This document shows, one piece after another, positions 1 through 34,781 of a DNA stretch of 34,781 nucleotides. Position numbers and translations under genes: made by a program. Source of the stretch: Clostridia bacterium (GTDB lineage Bacteria > Bacillota > Clostridia > Christensenellales > Borkfalkiaceae); NCBI GenBank assembly GCA_017415505.1, contig JAFQGG010000023.1:1-34781 (forward strand), in the 5' to 3' direction. The notes beneath the pieces are model-generated. The model was not told the origin of the DNA and searched no databases. It was given only the letters and a program-made list of their open reading frames with translations. The first letter of the stretch is position 1, and each line of letters starts with the position of its first letter.

Positions 1-131
1 CCCGAATGACCCGTTGACGGGTAGCAAGTAATCTATGCATGACTGGCAGGTCAATAAAAAAGCACATTTGTGCTATGCCAGTAGGAAAGGGCTATGCCCG
101 AAAAAGTAAAGCCACCCGCTATGCGGGTGGA
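1..131. repeat. Hairpin-rich intergenic segment
   Basis: Five inverted repeats follow one another. They are CCCGT/ACGGG near 10-21; ACTGGCA (42-48) with TGCCAGT, enclosing AGCACA/TGTGCT; GGGC/GCCC around 90-100; and CCACCCGC/GCGGGTGG around 111-130. The 7-mer GCTATGC occurs at three of the hairpins. No coding frame with a ribosome binding site is seen from base 1 to the promoter at 412. It could be a structured RNA or a small palindromic mobile repeat; the sequence alone does not decide. Confidence 0.4.
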
Positions 132-411
132 TATTTACTGCGTGTAAATTATAAAAAATGGCTCTGTCCCATCACTCAGTTGATTTTTGACGGAAAAATT
201 CTGTAAAATACTTCGTGTTTTGCCCGTTTTCATACGTTTCAAGTATGCGCGCTCGCAAAACGCTTGTCTTTCTTGCATTTTTCTCGTCAATCCACAAAAA
301 ATATTTTTGTGTAAATCAACCCTTTTCTGCGACATAGCCTAAAAAATAATGGGGGCAGGTATGCGTTGAACGCGTTTTATTATAGGAACGAGCTTTTTTT
401 GTGACGAACGC

Positions 412-440
412 TTGACAACGAAGCGGAGAAATGCTATAAT
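412..440 (+). promoter_or_regulatory. Sigma-A promoter of the 468-1202 gene
   Basis: TTGACA at 412-417 and TATAAT at 435-440 are separated by 17 bases, a full consensus vegetative promoter. The start codon follows 27 bases after the -10 box, with a ribosome binding site GAGAGGAG at 453-460. Confidence 0.9.
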
Positions 441-467
441 AAAAACAGAAAAAGAGAGGAGTGTTTT

Positions 468-1202
468 ATGTGGGCGTTTAAGGGATATTATACGGGCGAA
501 GCAAAAGAGTTTATCCAAAACAGAAAGAAGAAAGAGGCAAAGGCTTGGTCGTTGGTATACTCGTTGATTATGGTATTTACCGTTGCTATACTCGCGGTGG
601 TTTTTAATATCGAGGACACGGTAACGGATACCGTGCTTAGCGTAAGTGGCGGGGCGTTGGGAATCGCGCTTATCAACCTCATATTATTTATTTCTTGTCG
701 GCGCGCGCCTAAAAACGAAATAGAAATCACCAACGACGGTATTCAATATATGGAAGAGGGGTTTACGCGCTCGTTGGCACTCTATAAAATAGAACCGATA
801 GAATATCACGAGGGGTTTATCGTGGTTTGCGAGAAAATCGTTTTGCAAAAAGAATTGCTCGTGGAGGGCGATTGGGAAGAGCTAAAAAGCCTGCTCAAAA
901 AGGTGGAAGAGAGCTTGGAAACGGACGCGCCTATGTATCAAATTGAGGAATCGGAAACGCAGTTTTTCGAGGCGACCGTCCAAGAAAAGCGAATTTACGA
1001 AAAATTCGAGCAGGGCGTTTCAAGGGTTACGCCCATCGGCGTGTTTCATTTTTTTGCAACTTTTCAATTAGAAAACGGCGAAACGGTTGAATATGAATTG
1101 GAACGGGAAAGCTATGAGAAAATAACGGAAGGACAAACGGGGACTTTGGTTCTCGTCAACGGGAATTTTTTCGATTTTGGCGACGGGGAAGAAATAGAAT
1201 AA
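468..1202 (+). CDS. Hypothetical membrane protein (244 aa), two TM segments
   Basis: Family not recognised. About 25 charged N-terminal residues precede two hydrophobic segments (roughly residues 28-47 and 55-77), like a short hairpin anchor. A soluble acidic domain of about 165 residues follows and probably lies in the cytoplasm. The C-terminal part (about 165-240) is beta-rich by eye and may be a small barrel. The start is fixed by GAGAGGAG seven bases upstream and by a consensus promoter. The gene is monocistronic: its own promoter lies upstream and a strong terminator follows 14 bases after the stop. It appears to be a host gene outside the prophage. The leader contains an 11-base stretch complementary to the candidate small RNA at 9697-9770. 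Confidence 0.85.
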   Translation: MWAFKGYYTGEAKEFIQNRKKKEAKAWSLVYSLIMVFTVAILAVVFNIEDTVTDTVLSVSGGALGIALINLILFISCRRAPKNEIEITNDGIQYMEEGFTRSLALYKIEPIEYHEGFIVVCEKIVLQKELLVEGDWEELKSLLKKVEESLETDAPMYQIEESETQFFEATVQEKRIYEKFEQGVSRVTPIGVFHFFATFQLENGETVEYELERESYEKITEGQTGTLVLVNGNFFDFGDGEEIE

Positions 1203-1215
1203 CGGACGACTGCGC

Positions 1216-1255
1216 AAAAAGACGGCGAGGCTTGATAAAGCCTCGCCGTCTTTTT
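1216..1255. terminator. Bidirectional Rho-independent terminator
   Basis: A perfect 13-bp stem, GACGGCGAGGCTT/AAGCCTCGCCGTC, with a short GATA-type loop. It is flanked by A5 on one side and T5 on the other. Confidence 0.92.
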
Positions 1256-1299
1256 GCGGTTGATTGGTGTTTTAATTGCGACTCAGACCGCGTTTTCGT

Positions 1300-1329
1300 T
1301 TGACTTTCCAAGCAGGGAAATGGTATACT
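1300..1329 (+). promoter_or_regulatory. Sigma-A promoter of the YjdF-like gene
   Basis: TTGACT at 1300-1305 and TATACT at 1324-1329, spacing 18. The start codon at 1383 is preceded by GAGGGG at 1371-1376. Confidence 0.75.
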
Positions 1330-1382
1330 ATAAAAAGGAATCTTGAAATAGACTTAAAAGGCTTTTGTGTGAGGGGAAAAAT

Positions 1383-2108
1383 ATGGAAAGGATAGAGTTA
1401 AGTAAAAAGGATCGCGTGTACCGCACCGTGCTTTGGACGGTTTGCGAGCTTTTTTGCGTGGCGTCGCTCGTTTACGCGCTCGCAAATGGCGAGGGCACGC
1501 TACAAATTTTAATGTGTTTCGTGACGACGTTGCTCGTCACCGCGCCGTTCGGGCTTGGAAGACTGTTGGGGTTTGAATTGAACGCGGTGATTTTTACGTT
1601 TTGTATCGTCTACGCGCTCGGACCTATTTTGGGTTACGTGTATAAATTGTATTACGTAACGAATTGGTACGACGATATTTTGCACGCCGCGGGCGGTGTG
1701 GCGTTTGCCGTTTTGGGCGTGTATCTTGCGAAATTGGCGGGCGGAAAAAGCGCGCCGAACGTGCTTTTGACGGCGCTTTTCGCGCTCTTCTTTTCCATGG
1801 CTATCGCGCTCGTGTGGGAGTTCGTTGAGTACGGCGTGGATAAGATATTCCACGGCGATATGCAAAGGGATACTATCGTTTCGTATATCGATTCGTATTT
1901 GCTCGGCGGGGAAACGGGCGTGATCGGTAGGATCGAGGGAATTACCGACGCGTCGGTGAACGGGGAATCGCTCGGCTTGGGCGGGTATATCGATATCGGC
2001 TTGATCGATACCATGACCGACCTTTTGGTGGAAACGGCGGGGGCGACCGTGTTCGTCGTTGCCTACGCGATAGATAGAGAACGCCACCCGTTAATATTTA
2101 GAAGATAA
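1383..2108 (+). CDS. YjdF/DUF2238-like integral membrane protein
   Basis: A 241-residue polytopic membrane protein with five to six hydrophobic segments. A conserved-looking motif, WYDDILHAAGGVAFA, is followed by a segment with VWEFVEYGVD, which resembles the DUF2238/YjdF family of uncharacterised bacterial membrane proteins. The acidic and histidine residues inside or near membrane segments (DD, H, WEF.EYG.D) are the family-like feature. No biochemical function is established. The ATG at 1383 is chosen over an in-frame TTG at 1365 because GAGGGG lies six bases upstream. The gene is flanked by its own promoter and terminator and is probably a host gene. The family call is from memory of the motif, so moderate. 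Confidence 0.7.
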   Translation: MERIELSKKDRVYRTVLWTVCELFCVASLVYALANGEGTLQILMCFVTTLLVTAPFGLGRLLGFELNAVIFTFCIVYALGPILGYVYKLYYVTNWYDDILHAAGGVAFAVLGVYLAKLAGGKSAPNVLLTALFALFFSMAIALVWEFVEYGVDKIFHGDMQRDTIVSYIDSYLLGGETGVIGRIEGITDASVNGESLGLGGYIDIGLIDTMTDLLVETAGATVFVVAYAIDRERHPLIFRR

Positions 2109-2112
2109 GAAA

Positions 2113-2142
2113 AAGAGGACGGAGAACCGTCCTCTTAATTTT
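2113..2142. terminator. Rho-independent terminator between convergent genes
   Basis: The stem AAGAGGACGG/CCGTCCTCTT has a 4-base loop and is flanked by A-rich and T-rich sides. It serves the gene ending at 2108 and overlaps the last codons of the convergent gene ending at 2135. Confidence 0.85.
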
Positions 2143-2407
2143 CGTCCATGAGTTTGGCGCATTGTGCGCACCTGCCCAAATTATCCAAAGGTAGGGGAGA
2201 TAAAATTGCCGTCAGTTCTGCCCGAATAGCGTGGTGAACGAAGTCCGTTTTGTCGGGTGCGGGGTGCACGAACCCTTCTTCGTCAATGGAGGGGTTGTAG
2301 CCTTGCGCACCGCAAAGCGAACAGGTATTGATAAACGCTTTTGCGGAGGGATTCCATTTGTCCACGTAATAAGATTTTCCCTTTTTCGTCATTTTACTGT
2401 GTGCCAT
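2135..2407 (-). CDS. Small putative zinc-ribbon protein (90 aa)
   Basis: Family not recognised. The protein has two CxxC pairs, TCSLCG (about residues 29-34) and RCAQCAK (about 79-85), consistent with a zinc ribbon. Several histidines and a basic N-terminus lie between and before them. It may bind nucleic acid, but only the metal motif supports that. The start is unusual. The ATG at 2407 lies only six bases from the -10 box of the only visible promoter, so the transcript would begin at or next to the start codon. There is no ribosome binding site. An internal ATG six codons in also lacks one. Confidence 0.65.
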   Translation of the reverse strand: MAHSKMTKKGKSYYVDKWNPSAKAFINTCSLCGAQGYNPSIDEEGFVHPAPDKTDFVHHAIRAELTAILSPLPLDNLGRCAQCAKLMDEN

Positions 2408-2413
2408 AATTCT

Positions 2414-2442
2414 ATTTTAACGGTTTTTGTATCAAAAGTCAA
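2414..2442 (-). promoter_or_regulatory. Promoter giving a leaderless transcript
   Basis: On the minus strand, TTGACT (2437-2442), 17 bases, then TAAAAT (2414-2419). Only six bases separate the -10 box from the ATG at 2407, so transcription should start at or beside the start codon. Confidence 0.7.
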
Positions 2443-2480
2443 GCGAATCGATACGGCAAACCGCATCTTTGGGCTTGAAT

Positions 2481-2515
2481 AAAAAACCGACAAGTTTCTT
2501 GGCGAAACTTGTCGG
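2481..2515 (-). terminator. Rho-independent terminator downstream of 2566-2847
   Basis: The 12-bp stem CCGACAAGTTTC/GAAACTTGTCGG is followed on the minus strand by T6. It lies about 50 bases past the stop of the small membrane protein gene. Confidence 0.85.
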
Positions 2516-2565
2516 GATTTTGGTGGAGCGAGTTAAACGTAAGTTGAACCAATTATTACAATATC

Positions 2566-2847
2566 CTAAATAGCAAGCACTACCATGATTAAACCCATAA
2601 TAAAAACCAAAATTGCTATAAATAAGGAAAATATGTAAATCTTTTTTATTAGTGGTGTCTTTTTTAAGGAGAGATAAATCAAACTATACATTATTGCACC
2701 AAAAACGGCGTTACCAATAAAGAATAATCCTTGCGATAAAGAATAGAATGGTATTTTTTGCATTATAATAAGGGGAACATCAATAGCGACGCACAGTAAT
2801 AAACCCGATAACAAGGTAATAATAAATAATTTTTTGTTTTGTATCAT
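2566..2847 (-). CDS. Small hypothetical membrane protein (93 aa), three TM segments
   Basis: Not recognised. Three hydrophobic segments at about residues 7-27, 38-60 and 70-92 are separated by short loops, and the connector between the second and third is lysine-rich. The C-terminus ends inside the last segment. GAGGA lies about 11 bases upstream of the ATG, a slightly long spacing. A terminator follows. It is probably a host gene, and base composition is more AT-rich than that of the neighbouring genes. Confidence 0.65.
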   Translation of the reverse strand: MIQNKKLFIITLLSGLLLCVAIDVPLIIMQKIPFYSLSQGLFFIGNAVFGAIMYSLIYLSLKKTPLIKKIYIFSLFIAILVFIMGLIMVVLAI

Positions 2848-2961
2848 TGATATAATGTCCTCAGCAAGTTTTCTTTCATAATTTTGCCTTATAAAAAATC
2901 ACAACGACAGTTGTGTATGCAATCCGCGATAGCGGTATGGAATCAATAAAATTGCATGTAA

Positions 2962-3036
2962 TCAAGCCGAAAGGATGACATGCACAGCAAGCTGTGATTA
3001 CATACGCCTACGGCGATTACATACCAGCCTTCGGCT
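2962..3036. repeat. Tandem hairpins separated by a GATTACATAC spacer
   Basis: GATGACATGC (2974-2983), GATTACATAC (2996-3005) and GATTACATAC (3015-3024) alternate with small palindromes: ACAGCAAGCTGT, GCCTACGGC and AGCCTTCGGCT. An outer long-range stem joins AAGCCGAA near 2964 to TTCGGCTT near 3030. No gene is seen between 2848 and 3078. It looks like an interspersed palindromic repeat of the host. Confidence 0.5.
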
Positions 3037-3044
3037 TGGATAAA

Positions 3045-3077
3045 AAACCTAAGTTGATGGTTCAACTTAGGTTTTTT
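3045..3077. terminator. Terminator of tRNA-Ala (bidirectional)
   Basis: The stem CCTAAGTTGA/TCAACTTAGG with a short loop is flanked by A6 and T7. It lies directly beside the CCA end of tRNA-Ala. Confidence 0.85.
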
Positions 3078-3153
3078 TGGTGGAGCTAAGGGGAGTCGAA
3101 CCCCTGACCTTTTGAATGCCATTCAAACGCGCTACCAACTGCGCTATAACCCC
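3078..3153 (-). tRNA. tRNA-Ala (anticodon GGC)
   Basis: A full cloverleaf is visible on the minus strand: acceptor GGGGTTA pairing with TAGCTCC, anticodon stem TTTGA/TCAAA around loop ATGGCAT, and a T arm AGGGG-TTCGACT-CCCCT. The CCA is encoded, giving 76 nt. It reads GCC codons. Its own promoter lies upstream and a terminator directly downstream. Confidence 0.96.
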
Positions 3154-3164
3154 GTTGCTTTTCT

Positions 3165-3194
3165 ATTATACATGAAACGACCTGTCACCGTCAA
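3165..3194 (-). promoter_or_regulatory. Promoter of tRNA-Ala
   Basis: On the minus strand, TTGACG (3189-3194), 18 bases, TATAAT (3165-3170). The tRNA begins 11 bases past the -10 box. Confidence 0.8.
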
Positions 3195-3246
3195 TGATTT
3201 TTTACGCATTTTTCAAAATTTTTTTTCTATATCCTTAAAAAATAGA

Positions 3247-3275
3247 TTGACATTTCCCCATTCAAGTGCTATAAT
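3247..3275 (+). promoter_or_regulatory. Promoter of tRNA-Val
   Basis: TTGACA (3247-3252), 17 bases, TATAAT (3270-3275): full consensus, as expected for a stable RNA gene. Confidence 0.9.
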
Positions 3276-3291
3276 ATCCCTACAAACAAGC

Positions 3292-3369
3292 GGAGGCATA
3301 GTCTCAGTTGGTTAGAGCGCTCGCTTCACATGCGAGAGGTCACAGGTTCAAGTCCTGTTGTCTCCACCA
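3292..3369 (+). tRNA. tRNA-Val (anticodon CAC), with an extra base near the D stem
   Basis: Acceptor GGAGGCA pairs with TGTCTCC. The anticodon stem CTCGC/GCGAG holds loop TTCACAT, so the anticodon is CAC (GTG codons). The T arm ACAGG-TTCAAGT-CCTGT is followed by an encoded CCA. The expected segment TAGCTCAG reads TAGTCTCAG, so one T is extra and must bulge from the D stem, making the gene 78 nt. The prophage integrase lies just downstream and points at it, so its 3' end is a plausible attachment site. Confidence 0.92.
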
Positions 3370-3373
3370 TTTT

Positions 3374-3416
3374 GGCATATTTTAGGGCAAAAATCCCCAA
3401 AATATGCCTTTTTTTT
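3374..3416 (+). terminator. Terminator of tRNA-Val
   Basis: The perfect 10-bp stem GGCATATTTT (3374-3383)/AAAATATGCC (3399-3408) contains an inner GGG/CCC pairing and is followed by T8. Confidence 0.88.
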
Positions 3417-3463
3417 GCCTTTATTTCTTCTATTTTATCGTTTTTTTTAGCGTTTGTCAACCT

Positions 3464-3486
3464 TTTTGGGGAACATTTTGGGGAAC
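3464..3486. repeat. Tandem 11-mer next to the integrase
   Basis: TTTTGGGGAAC occurs at 3464-3474 and again at 3476-3486, between the tRNA-Val terminator and the integrase stop. Its place at the int-proximal prophage end suggests integrase arm-type binding sites, but no second copy of a core site was found. Confidence 0.4.
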
Positions 3487-3497
3487 GTTTTTACTTT

Positions 3498-4721
3498 TTA
3501 TACGTCAAATTTCACCTGCGCCATTTGTTCGCGCATGAAATCGTCTGAAAAATGTGTATAGACTTTCCCAATCAACCGTTCCGGGCTATCGCCCATCCAA
3601 ATGGCGACGATCTCTTGGCGTACGCTTTTTTGACACGTCGTACAAAACGTGTGCCTTAAATAATACTGCGTGAGTGTGTCGTCTTCGATTGCCCGTTGAA
3701 AAATGCGATTCAAAACGGGGGTTTTAAGTGTCTTGATCTTTTCATTAAAGTTTAATTTTTCCCGCGCCTGTTTGGGTGCGGGAATTTTTTTATACTCGAT
3801 TTTTCCGCCTTTTCGCTTAGCATTTCGCGCGATGAGGAAATCGCCCTCAAAGCGCGTGTCTTCCAGCTCGCAGGGGCGTAAGCCGAAGTACAGCATAATC
3901 AAAAACGTCGCGCGATATTCGAAAAATTCGGGGAGTTCCAGCCTTTGCAACAAATGCCGCTGTTCTTCCGCCGTTAGCGCTCGACGATCCTTGCGCTTCG
4001 CTTTCTTGAAAGGGACGAGCGTTACGGGATTATGCGTGATAATCCCGCTTGCGATCGCGTATTTGAAAATCGAGTTGAATACCGTGCGGAGATCCTCGTA
4101 CTGTCTTTCGCTTTTATTCTTCAAAACCTTATCCACGTCGGCGGTTCGAATTTGGAATATAGAGGTTTCCCCCAACGCAGGGTACATGAAGCGACGGTAA
4201 TAACTTTCGTAGTTGCTATACGTACGATCGTTGATTTTCCCTTTTTTCCAAGCAAACCATTCGGTTGCAATCTCGTGAAAAAGATGCAAACCGCTTTTTT
4301 CGGGGCGTGGTGCGTATTTGCTTATGTTTTCGGGCCTTGTCATGTCGAGGAATTTCTTCTTCGCCTTTTCGATGTCGGTGGAGGAAGCGGAGATATTGTA
4401 CCCATTCCGACGGTATCTGATTTCGTAAACGAACGTGCGTTTTCCGCTTTGTCGCTTGATTACCCGTGCGACCAATCCGTTTGCTATAAATTCTCTTTTG
4501 AATGTTTTTGCCATATTAGCGACCTCTTCTTTTTTGAATTTTATGGTCGCCGTTACCGATTTTTCCTGCGTTGCGGGATTGTAAGCCTTTGCTTCCTGCT
4601 CCATGACTCTTTCGATAAGCCTTCCAAACTCCCCGGAAAGGCTTATGATTTCCCGCTTGCTCGAACTCATCATGAGTCGAGTGGTAAGTAGTGTCAATTC
4701 ATCCGATAATCTTTTTTCCAT
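3498..4721 (-). CDS. int: Phage tyrosine integrase
   Basis: A tyrosine recombinase of 407 residues that would catalyse prophage integration and excision. The N-terminal third includes a basic arm-binding-like region (about 80-130). A SAM-like core-binding domain (about 145-235) has the pattern of RTYSNYESYYRRF. The catalytic domain follows, with Arg282 in GLRPCEL, Arg356 in YYLRHTF and a candidate nucleophile Tyr388 in GKVYTHFS. Two positions depart from the usual box: the first His of HxxR is Tyr, and the usual GH is GD (about 377-378). The start at 4721 has AAGGATGT upstream; an upstream in-frame ATG at 4760 lacks a binding site. It is encoded toward tRNA-Val, typical for an integration module. 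Confidence 0.93.
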   Translation of the reverse strand: MEKRLSDELTLLTTRLMMSSSKREIISLSGEFGRLIERVMEQEAKAYNPATQEKSVTATIKFKKEEVANMAKTFKREFIANGLVARVIKRQSGKRTFVYEIRYRRNGYNISASSTDIEKAKKKFLDMTRPENISKYAPRPEKSGLHLFHEIATEWFAWKKGKINDRTYSNYESYYRRFMYPALGETSIFQIRTADVDKVLKNKSERQYEDLRTVFNSIFKYAIASGIITHNPVTLVPFKKAKRKDRRALTAEEQRHLLQRLELPEFFEYRATFLIMLYFGLRPCELEDTRFEGDFLIARNAKRKGGKIEYKKIPAPKQAREKLNFNEKIKTLKTPVLNRIFQRAIEDDTLTQYYLRHTFCTTCQKSVRQEIVAIWMGDSPERLIGKVYTHFSDDFMREQMAQVKFDV

Positions 4722-4776
4722 AGTGTACATCCTTTTTTGTCTTTTGTAAAAACCGAACAAATGTTTGGTTCTCCGC

Positions 4777-4817
4777 TATATATATTATAACAAAAAAGTT
4801 GACAGCGTTATGACAAC
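4777..4817 (-). promoter_or_regulatory. Candidate integrase promoter with a dyad
   Basis: On the minus strand, CTGTCA (4800-4805), 17 bases, TATATA (4777-4782) precedes int. The -35 region lies in an imperfect dyad, GTTGNCA-6-TGNCAAC (4798-4817), which could be an operator. The boxes are weak, so this is tentative. Confidence 0.4.
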
Positions 4818-4862
4818 ATATCGGAAAAAGTGGAATTTTTTTCAAATTTTTTTAATTTTTTC

Positions 4863-5204
4863 CTATTTTTGTTCGATGAACGCTTGAATAATGGTCTGAA
4901 CGGCGTGTAAACCGCTTGGACCTTTCACGCGAAGAATCTCCGAACGTAGCTCGATCCAATCCCATTCTTCCGCGGAAAGTACCGTGCCGTGGGCACCCGT
5001 GCCCGCGGCTTTTTCTTTTGCTTTGGGCTTTTCGGACAAACCGAGCGCGTCTTCAATAGCTTTCATTGTGTCGATTCGAGGGTATTGGGATATGCCAGAA
5101 AAGATTTTTTTGATTGTACTTATTGAAAGCCCAGAGCGCGTAGCCAATTCGTCATAGGTTATTTTCTGATCTTTCATATATTTTTTTATTGCCGAGATTT
5201 CCAC
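4863..5204 (-). CDS. CI-like XRE-family repressor (113 aa)
   Basis: Residues 1-55 form an XRE/Cro-CI helix-turn-helix: the run TYDELATRSGLSISTIKKI has the turn at GLS and the recognition helix after it. A charged linker leads to a C-terminal helical segment (about 78-113) that may dimerise. There is no LexA-type peptidase domain, so induction would not follow RecA self-cleavage. The start is a GTG with AAAGGAGGTG upstream. The gene lies between int and a divergent promoter whose spacer holds a perfect dyad, which argues for the lysogeny repressor. The family is clear; the maintenance role is inferred from position. Confidence 0.85.
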   Translation of the reverse strand: MEISAIKKYMKDQKITYDELATRSGLSISTIKKIFSGISQYPRIDTMKAIEDALGLSEKPKAKEKAAGTGAHGTVLSAEEWDWIELRSEILRVKGPSGLHAVQTIIQAFIEQK

Positions 5205-5218
5205 TGTTTCACCTCCTT

Positions 5219-5320
5219 TTATACTATTATACAGAAAAGTTCAAGTTTTGTAAACTTTTTTTTGGGAAATATCGAAAAAACGCTTGACAAGTATAAAAAG
5301 TTATACTATAATAAGTATAC
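5219..5320. promoter_or_regulatory. Divergent repressor/early promoters with TTATACT operators
   Basis: The minus-strand repressor promoter is TTTACA (5249-5254), 17 bases, TATAAT (5226-5231). The plus-strand early promoter is TTGACA (5284-5289), 17 bases, TATAAT (5307-5312). A perfect dyad AGTATAA-AAAG-TTATACT (5290-5307) fills the early-promoter spacer. TTATACT occurs again at 5219-5225 beside the repressor -10, and an AAGTATAC half-site follows the early -10. This is the expected geometry of a genetic switch. Confidence 0.8.
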
Positions 5321-5352
5321 AAGGTTCAATGAATGGAACTTTTGTCAAAAAA

Positions 5353-5383
5353 ATCGAAACCGTTCGTAGGCAACGGCTTCGAT
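5353..5383 (+). other. Hairpin just before an early ribosome binding site
   Basis: ATCGAA (5353-5358) and CCGTT (5360-5364) pair with AACGG (5372-5376) and TTCGAT (5378-5383), with one mismatch. The stem ends two bases before AAGGAGGT (5385-5392). It could set translation efficiency or protect the 5' end of the early transcript. Confidence 0.45.
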
Positions 5384-5400
5384 GAAGGAGGTAACGAAAT

Positions 5401-5535
5401 GTGGAAATTTACATAAATACGGTAAGAGCCGATAAAGAAGATGTGAAAGCGCTTCAAAGGGCTATCGAACAAAAAAAAGACCGTATACTTCGAATAGTGT
5501 TCTTCCAAAAGCAAATTCGAATCTATACAGTCTAA
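5401..5535 (+). CDS. Small early protein (44 aa), GTG start
   Basis: Unrecognised. This is the first reading frame after the early promoter. GGAGG lies nine bases before a GTG start. The nearby ATG (5399) would give only five codons. The product is highly charged and basic, with a central helix-like stretch (DKEDVKALQRAIEQKKDRIL) and a short hydrophobic end. Position suggests a switch or excision-related role like Cro/Xis, but no HTH motif is evident. A consensus minus-strand promoter downstream would make RNA antisense to it. Confidence 0.55.
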   Translation: MEIYINTVRADKEDVKALQRAIEQKKDRILRIVFFQKQIRIYTV

Positions 5536-5560
5536 TGTAAGTAACTAAGTACAAAAGCAA

Positions 5561-5587
5561 ATGCCCTATACCTACTATGGGCATTTT
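5561..5587 (+). terminator. Weak terminator-like hairpin
   Basis: ATGCCC (5561-5566) pairs with GGGCAT (5579-5584), followed by TTTT. It may attenuate the early transcript after the 44-aa gene. Confidence 0.45.
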
Positions 5588-5611
5588 ACCATAACCAAAC
5601 GGAAAAGTCAA
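5583..5611 (-). promoter_or_regulatory. Antisense promoter facing the 44-aa gene
   Basis: On the minus strand, TTGACT (5606-5611), 17 bases, TAAAAT (5583-5588). A transcript would start near 5576 and run antisense through 5535-5401. No coding frame with a binding site is seen on it. Confidence 0.5.
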
Positions 5612-5990
5612 TCAAAAAGAAGCCGTTTTCCTAAAACACTCTTTGGCGAGAATGCAAACGACTTCTTTTTGCTCGATTTGTTTAGCTACGCTTTGCAGTT
5701 TCTCTTATGGCTATCGTTACCACTTTCGAAGTTCTTACGAAAAACACGGCTATCGTTACCGTTCTCGAAGAGAAACAGACATTTTAGGAACTGCCTTTCT
5801 TTAAGCTGTATCACTTTAAGCAGTAGAGTTCTGCTTTTTACAGCCCTTAGCTGATACACTTACGGTAGCAACGGGCGAATTCAAAATGTTGGACAAAGAA
5901 GTGTCCTCCTCATAATGGATTCGCCTGTGGGGCGTAGTTAATATATACACCTAAATTGAAACTATTAAACAAAAAGGGAATAAAAAGAAG
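5612..5990 (+). other. Non-coding, hairpin-containing early leader
   Basis: No gene with a start and binding site is seen here, although one frame is open. GGCTATCGTTACC occurs twice about 45 bases apart (near 5707 and 5752). AAGCAG/CTGCTT followed by T4 near 5820-5840 resembles a terminator. At 5873-5933, GGCGAAT pairs with ATTCGCC around an inner GGACA/TGTCC hairpin, a nested structure. A structured early leader RNA is possible. Confidence 0.35.
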
Positions 5991-6197
5991 ATGAAACGGA
6001 GAGAAAAGTTTGTTCAAATATTAGAGCAAAAAGGAATGAGTGCATACGCACTTGCAAAAGTAATAGGATATAAACCGCAAACAGTTTATAACTGGGTTTA
6101 TGGGCATGGAACACCAACTCCTGTGGTTATGTTGGATTTGGTTGAGATTTTGGGTGTATCGGCGCAGGAAATACTTGAAATGTTTGCAGAAAATTAA
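5991..6197 (+). CDS. Small XRE/Cro-like HTH protein (68 aa)
   Basis: The whole protein is one XRE-type helix-turn-helix: AYALAKVIGYKPQTVYNWVYG carries the turn and recognition helix, and a final helix (LVEILGVSAQEILEMF) closes the fold. It would bind DNA as a dimer and probably acts as a Cro-like early regulator. It is a close paralogue of the protein at 7120-7344, sharing AYxLAxVxGYK, VYxWVYG and MEIL/VEIL with SAxEIL. A purine-rich AAAAAGAAG precedes the ATG. Confidence 0.8.
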   Translation: MKRREKFVQILEQKGMSAYALAKVIGYKPQTVYNWVYGHGTPTPVVMLDLVEILGVSAQEILEMFAEN

Positions 6198-6233
6198 AAA
6201 TGAAGAAAAGAAAGAAATTTTGGAGGCGAAACA

Positions 6234-6476
6234 ATGATTACGGAATTAAAAGAAATGGGCTTGACGCAATCCATGATTGCGCGAGAAATGCGGGTGAACC
6301 GACAAACGGTAAACCAGTGGTTTACGGGTGAAAGAACGCCGTCGGCGCGCTCGGTGAACAAAATGGCGGCGGCAATGAGCGTACTGCTCGGCAAGCCGTA
6401 TCCGCCTGCGGAAGCGTATACGCTTATCGCAAAGGTAACGGAAAGAAAAGCAAAGGAGAAAAGCGAGAATGAGTAA
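6234..6476 (+). CDS. HTH regulatory protein (80 aa)
   Basis: A minimal helix-turn-helix lies at residues 8-35 (LTQSMIAREMRVNRQTVNQWFTG), with a lysine-rich tail. TTTGGAGGC lies upstream of the ATG. The stop overlaps the SSB start by eight bases, so the two are translationally coupled. The protein resembles small phage Cro/HTH_3 regulators. It could regulate the replication genes that follow. Confidence 0.75.
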   Translation: MITELKEMGLTQSMIAREMRVNRQTVNQWFTGERTPSARSVNKMAAAMSVLLGKPYPPAEAYTLIAKVTERKAKEKSENE

Positions 6477-7101
6477 AAAACGGGAAAATAACAAGGTGTA
6501 TTTAAGTGGCGAGGTAGTAGGCGAACCCGTCCGTGTTATTCGGGACAAAGGGGAGCCGTTGTGCAGGTTTACCGTGCGTGTGCCAAGATTGTCCGGGGTT
6601 TACGATATTTTGCCCGTAACGATTCTCGAACGAAACGTCACGGAAGCGATCTCGCTTGGTCAGAGGATTTGTATGGCAGGGCAATTTCGGAGCTATAACA
6701 GGCTTGAAAACGGAAAATCGCGCTTATTTCTTGCGGCGTATGCGCAAGAGCTTTTATCCGAGGACGTAAAAACCTCTCCAAATACGGTTGAATTGAACGG
6801 GTGTTTATGCAAACCGCCGATTTATCGAACGACGCCGTTTGGGCGCGAGATCGCCGATTTCTTGCTTGCCGTCAATCGCGATTATAACAAGTCCGATTAT
6901 ATCCCTTGTATCGCTTGGGGCGGAAACGCAAGGTTTATAAGTATGCTTTCCGTGGGGGACAGGCTTGCCGTTTCGGGTAGACTGCAAAGTCGAGAATATC
7001 AAAAAAAGTATTCGGAAACGGATATAGAGAATCGCGTTGCGTACGAGGTATCCGTCAGTAGGTTAGAGCTATTGGACGGACAAGAAGACGAAGAAGATTG
7101 A
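6469..7101 (+). CDS. ssb: Phage single-stranded DNA-binding protein, tandem OB folds
   Basis: Two OB-fold domains are seen. The first (about 8-95) opens with NKVYLSGEVVGEPV, the second (about 104-200) with NTVELNGCLCKPP and ends in VSVSRLELL. The second has the SSB-like run FLLAVNRDYNKSDYIPCIAWG followed by GDRLAVSGRLQSREY, matching the usual N.DxxPxVxWG...GxxVxVxGRLxxRxY pattern. The acidic C-terminal tail (EDEED) fits recruitment of repair partners. At 210 residues it is longer than a single-OB SSB. It lies in the recombination/replication module with the annealing protein downstream. Confidence 0.85.
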   Translation: MSKKRENNKVYLSGEVVGEPVRVIRDKGEPLCRFTVRVPRLSGVYDILPVTILERNVTEAISLGQRICMAGQFRSYNRLENGKSRLFLAAYAQELLSEDVKTSPNTVELNGCLCKPPIYRTTPFGREIADFLLAVNRDYNKSDYIPCIAWGGNARFISMLSVGDRLAVSGRLQSREYQKKYSETDIENRVAYEVSVSRLELLDGQEDEED

Positions 7102-7119
7102 TCGTAAGGAGAAAAAACG

Positions 7120-7344
7120 ATGGTTAAAAAGAATGAAAGATTAGTAGCGTTATTGAAAAGCCGTGGGATAACGGCGTATAAATTGGCGGAAGTTTTGGGG
7201 TATAAGGACAAATCCAAAACGGTCGTATATCAATGGGTATACGGGCGTGGAGAGCCGAATGCTCGAACGATGCTCAAACTCATGGAGATCCTCGACGTTT
7301 CCGCGTTGGAGATTCTGCGTGTTTTCGGGGAGGTGGAAAAATGA
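7120..7344 (+). CDS. Small XRE-like HTH protein (74 aa), paralogue of 5991-6197
   Basis: A single helix-turn-helix domain (AYKLAEVLGYKDKSKTVVYQ and following WVYG) with the same C-terminal helix, LMEILDVSALEIL, as its paralogue. A three-residue insertion after GYKDK distinguishes it. AAGGAG precedes the ATG. Its stop overlaps the next start as ATGA. The pair probably arose by duplication and may divide Cro-like duties. Confidence 0.78.
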   Translation: MVKKNERLVALLKSRGITAYKLAEVLGYKDKSKTVVYQWVYGRGEPNARTMLKLMEILDVSALEILRVFGEVEK

Positions 7345-7844
7345 TAGAGTTGTTATTTAGAGCGAAACGAATGGTAGGCGGAAACCTTTGGTTGAAGGAT
7401 TGTCGCGGTTACGTGGAGGATGACGAGGGTTTTTGGCTGTATCATACCAAAAAGGGTTCGTACGAGTGTGAAAGGATCAAGAGGGAAACGCTCGGCTTAT
7501 ACGTTGGTCGCGTGGACATTCACGGCGCACGTATTTACGAGGGTGACTATCTAATGGTCGTTTTGCCGAATGACGATGGCGAAGACGAGCCGTCCGAAAC
7601 TTACGAGATCGGGTACGTGGCGTACGACGGCGAACGAGGCGAGTTTTGTATCAAGTACGACGGGTCGAGTATGAGCGACGAGCTGTTCACGCAGAAATTT
7701 ATTCAAGAATATAAGGTTGAGATCGTCGGGAACGTGTTCGACGGTTATAAGTTGAAAGAGGGACTCGTGCGGATTCAAGACAGTCCGTTCGATACGTACT
7801 ACATGAAAAAAGAGGTGGCGGAAGATGCGATTCGGGGCAAATAA
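7341..7844 (+). CDS. YopX-family phage protein
   Basis: The 167-residue protein matches the YopX layout: an N-terminal LLFRAKR, then GLYVGRVDIHGARIYEGDYL, and later YKVEIVGNVFD, corresponding to the family's TGLxDxNGxxIYEGDIV and EVIGNIYE. YopX proteins are common in Firmicutes phages and prophages; their biochemical role is unknown, and structural work points to a beta-barrel oligomer. The start overlaps the preceding stop (ATGA) with GGAGGTGG upstream, indicating coupling. Confidence 0.85.
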   Translation: MIELLFRAKRMVGGNLWLKDCRGYVEDDEGFWLYHTKKGSYECERIKRETLGLYVGRVDIHGARIYEGDYLMVVLPNDDGEDEPSETYEIGYVAYDGERGEFCIKYDGSSMSDELFTQKFIQEYKVEIVGNVFDGYKLKEGLVRIQDSPFDTYYMKKEVAEDAIRGK

Positions 7845-8025
7845 GAGGTTCTACGAAAAACTCAAAGAAAAGGGCTGGACGTTCGCACAGCTTTCCGAAA
7901 GACTGTGCGGTGCGTATACCGCAAATACGCTCTTCCAATACGCAGACGGGCGCAAAACGCCGAATAAAGCGGATAAAAAGAAAATCGCGGAAGCCTTCGG
8001 CTGTTTGGTGACGGATATTTTTTAG
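7825..8025 (+). CDS. Small HTH protein (66 aa)
   Basis: An XRE-like fold lies at residues 16-50 (TFAQLSERLCGAYTANTLFQ...DGRKTPNKADKKKIAEAFG), ending in VTDIF, the usual end of an HTH_3 domain. It overlaps the YopX gene by 20 bases, with GAGGTGG inside that gene supplying the binding site. It is the fourth small HTH protein of the early region. Confidence 0.7.
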   Translation: MRFGANKRFYEKLKEKGWTFAQLSERLCGAYTANTLFQYADGRKTPNKADKKKIAEAFGCLVTDIF

Positions 8026-8037
8026 GGGGAGAATTAT

Positions 8038-8274
8038 ATGCAGGAAGAAATTACGGCGTATCGCAACGTCGGCGGTGGGTTGACGCTACTGGGCAACGTG
8101 CGCGACGTTTGCGCGGCGTTGGACAGGCTAAACAGAAGATTCAAAGGCAAAACGGTAGCGCAGGCAACGGCAAGTATGCGCCTGCTTGAAGCGGAAAAGC
8201 GACAGCTTGCCTTTTTTGGCACGGAAGAAGAACTTGCGGATTTTTTGTTTTCAAACGAAGAAAAACCATTTTAG
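8038..8274 (+). CDS. Hypothetical early phage protein (78 aa)
   Basis: Unrecognised. Short, mostly helical in appearance, with a central basic region (DRLNRRFKGKTVAQA) and an acidic end. AGGGGGAG lies seven bases before the ATG. It is co-directional and closely spaced with neighbours, so it belongs to the early operon. Confidence 0.65.
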   Translation: MQEEITAYRNVGGGLTLLGNVRDVCAALDRLNRRFKGKTVAQATASMRLLEAEKRQLAFFGTEEELADFLFSNEEKPF

Positions 8275-8291
8275 AATTTAGGAGAAAAAAC

Positions 8292-8864
8292 ATGAACGGA
8301 AAAATCGATTTATTTGGAGAAGAGTTACATATTCGATTCGGCGACTCGAATCGGCAACGAACGGAATTTACGGCGCGAACGCAGGCGGTATTCTATTCGC
8401 GCTGGGCAGAAGAGCAGGAGAATACGCTTGTGTACGATCCTCGTAGATTCTCGTTAGAGGGTACGGCGGTGCAACTGTCGATGATCTATAAGGCGGGGAA
8501 AATAGCGGGGCTGGACGTGTCCGACGAGGCGCAGGCGTTGTTTGACGAATACGCGAAAGAGCTCGAAGCGTTGAAAGAGAAACGGTTGGCGGAAAGGTTG
8601 AGCGCGGAGGGGCGTAAAAAACAGCGCGACGCGGCAATTCGAACGTTACAGGCAGGCTGTCGCCCGTGCGATCACTTGGCTTGGAACGGCAAGCGCTTCG
8701 TATGCCGTAAGCACGACTGTCGGGAATGTGTTACGGACGCGGAAGAGGCGGAGCGGTTATACGAGGCTTGGAAGGAAACGCGCGTTTACCGCCGCCCTAC
8801 GCCTTTTCCGCATAGTGAATGTCATATGTTGGATGTTGTAAAGGAGATAGTGAAAAATGGCTAA
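8292..8864 (+). CDS. Hypothetical early protein with cysteine cluster (190 aa)
   Basis: Unrecognised. Residues 60-120 are strongly charged and helical. A C-terminal cluster, CRPCDHLAWNGKRFVC then KHDCRECV (about residues 122-146), has seven closely spaced Cys/His residues likely to hold zinc. TTAGGAG precedes the ATG. The stop overlaps the start of the annealing-protein gene by eight bases, so the two may work together in recombination, though only adjacency supports this. Confidence 0.65.
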   Translation: MNGKIDLFGEELHIRFGDSNRQRTEFTARTQAVFYSRWAEEQENTLVYDPRRFSLEGTAVQLSMIYKAGKIAGLDVSDEAQALFDEYAKELEALKEKRLAERLSAEGRKKQRDAAIRTLQAGCRPCDHLAWNGKRFVCRKHDCRECVTDAEEAERLYEAWKETRVYRRPTPFPHSECHMLDVVKEIVKNG

Positions 8865-9552
8865 ATTTGAAGAAATATACGCAATTAACGTGAACGATAA
8901 AACGGAGAAAAAAGGCAACTTAACGTATCTTTCTTGGGCATTCGCGTGGGCGGAGTTCAAGAAAGTATATCCCGAGGCGACGTACAAAATCCATTCCTTC
9001 GACGGTACGTACTGTACGGGGAACGAGAAAGTGGGATATATGGTCCGTACGGAGGTGACGGCGGGCGAGCAAACGTATGAAATGTGGTTGCCGGTTATGG
9101 ACGGGCGCAATGCGACGATCCTGCAACCGAAAATGACGGAAATCAATAAGACGATTATGCGCTGTTTGACTAAAAATCTCGCCATGTTCGGACTTGGCTT
9201 GTATATTTACGCGGGTGAGGACTTGCCCGAAGGAGAAGAATCTGAACAACCCCCGAAGGGTAAAAAACGGGAAACGGACTCGAAAAACCCGCCTAAAACG
9301 CACGAAACGAGAAAACCCAAGGAAAGGCTCACGAAAAGCGAACTCGTGCAAATTTGGGGCGTTAGACAAGTCGAGGAAACGGTTGCGTGGTTCGAACAAC
9401 AATTCGGTAAACCGCTTGCGGAATGGACGGACGAAGAAACGGAAGAGGCGCGCGGTTTCTTAGAGCAACGCAAAATCAAGCGCGAACGCGAAGCGGAAAA
9501 GCAACGCGAGGCGTTGAGGAACGCGGACGGCGAATTGCCGTTCGAGGTATAA
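8857..9552 (+). CDS. Single-strand annealing protein, DUF1071/Sak3-like
   Basis: The N-terminal domain (1-125) opens with FEEIYAINVNDKTEKKGNLTYLSW, the signature of the DUF1071 phage annealing proteins of the Rad52-like group. WAEFKKVYPEATY and a conserved MTEINKTIMRCLTKNLAMFGLGLYIYAGEDL segment follow. These anneal complementary ssDNA in phage recombination. The C-terminal third is a lysine/glutamate-rich linker followed by a helical tail. It sits in the same operon as the SSB, its natural partner. No exonuclease gene is apparent nearby. The exact Sak3 label is from memory. Confidence 0.8.
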   Translation: MAKFEEIYAINVNDKTEKKGNLTYLSWAFAWAEFKKVYPEATYKIHSFDGTYCTGNEKVGYMVRTEVTAGEQTYEMWLPVMDGRNATILQPKMTEINKTIMRCLTKNLAMFGLGLYIYAGEDLPEGEESEQPPKGKKRETDSKNPPKTHETRKPKERLTKSELVQIWGVRQVEETVAWFEQQFGKPLAEWTDEETEEARGFLEQRKIKREREAEKQREALRNADGELPFEV

Positions 9553-9561
9553 AGGCAATAA

Positions 9562-9592
9562 AAATCCCCTTTCCGCGGGGAAAGGGGCAAAA
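9562..9592. terminator. Rho-independent terminator ending the early operon
   Basis: CCCCTTTCC pairs with GGAAAGGGG around a short G/C loop, with A-rich sequence on both sides. It lies just after the annealing-protein gene. The T run on the plus strand is lacking, so it is better on the minus strand. Confidence 0.5.
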
Positions 9593-9593
9593 A

Positions 9594-9695
9594 CTAAATT
9601 TTTTCTCCATTTGGTAAGACGATATTGACTTCTAACGTACAACCGAGGGTTTCGACGAGTTCCGCGAGGCGTTGGCGAGAATAATCGCCAACAAA
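9594..9695 (-). pseudogene. Possible C-terminal remnant of a regulatory gene
   Basis: A minus-strand open stretch without a start codon reads ...DYSRQRLAELVETLGCTLEV and then NIVLPNGEKI before a stop. It resembles the tail of small XRE-type regulators. Upstream it runs into the terminator of the candidate small RNA, so no start is available. It contains the perfect dyad GTTGGCGA/TCGCCAAC. It may be chance coding potential. Confidence 0.3.
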
Positions 9696-9696
9696 T

Positions 9697-9770
9697 AAAA
9701 AAGACCGCCCACGAGTCGAAGCGTAAGGACGGCAAAGAGAGGAGAGGGGCAAGCCTGCCCCCTCAACTCC
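9697..9770 (-). ncRNA. Candidate small RNA with a C/U-rich anti-SD segment
   Basis: A consensus-like promoter (9776-9804) faces left, and a terminator hairpin GCCGTCC (9727-9733)/GGGCGGT (9704-9710) followed by T6 (9697-9702) lies about 70 bases on. The intervening RNA has a first hairpin, GGGGCA/TGCCCC. A single-stranded CUCCUCUCUUU-type segment follows, complementary to Shine-Dalgarno sequences. No start codon with a binding site is present. This is the layout of a small base-pairing RNA; its expression and targets are inferred. Confidence 0.6.
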
Positions 9771-9775
9771 CTTAA

Positions 9776-9804
9776 AGTATAGCAGGCAAAAAGAAAAAAG
9801 TCAA
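9776..9804 (-). promoter_or_regulatory. Promoter of the candidate small RNA
   Basis: On the minus strand, TTGACT (9799-9804), 17 bases, TATACT (9776-9781). It lies back-to-back with the replication gene. Confidence 0.75.
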
Positions 9805-9862
9805 GCAAAATTATGGAGAAAAAAATGATTGAACGATACAAATAAAAAAATGAGGTATTGAA

Positions 9863-10729
9863 ATGGGAAAAATTAGAGTTCATAAAACGAACGATTATAC
9901 CGTAATGAGCAACAATCATTTTCGAAATAAAGAGTTGTCCTTAAAAGCAAAAGGACTTTTATCGCTAATGCTCTCCCTTCCCGATGATTGGGATTATTCA
10001 ATCGCAGGCTTATCTACTCTTTCCAAAGACGGAAAGGCTAGCGTTGCAGAAGGATTAGAAGAGTTGAAACGCCTTGGGTATTTGCTTGTAATACCCATAA
10101 AAAGCCCGCAAGGCAGATTTGCGGGGTATGATTATGAGGTGTATGAAAATCCGTATCCGGAAAATCCGTATCCGGAAAATCCGTATCCGGAAAATCCGTA
10201 TCCGGAAAATCCGCCACAATTAAATACTAATACATTAAGTACTAATAAATTAAGTACTAATGAAATAAAAGAAAGAAAGAAAGAAAAAAAGAGAAAGGGT
10301 AAGAACACGGGTGTGCGCATGAGCGCGGGCGCGGGAGCGCGCGAGGGTATGCCTGATTTTGCGAAAATGACGGACGAGGATTTATCGGCTTGGGGACGCA
10401 CGAACCCCTCCACCCACGAAGCGTTTGAGGCATGGCTCGCGGAAACGGAACGACGGCGCGCGGACGGGGGGCTGGATAAGCTGAAAAGCCATGCGGAGGT
10501 GTTGACGGATTTCGGGGTGTCCGAGGGGCTTTGTGCGATCATGAAAGAATTTTTACGCCATTGCTATGCGAACGGACACCTCGTCACGAATGCGAAGCTG
10601 GAAGATATACTTTTTCGGCTCTTTGAGGAATACGAGAGTGACGAAGCACGAGTGACGGCGGTGCAACGTGCGATTGGTGGCGGATATTTCGACGTGCGAA
10701 CGGGAGGTGAGCGGTGTGGTAGACGTTAG
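9863..10729 (+). CDS. Phage replication initiator, winged-HTH and DnaD-like
   Basis: Residues 1-95 (IRVHKTNDYTVMSNNHFRNK... SLKAKGLLSLMLSLPDDWDY... LEELKRLGYL) match the helix-turn-helix domain of Firmicutes phage replication proteins. A low-complexity linker has NPYPE four times and the related TNTLSTNKLSTN. A basic KKEKKRKGK patch and an acidic C-terminal helical domain (about 165-288) follow, the latter suited to helicase-loader contacts. The linker DNA consists of iterons beside an A/T-rich tract, like the origin within lambda O. The ATG has GAGGTATTG upstream. The minus-strand small RNA is divergent from it. Confidence 0.8.
   Translation: MGKIRVHKTNDYTVMSNNHFRNKELSLKAKGLLSLMLSLPDDWDYSIAGLSTLSKDGKASVAEGLEELKRLGYLLVIPIKSPQGRFAGYDYEVYENPYPENPYPENPYPENPYPENPPQLNTNTLSTNKLSTNEIKERKKEKKRKGKNTGVRMSAGAGAREGMPDFAKMTDEDLSAWGRTNPSTHEAFEAWLAETERRRADGGLDKLKSHAEVLTDFGVSEGLCAIMKEFLRHCYANGHLVTNAKLEDILFRLFEEYESDEARVTAVQRAIGGGYFDVRTGGERCGRR
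10148..10263. repeat. Iterons inside the initiator gene: candidate origin
   Basis: Four perfect 15-bp copies of AATCCGTATCCGGAA (10148-10207) are followed by three 15-bp copies of ATTAARTACTAATNN (10219-10263). A purine-rich, A/T-rich tract then runs to about 10300. Repeats in phase with the helix inside the initiator gene, next to easily melted DNA, are typical of a theta-type phage origin. The repeats also keep the reading frame. Confidence 0.6.
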
Positions 10730-11081
10730 ACCGGAGGTGTATCCGAAAAAGGAATTGGTGGCGGTTTGTACGGACTGTGGTGCGGAGCTTTGGCGAACGG
10801 CGTGGGAAAGTTATTCGAACTATAACCGACTCAAAGCAAGGGCGTTAAAAGAACTGCATTGCAATTGTGGAAAGCGTTCCCCTCGATGGGAAAAACTTTC
10901 CAACGGGGATTGGGAGGCGAAAAGCAAGAACGGGGATTTTCTCGTGTGGAGGTACGGGCGCATTTACAAATGGCGGTACAGGACCTACGGGAAGACTTCT
11001 CCCGACGTGATCGGGTTCTCGTACACGAAGAAAGACGCGTTTGCGGCGTGTGAAAAACATAAAGAATGGAGGAGTGCATAA
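10716..11081 (+). CDS. Small zinc-ribbon-like phage protein (121 aa)
   Basis: Unrecognised. CTDCG (about residues 16-20) and CNCG (about 49-52) form a four-cysteine zinc ribbon. The C-terminal half is basic and aromatic (WRYGRIYKWRYRTYG). The start is a GTG at 10716 with GGGAGG upstream, inside the end of the initiator gene, giving a 14-base overlap and translational coupling. The pairing with the initiator suggests a replication accessory role, by position only. Confidence 0.65.
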   Translation: MVDVRPEVYPKKELVAVCTDCGAELWRTAWESYSNYNRLKARALKELHCNCGKRSPRWEKLSNGDWEAKSKNGDFLVWRYGRIYKWRYRTYGKTSPDVIGFSYTKKDAFAACEKHKEWRSA

Positions 11082-11186
11082 ATGAATTTAGAGATTGCAA
11101 AGGACAGTGACAAAGAAACGGTAGCTGCGATTCTCGTCATGAACGGGTATACCGTTCGAAAAACGGCGATTTGCCAAAGGCGGTGA
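11082..11186 (+). CDS. Tiny early protein (34 aa)
   Basis: The ATG directly follows the stop of the previous gene, with GGAGGAG upstream, so translation is coupled. The product has an acidic first half and a basic C-terminus (VRKTAICQRR). Many phages carry such short proteins with an AILVMNGYTVR-like run. No function is assigned. Confidence 0.55.
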   Translation: MNLEIAKDSDKETVAAILVMNGYTVRKTAICQRR

Positions 11187-11187
11187 A

Positions 11188-11589
11188 ATGATGGCATACG
11201 AAAGATTGACGGCAAAGAAATTGAGAGATACGGACATATATAGAGTGCTTGACGAAAACGGTAATATCATAGTGGATAGACGATTGTTTGAAAGGTTTAT
11301 CGAACAGCATAACCGCCTTGCCGAGCTTGAAGATAAAATCGAGCAGGGAACGCTGATTGAGTTGCCTTGCAAGGTGGGAGATACGATTTGGGTTGTTTGC
11401 GGTGATATTTCAAAATATAAAATAACCGAATTTTGGTATGACGGGGTAGTTTTTAATTTTAGGGGAGAAAACAACGAATATGTTGAAGAGCATAAGCGTT
11501 TTAGATTTTTCCATGAACGCATAGGTAAAACCGTATTTCTCACCCGTGAAGAAGCTGAAAAACGCTTGAAGGAGTTGCAAAATGGATAA
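11188..11589 (+). CDS. Hypothetical phage protein with KVGDTIW motif (133 aa)
   Basis: This matches a common Firmicutes phage protein of unknown role. A helical N-terminal part (LTAKKLRDTDIYRVL...HNRLAELEDKIEQG) is followed by a small beta domain with LPCKVGDTIWVV. The end, IGKTVFLTREEAEKRLKEL, is characteristic. The ATG doublet at 11188/11191 has AGGCGGTG upstream. It overlaps the next gene by eight bases. Confidence 0.72.
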   Translation: MMAYERLTAKKLRDTDIYRVLDENGNIIVDRRLFERFIEQHNRLAELEDKIEQGTLIELPCKVGDTIWVVCGDISKYKITEFWYDGVVFNFRGENNEYVEEHKRFRFFHERIGKTVFLTREEAEKRLKELQNG

Positions 11590-12055
11590 GCAAAAGCAAA
11601 TTGAAGAAATAGAAAAGGAATACAAAAAGTGGGCAGTTGGTTTGTTAAAAGTTAGATTTGACTTAAAACCCGAAGCATTTGACGAACACCATAAAAATAA
11701 TTATTCTTTTGAAAACTGTGCGGACTGTTTGTGGAACAAAATTAAAGGTTCTATTGAAGAATTATTATGGTTAAAAGAAAATCAACTACCCGAAAATGCG
11801 GTGGTGCTGACACAAAAAGAACTAATTAAAATGCAGTTGAAGTATTACAACGGCGGGGCAGAGCAAACGGCGGAGAAGTTTGCGGAAAGGGTGAAATTAA
11901 AGGTGAAAGAGTTAGACTTGGGCGGTTGGATTGAAGTTGCGACAGGTTCTATGTATAAGATTGTTGACGAAATCGCAAAGGAAATCACGGGAAACGATAA
12001 AATGTCCCTAAAACGCGCGAGAATCGACGCGGGCGGGGAAACCCGTCGTAAATGA
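11582..12055 (+). CDS. Hypothetical early phage protein (157 aa)
   Basis: Unrecognised. The protein is rich in lysine and glutamate and mostly helical, with a KLKVKELDLGG segment near 112-122. AAGGAG lies upstream in the preceding gene. A possible remnant zinc-ribbon frame begins immediately after its stop. It belongs to the same early operon. Confidence 0.6.
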   Translation: MDKQKQIEEIEKEYKKWAVGLLKVRFDLKPEAFDEHHKNNYSFENCADCLWNKIKGSIEELLWLKENQLPENAVVLTQKELIKMQLKYYNGGAEQTAEKFAERVKLKVKELDLGGWIEVATGSMYKIVDEIAKEITGNDKMSLKRARIDAGGETRRK

Positions 12056-12064
12056 TAGCGTTAA

Positions 12065-12154
12065 AATTCGGGCGATTTATGCGTCGTATGCGGCGAATAT
12101 GTTCCCGAAGGTAGGCAGGTTTGCCCAAGTTGTAAGATGCAAAAGGAAACGTAG
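12065..12154 (+). pseudogene. Zinc-ribbon fragment without a start codon
   Basis: The frame reads DLCVVCGEYVPEGRQVCPSC then KMQKET and a stop: a perfect short double-CxxC zinc ribbon of the type found as tiny phage proteins. An in-frame stop lies just upstream and no ATG, GTG or TTG is available. It is therefore probably the decayed or frameshifted end of a gene. Confidence 0.5.
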
Positions 12155-12202
12155 AACCTAACGGGCGCGCAACGTGGGAAATATTAAAAAAAGGAGATAA
12201 CT

Positions 12203-12295
12203 CTGGACTTAGACAAAAAAATAAAGCGTAGAAACGAATCGGTCGTTTTGCGTGCAAGGTTTCTCGAAAGCCACAGGGCGCGGTGTGGCGAGTAG
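12203..12295 (+). CDS. Possible 30-aa basic protein with CTG start
   Basis: A strong AAAAGGAG lies seven bases before CTG, which opens a 30-codon frame (D-LDKKIKRRNESVVLRARF...). The binding site is better than most in the operon and has no other start near it. A rare CTG start is inferred. Otherwise the site serves nothing visible. Confidence 0.3.
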   Translation: MDLDKKIKRRNESVVLRARFLESHRARCGE

Positions 12296-12310
12296 AGGGA
12301 GAGGTTAAAA

Positions 12311-12724
12311 ATGGAAAGAAAACGAGTGCGGATAATCGAAAGGATATTTCGATGCTACGAAGAGAATAAAAAACAGTTGGAAAAGAATTGCGGGCTTCCC
12401 GTACCGTCCGGGGTGGCGTACGACCGCCCGAGCGTGAAAGCGGACAATGCGCGAAACGGAACGGAGGAGAGCTTTATCCGCTACGCGGCGCGACGGGAAA
12501 CGTTATACAAGCGGGTGTTTATCGTGGAGGAAACGCTCAAATGGTTTCGACTCGAAGGGCACGGGCGGGAGCGTTTTATTCGGGATTTTTTTATCGGGGG
12601 ATATTCGTGGGTAAAAACGGAAATGGAATGTTGCGTATCCCGCGACACGCTCGCACGGTGGCGAAGGGACGTTTTGGAGAAAGCGGAAACGATCGCCTCG
12701 TGGATAGGATTTTTTGATACGTAA
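12311..12724 (+). CDS. ArpU/RinA-like late transcription regulator (137 aa)
   Basis: Its size and its place at the end of the early operon, just before the terminase, fit the ArpU/RinA group that activates phage late genes. The C-terminal half (about 95-130: YSWVKTEMECCVSRDTLARW...) reads as a sigma-70-region-4-like helix-turn-helix. The N-terminal part is basic. GGGAGAGG precedes the ATG. An extended -10 promoter without an obvious -35 follows, as expected if an activator is needed. Confidence 0.65.
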   Translation: MERKRVRIIERIFRCYEENKKQLEKNCGLPVPSGVAYDRPSVKADNARNGTEESFIRYAARRETLYKRVFIVEETLKWFRLEGHGRERFIRDFFIGGYSWVKTEMECCVSRDTLARWRRDVLEKAETIASWIGFFDT

Positions 12725-12783
12725 ACGAACTTCGTTGTTGCCACATAGGCTTCCACGGGGGAACAAAAATCCCCCGCGGGAGT

Positions 12784-12822
12784 CGAAAAAATCAAAAGTA
12801 CGATTTTTTCGTACTTTTTACC
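12784..12822 (+). terminator. Overlapping alternative hairpins before the late genes
   Basis: CGAAAAAATC pairs with GATTTTTTCG, and AAAAGTACGA pairs with TCGTACTTTT. The two stems share the middle strand and exclude each other. The second ends in T5 and is a usable terminator. The arrangement could be a terminator/antiterminator switch or a regulator site. Confidence 0.55.
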
Positions 12823-12832
12823 CAAAACGGTG

Positions 12833-12841
12833 TGTTATAAT
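12833..12841 (+). promoter_or_regulatory. Extended -10 late promoter
   Basis: TGTTATAAT: TG at 12833-12834, one base, TATAAT at 12836-12841. No good -35 lies 17 bases upstream. It precedes the terminase gene and is likely activator-dependent. Confidence 0.6.
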
Positions 12842-12948
12842 GGTATCGTGGATTTTTCCAAAACACTCCTTAAAAACGATTCCCTTGCCGAGGCGATGCA
12901 CGGCTGGGGAATTGTTTTTTGGGTGCAAAAATTCGGGAGTGAATATGT

Positions 12949-14592
12949 TTGAAAAAGGACGATAAACGACTGAAAAATTTAATCCCGTTTTCGCAACGAA
13001 CAGAGAACGAACAGAGAAAAATCACGAAAAACGGCGGAAAAAAGAGCGGAGAGGTAAGGCGGAAAAAGAAGGCGATTTCCGACGCGGTTTTGGACGTTTT
13101 GGAAATGCCCGTTAAAAGCGAGAAATTAAAGGCGCAAATGTCCGATTTGGGAATAAAAACGGACAAGAATACGGATATGCTCACCGCCGCCGTCGCGGGG
13201 CTGATAGGCTCCGCCTGCGCGGGCAAAGTGGACGCGTTTAAGGAACTTCGGGAGATTAAGGAGCGGGCGGAGAGTTCCCCTGCACGGGAGGAGTACCCGC
13301 CCGTTGCGATTCCCGCAACGCTGATCTGCGGGGCGTACGCGGACGTGAACAGGCATATATCGGAAGGGAAGCTACGCGAAGTGATCATAAAAGGCGGACG
13401 AGGCGGGTGGAAATCTTCGTACGTGGGGTTGAAGCTCCCCGAGCTTCTTATGGCGAATCCCTCGCAACACGCGCTTTGTCTTCGTAACGTAAAGGACACG
13501 CTCAAAGACAGCGTATACGAGCAAATCAAGTGGGGCATAGAGAGGTTGGGCGTTTCCGATCGGTTCAAGTGTACGACCTCGCCACTCAAAATCGTTTATA
13601 AGCCCACGGGGCAAACGATATATTTTCGTGGCGCGGACGATCCGATCAAGCTCAAATCGATTAAACCGCCGTTCGGGTACATAGGCGTTTTGTGGCTCGA
13701 AGAGTTCGATCAATACGCGGGCGAGGCGGCGGTGCGGAACGTGCGTCAGTCGGCGATTCGCGGCACGGACGAGAACGGCGAAAGCGGTGCGATCGTCTTC
13801 GAAACGTTCAATCCGCCCGCAACGGCGCAGGCGTGGGTGAACGGTTACGTACGGGATATCGAGGCGCGGGCGGACGATCCCGATCTGCGTAAGCAAGGAA
13901 CGGAGATATTGCACGTCGATTATACGTCCGTTCCTCGCGAATGGCTGGGCGACGATTTCCTGCGCGAAGCGGAGGAATTAAAGCGCAACAACCCGCGCGC
14001 CTACGAAAACGAATATTTAGGTAAGGTCACGGGCACGGGCGGGAACGTGTTCGAAAATCTTGAAATTCGCGCGTTTACGAACGAGGAGCGGGCAAGCTTC
14101 GACCGCATCCGTCAAGGGCTCGATTGGGGGTATTTTCCCGACCCGACGGCGTTCGTGCGCGTGCATTACGACGCGACGCGTTCGATCGTTTACGTATTCG
14201 ACGAGCGCAAACGCGTAAAAACGGGAAACGAGGAACTTGCCGAATTGTTTGCTCCGTTCAAACGCGAGCAAACGATCGCGGACAGCGCGGAGGAAAAATC
14301 AATCGCGTACTTCCGTTCGAACGGTTACAATATTCGCGCTTGCGTAAAGGGTGCGGGTAGCGTCGAGTTCGGCTTGAAATGGCTTGCAAGCCGTCGCAAG
14401 ATCGTTATCGATAAAACGCATTGTGCGGAAACGGCGAAAGAATTTGAATCTTACGAGTATTTACGGGATCGCGAGGGGAATTTCGTGAGCGGATACCCGG
14501 ACGAGAACAACCATTTTATAGACGCGGTGCGATACGCGCTAAACGACGAAATCATGCGCTCCAAAGCGGCGGTGAAAAAAACGAGGTATTGA
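12949..14592 (+). CDS. terL: Fused small-large terminase
   Basis: ATP-driven DNA packaging motor. Residues 24-110 (KITKNGGKKSGEVRRKKKAI... AAVAGLIGSACAGKVDAF) resemble a small-terminase/KGG-type DNA-binding domain. The rest is a PBSX/SPP1-type large subunit: Walker A GGRGGWKSS (149-157), Walker B VLWLEEFD (247-254), coupling ETFNPP (285-290), and RNase-H nuclease acids Asp392 (LDWG), Asp445 (IADSAE) and Asp525 (NNHFIDAVRY). No separate small subunit gene is seen. The start is a TTG at 12949; the nearby ATG at 12944 gives six codons only. GGGAGTGA is the binding site. Confidence 0.92.
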   Translation: MKKDDKRLKNLIPFSQRTENEQRKITKNGGKKSGEVRRKKKAISDAVLDVLEMPVKSEKLKAQMSDLGIKTDKNTDMLTAAVAGLIGSACAGKVDAFKELREIKERAESSPAREEYPPVAIPATLICGAYADVNRHISEGKLREVIIKGGRGGWKSSYVGLKLPELLMANPSQHALCLRNVKDTLKDSVYEQIKWGIERLGVSDRFKCTTSPLKIVYKPTGQTIYFRGADDPIKLKSIKPPFGYIGVLWLEEFDQYAGEAAVRNVRQSAIRGTDENGESGAIVFETFNPPATAQAWVNGYVRDIEARADDPDLRKQGTEILHVDYTSVPREWLGDDFLREAEELKRNNPRAYENEYLGKVTGTGGNVFENLEIRAFTNEERASFDRIRQGLDWGYFPDPTAFVRVHYDATRSIVYVFDERKRVKTGNEELAELFAPFKREQTIADSAEEKSIAYFRSNGYNIRACVKGAGSVEFGLKWLASRRKIVIDKTHCAETAKEFESYEYLRDREGNFVSGYPDENNHFIDAVRYALNDEIMRSKAAVKKTRY

Positions 14593-14593
14593 T

Positions 14594-15994
14594 ATGTTGT
14601 ACGATTACGAATTTTTGAAGGAAGGGCAGATATTCCCGCCGAAAAGCGAGGTGGCGAGGCTGGACGCGTATCGGGTAAACGGCTTATTGCTCGACGACGA
14701 ACCGTGGACGGCGTTGCCTGAATATAAACGGCGCGTTTGCTGGTTGCTTGCGAACTTTGCGTTGGAATCGGAGTCTTTGTATTTATATGACGCGAACTAT
14801 TTTTCCGATCTTGTGGAAAAGATAAAAGAGCTCGTCTACGGTGATCCGCCAAGCATTACCGTGGCGGGAGAAACCCCGTCGGCACTCTTAGAATCCTCGG
14901 ACCTTATCGAAAAGGCGAAGGAGGGCTGCGCCGATTTTATTGCCCTTGGCGATTGGGTAACGAAGCTCGTCGAACGGGAGGGGAAAACTACGTTTATTAA
15001 CGTAGACCCTTCCACTTGGTTTCCAATCGTGTCAAGAGAGGACGTAAAGGACGTGCGGGCGCACGTCTTGGCGTGGATGGTCAAAACGGCGAGGGATACG
15101 TTCGAATTGCACGTGCAAATTCACGAACGCGGTAAGTATACGAACCGCGCGTTCGCCATACGACGCTTCGACGGCGAAGCCGTTTATACGGTGGAGAATA
15201 CGGGGCAAAGGATCGTGCGCGCGTCGTACGAGCTGGGTAAGGAATTGAAGCGTGCGGACAACGGCTTTGCGCTCGGTGAGTTTTTTACGGGATTGAACGG
15301 CTTTGCCGTTATTCATTCGGCGAATAATCCCGCTACTCGACGGGTTTGCGGAACTTCCGATTTTGATAAAATTACCGCGGCGGTTATGGAATATAACGTG
15401 CGCATGACGCTCAAAAACGTGGTTCTCGATAAACACGCCGCGCCCAAAATGTACGGCCCGCCCTTCGACGGCGAGGACGGTACGGCGATCGGGAATTATC
15501 TTGAAGTTCCGCCCGGGGAAGCACCGCCCGGGTATCTCACTTGGGACGCGGCAATGCAGGCGGTATTTTCCACCGTGGACGGCTTAAAAAACGACGTTGC
15601 CGATCTTTCGGGCATGGGCGCGTTGCTTAGCCATAAAACGTTCGGGGAATCACAGGGCTACGACGCGCTTATGATTAAGCTCGCCCCTGCGCTCATGCGT
15701 ACGGCAGGGAAAAGAGTGACGCTGGAAAAACACCTCAAAAGGTTGATTTCCGCGCTTTCCGATAGCTACGGGAATGCGGTGGAAGAGGGGGAAATTACCG
15801 TGCTTTGGAAGGACGGAATCCCCGCCACCGAATCGGTACGGGCAGACGTCGCTAAAAAGCACCTCGATACGGGTTGGAGCATTTTCGACGTGTTGACGAA
15901 GGATTACGGTTGGTCGCAGGAAACCGCCGAAGAAGCACTCGAACGACGGCGCGCGGAATCACCCGCCCTGCCCTCGTTCGGTTTGGAGGAATAG
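14594..15994 (+). CDS. Portal protein, SPP1 gp6-like
   Basis: The 466-residue protein directly follows the terminase, the usual place for the portal. It has the helical wing start, a central beta region (KTTFINVDPSTWFPIVSRED) and the segment FTGLNGFAVIHSANN...GTSDFDKI. NDVADLSGMGALLSH and the ESQGYDALMIKL helix follow. The overall pattern is of the Phage_prot_Gp6 family. It would form the dodecameric ring at one capsid vertex, dock TerL and pass DNA. It starts one base after the preceding stop, with GAGG upstream. Confidence 0.85.
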   Translation: MLYDYEFLKEGQIFPPKSEVARLDAYRVNGLLLDDEPWTALPEYKRRVCWLLANFALESESLYLYDANYFSDLVEKIKELVYGDPPSITVAGETPSALLESSDLIEKAKEGCADFIALGDWVTKLVEREGKTTFINVDPSTWFPIVSREDVKDVRAHVLAWMVKTARDTFELHVQIHERGKYTNRAFAIRRFDGEAVYTVENTGQRIVRASYELGKELKRADNGFALGEFFTGLNGFAVIHSANNPATRRVCGTSDFDKITAAVMEYNVRMTLKNVVLDKHAAPKMYGPPFDGEDGTAIGNYLEVPPGEAPPGYLTWDAAMQAVFSTVDGLKNDVADLSGMGALLSHKTFGESQGYDALMIKLAPALMRTAGKRVTLEKHLKRLISALSDSYGNAVEEGEITVLWKDGIPATESVRADVAKKHLDTGWSIFDVLTKDYGWSQETAEEALERRRAESPALPSFGLEE

Positions 15995-16004
15995 GGATTA
16001 GGCT

Positions 16005-17489
16005 ATGCGATACGTAAAACCCCCCGATTTCAAAAGCGTGAAAGAGCTGGAACGGCATTTCAAGGACGCAGAAGCAAAAATCGCGACACTTTTGACGGAC
16101 GGGAGCGCACGCTCGGCAAACGAGCTGAACGCTCGCTTGCAAAGCACGCTTTCCACCGCCGTTTCCTTTCTCTTGGAACAAGCCAAGGCGTTCTCCGTAA
16201 AAGAGCTTTTGGTGGCGTTCGAAGAGGGCAAAAATCGCGCGCCTGCACCTCGAAAGGGCACGGCGCGCATGGCAAAAGAGGTTTTGGCGGCGCAAGGCTT
16301 TAAGTATGCGAAAAACGCCTTTTCCCGTGATACCTATATCGAAATCCGACAGGCGACGGTGAGCGCAGGCAAGGGGCTTGCAAAACGCGTGAACGCTACG
16401 ATCGCGAAGCTGAAAAAGAAGGGCGAGGATACCGTTTATAACGTACAACGGGCAATCCTCGAAGATATGAACGAGCACGGCGTTCTTTTAGTGCGCTACG
16501 CAAACGGTGCAAAACAACCGCTCTCCTCGTATGCCGCCATGGCTGCGCGTAGCGCAAGAATAGAAAGCTCGAATATCGCCGAGATCGGCGGCGCGTTGCT
16601 AGCAGGTAGCGATCTCGTGGAAATGACGACCATGCCCGGCTGTTGCAGACTTTGCGGTGCGTATCAAGGTAAGGTGTATTCCATAAGCGGGAAGGACAAG
16701 CGTTTCCCCGCCCTGTTCAAAACGGTACTTAAAAACGGCTACGCACTTCCCCACCCGAATTGCCGTCACGAGTTTGTCGCCTATTTCGAGGAAATGGAAG
16801 ACCCCGAGGACGTAAAACGAAAAATCCAAAAAAGCAAAATCGAGTACGACGGCAAGGGCAATTTGCGCGACGTGCGAGAGCAAAAGGATATCGAAGCGTA
16901 TCAAGCGTGGCAGGCAGGGAATCGCCAGCTCCGTCGCGAAGAGCTCGAATACGAGGAAATGCGGGCGTATTACGAGGAACGGAATGAAAAACCTCCATAT
17001 GCGACTTTGGCTGGCTTTCGACGGACAAAACGCAAAGAGGCTAAGCTTTACAAAAATAAAAGAAAAGCATGGAAAAAACAAGTAGAACAAAACCAAAAAA
17101 CAAATAATTTGTTGACAGGGGCAGAAAAAAATAGTATAATTATAGAAACTCCTCAACCAAGAATCATAGAAACGGTAAAAGAACTCCCTAAGACACTTAT
17201 CATTGACGACAATCAAATTGGAAAAAAAATAGGGAAACATGCCAAAGATTTCGGGTTAAATCCGAGTCTTGCCAAAGATAGAAAAAAATTTCAAGATATA
17301 ATATATAAAATTTTTAACTTTTATGACGAAATACGCGTTGGGGGGTGGCGCGGTCAAAAGGACGACGTTTTGTTTTATATTAAAGAGAATGATGTTGTTA
17401 TAACAAAACTTGACGGGACGTATATAACGACATTAAAGGACGGTGTAAGTAATGAGAGGGTTAAAAACGCAAGAAAGCGAAAAATTTAA
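16005..17489 (+). CDS. MuF-type minor capsid protein with C-terminal colicin-D-like toxin
   Basis: Residues 1-270 are a minor head protein: helical N-terminus, then PGCCRLCGAYQGKVYSI (about 211-227) and ALPHPNCRHEF (247-257), the Cys/His pattern of MuF/minor capsid 2. A basic linker with KPPYATLAGFRR (329-340) follows. The last ~110 residues resemble the colicin D tRNase domain: KHAKDFGLN (411-419), FQDII, then KENDVVITKLDGTYIT (460-475), against colicin D KHAGDFGI...NVVIIKSNGEFLS. His412 matches the catalytic His; the colicin Ser and Trp positions read Thr and Leu. The tip is AT-richer than the body, a sign of module exchange. Residues 320-494 contain no methionine. Phage MuF polymorphic toxins are a described class. 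Confidence 0.85.
   Translation: MRYVKPPDFKSVKELERHFKDAEAKIATLLTDGSARSANELNARLQSTLSTAVSFLLEQAKAFSVKELLVAFEEGKNRAPAPRKGTARMAKEVLAAQGFKYAKNAFSRDTYIEIRQATVSAGKGLAKRVNATIAKLKKKGEDTVYNVQRAILEDMNEHGVLLVRYANGAKQPLSSYAAMAARSARIESSNIAEIGGALLAGSDLVEMTTMPGCCRLCGAYQGKVYSISGKDKRFPALFKTVLKNGYALPHPNCRHEFVAYFEEMEDPEDVKRKIQKSKIEYDGKGNLRDVREQKDIEAYQAWQAGNRQLRREELEYEEMRAYYEERNEKPPYATLAGFRRTKRKEAKLYKNKRKAWKKQVEQNQKTNNLLTGAEKNSIIIETPQPRIIETVKELPKTLIIDDNQIGKKIGKHAKDFGLNPSLAKDRKKFQDIIYKIFNFYDEIRVGGWRGQKDDVLFYIKENDVVITKLDGTYITTLKDGVSNERVKNARKRKI
17112..17140 (+). promoter_or_regulatory. Consensus promoter inside the toxin reading frame
   Basis: TTGACA (17112-17117), 17 bases, TATAAT (17135-17140), all consensus. It lies at the linker/toxin junction of the MuF gene, about 310 bases upstream of the immunity gene start. 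It encodes NLLTGAEKNSII in the toxin frame. It would let a lysogen transcribe immunity while the late promoter is silent. Confidence 0.75.
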
Positions 17490-17745
17490 TAAGTTTTTTG
17501 TTATGGTTCAAAAGGCGGCTCAAAACAAAAATGCCGTATTTTTTCTCGAAGCTGGGGACGGGAGAGATTTTGAAACGTCGAAAATGGAGGGTGAGGATTT
17601 ACAGGGGTGGTTGATACCAAATAATCAAGCCGACGAATTTGAGTCAATTTGGAGAAAGAATGAGGTGAGCGAGAAATGGGAGGATTTTTTTTGTTTTGCC
17701 GTTTGGCGTAAACGAGGAGAGAGGTTTGAGATTTCGTTTGAATAA
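17452..17745 (+). CDS. Putative immunity protein of the colicin-D-like toxin (97 aa)
   Basis: A small acidic protein encoded directly after, and overlapping by 38 bases, the toxin end of the MuF gene, the standard toxin-immunity layout. It is rich in Phe, Trp and acidic residues (AVFFLEAGDGRDFE, WIL-type GWLIPNNQADEF, WEDFFCFAVWRKRGERF). It reads as a compact alpha/beta protein without secretion or membrane signals, so it would act in the cytoplasm by binding the toxin. A weak AAGGAC/GGTG precedes the ATG. An internal promoter in the toxin supplies transcription. The family was not identified. Confidence 0.7.
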   Translation: MRGLKTQESEKFNKFFVMVQKAAQNKNAVFFLEAGDGRDFETSKMEGEDLQGWLIPNNQADEFESIWRKNEVSEKWEDFFCFAVWRKRGERFEISFE

Positions 17746-17750
17746 AATAG

Positions 17751-18395
17751 GGTAACCCCTACTCCTTTATTCTTGCCGTTCAATCAAAAACGGGCAAAGA
17801 ACCGCCGTATAAAACGCTTGGCGCGTTTCGAAGAGAGTCGAGGAAAGCCAAAGAAGCGCAGTCCGTAGAAATGCGGAAATGGAAGCGTAGAAAATCCGAT
17901 TGGAAAGAATACGAGGATTGGAAACAAAAAATCGGTGCGGAAAATATGCCCGATACGTTTGACAAATTTCAAGAAATCAAGTATAATAGAAGAAATCAAG
18001 CGGAGTTTGAACTTTTACGACATTATCAATATGCTCGTGGAGCAGGAGACATTTCTGCGTTGGTTGGTTTTAAGCTTTATAAGCAAGGTAAACAACGTTT
18101 AGAAAGTCGATTTATAGGGCAAACAACCGTCAGTGGAACGGAAGTAAAATCGGTTTCCAATCACTTTTTGGATAGGTATTTTGGTACGATTTATCGAAAA
18201 AGTTCAAGGGATCCAAAACACGAAGGTGTATCAATAGAAGAACTTGAAGAAGTTTTCTACAAAGGACAATCTTGTGGAATAAAAATTGATAAAAAAGGGA
18301 GAAAAAGTCAAAAGATATTCCTTAAAGGAGTATGTGATGTGACGATTAATCCAGAAACAGGAGAACTTATTCAATGCAACAAAACATCAGAATAA
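17751..18395 (+). pseudogene. Orphan MuF toxin tip (second toxin cassette)
   Basis: An open frame of 214 residues without a start or binding site. It opens with TGKEPPYKTLGAFRRESRKAK, matching the MuF linker NEKPPYATLAGFRRTKRKEAK, so it is a displaced alternative C-terminus. The toxin part begins at DTFDKFQEIKYN and includes SVSNHFLDRYFG, GVSIEELEEVF and CDVTINPETGELIQCN. The His, Arg and beta-strand pattern suggests a BECR-fold RNase like those of other phage head toxins. An internal ATG at 17871 lacks a binding site. It could become active by recombination into the MuF gene. Residues after the embedded promoter lack methionine. Confidence 0.75.
17959..17987 (+). promoter_or_regulatory. Consensus promoter inside the orphan toxin frame
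   Basis: TTGACA (17959-17964), 17 bases, TATAAT (17982-17987). It is encoded within FDKFQEIKYN of the toxin. It lies about 390 bases before the second immunity gene, mirroring the arrangement in the MuF gene. Confidence 0.72.
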
Positions 18396-18586
18396 CGAAA
18401 GAACAAATTGAAACATTGCGTCCGTTTATACCAAAAATAGACGAGTATTTAAAGTCTATGGATATAGATGCTTTTTTACGGGAAATAGACGATGCTGAAA
18501 TTGGTGAGTTGGATGACAACTACAATGAAACGCCTACAAGTAGAACAATTAGAAAATTATATATAGAAATATCTGAACAAAATTAA
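18374..18586 (+). CDS. Putative immunity protein of the orphan toxin (70 aa)
   Basis: A small, acidic helical protein that overlaps the end of the orphan toxin frame by 22 bases, with CAGGAG upstream. Sequence features are a helix with LRPFIPKIDEYLKSMDIDAF and an acidic run EIDDAEIGELDD, suited to masking a basic RNase active site. No family was recognised. Retaining immunity next to a silent toxin fits protection from sibling phages or lysogens that carry the same tip. Confidence 0.65.
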   Translation: MQQNIRITKEQIETLRPFIPKIDEYLKSMDIDAFLREIDDAEIGELDDNYNETPTSRTIRKLYIEISEQN

Positions 18587-18633
18587 AAGCATTTTGCAAT
18601 TGACGGCAAAGTGTTTGTTATACAAGAAAAGTA

Positions 18634-18662
18634 TTGACAAGGAAAAAAAAGAATAGTATACA
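18634..18662 (+). promoter_or_regulatory. Promoter of the Lsm-like gene
   Basis: TTGACA (18634-18639), 17 bases, TATACA (18657-18662). The transcript would start near 18669 and includes a GGTAC/GTACC hairpin before the AGAGGTG binding site. Confidence 0.75.
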
Positions 18663-18712
18663 CTATGCGAAAGGTGGTACGCATGTTGTACCAGCATAAA
18701 AGAGGTGCAAAT

Positions 18713-18922
18713 ATGACCGAACAAGAGCTTGAACGATACTTATACAAACATGTAAGAATAATTTGTACTGACGGTGATGTGTTAGAAGGATATGTGTTCT
18801 ATTTCGCTGATGCGGAAGATAATGAACCCGAGGAAGCAGGTATTATTATCCAAAATGAAAAGAACTTAAAGAGAGATGTTTCTGTTTCATTAAGCGAAAT
18901 AAAATCTATCGAAATTATCTAA
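18713..18922 (+). CDS. Lsm/SH3-like small protein, putative third immunity protein (69 aa)
   Basis: The fold reads as an Lsm-like barrel: a helix (TEQELERYLYK) then HVRIICTDGDVLEGYVFYFA, a DNEPEEAGIIIQ strand and the closing SLSEIKSIEII. Such stand-alone proteins recur in polymorphic-toxin loci as immunity proteins; that link is from general knowledge. The start at 18713 with AGAGGTG is chosen because an upstream ATG (18665) falls at the transcription start. It has its own promoter and terminator and no associated toxin, so it may protect against a tip lost from this phage. Confidence 0.65.
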   Translation: MTEQELERYLYKHVRIICTDGDVLEGYVFYFADAEDNEPEEAGIIIQNEKNLKRDVSVSLSEIKSIEII

Positions 18923-18940
18923 AAAGTATTTTGTAGCGAT

Positions 18941-18967
18941 AAAAGCGAGGGGTGAGCTCTCGCTTTT
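18941..18967 (+). terminator. Terminator of the immunity cluster
   Basis: AAAAGCGAG (18941-18949) pairs with CTCGCTTTT (18959-18967), ending in T4. Confidence 0.8.
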
Positions 18968-19222
18968 AGTTTGTCTTTTGTGGAAATACGGTTGCTTTCA
19001 TTCTTGGCGCGCAAAACGTGCTCTAAAACGAACGAGGGGGATTTTCTCGATTAAATACCCGTCACCACGGGAAACGGGCTGAAAAATCAATAATTTAGGA
19101 CAACGCAGAGCTTTTGCGTTGTTCTTTTTTATACGACGGCGGGCGAAGAGCCGTAAAACACAGCAAACATAAAAAATCACGGCGTAGGACGCTGGCTACG
19201 TAAAAAGGCGAAAGGAGATATT
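18968..19222 (+). other. Non-coding structured leader before the scaffold gene
   Basis: No gene is seen. CCCGT/ACGGG makes a small hairpin near 19060-19073. A terminator-like hairpin GGACAACGCA (19098-19107)/TGCGTTGTTC (19115-19124) with T6 follows at 19125-19130. Late transcripts from the terminase promoter would have to read through this. It may separate immunity from capsid expression or be a read-through-controlled leader. Confidence 0.45.
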
Positions 19223-19723
19223 ATGAACAGAGAGGTATTGAAGGCATTGGGGCTTTCGGACGAGCAGGTGAACAGCGTTATGAAGGAATACGGCAAATCG
19301 ATCGTAGAACTGCAAAACGGGTTGACGGCGGCGCAAGCGGACAGCGAATCGGCAAAAACGGAGCTGAAAAAGTACCAAAAGGACGGGGAGCTGTACGTGG
19401 ATCAAGAAGAAGTGAAGCGACTTCGACAATTCGAGGCGGACACGATAAGTCGTGCGGAGAATGAAAAGAAAACGGCGGCGCTTACCAAGCTTTACAAGAG
19501 CGCGAACGCAAGCGACGGTGCGGTGAAGCTGCTGATCCGAGGAAGCGATTTGGGCAAGCTTGAACTCGACGAAAAGGGCGAGCTCAAAAACGGCGCAGAG
19601 CTTTTGAGGCAGGCAAAAGCCGATTACGCGGATTTATTCGCTGTAAACGGGAACTCGGGCGTACCGCAATCGCCCGACGGGGAAGGCGGCGCACCCGCAA
19701 AAACGCGAGCAAAATTCTATTAA
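19223..19723 (+). CDS. Phage scaffolding protein, GP20-like (166 aa)
   Basis: An acidic, coiled-coil-rich protein immediately before the major capsid gene. Residues 25-85 form a heptad-like helix (ELQNGLTAAQADSESAKTEL, EVKRLRQFEADTISRAENEK). The C-terminal part has KLYKSANASDGAVKLLIRG and a flexible Gly/Pro end. Length and order match the GP20/DUF4355 scaffolds that guide capsid assembly and then leave the head. GAAAGGAG precedes the ATG. Confidence 0.82.
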   Translation: MNREVLKALGLSDEQVNSVMKEYGKSIVELQNGLTAAQADSESAKTELKKYQKDGELYVDQEEVKRLRQFEADTISRAENEKKTAALTKLYKSANASDGAVKLLIRGSDLGKLELDEKGELKNGAELLRQAKADYADLFAVNGNSGVPQSPDGEGGAPAKTRAKFY

Positions 19724-19743
19724 AATAAAAGGAGATATTTATT

Positions 19744-20601
19744 ATGGCAAGAACGGAAGCATTGAGCATTTACGTAAGTGAGAGCGTAAAGGCGGAACTG
19801 AAAAACAAAATCGCGGGCGTATTTGAAAACTACGCCAAGAAATCGGTGTCGGGGCGGTTGAAGTCGAAGAACGGCGTATACAACGAACGGGCAGGCTCGT
19901 TCGAGTTCAAGCGTTTTGCGAACGCCACGCGTCAAGAATACGGTACGGCGCGTACGCAGGGAAAAGGACAAAGGGTGATTGCTACGCCCGTCGTCGTCAA
20001 TCTTGACAGGGATTCGGAGATCGTAGAGGAAGTCAACTCTTTCGACGCCGCGTCGTTTACCGACGAAGATTTGACGGCGTTTATGAACCGCAGAAAGGTG
20101 GCGTTGCAACAATCGGTGGAGCGCGATCTCGATCGCGAATTTTTTGCCGCGATCAAGTCACAGGGTACGGCGAGTGCGGTGGAGCTCGACAAAACCAAAC
20201 CTCTTATCCCGCAGCTCGAAGCCGCGATTTCGGCGGTGGAAACGACGGAGAACGAGTACGTGGACGGCGTGGAACGCGAGCAAATGGCACTCGTGCTTTC
20301 CCCCGTGCTGTACGGGCTCGTAAAAACGGAGCTTAACGATTGCTACAATTTCGCAGGCGACGCCTCGGACGAGGTATTCAAGGGCATTAACGGCGTTGCG
20401 ACGTTTTCCTCCAACCGCTTGCCTTCGGGCGTGGATTTCGAGCTCGTGACGATGGATTCCGTGGCACAGCCCGTCGCGATCACCGAAACGGACGTGGAGA
20501 AGATCCCTCTTTCCACGGAGTATGCGGTGGAGGTATTCTACCGCAACGGTACGAAGGTGCTTGCGCCCGAATTGGCGCATTACGGCTCGTTTAGCTCGTG
20601 A
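19744..20601 (+). CDS. Major capsid protein
   Basis: The 285-residue protein directly after the scaffold has features of HK97-fold capsid proteins of this phage type. They are a long N-terminal helix (SVKAELKNKIAGVFENYAKK), a central EEVNSFDAASFTDEDLTAFMNRRKVA spine-helix-like region, and a C-terminal ITETDVEKIPLSTEYAVEVFYRNGTKVLAPELAHYG, the common ending P-domain strand. AAAGGAGA lies upstream. It forms the shell. The subfamily was not determined. Confidence 0.85.
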   Translation: MARTEALSIYVSESVKAELKNKIAGVFENYAKKSVSGRLKSKNGVYNERAGSFEFKRFANATRQEYGTARTQGKGQRVIATPVVVNLDRDSEIVEEVNSFDAASFTDEDLTAFMNRRKVALQQSVERDLDREFFAAIKSQGTASAVELDKTKPLIPQLEAAISAVETTENEYVDGVEREQMALVLSPVLYGLVKTELNDCYNFAGDASDEVFKGINGVATFSSNRLPSGVDFELVTMDSVAQPVAITETDVEKIPLSTEYAVEVFYRNGTKVLAPELAHYGSFSS

Positions 20602-20615
20602 GCTGAGGTGAACGC

Positions 20616-21059
20616 ATGACGGCGAACGAAGATACGTACGTTTTGCCCGAGAACAGCGTGGAGCTTTTGGCGGAGGTGCTTCCCGCGTCCGACCCCTTGC
20701 GGTTGACGTGGGAAGTGCTGTCGAACGAGGAACGGGCGGGTTTTCTTTCCGCCGCGCTTAGGCGAATGGAAAATTTGCGGTTTATCGGAAAACGGGTTTC
20801 CTATTTTCAACCGTTGCAGTTTCCGCGCATAGCGCGGGGAATCCCGCCTCAATTCGACGACGCGCCGACGGAGGTTAAGCGCGCGCAGGTCGTTTGGGCG
20901 ACGGAGATCGTTAGAGAAGAATTGTACTTAAAGAGACGGAACGCCGACGCGTGTAAAACGCTCGGCTTTATCGAGGGAAACGAAGCTACGGGCGAGTCCG
21001 TACCCGAACGGGTAAAGGAGCTTTTGCACCGTTGGATTACGAGGTGGAGGAGAATTTGA
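20616..21059 (+). CDS. Head-completion protein, DnaT-like/gp15 type (147 aa)
   Basis: The N-terminal half (LPENSVELLAEVLPASDPLR... AALRRMENLRFIGKRVSYFQ PLQFPR) matches the short proteins after the capsid gene often labelled DnaT-like ssDNA-binding. In virions they serve as head-tail connectors; the ssDNA label is probably misleading. GCTGAGGTGA precedes the ATG. Confidence 0.75.
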   Translation: MTANEDTYVLPENSVELLAEVLPASDPLRLTWEVLSNEERAGFLSAALRRMENLRFIGKRVSYFQPLQFPRIARGIPPQFDDAPTEVKRAQVVWATEIVREELYLKRRNADACKTLGFIEGNEATGESVPERVKELLHRWITRWRRI

Positions 21060-21060
21060 T

Positions 21061-21471
21061 ATGACGAAATATCCCATCGAGCTTACCGTTGAAAGGCTCA
21101 AAACGGAAAGAGGTTTGGATATAACCGCGTTATACGGCAATCGTGCGCAGGCGTTTTTGTCCGACGTGCACGTTGCCGTGTACGAGGGCTGTATTTACGC
21201 CACGGGCGCGCGGGAAATCAAAGACCGTATTATCAACGGACACCTCAAAGATACGGAGCACGCGATTTTACTTGCACTTTGCTTACAGGCGGAATATACG
21301 CACGAAACGGGGCACGTGGGTACGGAGAGCGGGATCACGATCACCGCCGACGGACAAAAAGCCGTCGTGTCAAAGGACGAGTTGCGTAGCAAGAACGTAT
21401 GCGTGGCGGCGGTAGACGCACTCAAAGCCTGCGCCTGCCCGATATTATACGCGGGAGAACGTGTAAAATGA
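21061..21471 (+). CDS. Putative head-tail connector protein (136 aa)
   Basis: Unrecognised by motif, but of the size and position of the second connector gene. The helical N-terminus (ERLKTERGLDITALYGNRAQ) and HAILLALCLQAEYTHETGHVG are notable. The start lies one base after the previous stop with GGAGGAG upstream, and the stop overlaps the next start. Confidence 0.65.
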   Translation: MTKYPIELTVERLKTERGLDITALYGNRAQAFLSDVHVAVYEGCIYATGAREIKDRIINGHLKDTEHAILLALCLQAEYTHETGHVGTESGITITADGQKAVVSKDELRSKNVCVAAVDALKACACPILYAGERVK

Positions 21472-21782
21472 TTAAAAGTAGAACGGATTACGATTGTATA
21501 TTGCGAGAGATAAGCACGGGTAAACAGCTACTCGCCTTTTCCGCGACGGCGCAGGGCGCGGGCACTCTCGGGGCGGATTACGAGGGCGGTGGCGTTGCTT
21601 CCGCTTCGCAAACGCTCACTTTGTTCACGCAAACGCCGTACGCGTATAAACCGCTTAAACACAACGTAATCGTGGACGGCGAAACGTACTTGATTACGAG
21701 CGTTTCCAAAACGCCGCAAAGGCGTTTGGGCGCGTTGCGGGGCGGGGCACGGCGCACCGTGTATACCTTGTATTTGGAGTAA
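21468..21782 (+). CDS. Putative head closure/minor structural protein (104 aa)
   Basis: A small beta-rich protein with a TPYAYKPLKHNVIVDGETYLITSVSK run, as in head-closure (stopper) proteins of siphovirus-like modules. The ATG at 21468 overlaps the preceding stop as ATGA, so it is coupled. An upstream in-frame ATG in the previous gene is rejected for lack of a binding site. Confidence 0.6.
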   Translation: MIKSRTDYDCILREISTGKQLLAFSATAQGAGTLGADYEGGGVASASQTLTLFTQTPYAYKPLKHNVIVDGETYLITSVSKTPQRRLGALRGGARRTVYTLYLE

Positions 21783-21786
21783 AACC

Positions 21787-22113
21787 ATGAGAATAACCGC
21801 ATATATGCTCAACAGTAAATTACTGTTGATTGCAAAGGAAAACGCGCCCGTGCGCAAGCTCACCGACAAGAAGGGACGACCGCGCAAGCGCGCCGTTGGG
21901 AAAAAAGGTACGAATATGTATTCGCCCTATCCCGGGAATCTTAAAAACAACGGGATTCACCGCACCGAAAACGGCGTGACGTTCGATTATAACAAGGTTG
22001 GGTATATCGGCTATGCAAACGCGCGATCGAGCAAGCCTCGCTTTATCGAAAAGACGGTAGAGGATTTTTGCACGTATTGCGTATCACTCGGAGGGAGGAT
22101 TGTAAAAAGATGA
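21787..22113 (+). CDS. Putative HK97 gp10-like tail completion protein (108 aa)
   Basis: Position (third connector slot), basic charge, and the features APVRKLTDKKGRPRKRAVGK with YSPYPGNLKNNGIH near the middle and RFIEKTVEDF near the end resemble gp10-type proteins that retain a late [S/T]G-L..SI motif. The match is loose. TTTGGAG precedes the ATG. It overlaps the next gene by four bases. Confidence 0.55.
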   Translation: MRITAYMLNSKLLLIAKENAPVRKLTDKKGRPRKRAVGKKGTNMYSPYPGNLKNNGIHRTENGVTFDYNKVGYIGYANARSSKPRFIEKTVEDFCTYCVSLGGRIVKR

Positions 22114-22958
22114 TTGATTTGGAAGAATTGGCGTACGCGTTTAACGCCGTGCTCGGTACGGACGATTTCCTCGTCTACCTTAACAGCAACGCGTACCCCG
22201 ACGATATAGGCGCGCGAAACGTCGTGACGATGACCGCGCTTCGAATCCCGTTTGGCTTTACGCGCGAGGAGCTGGACGCAGAAAGCTTGACGGTAACGCT
22301 CACGTTTGATTTGCCCTGCGACGTGCGGGGCGAACGGGCGGTCGTGCGCGGGAACGCGTTGGAAACGATTGAAAAGAAGCTTTTGGGACGGCAACGGTTT
22401 CGCGTGGAGCAAGCGGACGGGACGACGTATATCGTCAATACCTTTTTCGAACAGCAACCGCCCGCCAATCCGTACGCGGACAGTGGCGGGATCACGCAAC
22501 AAATCGTGGTGTCGGGCAAAGCCCTCGCGCAAAATTGCGCATGTAAAGCACTCGTTGGGAACGACGTACTCGTAAGTGTTTCCGCCGACGGAAAAAACTA
22601 TACGAGGCTTTTGAAAGTTACGCGGGTCGCGACGGCACAAACGGGTACGGACGCGAACGTGCCGTTATCGGAGGAAACGACGTTGCCTTGCGTTCGCGCG
22701 CTGTCGAGAACGCATACGAAGGCTTTGACGTTCCTGTATACGGGCTTGGCGATAGAAAACGAGTTTCTCAAAATCGCCGAGGGCGCGCCCTTTGACGTGA
22801 ATAAAGTCTATTATTACAAGGTCGAATACCCCGATTTTGCGTTGATCGTACCCTTTTTGCTTTTGAGCGTTTCCTCGCAGGATTCCGCAGGCGTGTATTT
22901 ACAATACACCCTCAACGTGCAAACGGTGGAAGACGCGAGGGAAACGGCGGTGGAATAG
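22110..22958 (+). CDS. Putative tail or collar structural protein (282 aa)
   Basis: Not recognised. Beta-rich, with LTVTLTFDLPCDVRGERAVV and a later VTRVATAQTGTDANVPLSEE that read like an elaborated tail-tube or collar domain. The start at 22110 is chosen for GGAGGG upstream; an earlier in-frame ATG at 22068 lies inside the preceding gene without a site. Gene order suggests the tail tube or a short-tail adaptor. Confidence 0.55.
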   Translation: MIDLEELAYAFNAVLGTDDFLVYLNSNAYPDDIGARNVVTMTALRIPFGFTREELDAESLTVTLTFDLPCDVRGERAVVRGNALETIEKKLLGRQRFRVEQADGTTYIVNTFFEQQPPANPYADSGGITQQIVVSGKALAQNCACKALVGNDVLVSVSADGKNYTRLLKVTRVATAQTGTDANVPLSEETTLPCVRALSRTHTKALTFLYTGLAIENEFLKIAEGAPFDVNKVYYYKVEYPDFALIVPFLLLSVSSQDSAGVYLQYTLNVQTVEDARETAVE

Positions 22959-22969
22959 GAGGAAAGCTC

Positions 22970-23443
22970 ATGTCGGTTTCGGGTGAAGTGAATATTACGA
23001 TACAAATGCCCGCGACGGCGGGCGGGGAAACGGGCACGACGGACGGAAGCGCGCCCTCTCCCGCGTCCCCTAAGCAGGAAACGAACACCTCCGCCGATCC
23101 CGTCGGCGGGGATAGCAACGGGCAGGTAAAGCTTTCCGCCGCGTTACAGGCGGCGAAAGGCGTCGGTACGCAGGCGGTAAACGCGGTAGTTTCCAATATC
23201 GGACTTGCCACGGGGAATTATTACAAGCAAAAAAAGACGGAGCGGGCAATGCAGGTGGGCGGACAGCTCGTCGGCTTGGCGGTTTCCGCCTTTACCAATC
23301 CGTTGGCGTTAGTGGCGAGCATATCGACAATCGCCATATCCTCGGCGGCGGAGTATTATCAACAAAATCGGGAAAGGGATATAGAAAATTATAAAACCGA
23401 GCAGTATGCGAAACGGCTCGGCTACACGAGGGATAGAAAATGA
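22970..23443 (+). CDS. Hypothetical tail-region protein with hydrophobic segment (157 aa)
   Basis: Residues 10-50 are a Ser/Pro/Thr/Gly-rich disordered stretch. A helical region and a hydrophobic segment follow (about 97-125, GGQLVGLAVSAFTNPLALVA), then a charged end (YYQQNRERDIENYKTEQYAK). It occupies the slot where a long tape-measure protein would be expected but is far too short. It might be a minimal tape measure or a DNA-ejection protein. AGGAGG precedes the ATG and the stop overlaps the next start. Confidence 0.55.
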   Translation: MSVSGEVNITIQMPATAGGETGTTDGSAPSPASPKQETNTSADPVGGDSNGQVKLSAALQAAKGVGTQAVNAVVSNIGLATGNYYKQKKTERAMQVGGQLVGLAVSAFTNPLALVASISTIAISSAAEYYQQNRERDIENYKTEQYAKRLGYTRDRK

Positions 23444-24090
23444 GGGTAAAAATTTTTGTGTACGACGGGAACGAATGGTTGGAGCAAACGCCGTGCAATT
23501 CGGCGGAATTTGACGAGCGCTTGGACGAGCAAATCGATACGGGAAGCGTGCAGTTGATTTCCGCCGTGGAAACGCCGTTTCCCGATTTTTGCACGGTGAA
23601 AATGCTGTTAAACGACGGGCAAGAGGAAAAAGAGCTGTGTTACCGTGCGTTCGACGCGGTGGAAAAGCGGGGCGCGGGTTATTACGTGCACACCTTAGAG
23701 CTTGTCGAACCGACGCGGGAGCTTATGGGCGTATTGATCGACGGAATCAAATTTACACAGCCGATCGAGGGGGAGAAGCTATCGCTAAAAGAAGCGCTTA
23801 CAAGGATTTCAAAAAAAGCCGTGCTGTTGCCCAAGGGCTTTGGTAGCGACGAAGTCGTATTTTTGTTCGATTGGAATAAGAATCCTTCGGTAAGTAGAAT
23901 TTTGGACGAAACGGTTTCTCCCGAATTTCATTGGGAGTCGGAAACCTCCCTTTGGGAGGTGCTTTGCGACGTGGGGAACGTAATCAACTGTATTCCCCGT
24001 CTGTATATCGTCGCCCCGTCCTCGTCTGCACCGTACAAAGTGCTGACCTTCGATAAGGTAAACGACGTGACGGGGGAATACGAATTATAA
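23440..24090 (+). CDS. N-terminal part of a split tail protein (216 aa)
   Basis: A beta-rich N-terminal domain (VKIFVYDGNEWLEQTP... LDEQIDTGSVQLISAVE) is followed by the typical tail-protein stretch LDETVSPEFHWESETSLWEV and FDKVNDVTGEYEL, where it stops. In related tail proteins this run continues into a YC-x-LET-type segment. Here that segment (GASYCSGVETLAENLI) begins the separate gene at 25772, after 1.7 kb of antisense genes. I infer an interrupted gene. The ATG overlaps the previous stop. Confidence 0.7.
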   Translation: MRVKIFVYDGNEWLEQTPCNSAEFDERLDEQIDTGSVQLISAVETPFPDFCTVKMLLNDGQEEKELCYRAFDAVEKRGAGYYVHTLELVEPTRELMGVLIDGIKFTQPIEGEKLSLKEALTRISKKAVLLPKGFGSDEVVFLFDWNKNPSVSRILDETVSPEFHWESETSLWEVLCDVGNVINCIPRLYIVAPSSSAPYKVLTFDKVNDVTGEYEL

Positions 24091-24118
24091 AAAACGCCCC
24101 CTTCTTGTGTAAAGGGAA
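24089..24118 (-). terminator. Terminator of the small-peptide operon
   Basis: On the minus strand, TTCCCTT/AAGGGGG (5 bp plus two G-U pairs) with an 8-base loop precedes CG and T6. It overlaps the end of the split tail gene. Confidence 0.65.
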
Positions 24119-24160
24119 CGCGATTTTGATTTCTTAAAAGAAATAACGGGGCTTCAAGAC

Positions 24161-24286
24161 TTATTTTTTAGCTTGGAAAAGATAGTAAAAGAGCATTATT
24201 ACGAAAACAATACCGAGCAAAATACCACCAATCTGCAAAAGCCTAAATTTCGTCATATCCGACATTAAAAACAAATTTAATAACAT
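24161..24286 (-). CDS. Single-TM peptide A (41 aa), last of four tandem copies
   Basis: Starts MLLNLFLMSDMTKF, then one TM segment (about 17-36) and a KK end. The upstream leader with AAGAGGTG is shared by all four copies. N-terminus and leader are conserved while the TM sequence differs from its paralogues. Function unknown; candidates are superinfection exclusion, a type I-like toxin or a membrane sentinel. Too short for ordinary gene callers. Confidence 0.7.
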   Translation of the reverse strand: MLLNLFLMSDMTKFRLLQIGGILLGIVFVIMLFYYLFQAKK

Positions 24287-24327
24287 AATTTTACACCTCT
24301 TAAATGATTTAATATAAACGCACGAGC

Positions 24328-24453
24328 TTATTTTTTATTTTTGAAAATATGGTAAAAAATGTTTATTGCGAACAAAACATTGACCAAAACAGCACCAGCC
24401 ACCAAAAGATCAGATATCGTTTCATCCGACATTAAAAACAAATTCAATAACAT
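24328..24453 (-). CDS. Single-TM peptide B (41 aa)
   Basis: Starts MLLNLFLMSDETISD, with a TM segment LLVAGAVLVNVLFAINIFYH and the end KNKK. The first ten residues equal those of peptide A; the rest has diverged. It has the same AAGAGGTG leader and lies 167 bases upstream of the A start. Confidence 0.7.
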   Translation of the reverse strand: MLLNLFLMSDETISDLLVAGAVLVNVLFAINIFYHIFKNKK

Positions 24454-24522
24454 AATTACACCTCTTAAATGATTTAATATAAACGCAACGGGAAAAGAGT
24501 AGCTAAATTTTGTGAATTGGCA

Positions 24523-24648
24523 TTATTTTTTGAAGAAAAGTAAGTAAATATAAACGCCGAAAGCAAAGAGTCCTACGAGTATGCCACCAACAAAAATGGG
24601 TATATATTCGGGGTCCATACCCGACGCTAAAAATAAATTTAATAACAT
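24523..24648 (-). CDS. Single-TM peptide C (41 aa)
   Basis: Starts MLLNLFLASGMDPEYIPIF, with a TM segment GGILVGLFAFGVYIYLLFF and the end KK. The first 25 codons and the leader are identical at DNA level to peptide D. Only a block of about 40 bases coding the second half of the TM segment differs, after which identity resumes through the stop and spacer. Confidence 0.72.
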   Translation of the reverse strand: MLLNLFLASGMDPEYIPIFVGGILVGLFAFGVYIYLLFFKK

Positions 24649-24719
24649 AATTTTACACCTCTTAAATGATTTAATATAAACGCAACGGGAAAAGAGTAGC
24701 TAAATTTTGTGAATTGGCA

Positions 24720-24842
24720 TTATTTTTTGAAGAAATAGTAAAAGTAAATACCATAGCATAAAAGTGCTACGAGTATGCCACCAACAAAAATGGGTATATA
24801 TTCGGGGTCCATACCCGACGCTAAAAATAAATTTAATAACAT
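24720..24842 (-). CDS. Single-TM peptide D (40 aa), promoter-proximal copy
   Basis: Starts MLLNLFLASGMDPEYIPIF, with a TM segment GGILVALLCYGIYFYYFF and the end KK. It is the first gene after the antisense consensus promoter, with AAGAGGTG upstream. One residue shorter than C because of a three-base difference in the variable block. Confidence 0.72.
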   Translation of the reverse strand: MLLNLFLASGMDPEYIPIFVGGILVALLCYGIYFYYFFKK

Positions 24843-24895
24843 AATTTTACACCTCTTAAATGATTTAATATAAACGCACGAAGTCTTGTATATAT

Positions 24896-24924
24896 ATCAT
24901 ACGAAAGAACGGTGATTTTGTCAA
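24896..24924 (-). promoter_or_regulatory. Consensus promoter of the peptide operon
   Basis: On the minus strand, TTGACA (24919-24924), 17 bases, TATGAT (24896-24901). It fires against the direction of the late genes and should be active in the lysogen. Confidence 0.85.
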
Positions 24925-24946
24925 GCAATTTGCGTGCCCTTGTAAG

Positions 24947-24977
24947 AAAAACGACGGATTGTAAGTCCGTCGTTTTT
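24947..24977 (-). terminator. Terminator between the two antisense units
   Basis: A perfect 12-bp stem AAAAACGACGGA/TCCGTCGTTTTT with a 7-base loop. It separates the TM/coiled-coil gene from the peptide promoter. Confidence 0.9.
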
Positions 24978-25000
24978 GAGTGCAGGAGAATCCGCCGAGG

Positions 25001-25354
25001 CTACGATTCGTCTTTTTTGTCTACTCGCCCACCCGATTCAGTTGTAAACAATTCCTGGGGGGGGGGGGGGGTAGTAAGTAGTCTTGTTTCAAGTTCTTCG
25101 ATTTTCTTTTGTAAAGCTTTGATTTTTGCGTTACATACATTCATTTGATTTTGGCTTGCAATATTTTCCGCTTTTAACCAATTAATATCTTTTCTTTGTG
25201 TTTCAAGATTTTCTATGCGCTGTTCCAAACTGCGGAGCTTTAATCCGAACAGTAAGCAAACGATAGAGCTTATTAAAAGTTCCCAAGCGAGCGGAGAAGC
25301 AACAAAAGAAAGTATGATTCCTAGTGCGCCTACAACAATGAAGAAAATAAACAT
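25001..25354 (-). CDS. TM/coiled-coil protein with poly-C tract (117 aa)
   Basis: Two hydrophobic segments (about 1-20 and 25-42), then a coiled coil with heptads (LRSLEQRIENLETQRKDINW, AKIKALQKKIEELETRLL) and a flexible tail starting TTPPPPQ. The prolines come from 15 consecutive C residues (25057-25071). A change of one base would replace the last ~22 residues. The ATG at 25354 has AAGGAGGT upstream; a GTG nine bases earlier overlaps that site. It is parallel in architecture to the gene at 25461-25718. Function unknown; membrane-anchored oligomer is inferred. Confidence 0.7.
   Translation of the reverse strand: MFIFFIVVGALGIILSFVASPLAWELLISSIVCLLFGLKLRSLEQRIENLETQRKDINWLKAENIASQNQMNVCNAKIKALQKKIEELETRLLTTPPPPQELFTTESGGRVDKKDES
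25057..25071. repeat. Homopolymer G15 (C15 in the coding strand)
   Basis: Fifteen consecutive G residues lie inside the minus-strand gene at 25001-25354. Such tracts slip during replication and are classic contingency loci. They are also error-prone in sequencing. Confidence 0.9.
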
Positions 25355-25489
25355 ACCGTACACCTCCTTATTAGAATTTAATTAAAGTATAACGAAAAAC
25401 AAAAAAAATGTCAACAAAAATCAGATACTTTTCAAAAGGAAATGAAACGGACGGCGCGAGCTATTGCTCGGGCGTAGAAACGCTGGCAG
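25351..25489. repeat. 139-bp direct repeat, copy 1
   Basis: Nearly identical to 25715-25853, with a few differences near 25361 and 25392. It includes the antisense start region, its binding site and promoter, and the first 27 codons of the downstream tail gene. Copy 1 therefore holds a dead duplicate of the tail-gene start that ends at GCTGGCAG. The period is 364 bp. Confidence 0.92.
25386..25414 (-). promoter_or_regulatory. Promoter of the 25001-25354 gene
   Basis: On the minus strand, TTGACA (25409-25414), 17 bases, TATACT (25386-25391). It lies within repeat copy 1. Confidence 0.82.
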
Positions 25490-25718
25490 TATTGTCTTGT
25501 TTCAATGTTACGAGTTGATTTTTGAGCTTGTTAATTTCATCTTCACATTTCTTCAAATGGTCTTCCATGGAAACGAGCTTGTTGGTGACAAGTGAAAATA
25601 TAACCGCCAAAATCAAAGTTATGAGCAAGTCCACATTTTCAAAGTGTGTCGAAGAACAAAGAGCGAATATAAATATTGTTCCGAGCCAAGACAAAAAACT
25701 TACAATAGAAAGAAACAT
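25461..25718 (-). CDS. TM/coiled-coil protein (85 aa)
   Basis: Two hydrophobic segments (about 2-22 and 28-47), then a coiled coil (LVSMEDHLKKCEDEINKLKN QLVTLKQ) and a short Thr/Ser tail. Its layout and binding site match the gene at 25001-25354, but sequence identity is low. Its last codons and stop lie inside repeat copy 1, so the cassette boundary falls within the gene. AAGGAGGT precedes the ATG. Confidence 0.7.
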   Translation of the reverse strand: MFLSIVSFLSWLGTIFIFALCSSTHFENVDLLITLILAVIFSLVTNKLVSMEDHLKKCEDEINKLKNQLVTLKQDNTASVSTPEQ

Positions 25719-25853
25719 ACCGTATACCTCCTTATTAGAATTTAATTAAAGTATAAAGGAAAACAAAAAAAATGTCAACAAAAATCAGATACTTTTCAAA
25801 AGGAAATGAAACGGACGGCGCGAGCTATTGCTCGGGCGTAGAAACGCTGGCAG
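25715..25853. repeat. 139-bp direct repeat, copy 2 (functional tail-gene start)
   Basis: Second copy of the repeat at 25351-25489. Here the tail-gene frame continues beyond GCTGGCAG into the full protein. Confidence 0.92.
25750..25778 (-). promoter_or_regulatory. Promoter of the 25461-25718 gene, overlapping a sense start codon
   Basis: On the minus strand, TTGACA (25773-25778), 17 bases, TATACT (25750-25755). The -35 box overlaps the ATG (25772-25774) of the plus-strand tail gene, so the two genes interfere by design or accident. Confidence 0.82.
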
Positions 25854-27823
25854 AAAATTTAATTGAAGACAACGAAGACGATGCAACGATCGTATTTCCG
25901 TCCAAAAACGGTTGGGCAAGCGTGCGTTCGACTTCTTATAAACTAACGAGCGAGAATGCGGAAGTCGTTTTACCTTATCCAATTTATAAGATTAAAAAAA
26001 TGTTACTTCGTCCTGCTAAGGAAACAAAGCAAATTATGGTGTATCCTTACGGAAATTTAGATATTCCCATATCTGAGTTTAAGGATGGAAACGGAAATTC
26101 TCCGCAGTTGGATATTACCGATTTAATTGTTCCAATAGAGGAGTGGAATGCTTTACCTAGGGCAACTTCGACGGAAGAATATGTAAAAAAGAAGACGAAA
26201 GACTCTACGTTTTTTTATGAAAAAGAAGCAGAGAAAATTATTTTTTCCCCAGACGTATATAAAATTGGGACATGGCTTTCTCCAGATAATTCACCTGTTT
26301 ATGAAAGATTGGCGTTTAAGGCATCGTATAGAGCTTTGTATGGAGAAGACGACCAATATTTGAGGTATAAGTATGTTTTTACTGCCAATGAATCGGGTAT
26401 GGACGCGGATCAAACATTTTATCTTTCCGATGACCAAGGAGATTTGAGATTGCCAACGGACGTTCGAGATTGGCAATTTCGAATCGAATATATTCCCGTT
26501 TCGTCAAAAATGAAGATACGGGCGAGAAAGGTAGCGGGAACGACGGTAGATTATATACAACCGTTCAATCAAAGAGCGGAGGTGAACGCCGCAAGCGCGT
26601 TTGGGAAGAATATGTACTTGACGGCGCAAAAGACGGGGGTGCGGGAAATTAAGCTCGTTAAGGATTATACGTTGCTTTCGGAGATTCCGCCTATCGGTGC
26701 GCGCATTCGTCACGACGGAAAGGTGTATCGGCTCGTGGCAAATCATTATAGTCTTACGAATACCGTATTCCTACGCGTAACGCATACGCTTTCGGAAAAT
26801 TGGTCGGCAAAATCTAAACACGTTTCCGTCGATCAAAAATATAGGAATTGGAAAATTCCACAGGATATTTTGTGGCGGAATTTATATTGGGAGGATTATT
26901 TTCGCGTTGGCACAACGCTTAAAACGAGTCAAGACGTAACCAGCGGAGTTGCTATTACTAATATTATGAACGGCTTATATAATTCGTCTAAAAACGCGAA
27001 AACAGTAAAACATCTTTGTTGGTTTGGAGGTAAAACCAATTCAGCTGCGGGGGTAATCGTTCCCTGTTCTTCTTACGGAATAGGAAACAGCCTTATATTT
27101 TCTGCAACGTTTAGGGATAATCTTTCGGCGGGGCTTTGCCGTGTAGAAGACGATTTGTGTGAGGAAGCTTTGTATTGCAATGAAGACGGTACCTTGGACA
27201 CGGCAACGGTGGTTTTGACGAGCGGAATCGGGAACGGCACTTGTTCGGATTCTTATATAATAGAAACGCTCGACGAAACTCTGGATAATCTCGCGCGTAA
27301 TAAATATCCAAACTTTTGTGCACATGGAAGTGCTTATAACGCTCCGTTAGATAATATTTTCAAAAAGGAGTTTTTGGTAGACAAAGATGCGGGAGAAGCG
27401 TTAAGATTTACCTACCAAATACACTTAATTGGAGAGGATTGTTGCTTTTTTGGTGAGAAGTTTTCCGTACATAATCCGCTTGTTAAGGATTGGGAGGGAA
27501 AAAGGAAAACGTTTAGACTCTGGTTTTTGACTCATTACGTAAGGGAATCCTCGGAGAAGCTTGAAACGATTGATGGCGACGAGTATCTGGAACGGTATAA
27601 CGACGGCGAGTATTTTGCTGTCGGTTTGAAGAATTTAACGATAGAAGAACAACAAACATATGGCAAGGTCTACCGCTTATATTTGGAGTTTCAAGCTCTA
27701 AATATTTTGGATGTGAATAAACATAAGGCGTGGGCGATTACCGACGAGAATAATAACTTATATGTAGCCTGCAATGATTCAAGCGTGAAAGAAATATATT
27801 TTCAATTGCATCATAAACGATAA
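25772..27823 (+). CDS. C-terminal part of the split tail protein (683 aa)
   Basis: Opens with STKIRYFSKGNETDGASYCS GVETLAENLI, which reads as the direct continuation of the tail protein ending at 24090. A PIYKIKKMLLRP strand and long beta-rich domains follow, including GARIRHDGKVYRLVANHYSL near residue 310 and an ending like a receptor-contact domain. The only upstream site is a weak AAAGGA about 10 bases before the ATG, unlike the strong sites of neighbours. This supports an accidental new start. If both parts are made they may assemble. The likely role is tail hub or spike. Confidence 0.68.
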   Translation: MSTKIRYFSKGNETDGASYCSGVETLAENLIEDNEDDATIVFPSKNGWASVRSTSYKLTSENAEVVLPYPIYKIKKMLLRPAKETKQIMVYPYGNLDIPISEFKDGNGNSPQLDITDLIVPIEEWNALPRATSTEEYVKKKTKDSTFFYEKEAEKIIFSPDVYKIGTWLSPDNSPVYERLAFKASYRALYGEDDQYLRYKYVFTANESGMDADQTFYLSDDQGDLRLPTDVRDWQFRIEYIPVSSKMKIRARKVAGTTVDYIQPFNQRAEVNAASAFGKNMYLTAQKTGVREIKLVKDYTLLSEIPPIGARIRHDGKVYRLVANHYSLTNTVFLRVTHTLSENWSAKSKHVSVDQKYRNWKIPQDILWRNLYWEDYFRVGTTLKTSQDVTSGVAITNIMNGLYNSSKNAKTVKHLCWFGGKTNSAAGVIVPCSSYGIGNSLIFSATFRDNLSAGLCRVEDDLCEEALYCNEDGTLDTATVVLTSGIGNGTCSDSYIIETLDETLDNLARNKYPNFCAHGSAYNAPLDNIFKKEFLVDKDAGEALRFTYQIHLIGEDCCFFGEKFSVHNPLVKDWEGKRKTFRLWFLTHYVRESSEKLETIDGDEYLERYNDGEYFAVGLKNLTIEEQQTYGKVYRLYLEFQALNILDVNKHKAWAITDENNNLYVACNDSSVKEIYFQLHHKR

Positions 27824-27841
27824 TAAATAGGAGGATAATGT

Positions 27842-28942
27842 ATGGAAATTTTACTAAAATCGGACAAAACGATAGAGTACTTATCGGGTACGGGTGCTTT
27901 GAACGCAAACGACGTGCTCTATCATAAGTTTACCGTCAAGCTCGAACGCGCGCTCTCCGTGCAAGAATCGCTATGGGTGACGTTCAAACACGCGGAGGCG
28001 TTGGAATACACGCACGATATCCTTATGCACGCGGACGGGAACGCGGGGGAGATTGTTCTGCCTCACGAGGTAACGAGGGTTGCGGGTGCTTGGGAGTTTC
28101 AACTCTTTATACGAAGGTATCACACGGACGCGACGAGGTTTTGGCAAAGCGCGTCGTGGACGGGTGGCTTCGTCGTAACGAACGGTTTGCAAACAGACGA
28201 GGCGGACGCGCCCGTGAACAACGCTTCGATTGGTAGCTTGTATGAGAGTGCGCAGGTTGCGATAACGGGAGCGACGGCGCAAGCGGAAAAGGCGCAGACC
28301 CAAGCGGATCGTGCGGAGGAGATTGCAAACAACCTTGACGGCACGACTACGCCGTCGGGCGGGGCGTACGTGAAGTACGACGAATACGGTGGCGTAAACG
28401 TGAGCGAAACCACGTTTAGTTTGCAGAAATCCCACGCCGCGCCCGTTAGTTGGGTACAAGGGCAAATGGAGTCTTTGAAAACGCTTCTCGACGAGCAAAT
28501 CGGCAAAAAGTTTGATAAAGAGGGCGGAACGGTCGGCGGGAGTGTGACGGTGACGGGGGATTTGACCGTACAGGGCACGACGAGAACGAACGATACGGAA
28601 ACGCTGTCCGTCAAGGATAACGTTATCGTGACGAATGCAGAGGGCGCGGAACTTGCCGATAATTCGGGGCTTGTGATTCGAACGGGAGCAACGACGGCGT
28701 ACGCCGTTGCGTACAATCCCGCGACGGACGGTGTGACGATCGGTGAGGGTACGCTTTCGGAGAACGGAGAGTTTACGTACACGGCAGGCGAAGCGCAGTA
28801 TCTTGCCACGATTGATTGGGGTATGGCGAACGGGAATTTGCCGAAATTCAATCAAACGACGAAGCGTTTGGAGGATAGCGGGATTCCTGCGGACGAGGTT
28901 TTGACCAAGACCGCCGCGCCTAAATTTTGGAGGCTCATATGA
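27842..28942 (+). CDS. Tail fibre/baseplate protein (366 aa)
   Basis: The N-terminal domain (1-125) is beta-rich with LWVTFKHAEALEY and a TRFWQSASWTGGFVVTNG run, as in upper-baseplate proteins. A short coiled coil (TAQAEKAQTQADRAEEIANN) follows, then a collagen-free fibre region with VGGSVTVTGDLTVQGTT, the usual trimeric fibre repeat. The end, GIPADEVLTKTAAPKF, is common in phage fibres. AGGAGG precedes the ATG and the stop overlaps the next gene. Confidence 0.78.
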   Translation: MEILLKSDKTIEYLSGTGALNANDVLYHKFTVKLERALSVQESLWVTFKHAEALEYTHDILMHADGNAGEIVLPHEVTRVAGAWEFQLFIRRYHTDATRFWQSASWTGGFVVTNGLQTDEADAPVNNASIGSLYESAQVAITGATAQAEKAQTQADRAEEIANNLDGTTTPSGGAYVKYDEYGGVNVSETTFSLQKSHAAPVSWVQGQMESLKTLLDEQIGKKFDKEGGTVGGSVTVTGDLTVQGTTRTNDTETLSVKDNVIVTNAEGAELADNSGLVIRTGATTAYAVAYNPATDGVTIGEGTLSENGEFTYTAGEAQYLATIDWGMANGNLPKFNQTTKRLEDSGIPADEVLTKTAAPKFWRLI

Positions 28943-29853
28943 GAAACGTGAGAAACGCTTTCGTAAGAAACAGTAAGAATTTGATTCCGTTTCCGTATTA
29001 TAATACAAAAATGGAAAAAAACGGGCTTACGTTTTCCGTGGACAATGACGGGACGATTATCATTGAAGGAAAACCAACGGCATTGACAAACTTTGAACTT
29101 GTTGACCCTAAAAACTTTGCGCTTTGTAAGGGTGAATATTATGTGTCAATGGACAGTGACGCAGAGAAAAACATACTTCTTATATCAGGTGGCGCAGGTT
29201 CGACCGTGACATATATGCAAAGTAACAGAAAAATAAATATTCAAAGTGACAACACTGTCGTCGGAAATATAGCCTTGCAATTTACAGCTGGAAGTGAGTT
29301 TAAGAAAAATAAAGTGAGGGTGATGCTCAACAAAGGAACGAAGGCGTTGCCGTATGCACCGCCTCACAAGATTTCGCAGGTAAAAGCCTTGGCTGTGGCG
29401 AGGAATCCAGCGAATTTGATTAAGCCACCGTATTATAGTTATGGCTCAATGACGGGCGGTGGATTAACTTTTGATTATAGAGCAGACGGAAGTATTGGAA
29501 TCAAAGGGACGGTTACATCGGTTTATGGAAGAAGATTAATATCTAATGGGATTAACTTTTTGCAAATCGGTAAAAAATATACTTTGTCTTTGAGAATAGA
29601 GGGAAAGGGGTTGCCGAATGAATTATATTCAAGAATAGAACTTAACAATTATTCGGGTACGCTTCTAACAAGGGGCGGTGACGCAACTTTTGAATTGAAG
29701 GGGGCTACAACGAAAACGGGGCACGTCGGTATTGAGTTCGCGGTTATTGGCGCAGAAATAGATTGCGTTGTTTATCCCATGCTGAACGAGGGCGAAACCG
29801 CCGAACCTTATTTCAAAATGCAAAAATTCAAAATTGATTGCAAGGAGGTATAA
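28939..29853 (+). CDS. Tail fibre accessory protein with two similar domains (304 aa)
   Basis: Two repeated domains (about 13-145 and 150-295). Each starts NLIxxPYY, continues GLTF...DGxIxIxG and ends in an N-KV-ML/YPMLNEG...PYxPP/PYFKM strand. This jelly-roll-like pattern is common in carbohydrate-binding modules of phage fibres, so receptor contact is likely. TTGGAGG lies upstream, and the ATG overlaps the preceding stop. The first domain is more AT-rich than the rest of the module. Confidence 0.7.
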   Translation: MRNVRNAFVRNSKNLIPFPYYNTKMEKNGLTFSVDNDGTIIIEGKPTALTNFELVDPKNFALCKGEYYVSMDSDAEKNILLISGGAGSTVTYMQSNRKINIQSDNTVVGNIALQFTAGSEFKKNKVRVMLNKGTKALPYAPPHKISQVKALAVARNPANLIKPPYYSYGSMTGGGLTFDYRADGSIGIKGTVTSVYGRRLISNGINFLQIGKKYTLSLRIEGKGLPNELYSRIELNNYSGTLLTRGGDATFELKGATTKTGHVGIEFAVIGAEIDCVVYPMLNEGETAEPYFKMQKFKIDCKEV

Positions 29854-29858
29854 AACGT

Positions 29859-30614
29859 ATGGCAAATTTATTTGAAGGCGTCGCGCTTATGAGTAAGGAA
29901 CAGCTCGAATCGGCGCGATCAAGCGGAAGCGTTACCGTAGCCGGGGAAACCGTACCGTTCAACGATTCCGTGTTATATCTTACCGAAGACGAGGGGGTGG
30001 CGGTAGTGAGCGACGGCGAATCGACGTTCCCCACTACCATGAAAGCGGAAACGTTTCAAACGCTTATGCGGATTACAGCGGATGGGTATACGGGTGCGTT
30101 CGTAACCGCGTACGATTCTACGGGTAAGCTGTTGCGCTCGATTCCCGTTTCCATCAACTATGCCGAGTCAAAAATCTACGCGTTTTACGACGGCTCGCAT
30201 TACGAGTACCGTCTTTCGGGTGGAGTGGTTTCCGTTGAAATATCCCTACTGAAAAGCGGTGCGGCGTTTCGCTGGCATACCGTAAATATAATGTACGGAG
30301 ATTTTTTTTTGTTTTTCTCGTATGGCGGAGTGGAATTAAACGGCGATACGATCAAGGACGTGTGCGGTGCATTGACGGGTCTTGGGTGCTACGTGGAAAA
30401 TGCGGCTTTTGCCCCGGAAGCGTATTATCCCGCGACGGGAGAATATTTTACGGTGGAGTACGGCGTGTATCATATCATAGGCGTTTATGGGTGTATTGAA
30501 AACGAATCAATCTTTGCGGTAGTATCCAGTACTATGGACGGCAGTGGTAGTGCAGCTGTGTTCGAAATAACCGAGGGGACCGTTAAAGTTGTCTACGGTT
30601 CGCTTCGTTCATAA
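29859..30614 (+). CDS. Hypothetical tail-region protein (251 aa)
   Basis: Not recognised. The N-terminal 70 residues (LEGVALMSKEQLESARSSGS-like, then TVAGETVPFNDSVLYLTEDE) look like a small attachment domain. The rest is beta-rich with many aromatic residues. The start at 29859 has AAGGAGG upstream. It is co-directional with the fibre genes and probably part of the adsorption apparatus. Confidence 0.6.
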   Translation: MANLFEGVALMSKEQLESARSSGSVTVAGETVPFNDSVLYLTEDEGVAVVSDGESTFPTTMKAETFQTLMRITADGYTGAFVTAYDSTGKLLRSIPVSINYAESKIYAFYDGSHYEYRLSGGVVSVEISLLKSGAAFRWHTVNIMYGDFFLFFSYGGVELNGDTIKDVCGALTGLGCYVENAAFAPEAYYPATGEYFTVEYGVYHIIGVYGCIENESIFAVVSSTMDGSGSAAVFEITEGTVKVVYGSLRS

Positions 30615-30623
30615 GGAGAGAAT

Positions 30624-31079
30624 ATGAAAAGAGTATTAACGGTAAAAGATAGGACGGGTACGTTTGATATCCCGTCCTTTTTAATGACGGAAAACGACAG
30701 CTTGCAGATCAAACTTGAAATCAAGAACGAACTTCGGCTCGGTCGTTTTCGATTGGTTGTACGGCATGGAGAGCAAAAAAAGGCGTTTACGCTTTCTCAA
30801 AACGAAACGATTGAGCTTTGCTCGGGGTGGCTTTCAAAGAGTACGGAAAATCTCGAATTTTCGCTCGTATATTTGAACGTAACGGAAACAGCGGTATTGA
30901 AAGACGATTATATGATCGAGCCGTTGAAAATGGAATCTATAAACGGGAATTTTGCGTTCACGGCGTTGTTGCAGGAGATTGAGGCTCAACAAAACGAACA
31001 AGAACGACGAATTGTCGCGTTGGAAGAAAAAATAAAGGAGTATGAAAACGAGGGTGTGCCCCTCGTTTTCGAAGAATAA
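30624..31079 (+). CDS. Small fibre/baseplate protein with coiled-coil tail (151 aa)
   Basis: The N-terminal domain (1-105, RVLTVKDRTGTFDIPSFLMT) is beta-rich, like BppU-type N-termini. A C-terminal helix with heptads (LLQEIEAQQNEQERRIVALE EKIKEYE) should trimerise. ATAAGGAG precedes the ATG. Likely a linker between baseplate and fibre. Confidence 0.6.
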   Translation: MKRVLTVKDRTGTFDIPSFLMTENDSLQIKLEIKNELRLGRFRLVVRHGEQKKAFTLSQNETIELCSGWLSKSTENLEFSLVYLNVTETAVLKDDYMIEPLKMESINGNFAFTALLQEIEAQQNEQERRIVALEEKIKEYENEGVPLVFEE

Positions 31080-31094
31080 AAAAGGAGAATGATC

Positions 31095-31733
31095 ATGAAA
31101 GGTATTATTAAAAAAGTGGCGGTGTTGACTGCGACGGTTGCTATGAGCGTGGGTTTTGCGTTCGCACCGATAAAGGCGGGGGCGGAATCGAGCGTGGAAA
31201 ATCACGAAATTACAAGCGAGGAGCGAAGCGATACGTTCGACGATTTTCTTGCGTGGACGGAAGAGGAGGCAGAGAAATACGGTTACGGTGACGAGTATGG
31301 CGCGGCGATTGAGGCAATCAAAACGGCGGCGACGCAAAAGCAAGTGACGATTTCCACGATAGCCTCGGCGATACTTGCGGCCGCCGTTCTCGCTTTTATA
31401 ATCGTGCAAAAGGTGAAGGATGTTAAGTATAAAAGATCGGTAGCGGGGCTTTCGAAAAGCGTCGAAAATCTCGTGACGGGAACGAATAGCTTGATAGACG
31501 AAACGAACGCGAACGGAAAAACGGGCACGGAAACGAAGGCGAAAACGGCGAAAATTGAAAAGGAAGAAAAGAAGATAGAACGCGCGCTTGCTTTGTTTAT
31601 ATCCGCCTTTTTGCGCTTTACCGACGGGGTGAAGCTGGGCGACAATAAGAAGCAAGAGGTGCAGACAAGCTGTCTTGCGGCGTTGAGGGAAATCGGAGAA
31701 AGAGGCGACGGGAATGAAGATAACGAAAAGTAA
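31095..31733 (+). CDS. Secreted or membrane-anchored late protein (212 aa)
   Basis: A clear Sec signal: basic MKGIIKK, hydrophobic core, and an AGA cleavage-like site near residue 30. An acidic segment follows (DFLAWTEEEAEKYGYGDEYG), then one TM segment (about 92-112) and a lysine/glutamate-rich cytoplasmic tail. No lysin motif is present. The ATG at 31095 has AAAGGAG seven bases upstream. Position after the fibres suggests a lysis-module role, with a host-envelope function also possible. Confidence 0.6.
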   Translation: MKGIIKKVAVLTATVAMSVGFAFAPIKAGAESSVENHEITSEERSDTFDDFLAWTEEEAEKYGYGDEYGAAIEAIKTAATQKQVTISTIASAILAAAVLAFIIVQKVKDVKYKRSVAGLSKSVENLVTGTNSLIDETNANGKTGTETKAKTAKIEKEEKKIERALALFISAFLRFTDGVKLGDNKKQEVQTSCLAALREIGERGDGNEDNEK

Positions 31734-32130
31734 AGAATGGTATCGTCGCGCGTATTGGATTGTTTACGTGTCGGCGTGGATGGCGTGCATATTACCCACG
31801 CTGGTGGCGGGTATCTCCAATTTGCCGTTAATTGCGACGAAAAATGCGGAGAGCACGCTGTCGGGTAGCTTTACCGTATGCTTGGTAATGTGCATTTATC
31901 CGATATATAAAGGCTTGGTGGCGCTCTTCAAATCCCCGTCTGCACCCGTAATCATGTGGATATTGTTTATATTAAGTTTCCTTTTGCATAAACTCGCGGA
32001 AAGTGCGTTGTTTGCCATGGTGATCGTGTTTGGCGTTGCCGCCGTAGGGAATACGATCGGTGCAATTCTATTCTTCGTTGCCAAAATTTTCAAGCAAAAA
32101 TATATGTTTTTCGACGGGGGTGAAGTATGA
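31714..32130 (+). CDS. Holin-like membrane protein (138 aa)
   Basis: Four hydrophobic segments (about 14-34, 49-67, 77-92, 98-122) with short loops, a basic start (KITKSKEWYRR) and a lysine-rich turn near the end. Size and place are those of a phage holin, but the family was not identified. It overlaps both neighbours by about 20 and 4 bases, so three membrane proteins are coupled. Confidence 0.6.
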   Translation: MKITKSKEWYRRAYWIVYVSAWMACILPTLVAGISNLPLIATKNAESTLSGSFTVCLVMCIYPIYKGLVALFKSPSAPVIMWILFILSFLLHKLAESALFAMVIVFGVAAVGNTIGAILFFVAKIFKQKYMFFDGGEV

Positions 32131-33032
32131 GCGTATCGCACGTAACGCAACCGGGCTCTGCGTCGAACGTAACCGTGATTCATAAGACGGTTGAACCGAA
32201 AAAAATCACGAAAGAATCGCTCGTGAACGGCGTGATCGTCGCGATTGTCGTCCTTTTGCTTGCAGGAATTCTCGCTTCTTATTTCGTGAAAAACTTGCCC
32301 GACGTCTTCGTGGATATTGCCGATATATCCAAGCAGGCGTTGTGGGTGTTCGTCGGTGGCTGCGCCATAGGCGAGCTACTCAGAATCGTCTTTATCAATA
32401 AGGCGCACGTTTCCGAGGAATATGTGACCGCGAAAGCGGAAGCGGAGAGTGCACTAAAAAAAATCGTGGACGAGGGCAAGGCGGATAAAATCGAAGCGTA
32501 TTGCGCGGAATACGCGCAATGCTTGTACGAGGAGAATCAAAGACTTGCGTTAGCAGGAAGTAACGTTTCATACGAAACGTTCAAGAGTAAATACGTTGCT
32601 TTGAACAAAAGGGAGCTCGTCGCGAAATATCCGGACGAGAATCTTTCCAAATCGCAGTTGAAGGCGATCGGACGCGCGAACGCAGTGAAAAAGGAACGCT
32701 ACGATCCTGAGTTTTTGATGGTGACGGGCGACGGCGCGTATCAAAACGTACCGTCGAAACGGTATAATGCGCGGGCAAGAAAGACGACGAATACAATCGT
32801 TTCCGCCGCGCTTGGTGCGGTAGGCTCCTTTTTCGGTATCTCCTTTGCCTACGAATTGGTATTCGAGTTTTCGCGGGAGATACTTGTCGCTGCGTTGATA
32901 AAGATCGTATTGCTCGCGTTGACGGTAACGTTAAAGCTTATTTTTGCAAATTCGTTGGTGTTTGATACGGAAATTGGACGTTTCGAATTGCAAAAGGCGG
33001 AAGCAAATGCGTATTTACGGTGGTATAAATAA
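32127..33032 (+). CDS. Membrane protein of the late module (301 aa)
   Basis: TM segments lie at about 32-54 and 68-88, then a helical cytoplasmic domain (AESALKKIVDEGKADKIEAY... RELVAKYPDENLSKSQLKAI) and two or three TM segments (about 222-280). No enzymatic motif is visible. It closes the late operon before a terminator. With the two preceding genes it may form an alternative lysis or membrane complex, since no endolysin is seen. Confidence 0.55.
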   Translation: MSVSHVTQPGSASNVTVIHKTVEPKKITKESLVNGVIVAIVVLLLAGILASYFVKNLPDVFVDIADISKQALWVFVGGCAIGELLRIVFINKAHVSEEYVTAKAEAESALKKIVDEGKADKIEAYCAEYAQCLYEENQRLALAGSNVSYETFKSKYVALNKRELVAKYPDENLSKSQLKAIGRANAVKKERYDPEFLMVTGDGAYQNVPSKRYNARARKTTNTIVSAALGAVGSFFGISFAYELVFEFSREILVAALIKIVLLALTVTLKLIFANSLVFDTEIGRFELQKAEANAYLRWYK

Positions 33033-33050
33033 AAGCTTGATAACGAATAA

Positions 33051-33080
33051 AAAGCCGCGCGTTTTGCGTGGCTTTTTTTT
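33051..33080 (+). terminator. Terminator ending the late operon
   Basis: AAAGCC-G-CGC (33051-33060) pairs with GCG-T-GGCTTT (33066-33075), followed by T5 more. Confidence 0.88.
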
Positions 33081-33129
33081 GTGCGATAACGGCAAATTGG
33101 TTTTTTTTGAAAAATGTTCTAATAATTCC

Positions 33130-33159
33130 TTGACAAAAGCCCGTTTTACTTGTTATACT
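33130..33159 (+). promoter_or_regulatory. Promoter of the toxSAS-Panacea operon
   Basis: TTGACA (33130-33135), 18 bases, TATACT (33154-33159). Confidence 0.82.
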
Positions 33160-33189
33160 AAAAATAAAGAGTGGAGAAAAAACAACGCT

Positions 33190-33798
33190 ATGCAAAAGTT
33201 TTTTGGGCTGGACAGGTTAATAGGAACGTTGGAGGAAAATCATCGTTTTATTAGTGATTGTTGGGCGAAATATAGTGGCGCGCCGAAAATTAATTTGGCG
33301 AAAAAATTGGTAATAGACGTCGTGGATTTGAAACGAAACCCTGAATTAATGACAACGATACTGCAATATCGAGCGTATTTATTTGAAATTGTTACGGAGT
33401 TGAGTTTGCATTTGGCGGAAAGGGGCTTTGATTCGAGGATTAAGAATCAAAACTCTATTGAAAACAAATTGCAAACTTATACCAAAAAGAAAGAAAAAGG
33501 AAAAATTCCCTTGTATAAGTGTTTGAACGATTTGTACGGCGCACGTTTTTTGGCAAGCGGGTTTACGATAGACGAAGTTTATCGTCACGTAAAAGAGTCG
33601 TATCCGCATTTGAGAGTAATGGATGCAACGAAGGATGAGTATAAAGCCGTTCACGTGTATTTTCAGGGTGGGAACTATAACTTTCCTTGGGAACTACAAG
33701 TTTGGCGAGCCGAAGATGAACAGGCAAACAAGGAGTCGCATAGGAAGTATAAGCAAGAATATACTAAATGGGAAAAAGAAACAACGGAGGAGGTTTGA
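33190..33798 (+). CDS. toxSAS-type RelA/SpoT-like synthetase toxin (202 aa)
   Basis: A small RelA/SpoT nucleotidyltransferase domain fills residues 75-185. The substrate loop R83-IK-NQNSIENK93, LNDLYGAR119, DEYKAVH155 with FQGGNYNFPWELQ170, and HRKYK (184-188) match the RSH synthetase motifs RxKxxxSxxxK, D..G.R, YR..H and E.Q. Toxic small alarmone synthetases either pyrophosphorylate tRNA CCA ends or make (pp)pApp, stopping growth. There is no hydrolase or regulatory domain. It is encoded first in an operon with a Panacea antitoxin and is likely an abortive-infection system of the prophage. Which toxic reaction it performs cannot be read from sequence. Confidence 0.82.
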   Translation: MQKFFGLDRLIGTLEENHRFISDCWAKYSGAPKINLAKKLVIDVVDLKRNPELMTTILQYRAYLFEIVTELSLHLAERGFDSRIKNQNSIENKLQTYTKKKEKGKIPLYKCLNDLYGARFLASGFTIDEVYRHVKESYPHLRVMDATKDEYKAVHVYFQGGNYNFPWELQVWRAEDEQANKESHRKYKQEYTKWEKETTEEV

Positions 33799-33800
33799 TT

Positions 33801-34559
33801 GTGATCACGCATTATATTATTTTGAGTAGCGCGTATTCGCAGGGAGAACGGATTGCGCTTGATTTTCCCGATATAATCACTTCGAGAGCACAAGAAATTA
33901 TTGAGGTTTTGAAGCAAATCAAAAACGAATGTGGCAATGACGTTCCTCTATCTACGCATTGTATCGAAACGGACGGGATTGAATGGGAAAGTGTAGAAAG
34001 AGAAGACGCGTTTTTTAGGGGGGTTCTTTTGATAGAATCCGTTTCCGAGTTTATTCGTTTGATAAAAAGAGATCGTGTATTGACGGGCTTGGACGTAGCA
34101 AAATATATTTTGACCGTACAGCCTTGTACCCATTTGAAGTTGGAAAAGCTGGTGTATTTGTGTTATGCGGAATACCTTTGCGCAACTGGCGGTAAGGGGC
34201 GTTTGTTTGAAGATGAGATTTATGCGTATCGATACGGACCTGTGACAAAAACCGTTTATGTAGCATTCAAGGGGTATGGATATGATGTGATAACGCCACA
34301 GGAAGCGGTGGGAGACAATAAAACGTTTACCCGTAAAAACGAGTCTTCCGCAAAAAGTCGCATTATGTTTTCGGATAACGGTTTGAAAAAGTTGGAAACC
34401 ATCGCCGCGACGTTGTTGCGGTACGGAAAACGTTCCGCTGGCGAGTTGATTGACGTCACCCATAGGGAAGGCTCGCCTTGGAGTCGCTATGACAGTAATA
34501 AGGCAGACGAAATAATAAAAGACGAGGATATTCTCGCTTTTCACTGCAACGAAAAATAA
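33801..34559 (+). CDS. Panacea-domain (DUF4065) antitoxin (252 aa)
   Basis: Residues 95-235 are a Panacea domain: TGLDVAKYILTVQPCTHLKL EKLVYLCYAEYL, then EDEIYAYRYGPVTKTVYVAF and a helical end with the WSRYDSNKADEIIKDEDI run. This matches the DUF4065/SocA group whose members neutralise many toxins, including toxSAS. The first ~90 residues are a distinct domain that may set partner specificity. The start is a GTG with GGAGGAGG seven bases upstream, two bases after the toxin stop. Neutralisation by direct binding is inferred from the family. Confidence 0.85.
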   Translation: MITHYIILSSAYSQGERIALDFPDIITSRAQEIIEVLKQIKNECGNDVPLSTHCIETDGIEWESVEREDAFFRGVLLIESVSEFIRLIKRDRVLTGLDVAKYILTVQPCTHLKLEKLVYLCYAEYLCATGGKGRLFEDEIYAYRYGPVTKTVYVAFKGYGYDVITPQEAVGDNKTFTRKNESSAKSRIMFSDNGLKKLETIAATLLRYGKRSAGELIDVTHREGSPWSRYDSNKADEIIKDEDILAFHCNEK

Positions 34560-34563
34560 AAGA

Positions 34564-34593
34564 AACGACGGGTCTATCTATCCCGTCGTTTTT
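34564..34593 (+). terminator. Terminator of the toxin-antitoxin operon
   Basis: AACGACGGG (34564-34572) pairs with CCCGTCGTT (34582-34590), followed by T3 and C. Confidence 0.85.
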
Positions 34594-34601
34594 CTTGTAT
34601 A

Positions 34602-34656
34602 ACGTAATTCCGTTTTTCGGAATTACGTAAGAAAACCACGCGATAGTCGCGTGGTT
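34602..34656. repeat. Two adjacent perfect hairpins
   Basis: ACGTAATTCCG/CGGAATTACGT with a T5 loop (34602-34628), then AACCACGCGA/TCGCGTGGTT with loop TAG (34634-34656). Neither has a following T run, so they are not simple terminators. Confidence 0.7.
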
Positions 34657-34677
34657 CGGTGTAGGTTTACCGATGAG

Positions 34678-34706
34678 TTGAAATAAAAGCTCCGATTTAG
34701 TATAAT
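34678..34706 (+). promoter_or_regulatory. Promoter of the truncated last gene
   Basis: TTGAAA (34678-34683), 17 bases, TATAAT (34701-34706). Confidence 0.8.
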
Positions 34707-34759
34707 GTAATTGCGACCTGCCAGTTGCAAAAACAAAATAAAAAATCGGAGGATAAAAA

Positions 34760-34781
34760 ATGTCGGAAACATTTAATACCA
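34760..34781 (+). CDS. Start of a gene cut by the window end
   Basis: An ATG with TCGGAGG about eight bases upstream and a promoter 54 bases back opens MSETFNT before the window ends. Too short to identify; whether it is host or prophage is unknown. Confidence 0.6.

What the first reader, a model, noticed from the sequence alone, without database searches (positions are those of the whole stretch)
17112..18662. Perfect sigma-A promoters embedded inside both toxin frames, upstream of methionine-free toxin sequence
TTGACA-17-TATAAT occurs at 17112-17140 and again at 17959-17987, each at the linker/toxin junction of a toxin frame and 300-400 bases before its immunity gene. A third promoter (TATACA -10) serves the Lsm-like gene. 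After each embedded promoter the toxin frame has no methionine (about 114 and 133 codons). Transcripts from them would thus translate immunity but not a toxin fragment. This would solve how a lysogen with silent late genes keeps making immunity. I know of no description of this design.
Basis: partly seen in the sequence, partly recalled or inferred. Interest (0 to 1): 0.9.

Follow-up and report, generated by a model that had tools for sequence, protein, structure and literature searches.

The report
Immunity promoters hidden in phage toxins
Many Firmicutes viruses that carry a bacterial toxin on a capsid protein also write a bacterial promoter into the toxin's own coding sequence, apparently so that infected cells can make the protective immunity protein while the toxin gene stays silent.

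Summary
In detail: TTGACA-N17-TATAAT lies at 17112-17140 and 17959-17987, inside a MuF-toxin frame and an orphan toxin frame. The host genome has 81 such sites and no reversed-control site.

The junction promoter is a conserved feature of many MuF toxins. The linker peptide [FL]DxFQxxKYN encodes it: found by codon-blind search, its last two codons read TATAAT in 84 of 87 non-redundant linkers (45.8 expected, P about 1e-21), after AAG in 82 (34.7 expected). With Thr for Asn the codon is ACT in 22 of 24 (6.4 expected). A second, unrelated junction peptide, [GD]I[IM], encodes TATAAT in another reading frame: ATA 18 of 18 (7.8 expected), against 22 of 77 elsewhere. Toxin-less MuF genes have no site of 11 or more matches: 0 of 72. 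Terminators often follow the immunity gene.

Best reading: promoter, immunity gene and terminator form a unit that gives lysogens immunity while late genes are silent. Not supported: methionine depletion as part of the design. The principle is known from colicins and type VI effectors. No transcript was measured.

The parts
16005..17489 (+). MuF minor capsid protein with C-terminal toxin 1 (colicin-D-like)
   Evidence: PF06152 E 4e-16; Colicin_D PF11429 E 0.0068, below its cut-off; phmmer to colicin D chains 1tfo/1v74/1tfk E 0.0012-0.0018
17112..17140 (+). Embedded promoter P1, TTGACA-N17-TATAAT; TATAAT in codon frame 2 (peptide LTGAEKNSII)
   Evidence: same kind in L002, L319, L326, L328
17452..17745 (+). 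Putative immunity gene 1 (97 aa), overlaps the end of toxin 1
   Evidence: position and overlap only; no family match
17751..18395 (+). Orphan toxin cassette 2 (linker plus toxin; stop codon in front, first ATG 17871)
   Evidence: homologues fused to MuF linkers in many loci, L004 61% identical
17959..17987 (+). Embedded promoter P2, TTGACA-N17-TATAAT; TATAAT in codon frame 0 (peptide FDKFQEIKYN)
   Evidence: class 1 survey
18374..18586 (+). Putative immunity gene 2 (70 aa), overlaps the end of toxin 2
   Evidence: 70% identical homologue behind the same toxin in L004, 33% in L040/L194; AGGAG upstream
18634..18662 (+). Promoter P3, TTGACA-N17-TATACA, upstream of the Lsm-like gene
18713..18922 (+). 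Lsm/Gemin6-like gene: probable orphan immunity gene of an Ntox50-type toxin
   Evidence: phrog_1865 E 2e-17; 26 of 28 homologues in fetched loci (some near-duplicates) lie directly behind a frame ending in an H-x-VP motif of the IHYSKxGxHIVP kind; two such toxins tested, L128 and L559, are Ntox50 PF15542
18940..18968 (+). Strong intrinsic terminator after the last immunity gene
   Evidence: found again by another finder
19097..19125 (+). Second strong intrinsic terminator before the next late gene (19223)
   Evidence: found again by another finder

Best explanation
At the linker/toxin junction of toxin-bearing MuF minor capsid genes, the coding sequence also spells a host sigma-A promoter. In a lysogen the late operon is silent, but this promoter transcribes the 3' part of the toxin gene, as an untranslated leader, plus the immunity gene, and stops at a terminator behind it. 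The prophage host thus keeps immunity without making the capsid-toxin fusion. Because promoter and immunity gene lie within the exchangeable cassette, the unit works wherever the cassette lands. In this prophage three such units stand in a row: toxin 1 with immunity 1, orphan toxin 2 with immunity 2, and an orphan Lsm-like immunity gene. Shown by computation: the boxes, their codon-level conservation in two unrelated peptides and two reading frames, their absence from toxin-less MuF genes, and the downstream gene and terminator layout. Inferred: transcription in the lysogen, absence of toxin translation from that transcript, and protection.
For: (1) 81 perfect sites against 0 reversed-control sites in the host genome. 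(2) Codon-blind survey of [FL]DxFQxxKYN, 87 non-redundant linkers (the window's one among them) from 186 raw in-frame hits: TATAAT 84/87 (45.8 expected, P 1e-21), AAG 82/87, TAT 84/87, AAT 87/87; Tyr and Lys codons on both sides and Asn codons upstream at background. Below 45% identity: 47/47 TATAAT while CAA/CAG is 20/27. (3) KYT variants: ACT 22/24, 6.4 expected. (4) Linkers found by an upstream motif only: 31 of 36 have TATAAT (22) or TATACT (9) at the site. (5) Second peptide class: ATA 18/18 against 22/77 for the same tripeptide elsewhere; extended -10 TGnTATAAT in frame 2 in 16/89 toxin-bearing ORFs (null mean 2.7, max 7 in 300 shuffles); 0/72 toxin-less. (6) Of 199 codon positions scanned, the only 10 with |z| of 4 or more lie from -6 to +12 of the motif, including the likely -1 T. 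(7) 47 of 56 strong promoter-like sites within 3 kb of 87 loci sit exactly at the junction. (8) Terminator within 1 kb of the toxin stop 38/71 against 3/53 in coding control; 23 of the 38 begin within 300 nt. (9) The window carries integrase, HTH_3 repressor-like and terminase genes.
Against: No transcription start has been measured. The -35 box is weaker and varied: TTGACA exactly in 11/87, and GAC, needed for TTGACA, is not enriched (16/87, 22.5 expected). In the sample found by the upstream motif, perfect 12-of-12 sites are not in excess (1 of 36, null 0.7) and 5 of 36 lack a good -10. Streptococcus phages SM1 and OlisA2 keep AAGTATAAT but have a poor -35 (9 of 12 matches). Several constrained bases are not explained by a plain sigma-A promoter: TTC at the spacer Phe 63/87, G at -16 and -13, G at about +3; G at -13 is not special to host promoters (10 of 30). 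In PF06152 MuFs TATAAT in frame 0 is not in excess (16, null 14.3), and 35 of 40 toxin-bearing MuFs with GC of 0.50 or more have no site of 11 or more. The class 2 tripeptide was chosen after seeing TATAAT-bearing members of the same sample. Function of the immunity genes is inferred from position.
Confidence: 0.85

Rival explanations
1. The promoter is real, but its transcript also makes a truncated toxin, so the unit is a selfish toxin-antitoxin module rather than immunity only.
For: Salmonella Rhs internal promoters yield a toxic product from a CTG start (PMC7043789). In-frame TTG/GTG and starts preceded by Shine-Dalgarno-like sequence are not depleted in toxin parts. 60 of 77 toxins have at least one Met. 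In the window, toxin 2 keeps in-frame TTG 18060 (AGGAG about 11 nt in front) and TTG 18168.
Against: In the window there is no in-frame ATG after either promoter; the one non-ATG start with a well-spaced AGGAG, GTG 18339, is 18 codons from the stop. 17 of 77 toxins are Met-free. Orphan cassettes whose toxin frame is reduced to 23 codons (L146, L249) still keep the box.
Confidence: 0.12
2. The boxes are conserved for another DNA or RNA role: a recombination site for cassette exchange, or an mRNA cleavage site separating toxin and immunity messages.
For: The site sits at the exchange junction. Several orphan frames begin a few codons upstream of it. AAG before the hexamer and TTC in the spacer are not explained by sigma-A alone.
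Against: Spacer codons vary freely (CAA 39, CAG 48), unlike a homology block. The same TATAAT appears in two frames and unrelated peptides, often with TTG-containing -35 sequences at 16-17 nt and an extended -10. The last T is kept when Asn becomes Thr. A cleavage site would not need a -35 box.
Confidence: 0.06
3. The boxes are accidents of AT-rich codon usage on a conserved peptide.
For: KYN can only be encoded by AAR TAY AAY, and TAT and AAT are the preferred codons in these genes: 45.8 of 87 TATAAT expected.
Against: 84 observed (P 1e-21); AAG runs against the bias (82/87, 34.7 expected); ACT 22/24; ATA 18/18; same residues elsewhere in the genes at or near background.
Confidence: 0.01

Closest known systems
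V. cholerae T6SS effector genes vasX, tseL, vgrG-3 with internal promoters for tsiV2, tsiV1, tsiV3 (PMC3857813; passages seen)
   Same: Promoter inside the toxin gene drives the immunity gene when the delivery system is silent.
   Different: Bacterial T6SS of a Gram-negative; no conserved dual-coding peptide in the passages seen; no phage late operon.
Colicin E2 operon: SOS promoter plus constitutive Pcei, terminator between immunity and lysis genes (PMC4353708, PMC4161892; passages seen)
   Same: Silent toxin operon, constitutive immunity promoter, terminator after immunity. Toxin 1 here is itself colicin-D-like.
   Different: Plasmid bacteriocin of Gram-negatives; one system. That Pcei lies within the colicin gene is recalled, not seen.
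Salmonella Rhs main and orphan copies with internal promoter P2 upstream of the toxin junction (PMC7043789; passages seen)
   Same: Promoter in the conserved region before the variable toxin, kept in main and orphan copies, found beside different toxins.
   Different: There it expresses a toxic product plus immunity; T6SS/Rhs, not a phage capsid protein.
MuF polymorphic toxins of temperate phages (PMC5576092, PMC12226406, PMC11699363; passages seen)
   Same: Same protein family, prophage location, downstream immunity gene.
   Different: The word promoter does not occur in the main text of PMC5576092. In PMC12226406 all 6 places concern expression plasmids; in PMC11699363 two of three occurrences were shown, both expression plasmids.

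Membership tests
MuF polymorphic toxin | MuF / Phage_min_cap2 or Phage_Mu_F domain at the N-terminus | tested here: met
   PF06152 E 4e-16 on 16005-17489
MuF polymorphic toxin | C-terminal toxin domain | tested here: inconclusive
   Toxin 1 matches colicin D chains at E 0.0012-0.0018 but PF11429 only below cut-off; toxin 2 has no Pfam or NCBIfam family but homologues fused to MuF
MuF polymorphic toxin | Cognate immunity gene directly downstream | tested here: inconclusive
   Small overlapping genes present; immunity 2 homologue co-occurs with the toxin 2 homologue in L004 and L040/L194; neutralisation not testable
MuF polymorphic toxin | Temperate phage/prophage context | tested here: met
   Integrase, HTH_3 repressor-like and terminase genes in the window
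Sigma-A promoter | TTGACA, 16-18 nt, TATAAT | tested here: met
   selection on the boxes
Sigma-A promoter | Measured transcription start | not testable with these tools
   No RNA data available
Toxin-embedded immunity promoter (colicin / T6SS / Rhs kind) | Promoter within the toxin coding sequence, same strand, reading into the immunity gene | tested here: met
Toxin-embedded immunity promoter (colicin / T6SS / Rhs kind) | Immunity expressed when the toxin operon is silent | not testable with these tools
   Needs lysogen transcript or reporter data
   1.79% against 1.91% Met, P 0.67; GTG/TTG not depleted

The most novel reading that the evidence does not exclude
Two unrelated 'conserved linker peptides' of toxin-bearing phage capsid proteins are conserved largely because their DNA is a host promoter. 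Phages have independently written the same promoter into the toxin gene in different reading frames, making the toxin cassette a self-contained exchangeable unit (promoter, toxin tip, immunity, terminator) that lets prophages collect an array of constitutively expressed immunities against rival phages' toxins.
Probability: 0.6. Interest if true: 0.88.

Novelty: new variant of a known kind. Interest (0 to 1): 0.8.

Why it matters
How a lysogen stays immune to a toxin encoded in its silent late operon is an open question for MuF toxins, whose biological role is described as unknown (PMC11699363, passage). A junction promoter with its own terminator answers it and predicts a mappable transcription start in Firmicutes prophages of this type. 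It explains part of why the linker peptides are conserved, gives a codon-level signature for finding new toxin-immunity pairs and orphan immunity genes without knowing the toxin, and is a dual-coding case (protein and promoter) with two unrelated peptide solutions.

Tried and rejected
Methionine/start depletion as part of the design: tested and rejected. Chance: rejected. Peptide conservation alone: rejected by synonymous codons. Host-wide preference for G at -13: not seen, 10 of 30. TATAAT in frame 0 of PF06152 MuFs: no excess. The L005 linker found nothing in the phage collection; the L041 linker found 5 records, all under 60% identity. Rfam: two tRNAs and one STnc490 match, none at the locus. 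Profile search of toxin 2 against solved structures: no relevant hit. A structure prediction for toxin 2 (window plus 13 relatives) had not finished after ten polls and is not used. Literature: ten searches listed no paper that I recognised as describing promoters inside MuF toxin genes; only open-licence PMC papers are held and no preprints, so this is not proof of absence. Passages of PMC4905994 and PMC4364669 held nothing to the point.

Rows dropped: one search dropped 63 of 186 in-frame matches (unrelated short frames, chance proteins, and some true linkers with little upstream sequence), then 36 near-duplicates. One search kept 36 of 57. One search dropped 8 of 35 and 3 near-duplicates; three of the eight (L298, L299, L301) look like true linkers by eye: L298 has TATACT, L299 and L301 do not. 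One search used 29 of 30 loci, themselves the best of 54 places; at least one of the 29 (L331) is not the MuF frame. One search dropped 26 ORFs running off the contig, 11 without the anchor, 15 near-duplicates, and left one of 162 in neither length class. One search looked only at 22 loci that I chose. One search left out 12 of 89 ORFs with a score of 9 from the Met comparison. The class 2 tripeptide was defined after looking, so its P value is not that of a blind test.
Full report
OBSERVATION. In the host assembly, a perfect TTGACA-N17-TATAAT occurs 81 times and its reversed control 0 times, so such a match is very unlikely to be chance. P1 lies in the MuF-toxin gene 16005-17489. P2 lies in a second, orphan frame ending at 18395. 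P3 (TTGACA-N17-TATACA, 18634-18662) precedes the Lsm-like gene, whose start is probably ATG 18713. Strong terminators follow at 18940-18968 and 19097-19125. Integrase, HTH_3 repressor-like and terminase genes make this a temperate prophage.

WHAT THE GENES ARE. The N-terminal part is Phage_min_cap2 (PF06152). Toxin 1 resembles the colicin D tRNase domain: phmmer to 1tfo, 1v74 and 1tfk at E 0.0012-0.0018; the Pfam match is below its cut-off. Toxin 2 has no named family, but homologues are fused to MuF linkers in many loci, and a same-genus genome (L004) has a MuF-fused form 61% identical, with a 70% identical immunity homologue behind it. That locus also has a perfect TTGACA-N17-TATAAT at the junction, with Val (GTT) instead of Phe providing the TT of the -35 box. 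Of 28 homologues of the Lsm-like protein found in the fetched loci (some near-duplicates), 26 lie directly behind a frame ending in an H-x-VP motif of the IHYSKxGxHIVP kind; the two such toxins tested, L128 and that of Streptococcus phage OlisA2, are Ntox50 (PF15542, E 4e-34 and 3e-17), and in OlisA2 the next gene is annotated gemin6. One of the other two, in L118, lies some 240 nt behind a toxin 2 homologue, much as in the window. So the window's Lsm-like gene is probably an orphan immunity gene, and the locus holds three putative immunity genes, each behind its own promoter.

CLASS 1 JUNCTION. P2 is encoded by the peptide FDKFQEIKYN. I searched for this peptide without regard to codons ([FL]DxFQx-hydrophobic-KYN) in viral contigs (83 stretches) and genome contigs (109 stretches). 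With the loci and the window, 186 in-frame matches were found, 123 linker-like and 87 non-redundant. The Lys codon is AAG in 82 of 87 (34.7 expected from each gene's own usage, P 1e-28), Tyr TAT in 84 (63.8), Asn AAT in 87 (61.7); TATAAT as a whole in 84 (45.8, P 1e-21). Tyr and Lys codons in the flanks, and Asn upstream, are at background; Asn downstream is slightly AT-biased (187/231, P 0.0055). Spacer codons vary: CAA 39, CAG 48; GAT 71, GAC 16. Clustering at 45% identity leaves 47 sequences, all 47 with TATAAT. The -35 hexamer is TTGATA in 35, TTGATG in 14, TTGACA in 11, others in 27; the first Phe is TTT in 46 of 51 (37.5 expected, P 0.002). Of 22 records of named organisms printed, 21 have AAGTATAAT; the other (L165) is a frame full of stops. 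The named phages are weaker: SM1 and OlisA2 keep AAGTATAAT but match the full promoter at only 9 of 12 positions; phiCDKH02 has 10 of 12.

TWO PREDICTIONS TESTED. (a) If the box matters, KYT linkers should use ACT. In viral contigs (35 stretches; 24 non-redundant linkers), ACT is used in 22 of 24 (6.4 expected, P 2e-12). Five unrelated sequences with the same pattern (L293, L303, L304, L307, L308) gave no TATACT; two dropped rows that look like true linkers (L299, L301) also lacked it, a third (L298) had it. (b) Linkers found only by an upstream motif (36 non-redundant) should have the box: 22 have TATAAT and 9 TATACT at the site, 5 do not. TATAAT in the region is above 200 synonymous shuffles (24, null mean 15.4, maximum 21). 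Promoter scores of 10 or more and 11 or more are also above the shuffles (26, null 15.2, maximum 21; 12, null 6.5, maximum 11), but perfect sites are not (1, null 0.7).

CLASS 2 JUNCTION. P1 is of another kind: its TATAAT falls in a different codon frame, within LTGAEKNSII. A relative with a different toxin (L002, 65% identical MuF) has the same layout. PF06152 genes from 391 genomes of the class gave 3 perfect promoters in 29 ORFs (null mean 0.05, maximum 1 in 100 shuffles), all in frame 2; at 10 or more matches the excess is not beyond the shuffles (14, null 7.6, maximum 14). Frame-2 TGnTATAAT, an extended -10, occurs in 16 of 89 toxin-bearing ORFs (null mean 2.7, maximum 7) and 0 of 72 short ones; frame-0 TATAAT is not in excess in either (16, null 14.3; 2, null 2.2). 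The tripeptide [GD]I[IM] at the junction, a motif I defined, uses ATA 18 of 18 times (7.8 expected, P 8e-8), with GGT (10) or GAT (8) before it; elsewhere in these genes it uses ATA 22 of 77 times (31.4 expected). The matching -35 codon ends in TT in 13 of 16 aliphatic cases (5.1 expected, P 4e-5). Allowing for base composition, sites scoring 11 or more (12 plus one for TGn) are in 9 of 20, 14 of 29 and 5 of 40 toxin-bearing ORFs at GC below 0.40, 0.40-0.50 and above (nulls 2.1, 1.6, 0.2), and in 0 of 38 and 0 of 34 short ORFs; at 10 or more, in 12, 18 and 8 (nulls 8.0, 5.1, 1.6) and in 0 and 1. Short ORFs have less sequence to search; shuffles of the same ORFs account for this.

LIMITS OF THE SIGNAL. 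A scan of 199 codon positions around class 1 found |z| of 4 or more at 10 positions, all between codons -6 and +12: upstream positions -6, -3 and -2, the spacer Phe (TTC), the G at -16 and -13, the two TATAAT codons, the likely -1 T (70 of 87, 31.2 expected) and a G at about +3. Within 3 kb of the 87 junctions there are 56 promoter-like sites of 11 or 12 matches, 47 of them exactly at the junction. The spacer TTC and the G bases are not explained by a plain sigma-A promoter and may mean regulation by another factor.

TRANSCRIPTION UNIT AND ORPHANS. An intrinsic terminator lies within 1 kb of the toxin stop in 38 of 71 class 1 loci (23 of the 38 begin within 300 nt), against 3 of 53 coding-region controls; in 35 of 69 toxin-bearing and 12 of 59 short PF06152 loci. 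Among 22 loci I picked for a closer look, 12 frames (the window's included) have a stop fewer than 70 codons upstream of the motif; all 12 keep AAGTATAAT, including two whose toxin frame is reduced to 23 codons (L146, L249). Two of the 12 are the same sequence (L174, L208), one is a longer MuF frame with a stop in the linker (L238) and one lies at a contig end (L204). A following ORF with a Shine-Dalgarno-like sequence was found for 7 of the 12.

METHIONINE. Across 77 class 1 toxins, in-frame ATG is rarer after the junction than in the MuF part (1.36% against 2.35%), but GTG and TTG are not, and starts with Shine-Dalgarno-like sequence are not (14 of 360 against 27 of 1001). In the PF06152 sample promoter-bearing and promoter-less toxins do not differ (1.79% against 1.91%, P 0.67). 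Low Met is thus probably a property of these toxin domains. In the window the absence of Met is within chance (0.23 and 0.18, using 21 ORFs I chose without annotation).

MECHANISM AND COMPARISON. The simplest account is a dual-coding sigma-A promoter that expresses immunity, not toxin, in the lysogen, closed off by a terminator so that late genes stay silent. The principle is that of the colicin E2 operon (constitutive Pcei, terminator behind the immunity gene; PMC4353708 and PMC4161892), of V. cholerae T6SS effector genes (PMC3857813) and in part of Salmonella Rhs (PMC7043789). What appears new is its presence in MuF capsid toxins, its spread over many Firmicutes records (titles; the assignment of most names to Clostridia or Bacilli is recalled), its codon-level conservation, and two unrelated peptide solutions. 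Searches of the open-access library listed no description. All of this is sequence evidence; no transcript was measured.

Noticed in passing
18713-18922; homologues: Lsm/Gemin6-like genes sit directly behind Ntox50-type MuF toxins (26 of 28 homologues behind H-x-VP-ending frames), suggesting an Sm-fold immunity protein; the Ntox50 row of the table in PMC3482391 lists no immunity protein (passage seen).
   Followed up: partly
32944-34559: Weak RelA_SpoT domain (below cut-off) next to a Panacea (SocA) antitoxin-like gene: possible toxin-antitoxin pair at the prophage end.
   Followed up: no
L002:4444-4518: A tRNA-Thr gene (anticodon TGT) lies in the phage late region just behind the gene after the toxin and a terminator-like hairpin seen by eye.
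   Followed up: no
34634-34752: Rfam STnc490 (an Hfq-binding RNA) just above its cut-off; possibly chance.
   Followed up: no
L023:1501-1529: Another perfect promoter of the host genome lies inside a 638-codon same-strand frame.
   Followed up: no
Class 1 linkers, spacer and -16/-13: TTC at the spacer Phe (63 of 87), G at -16 and -13, and G at about +3 are strongly selected without a known promoter role; they may be a regulator site.
   Followed up: partly
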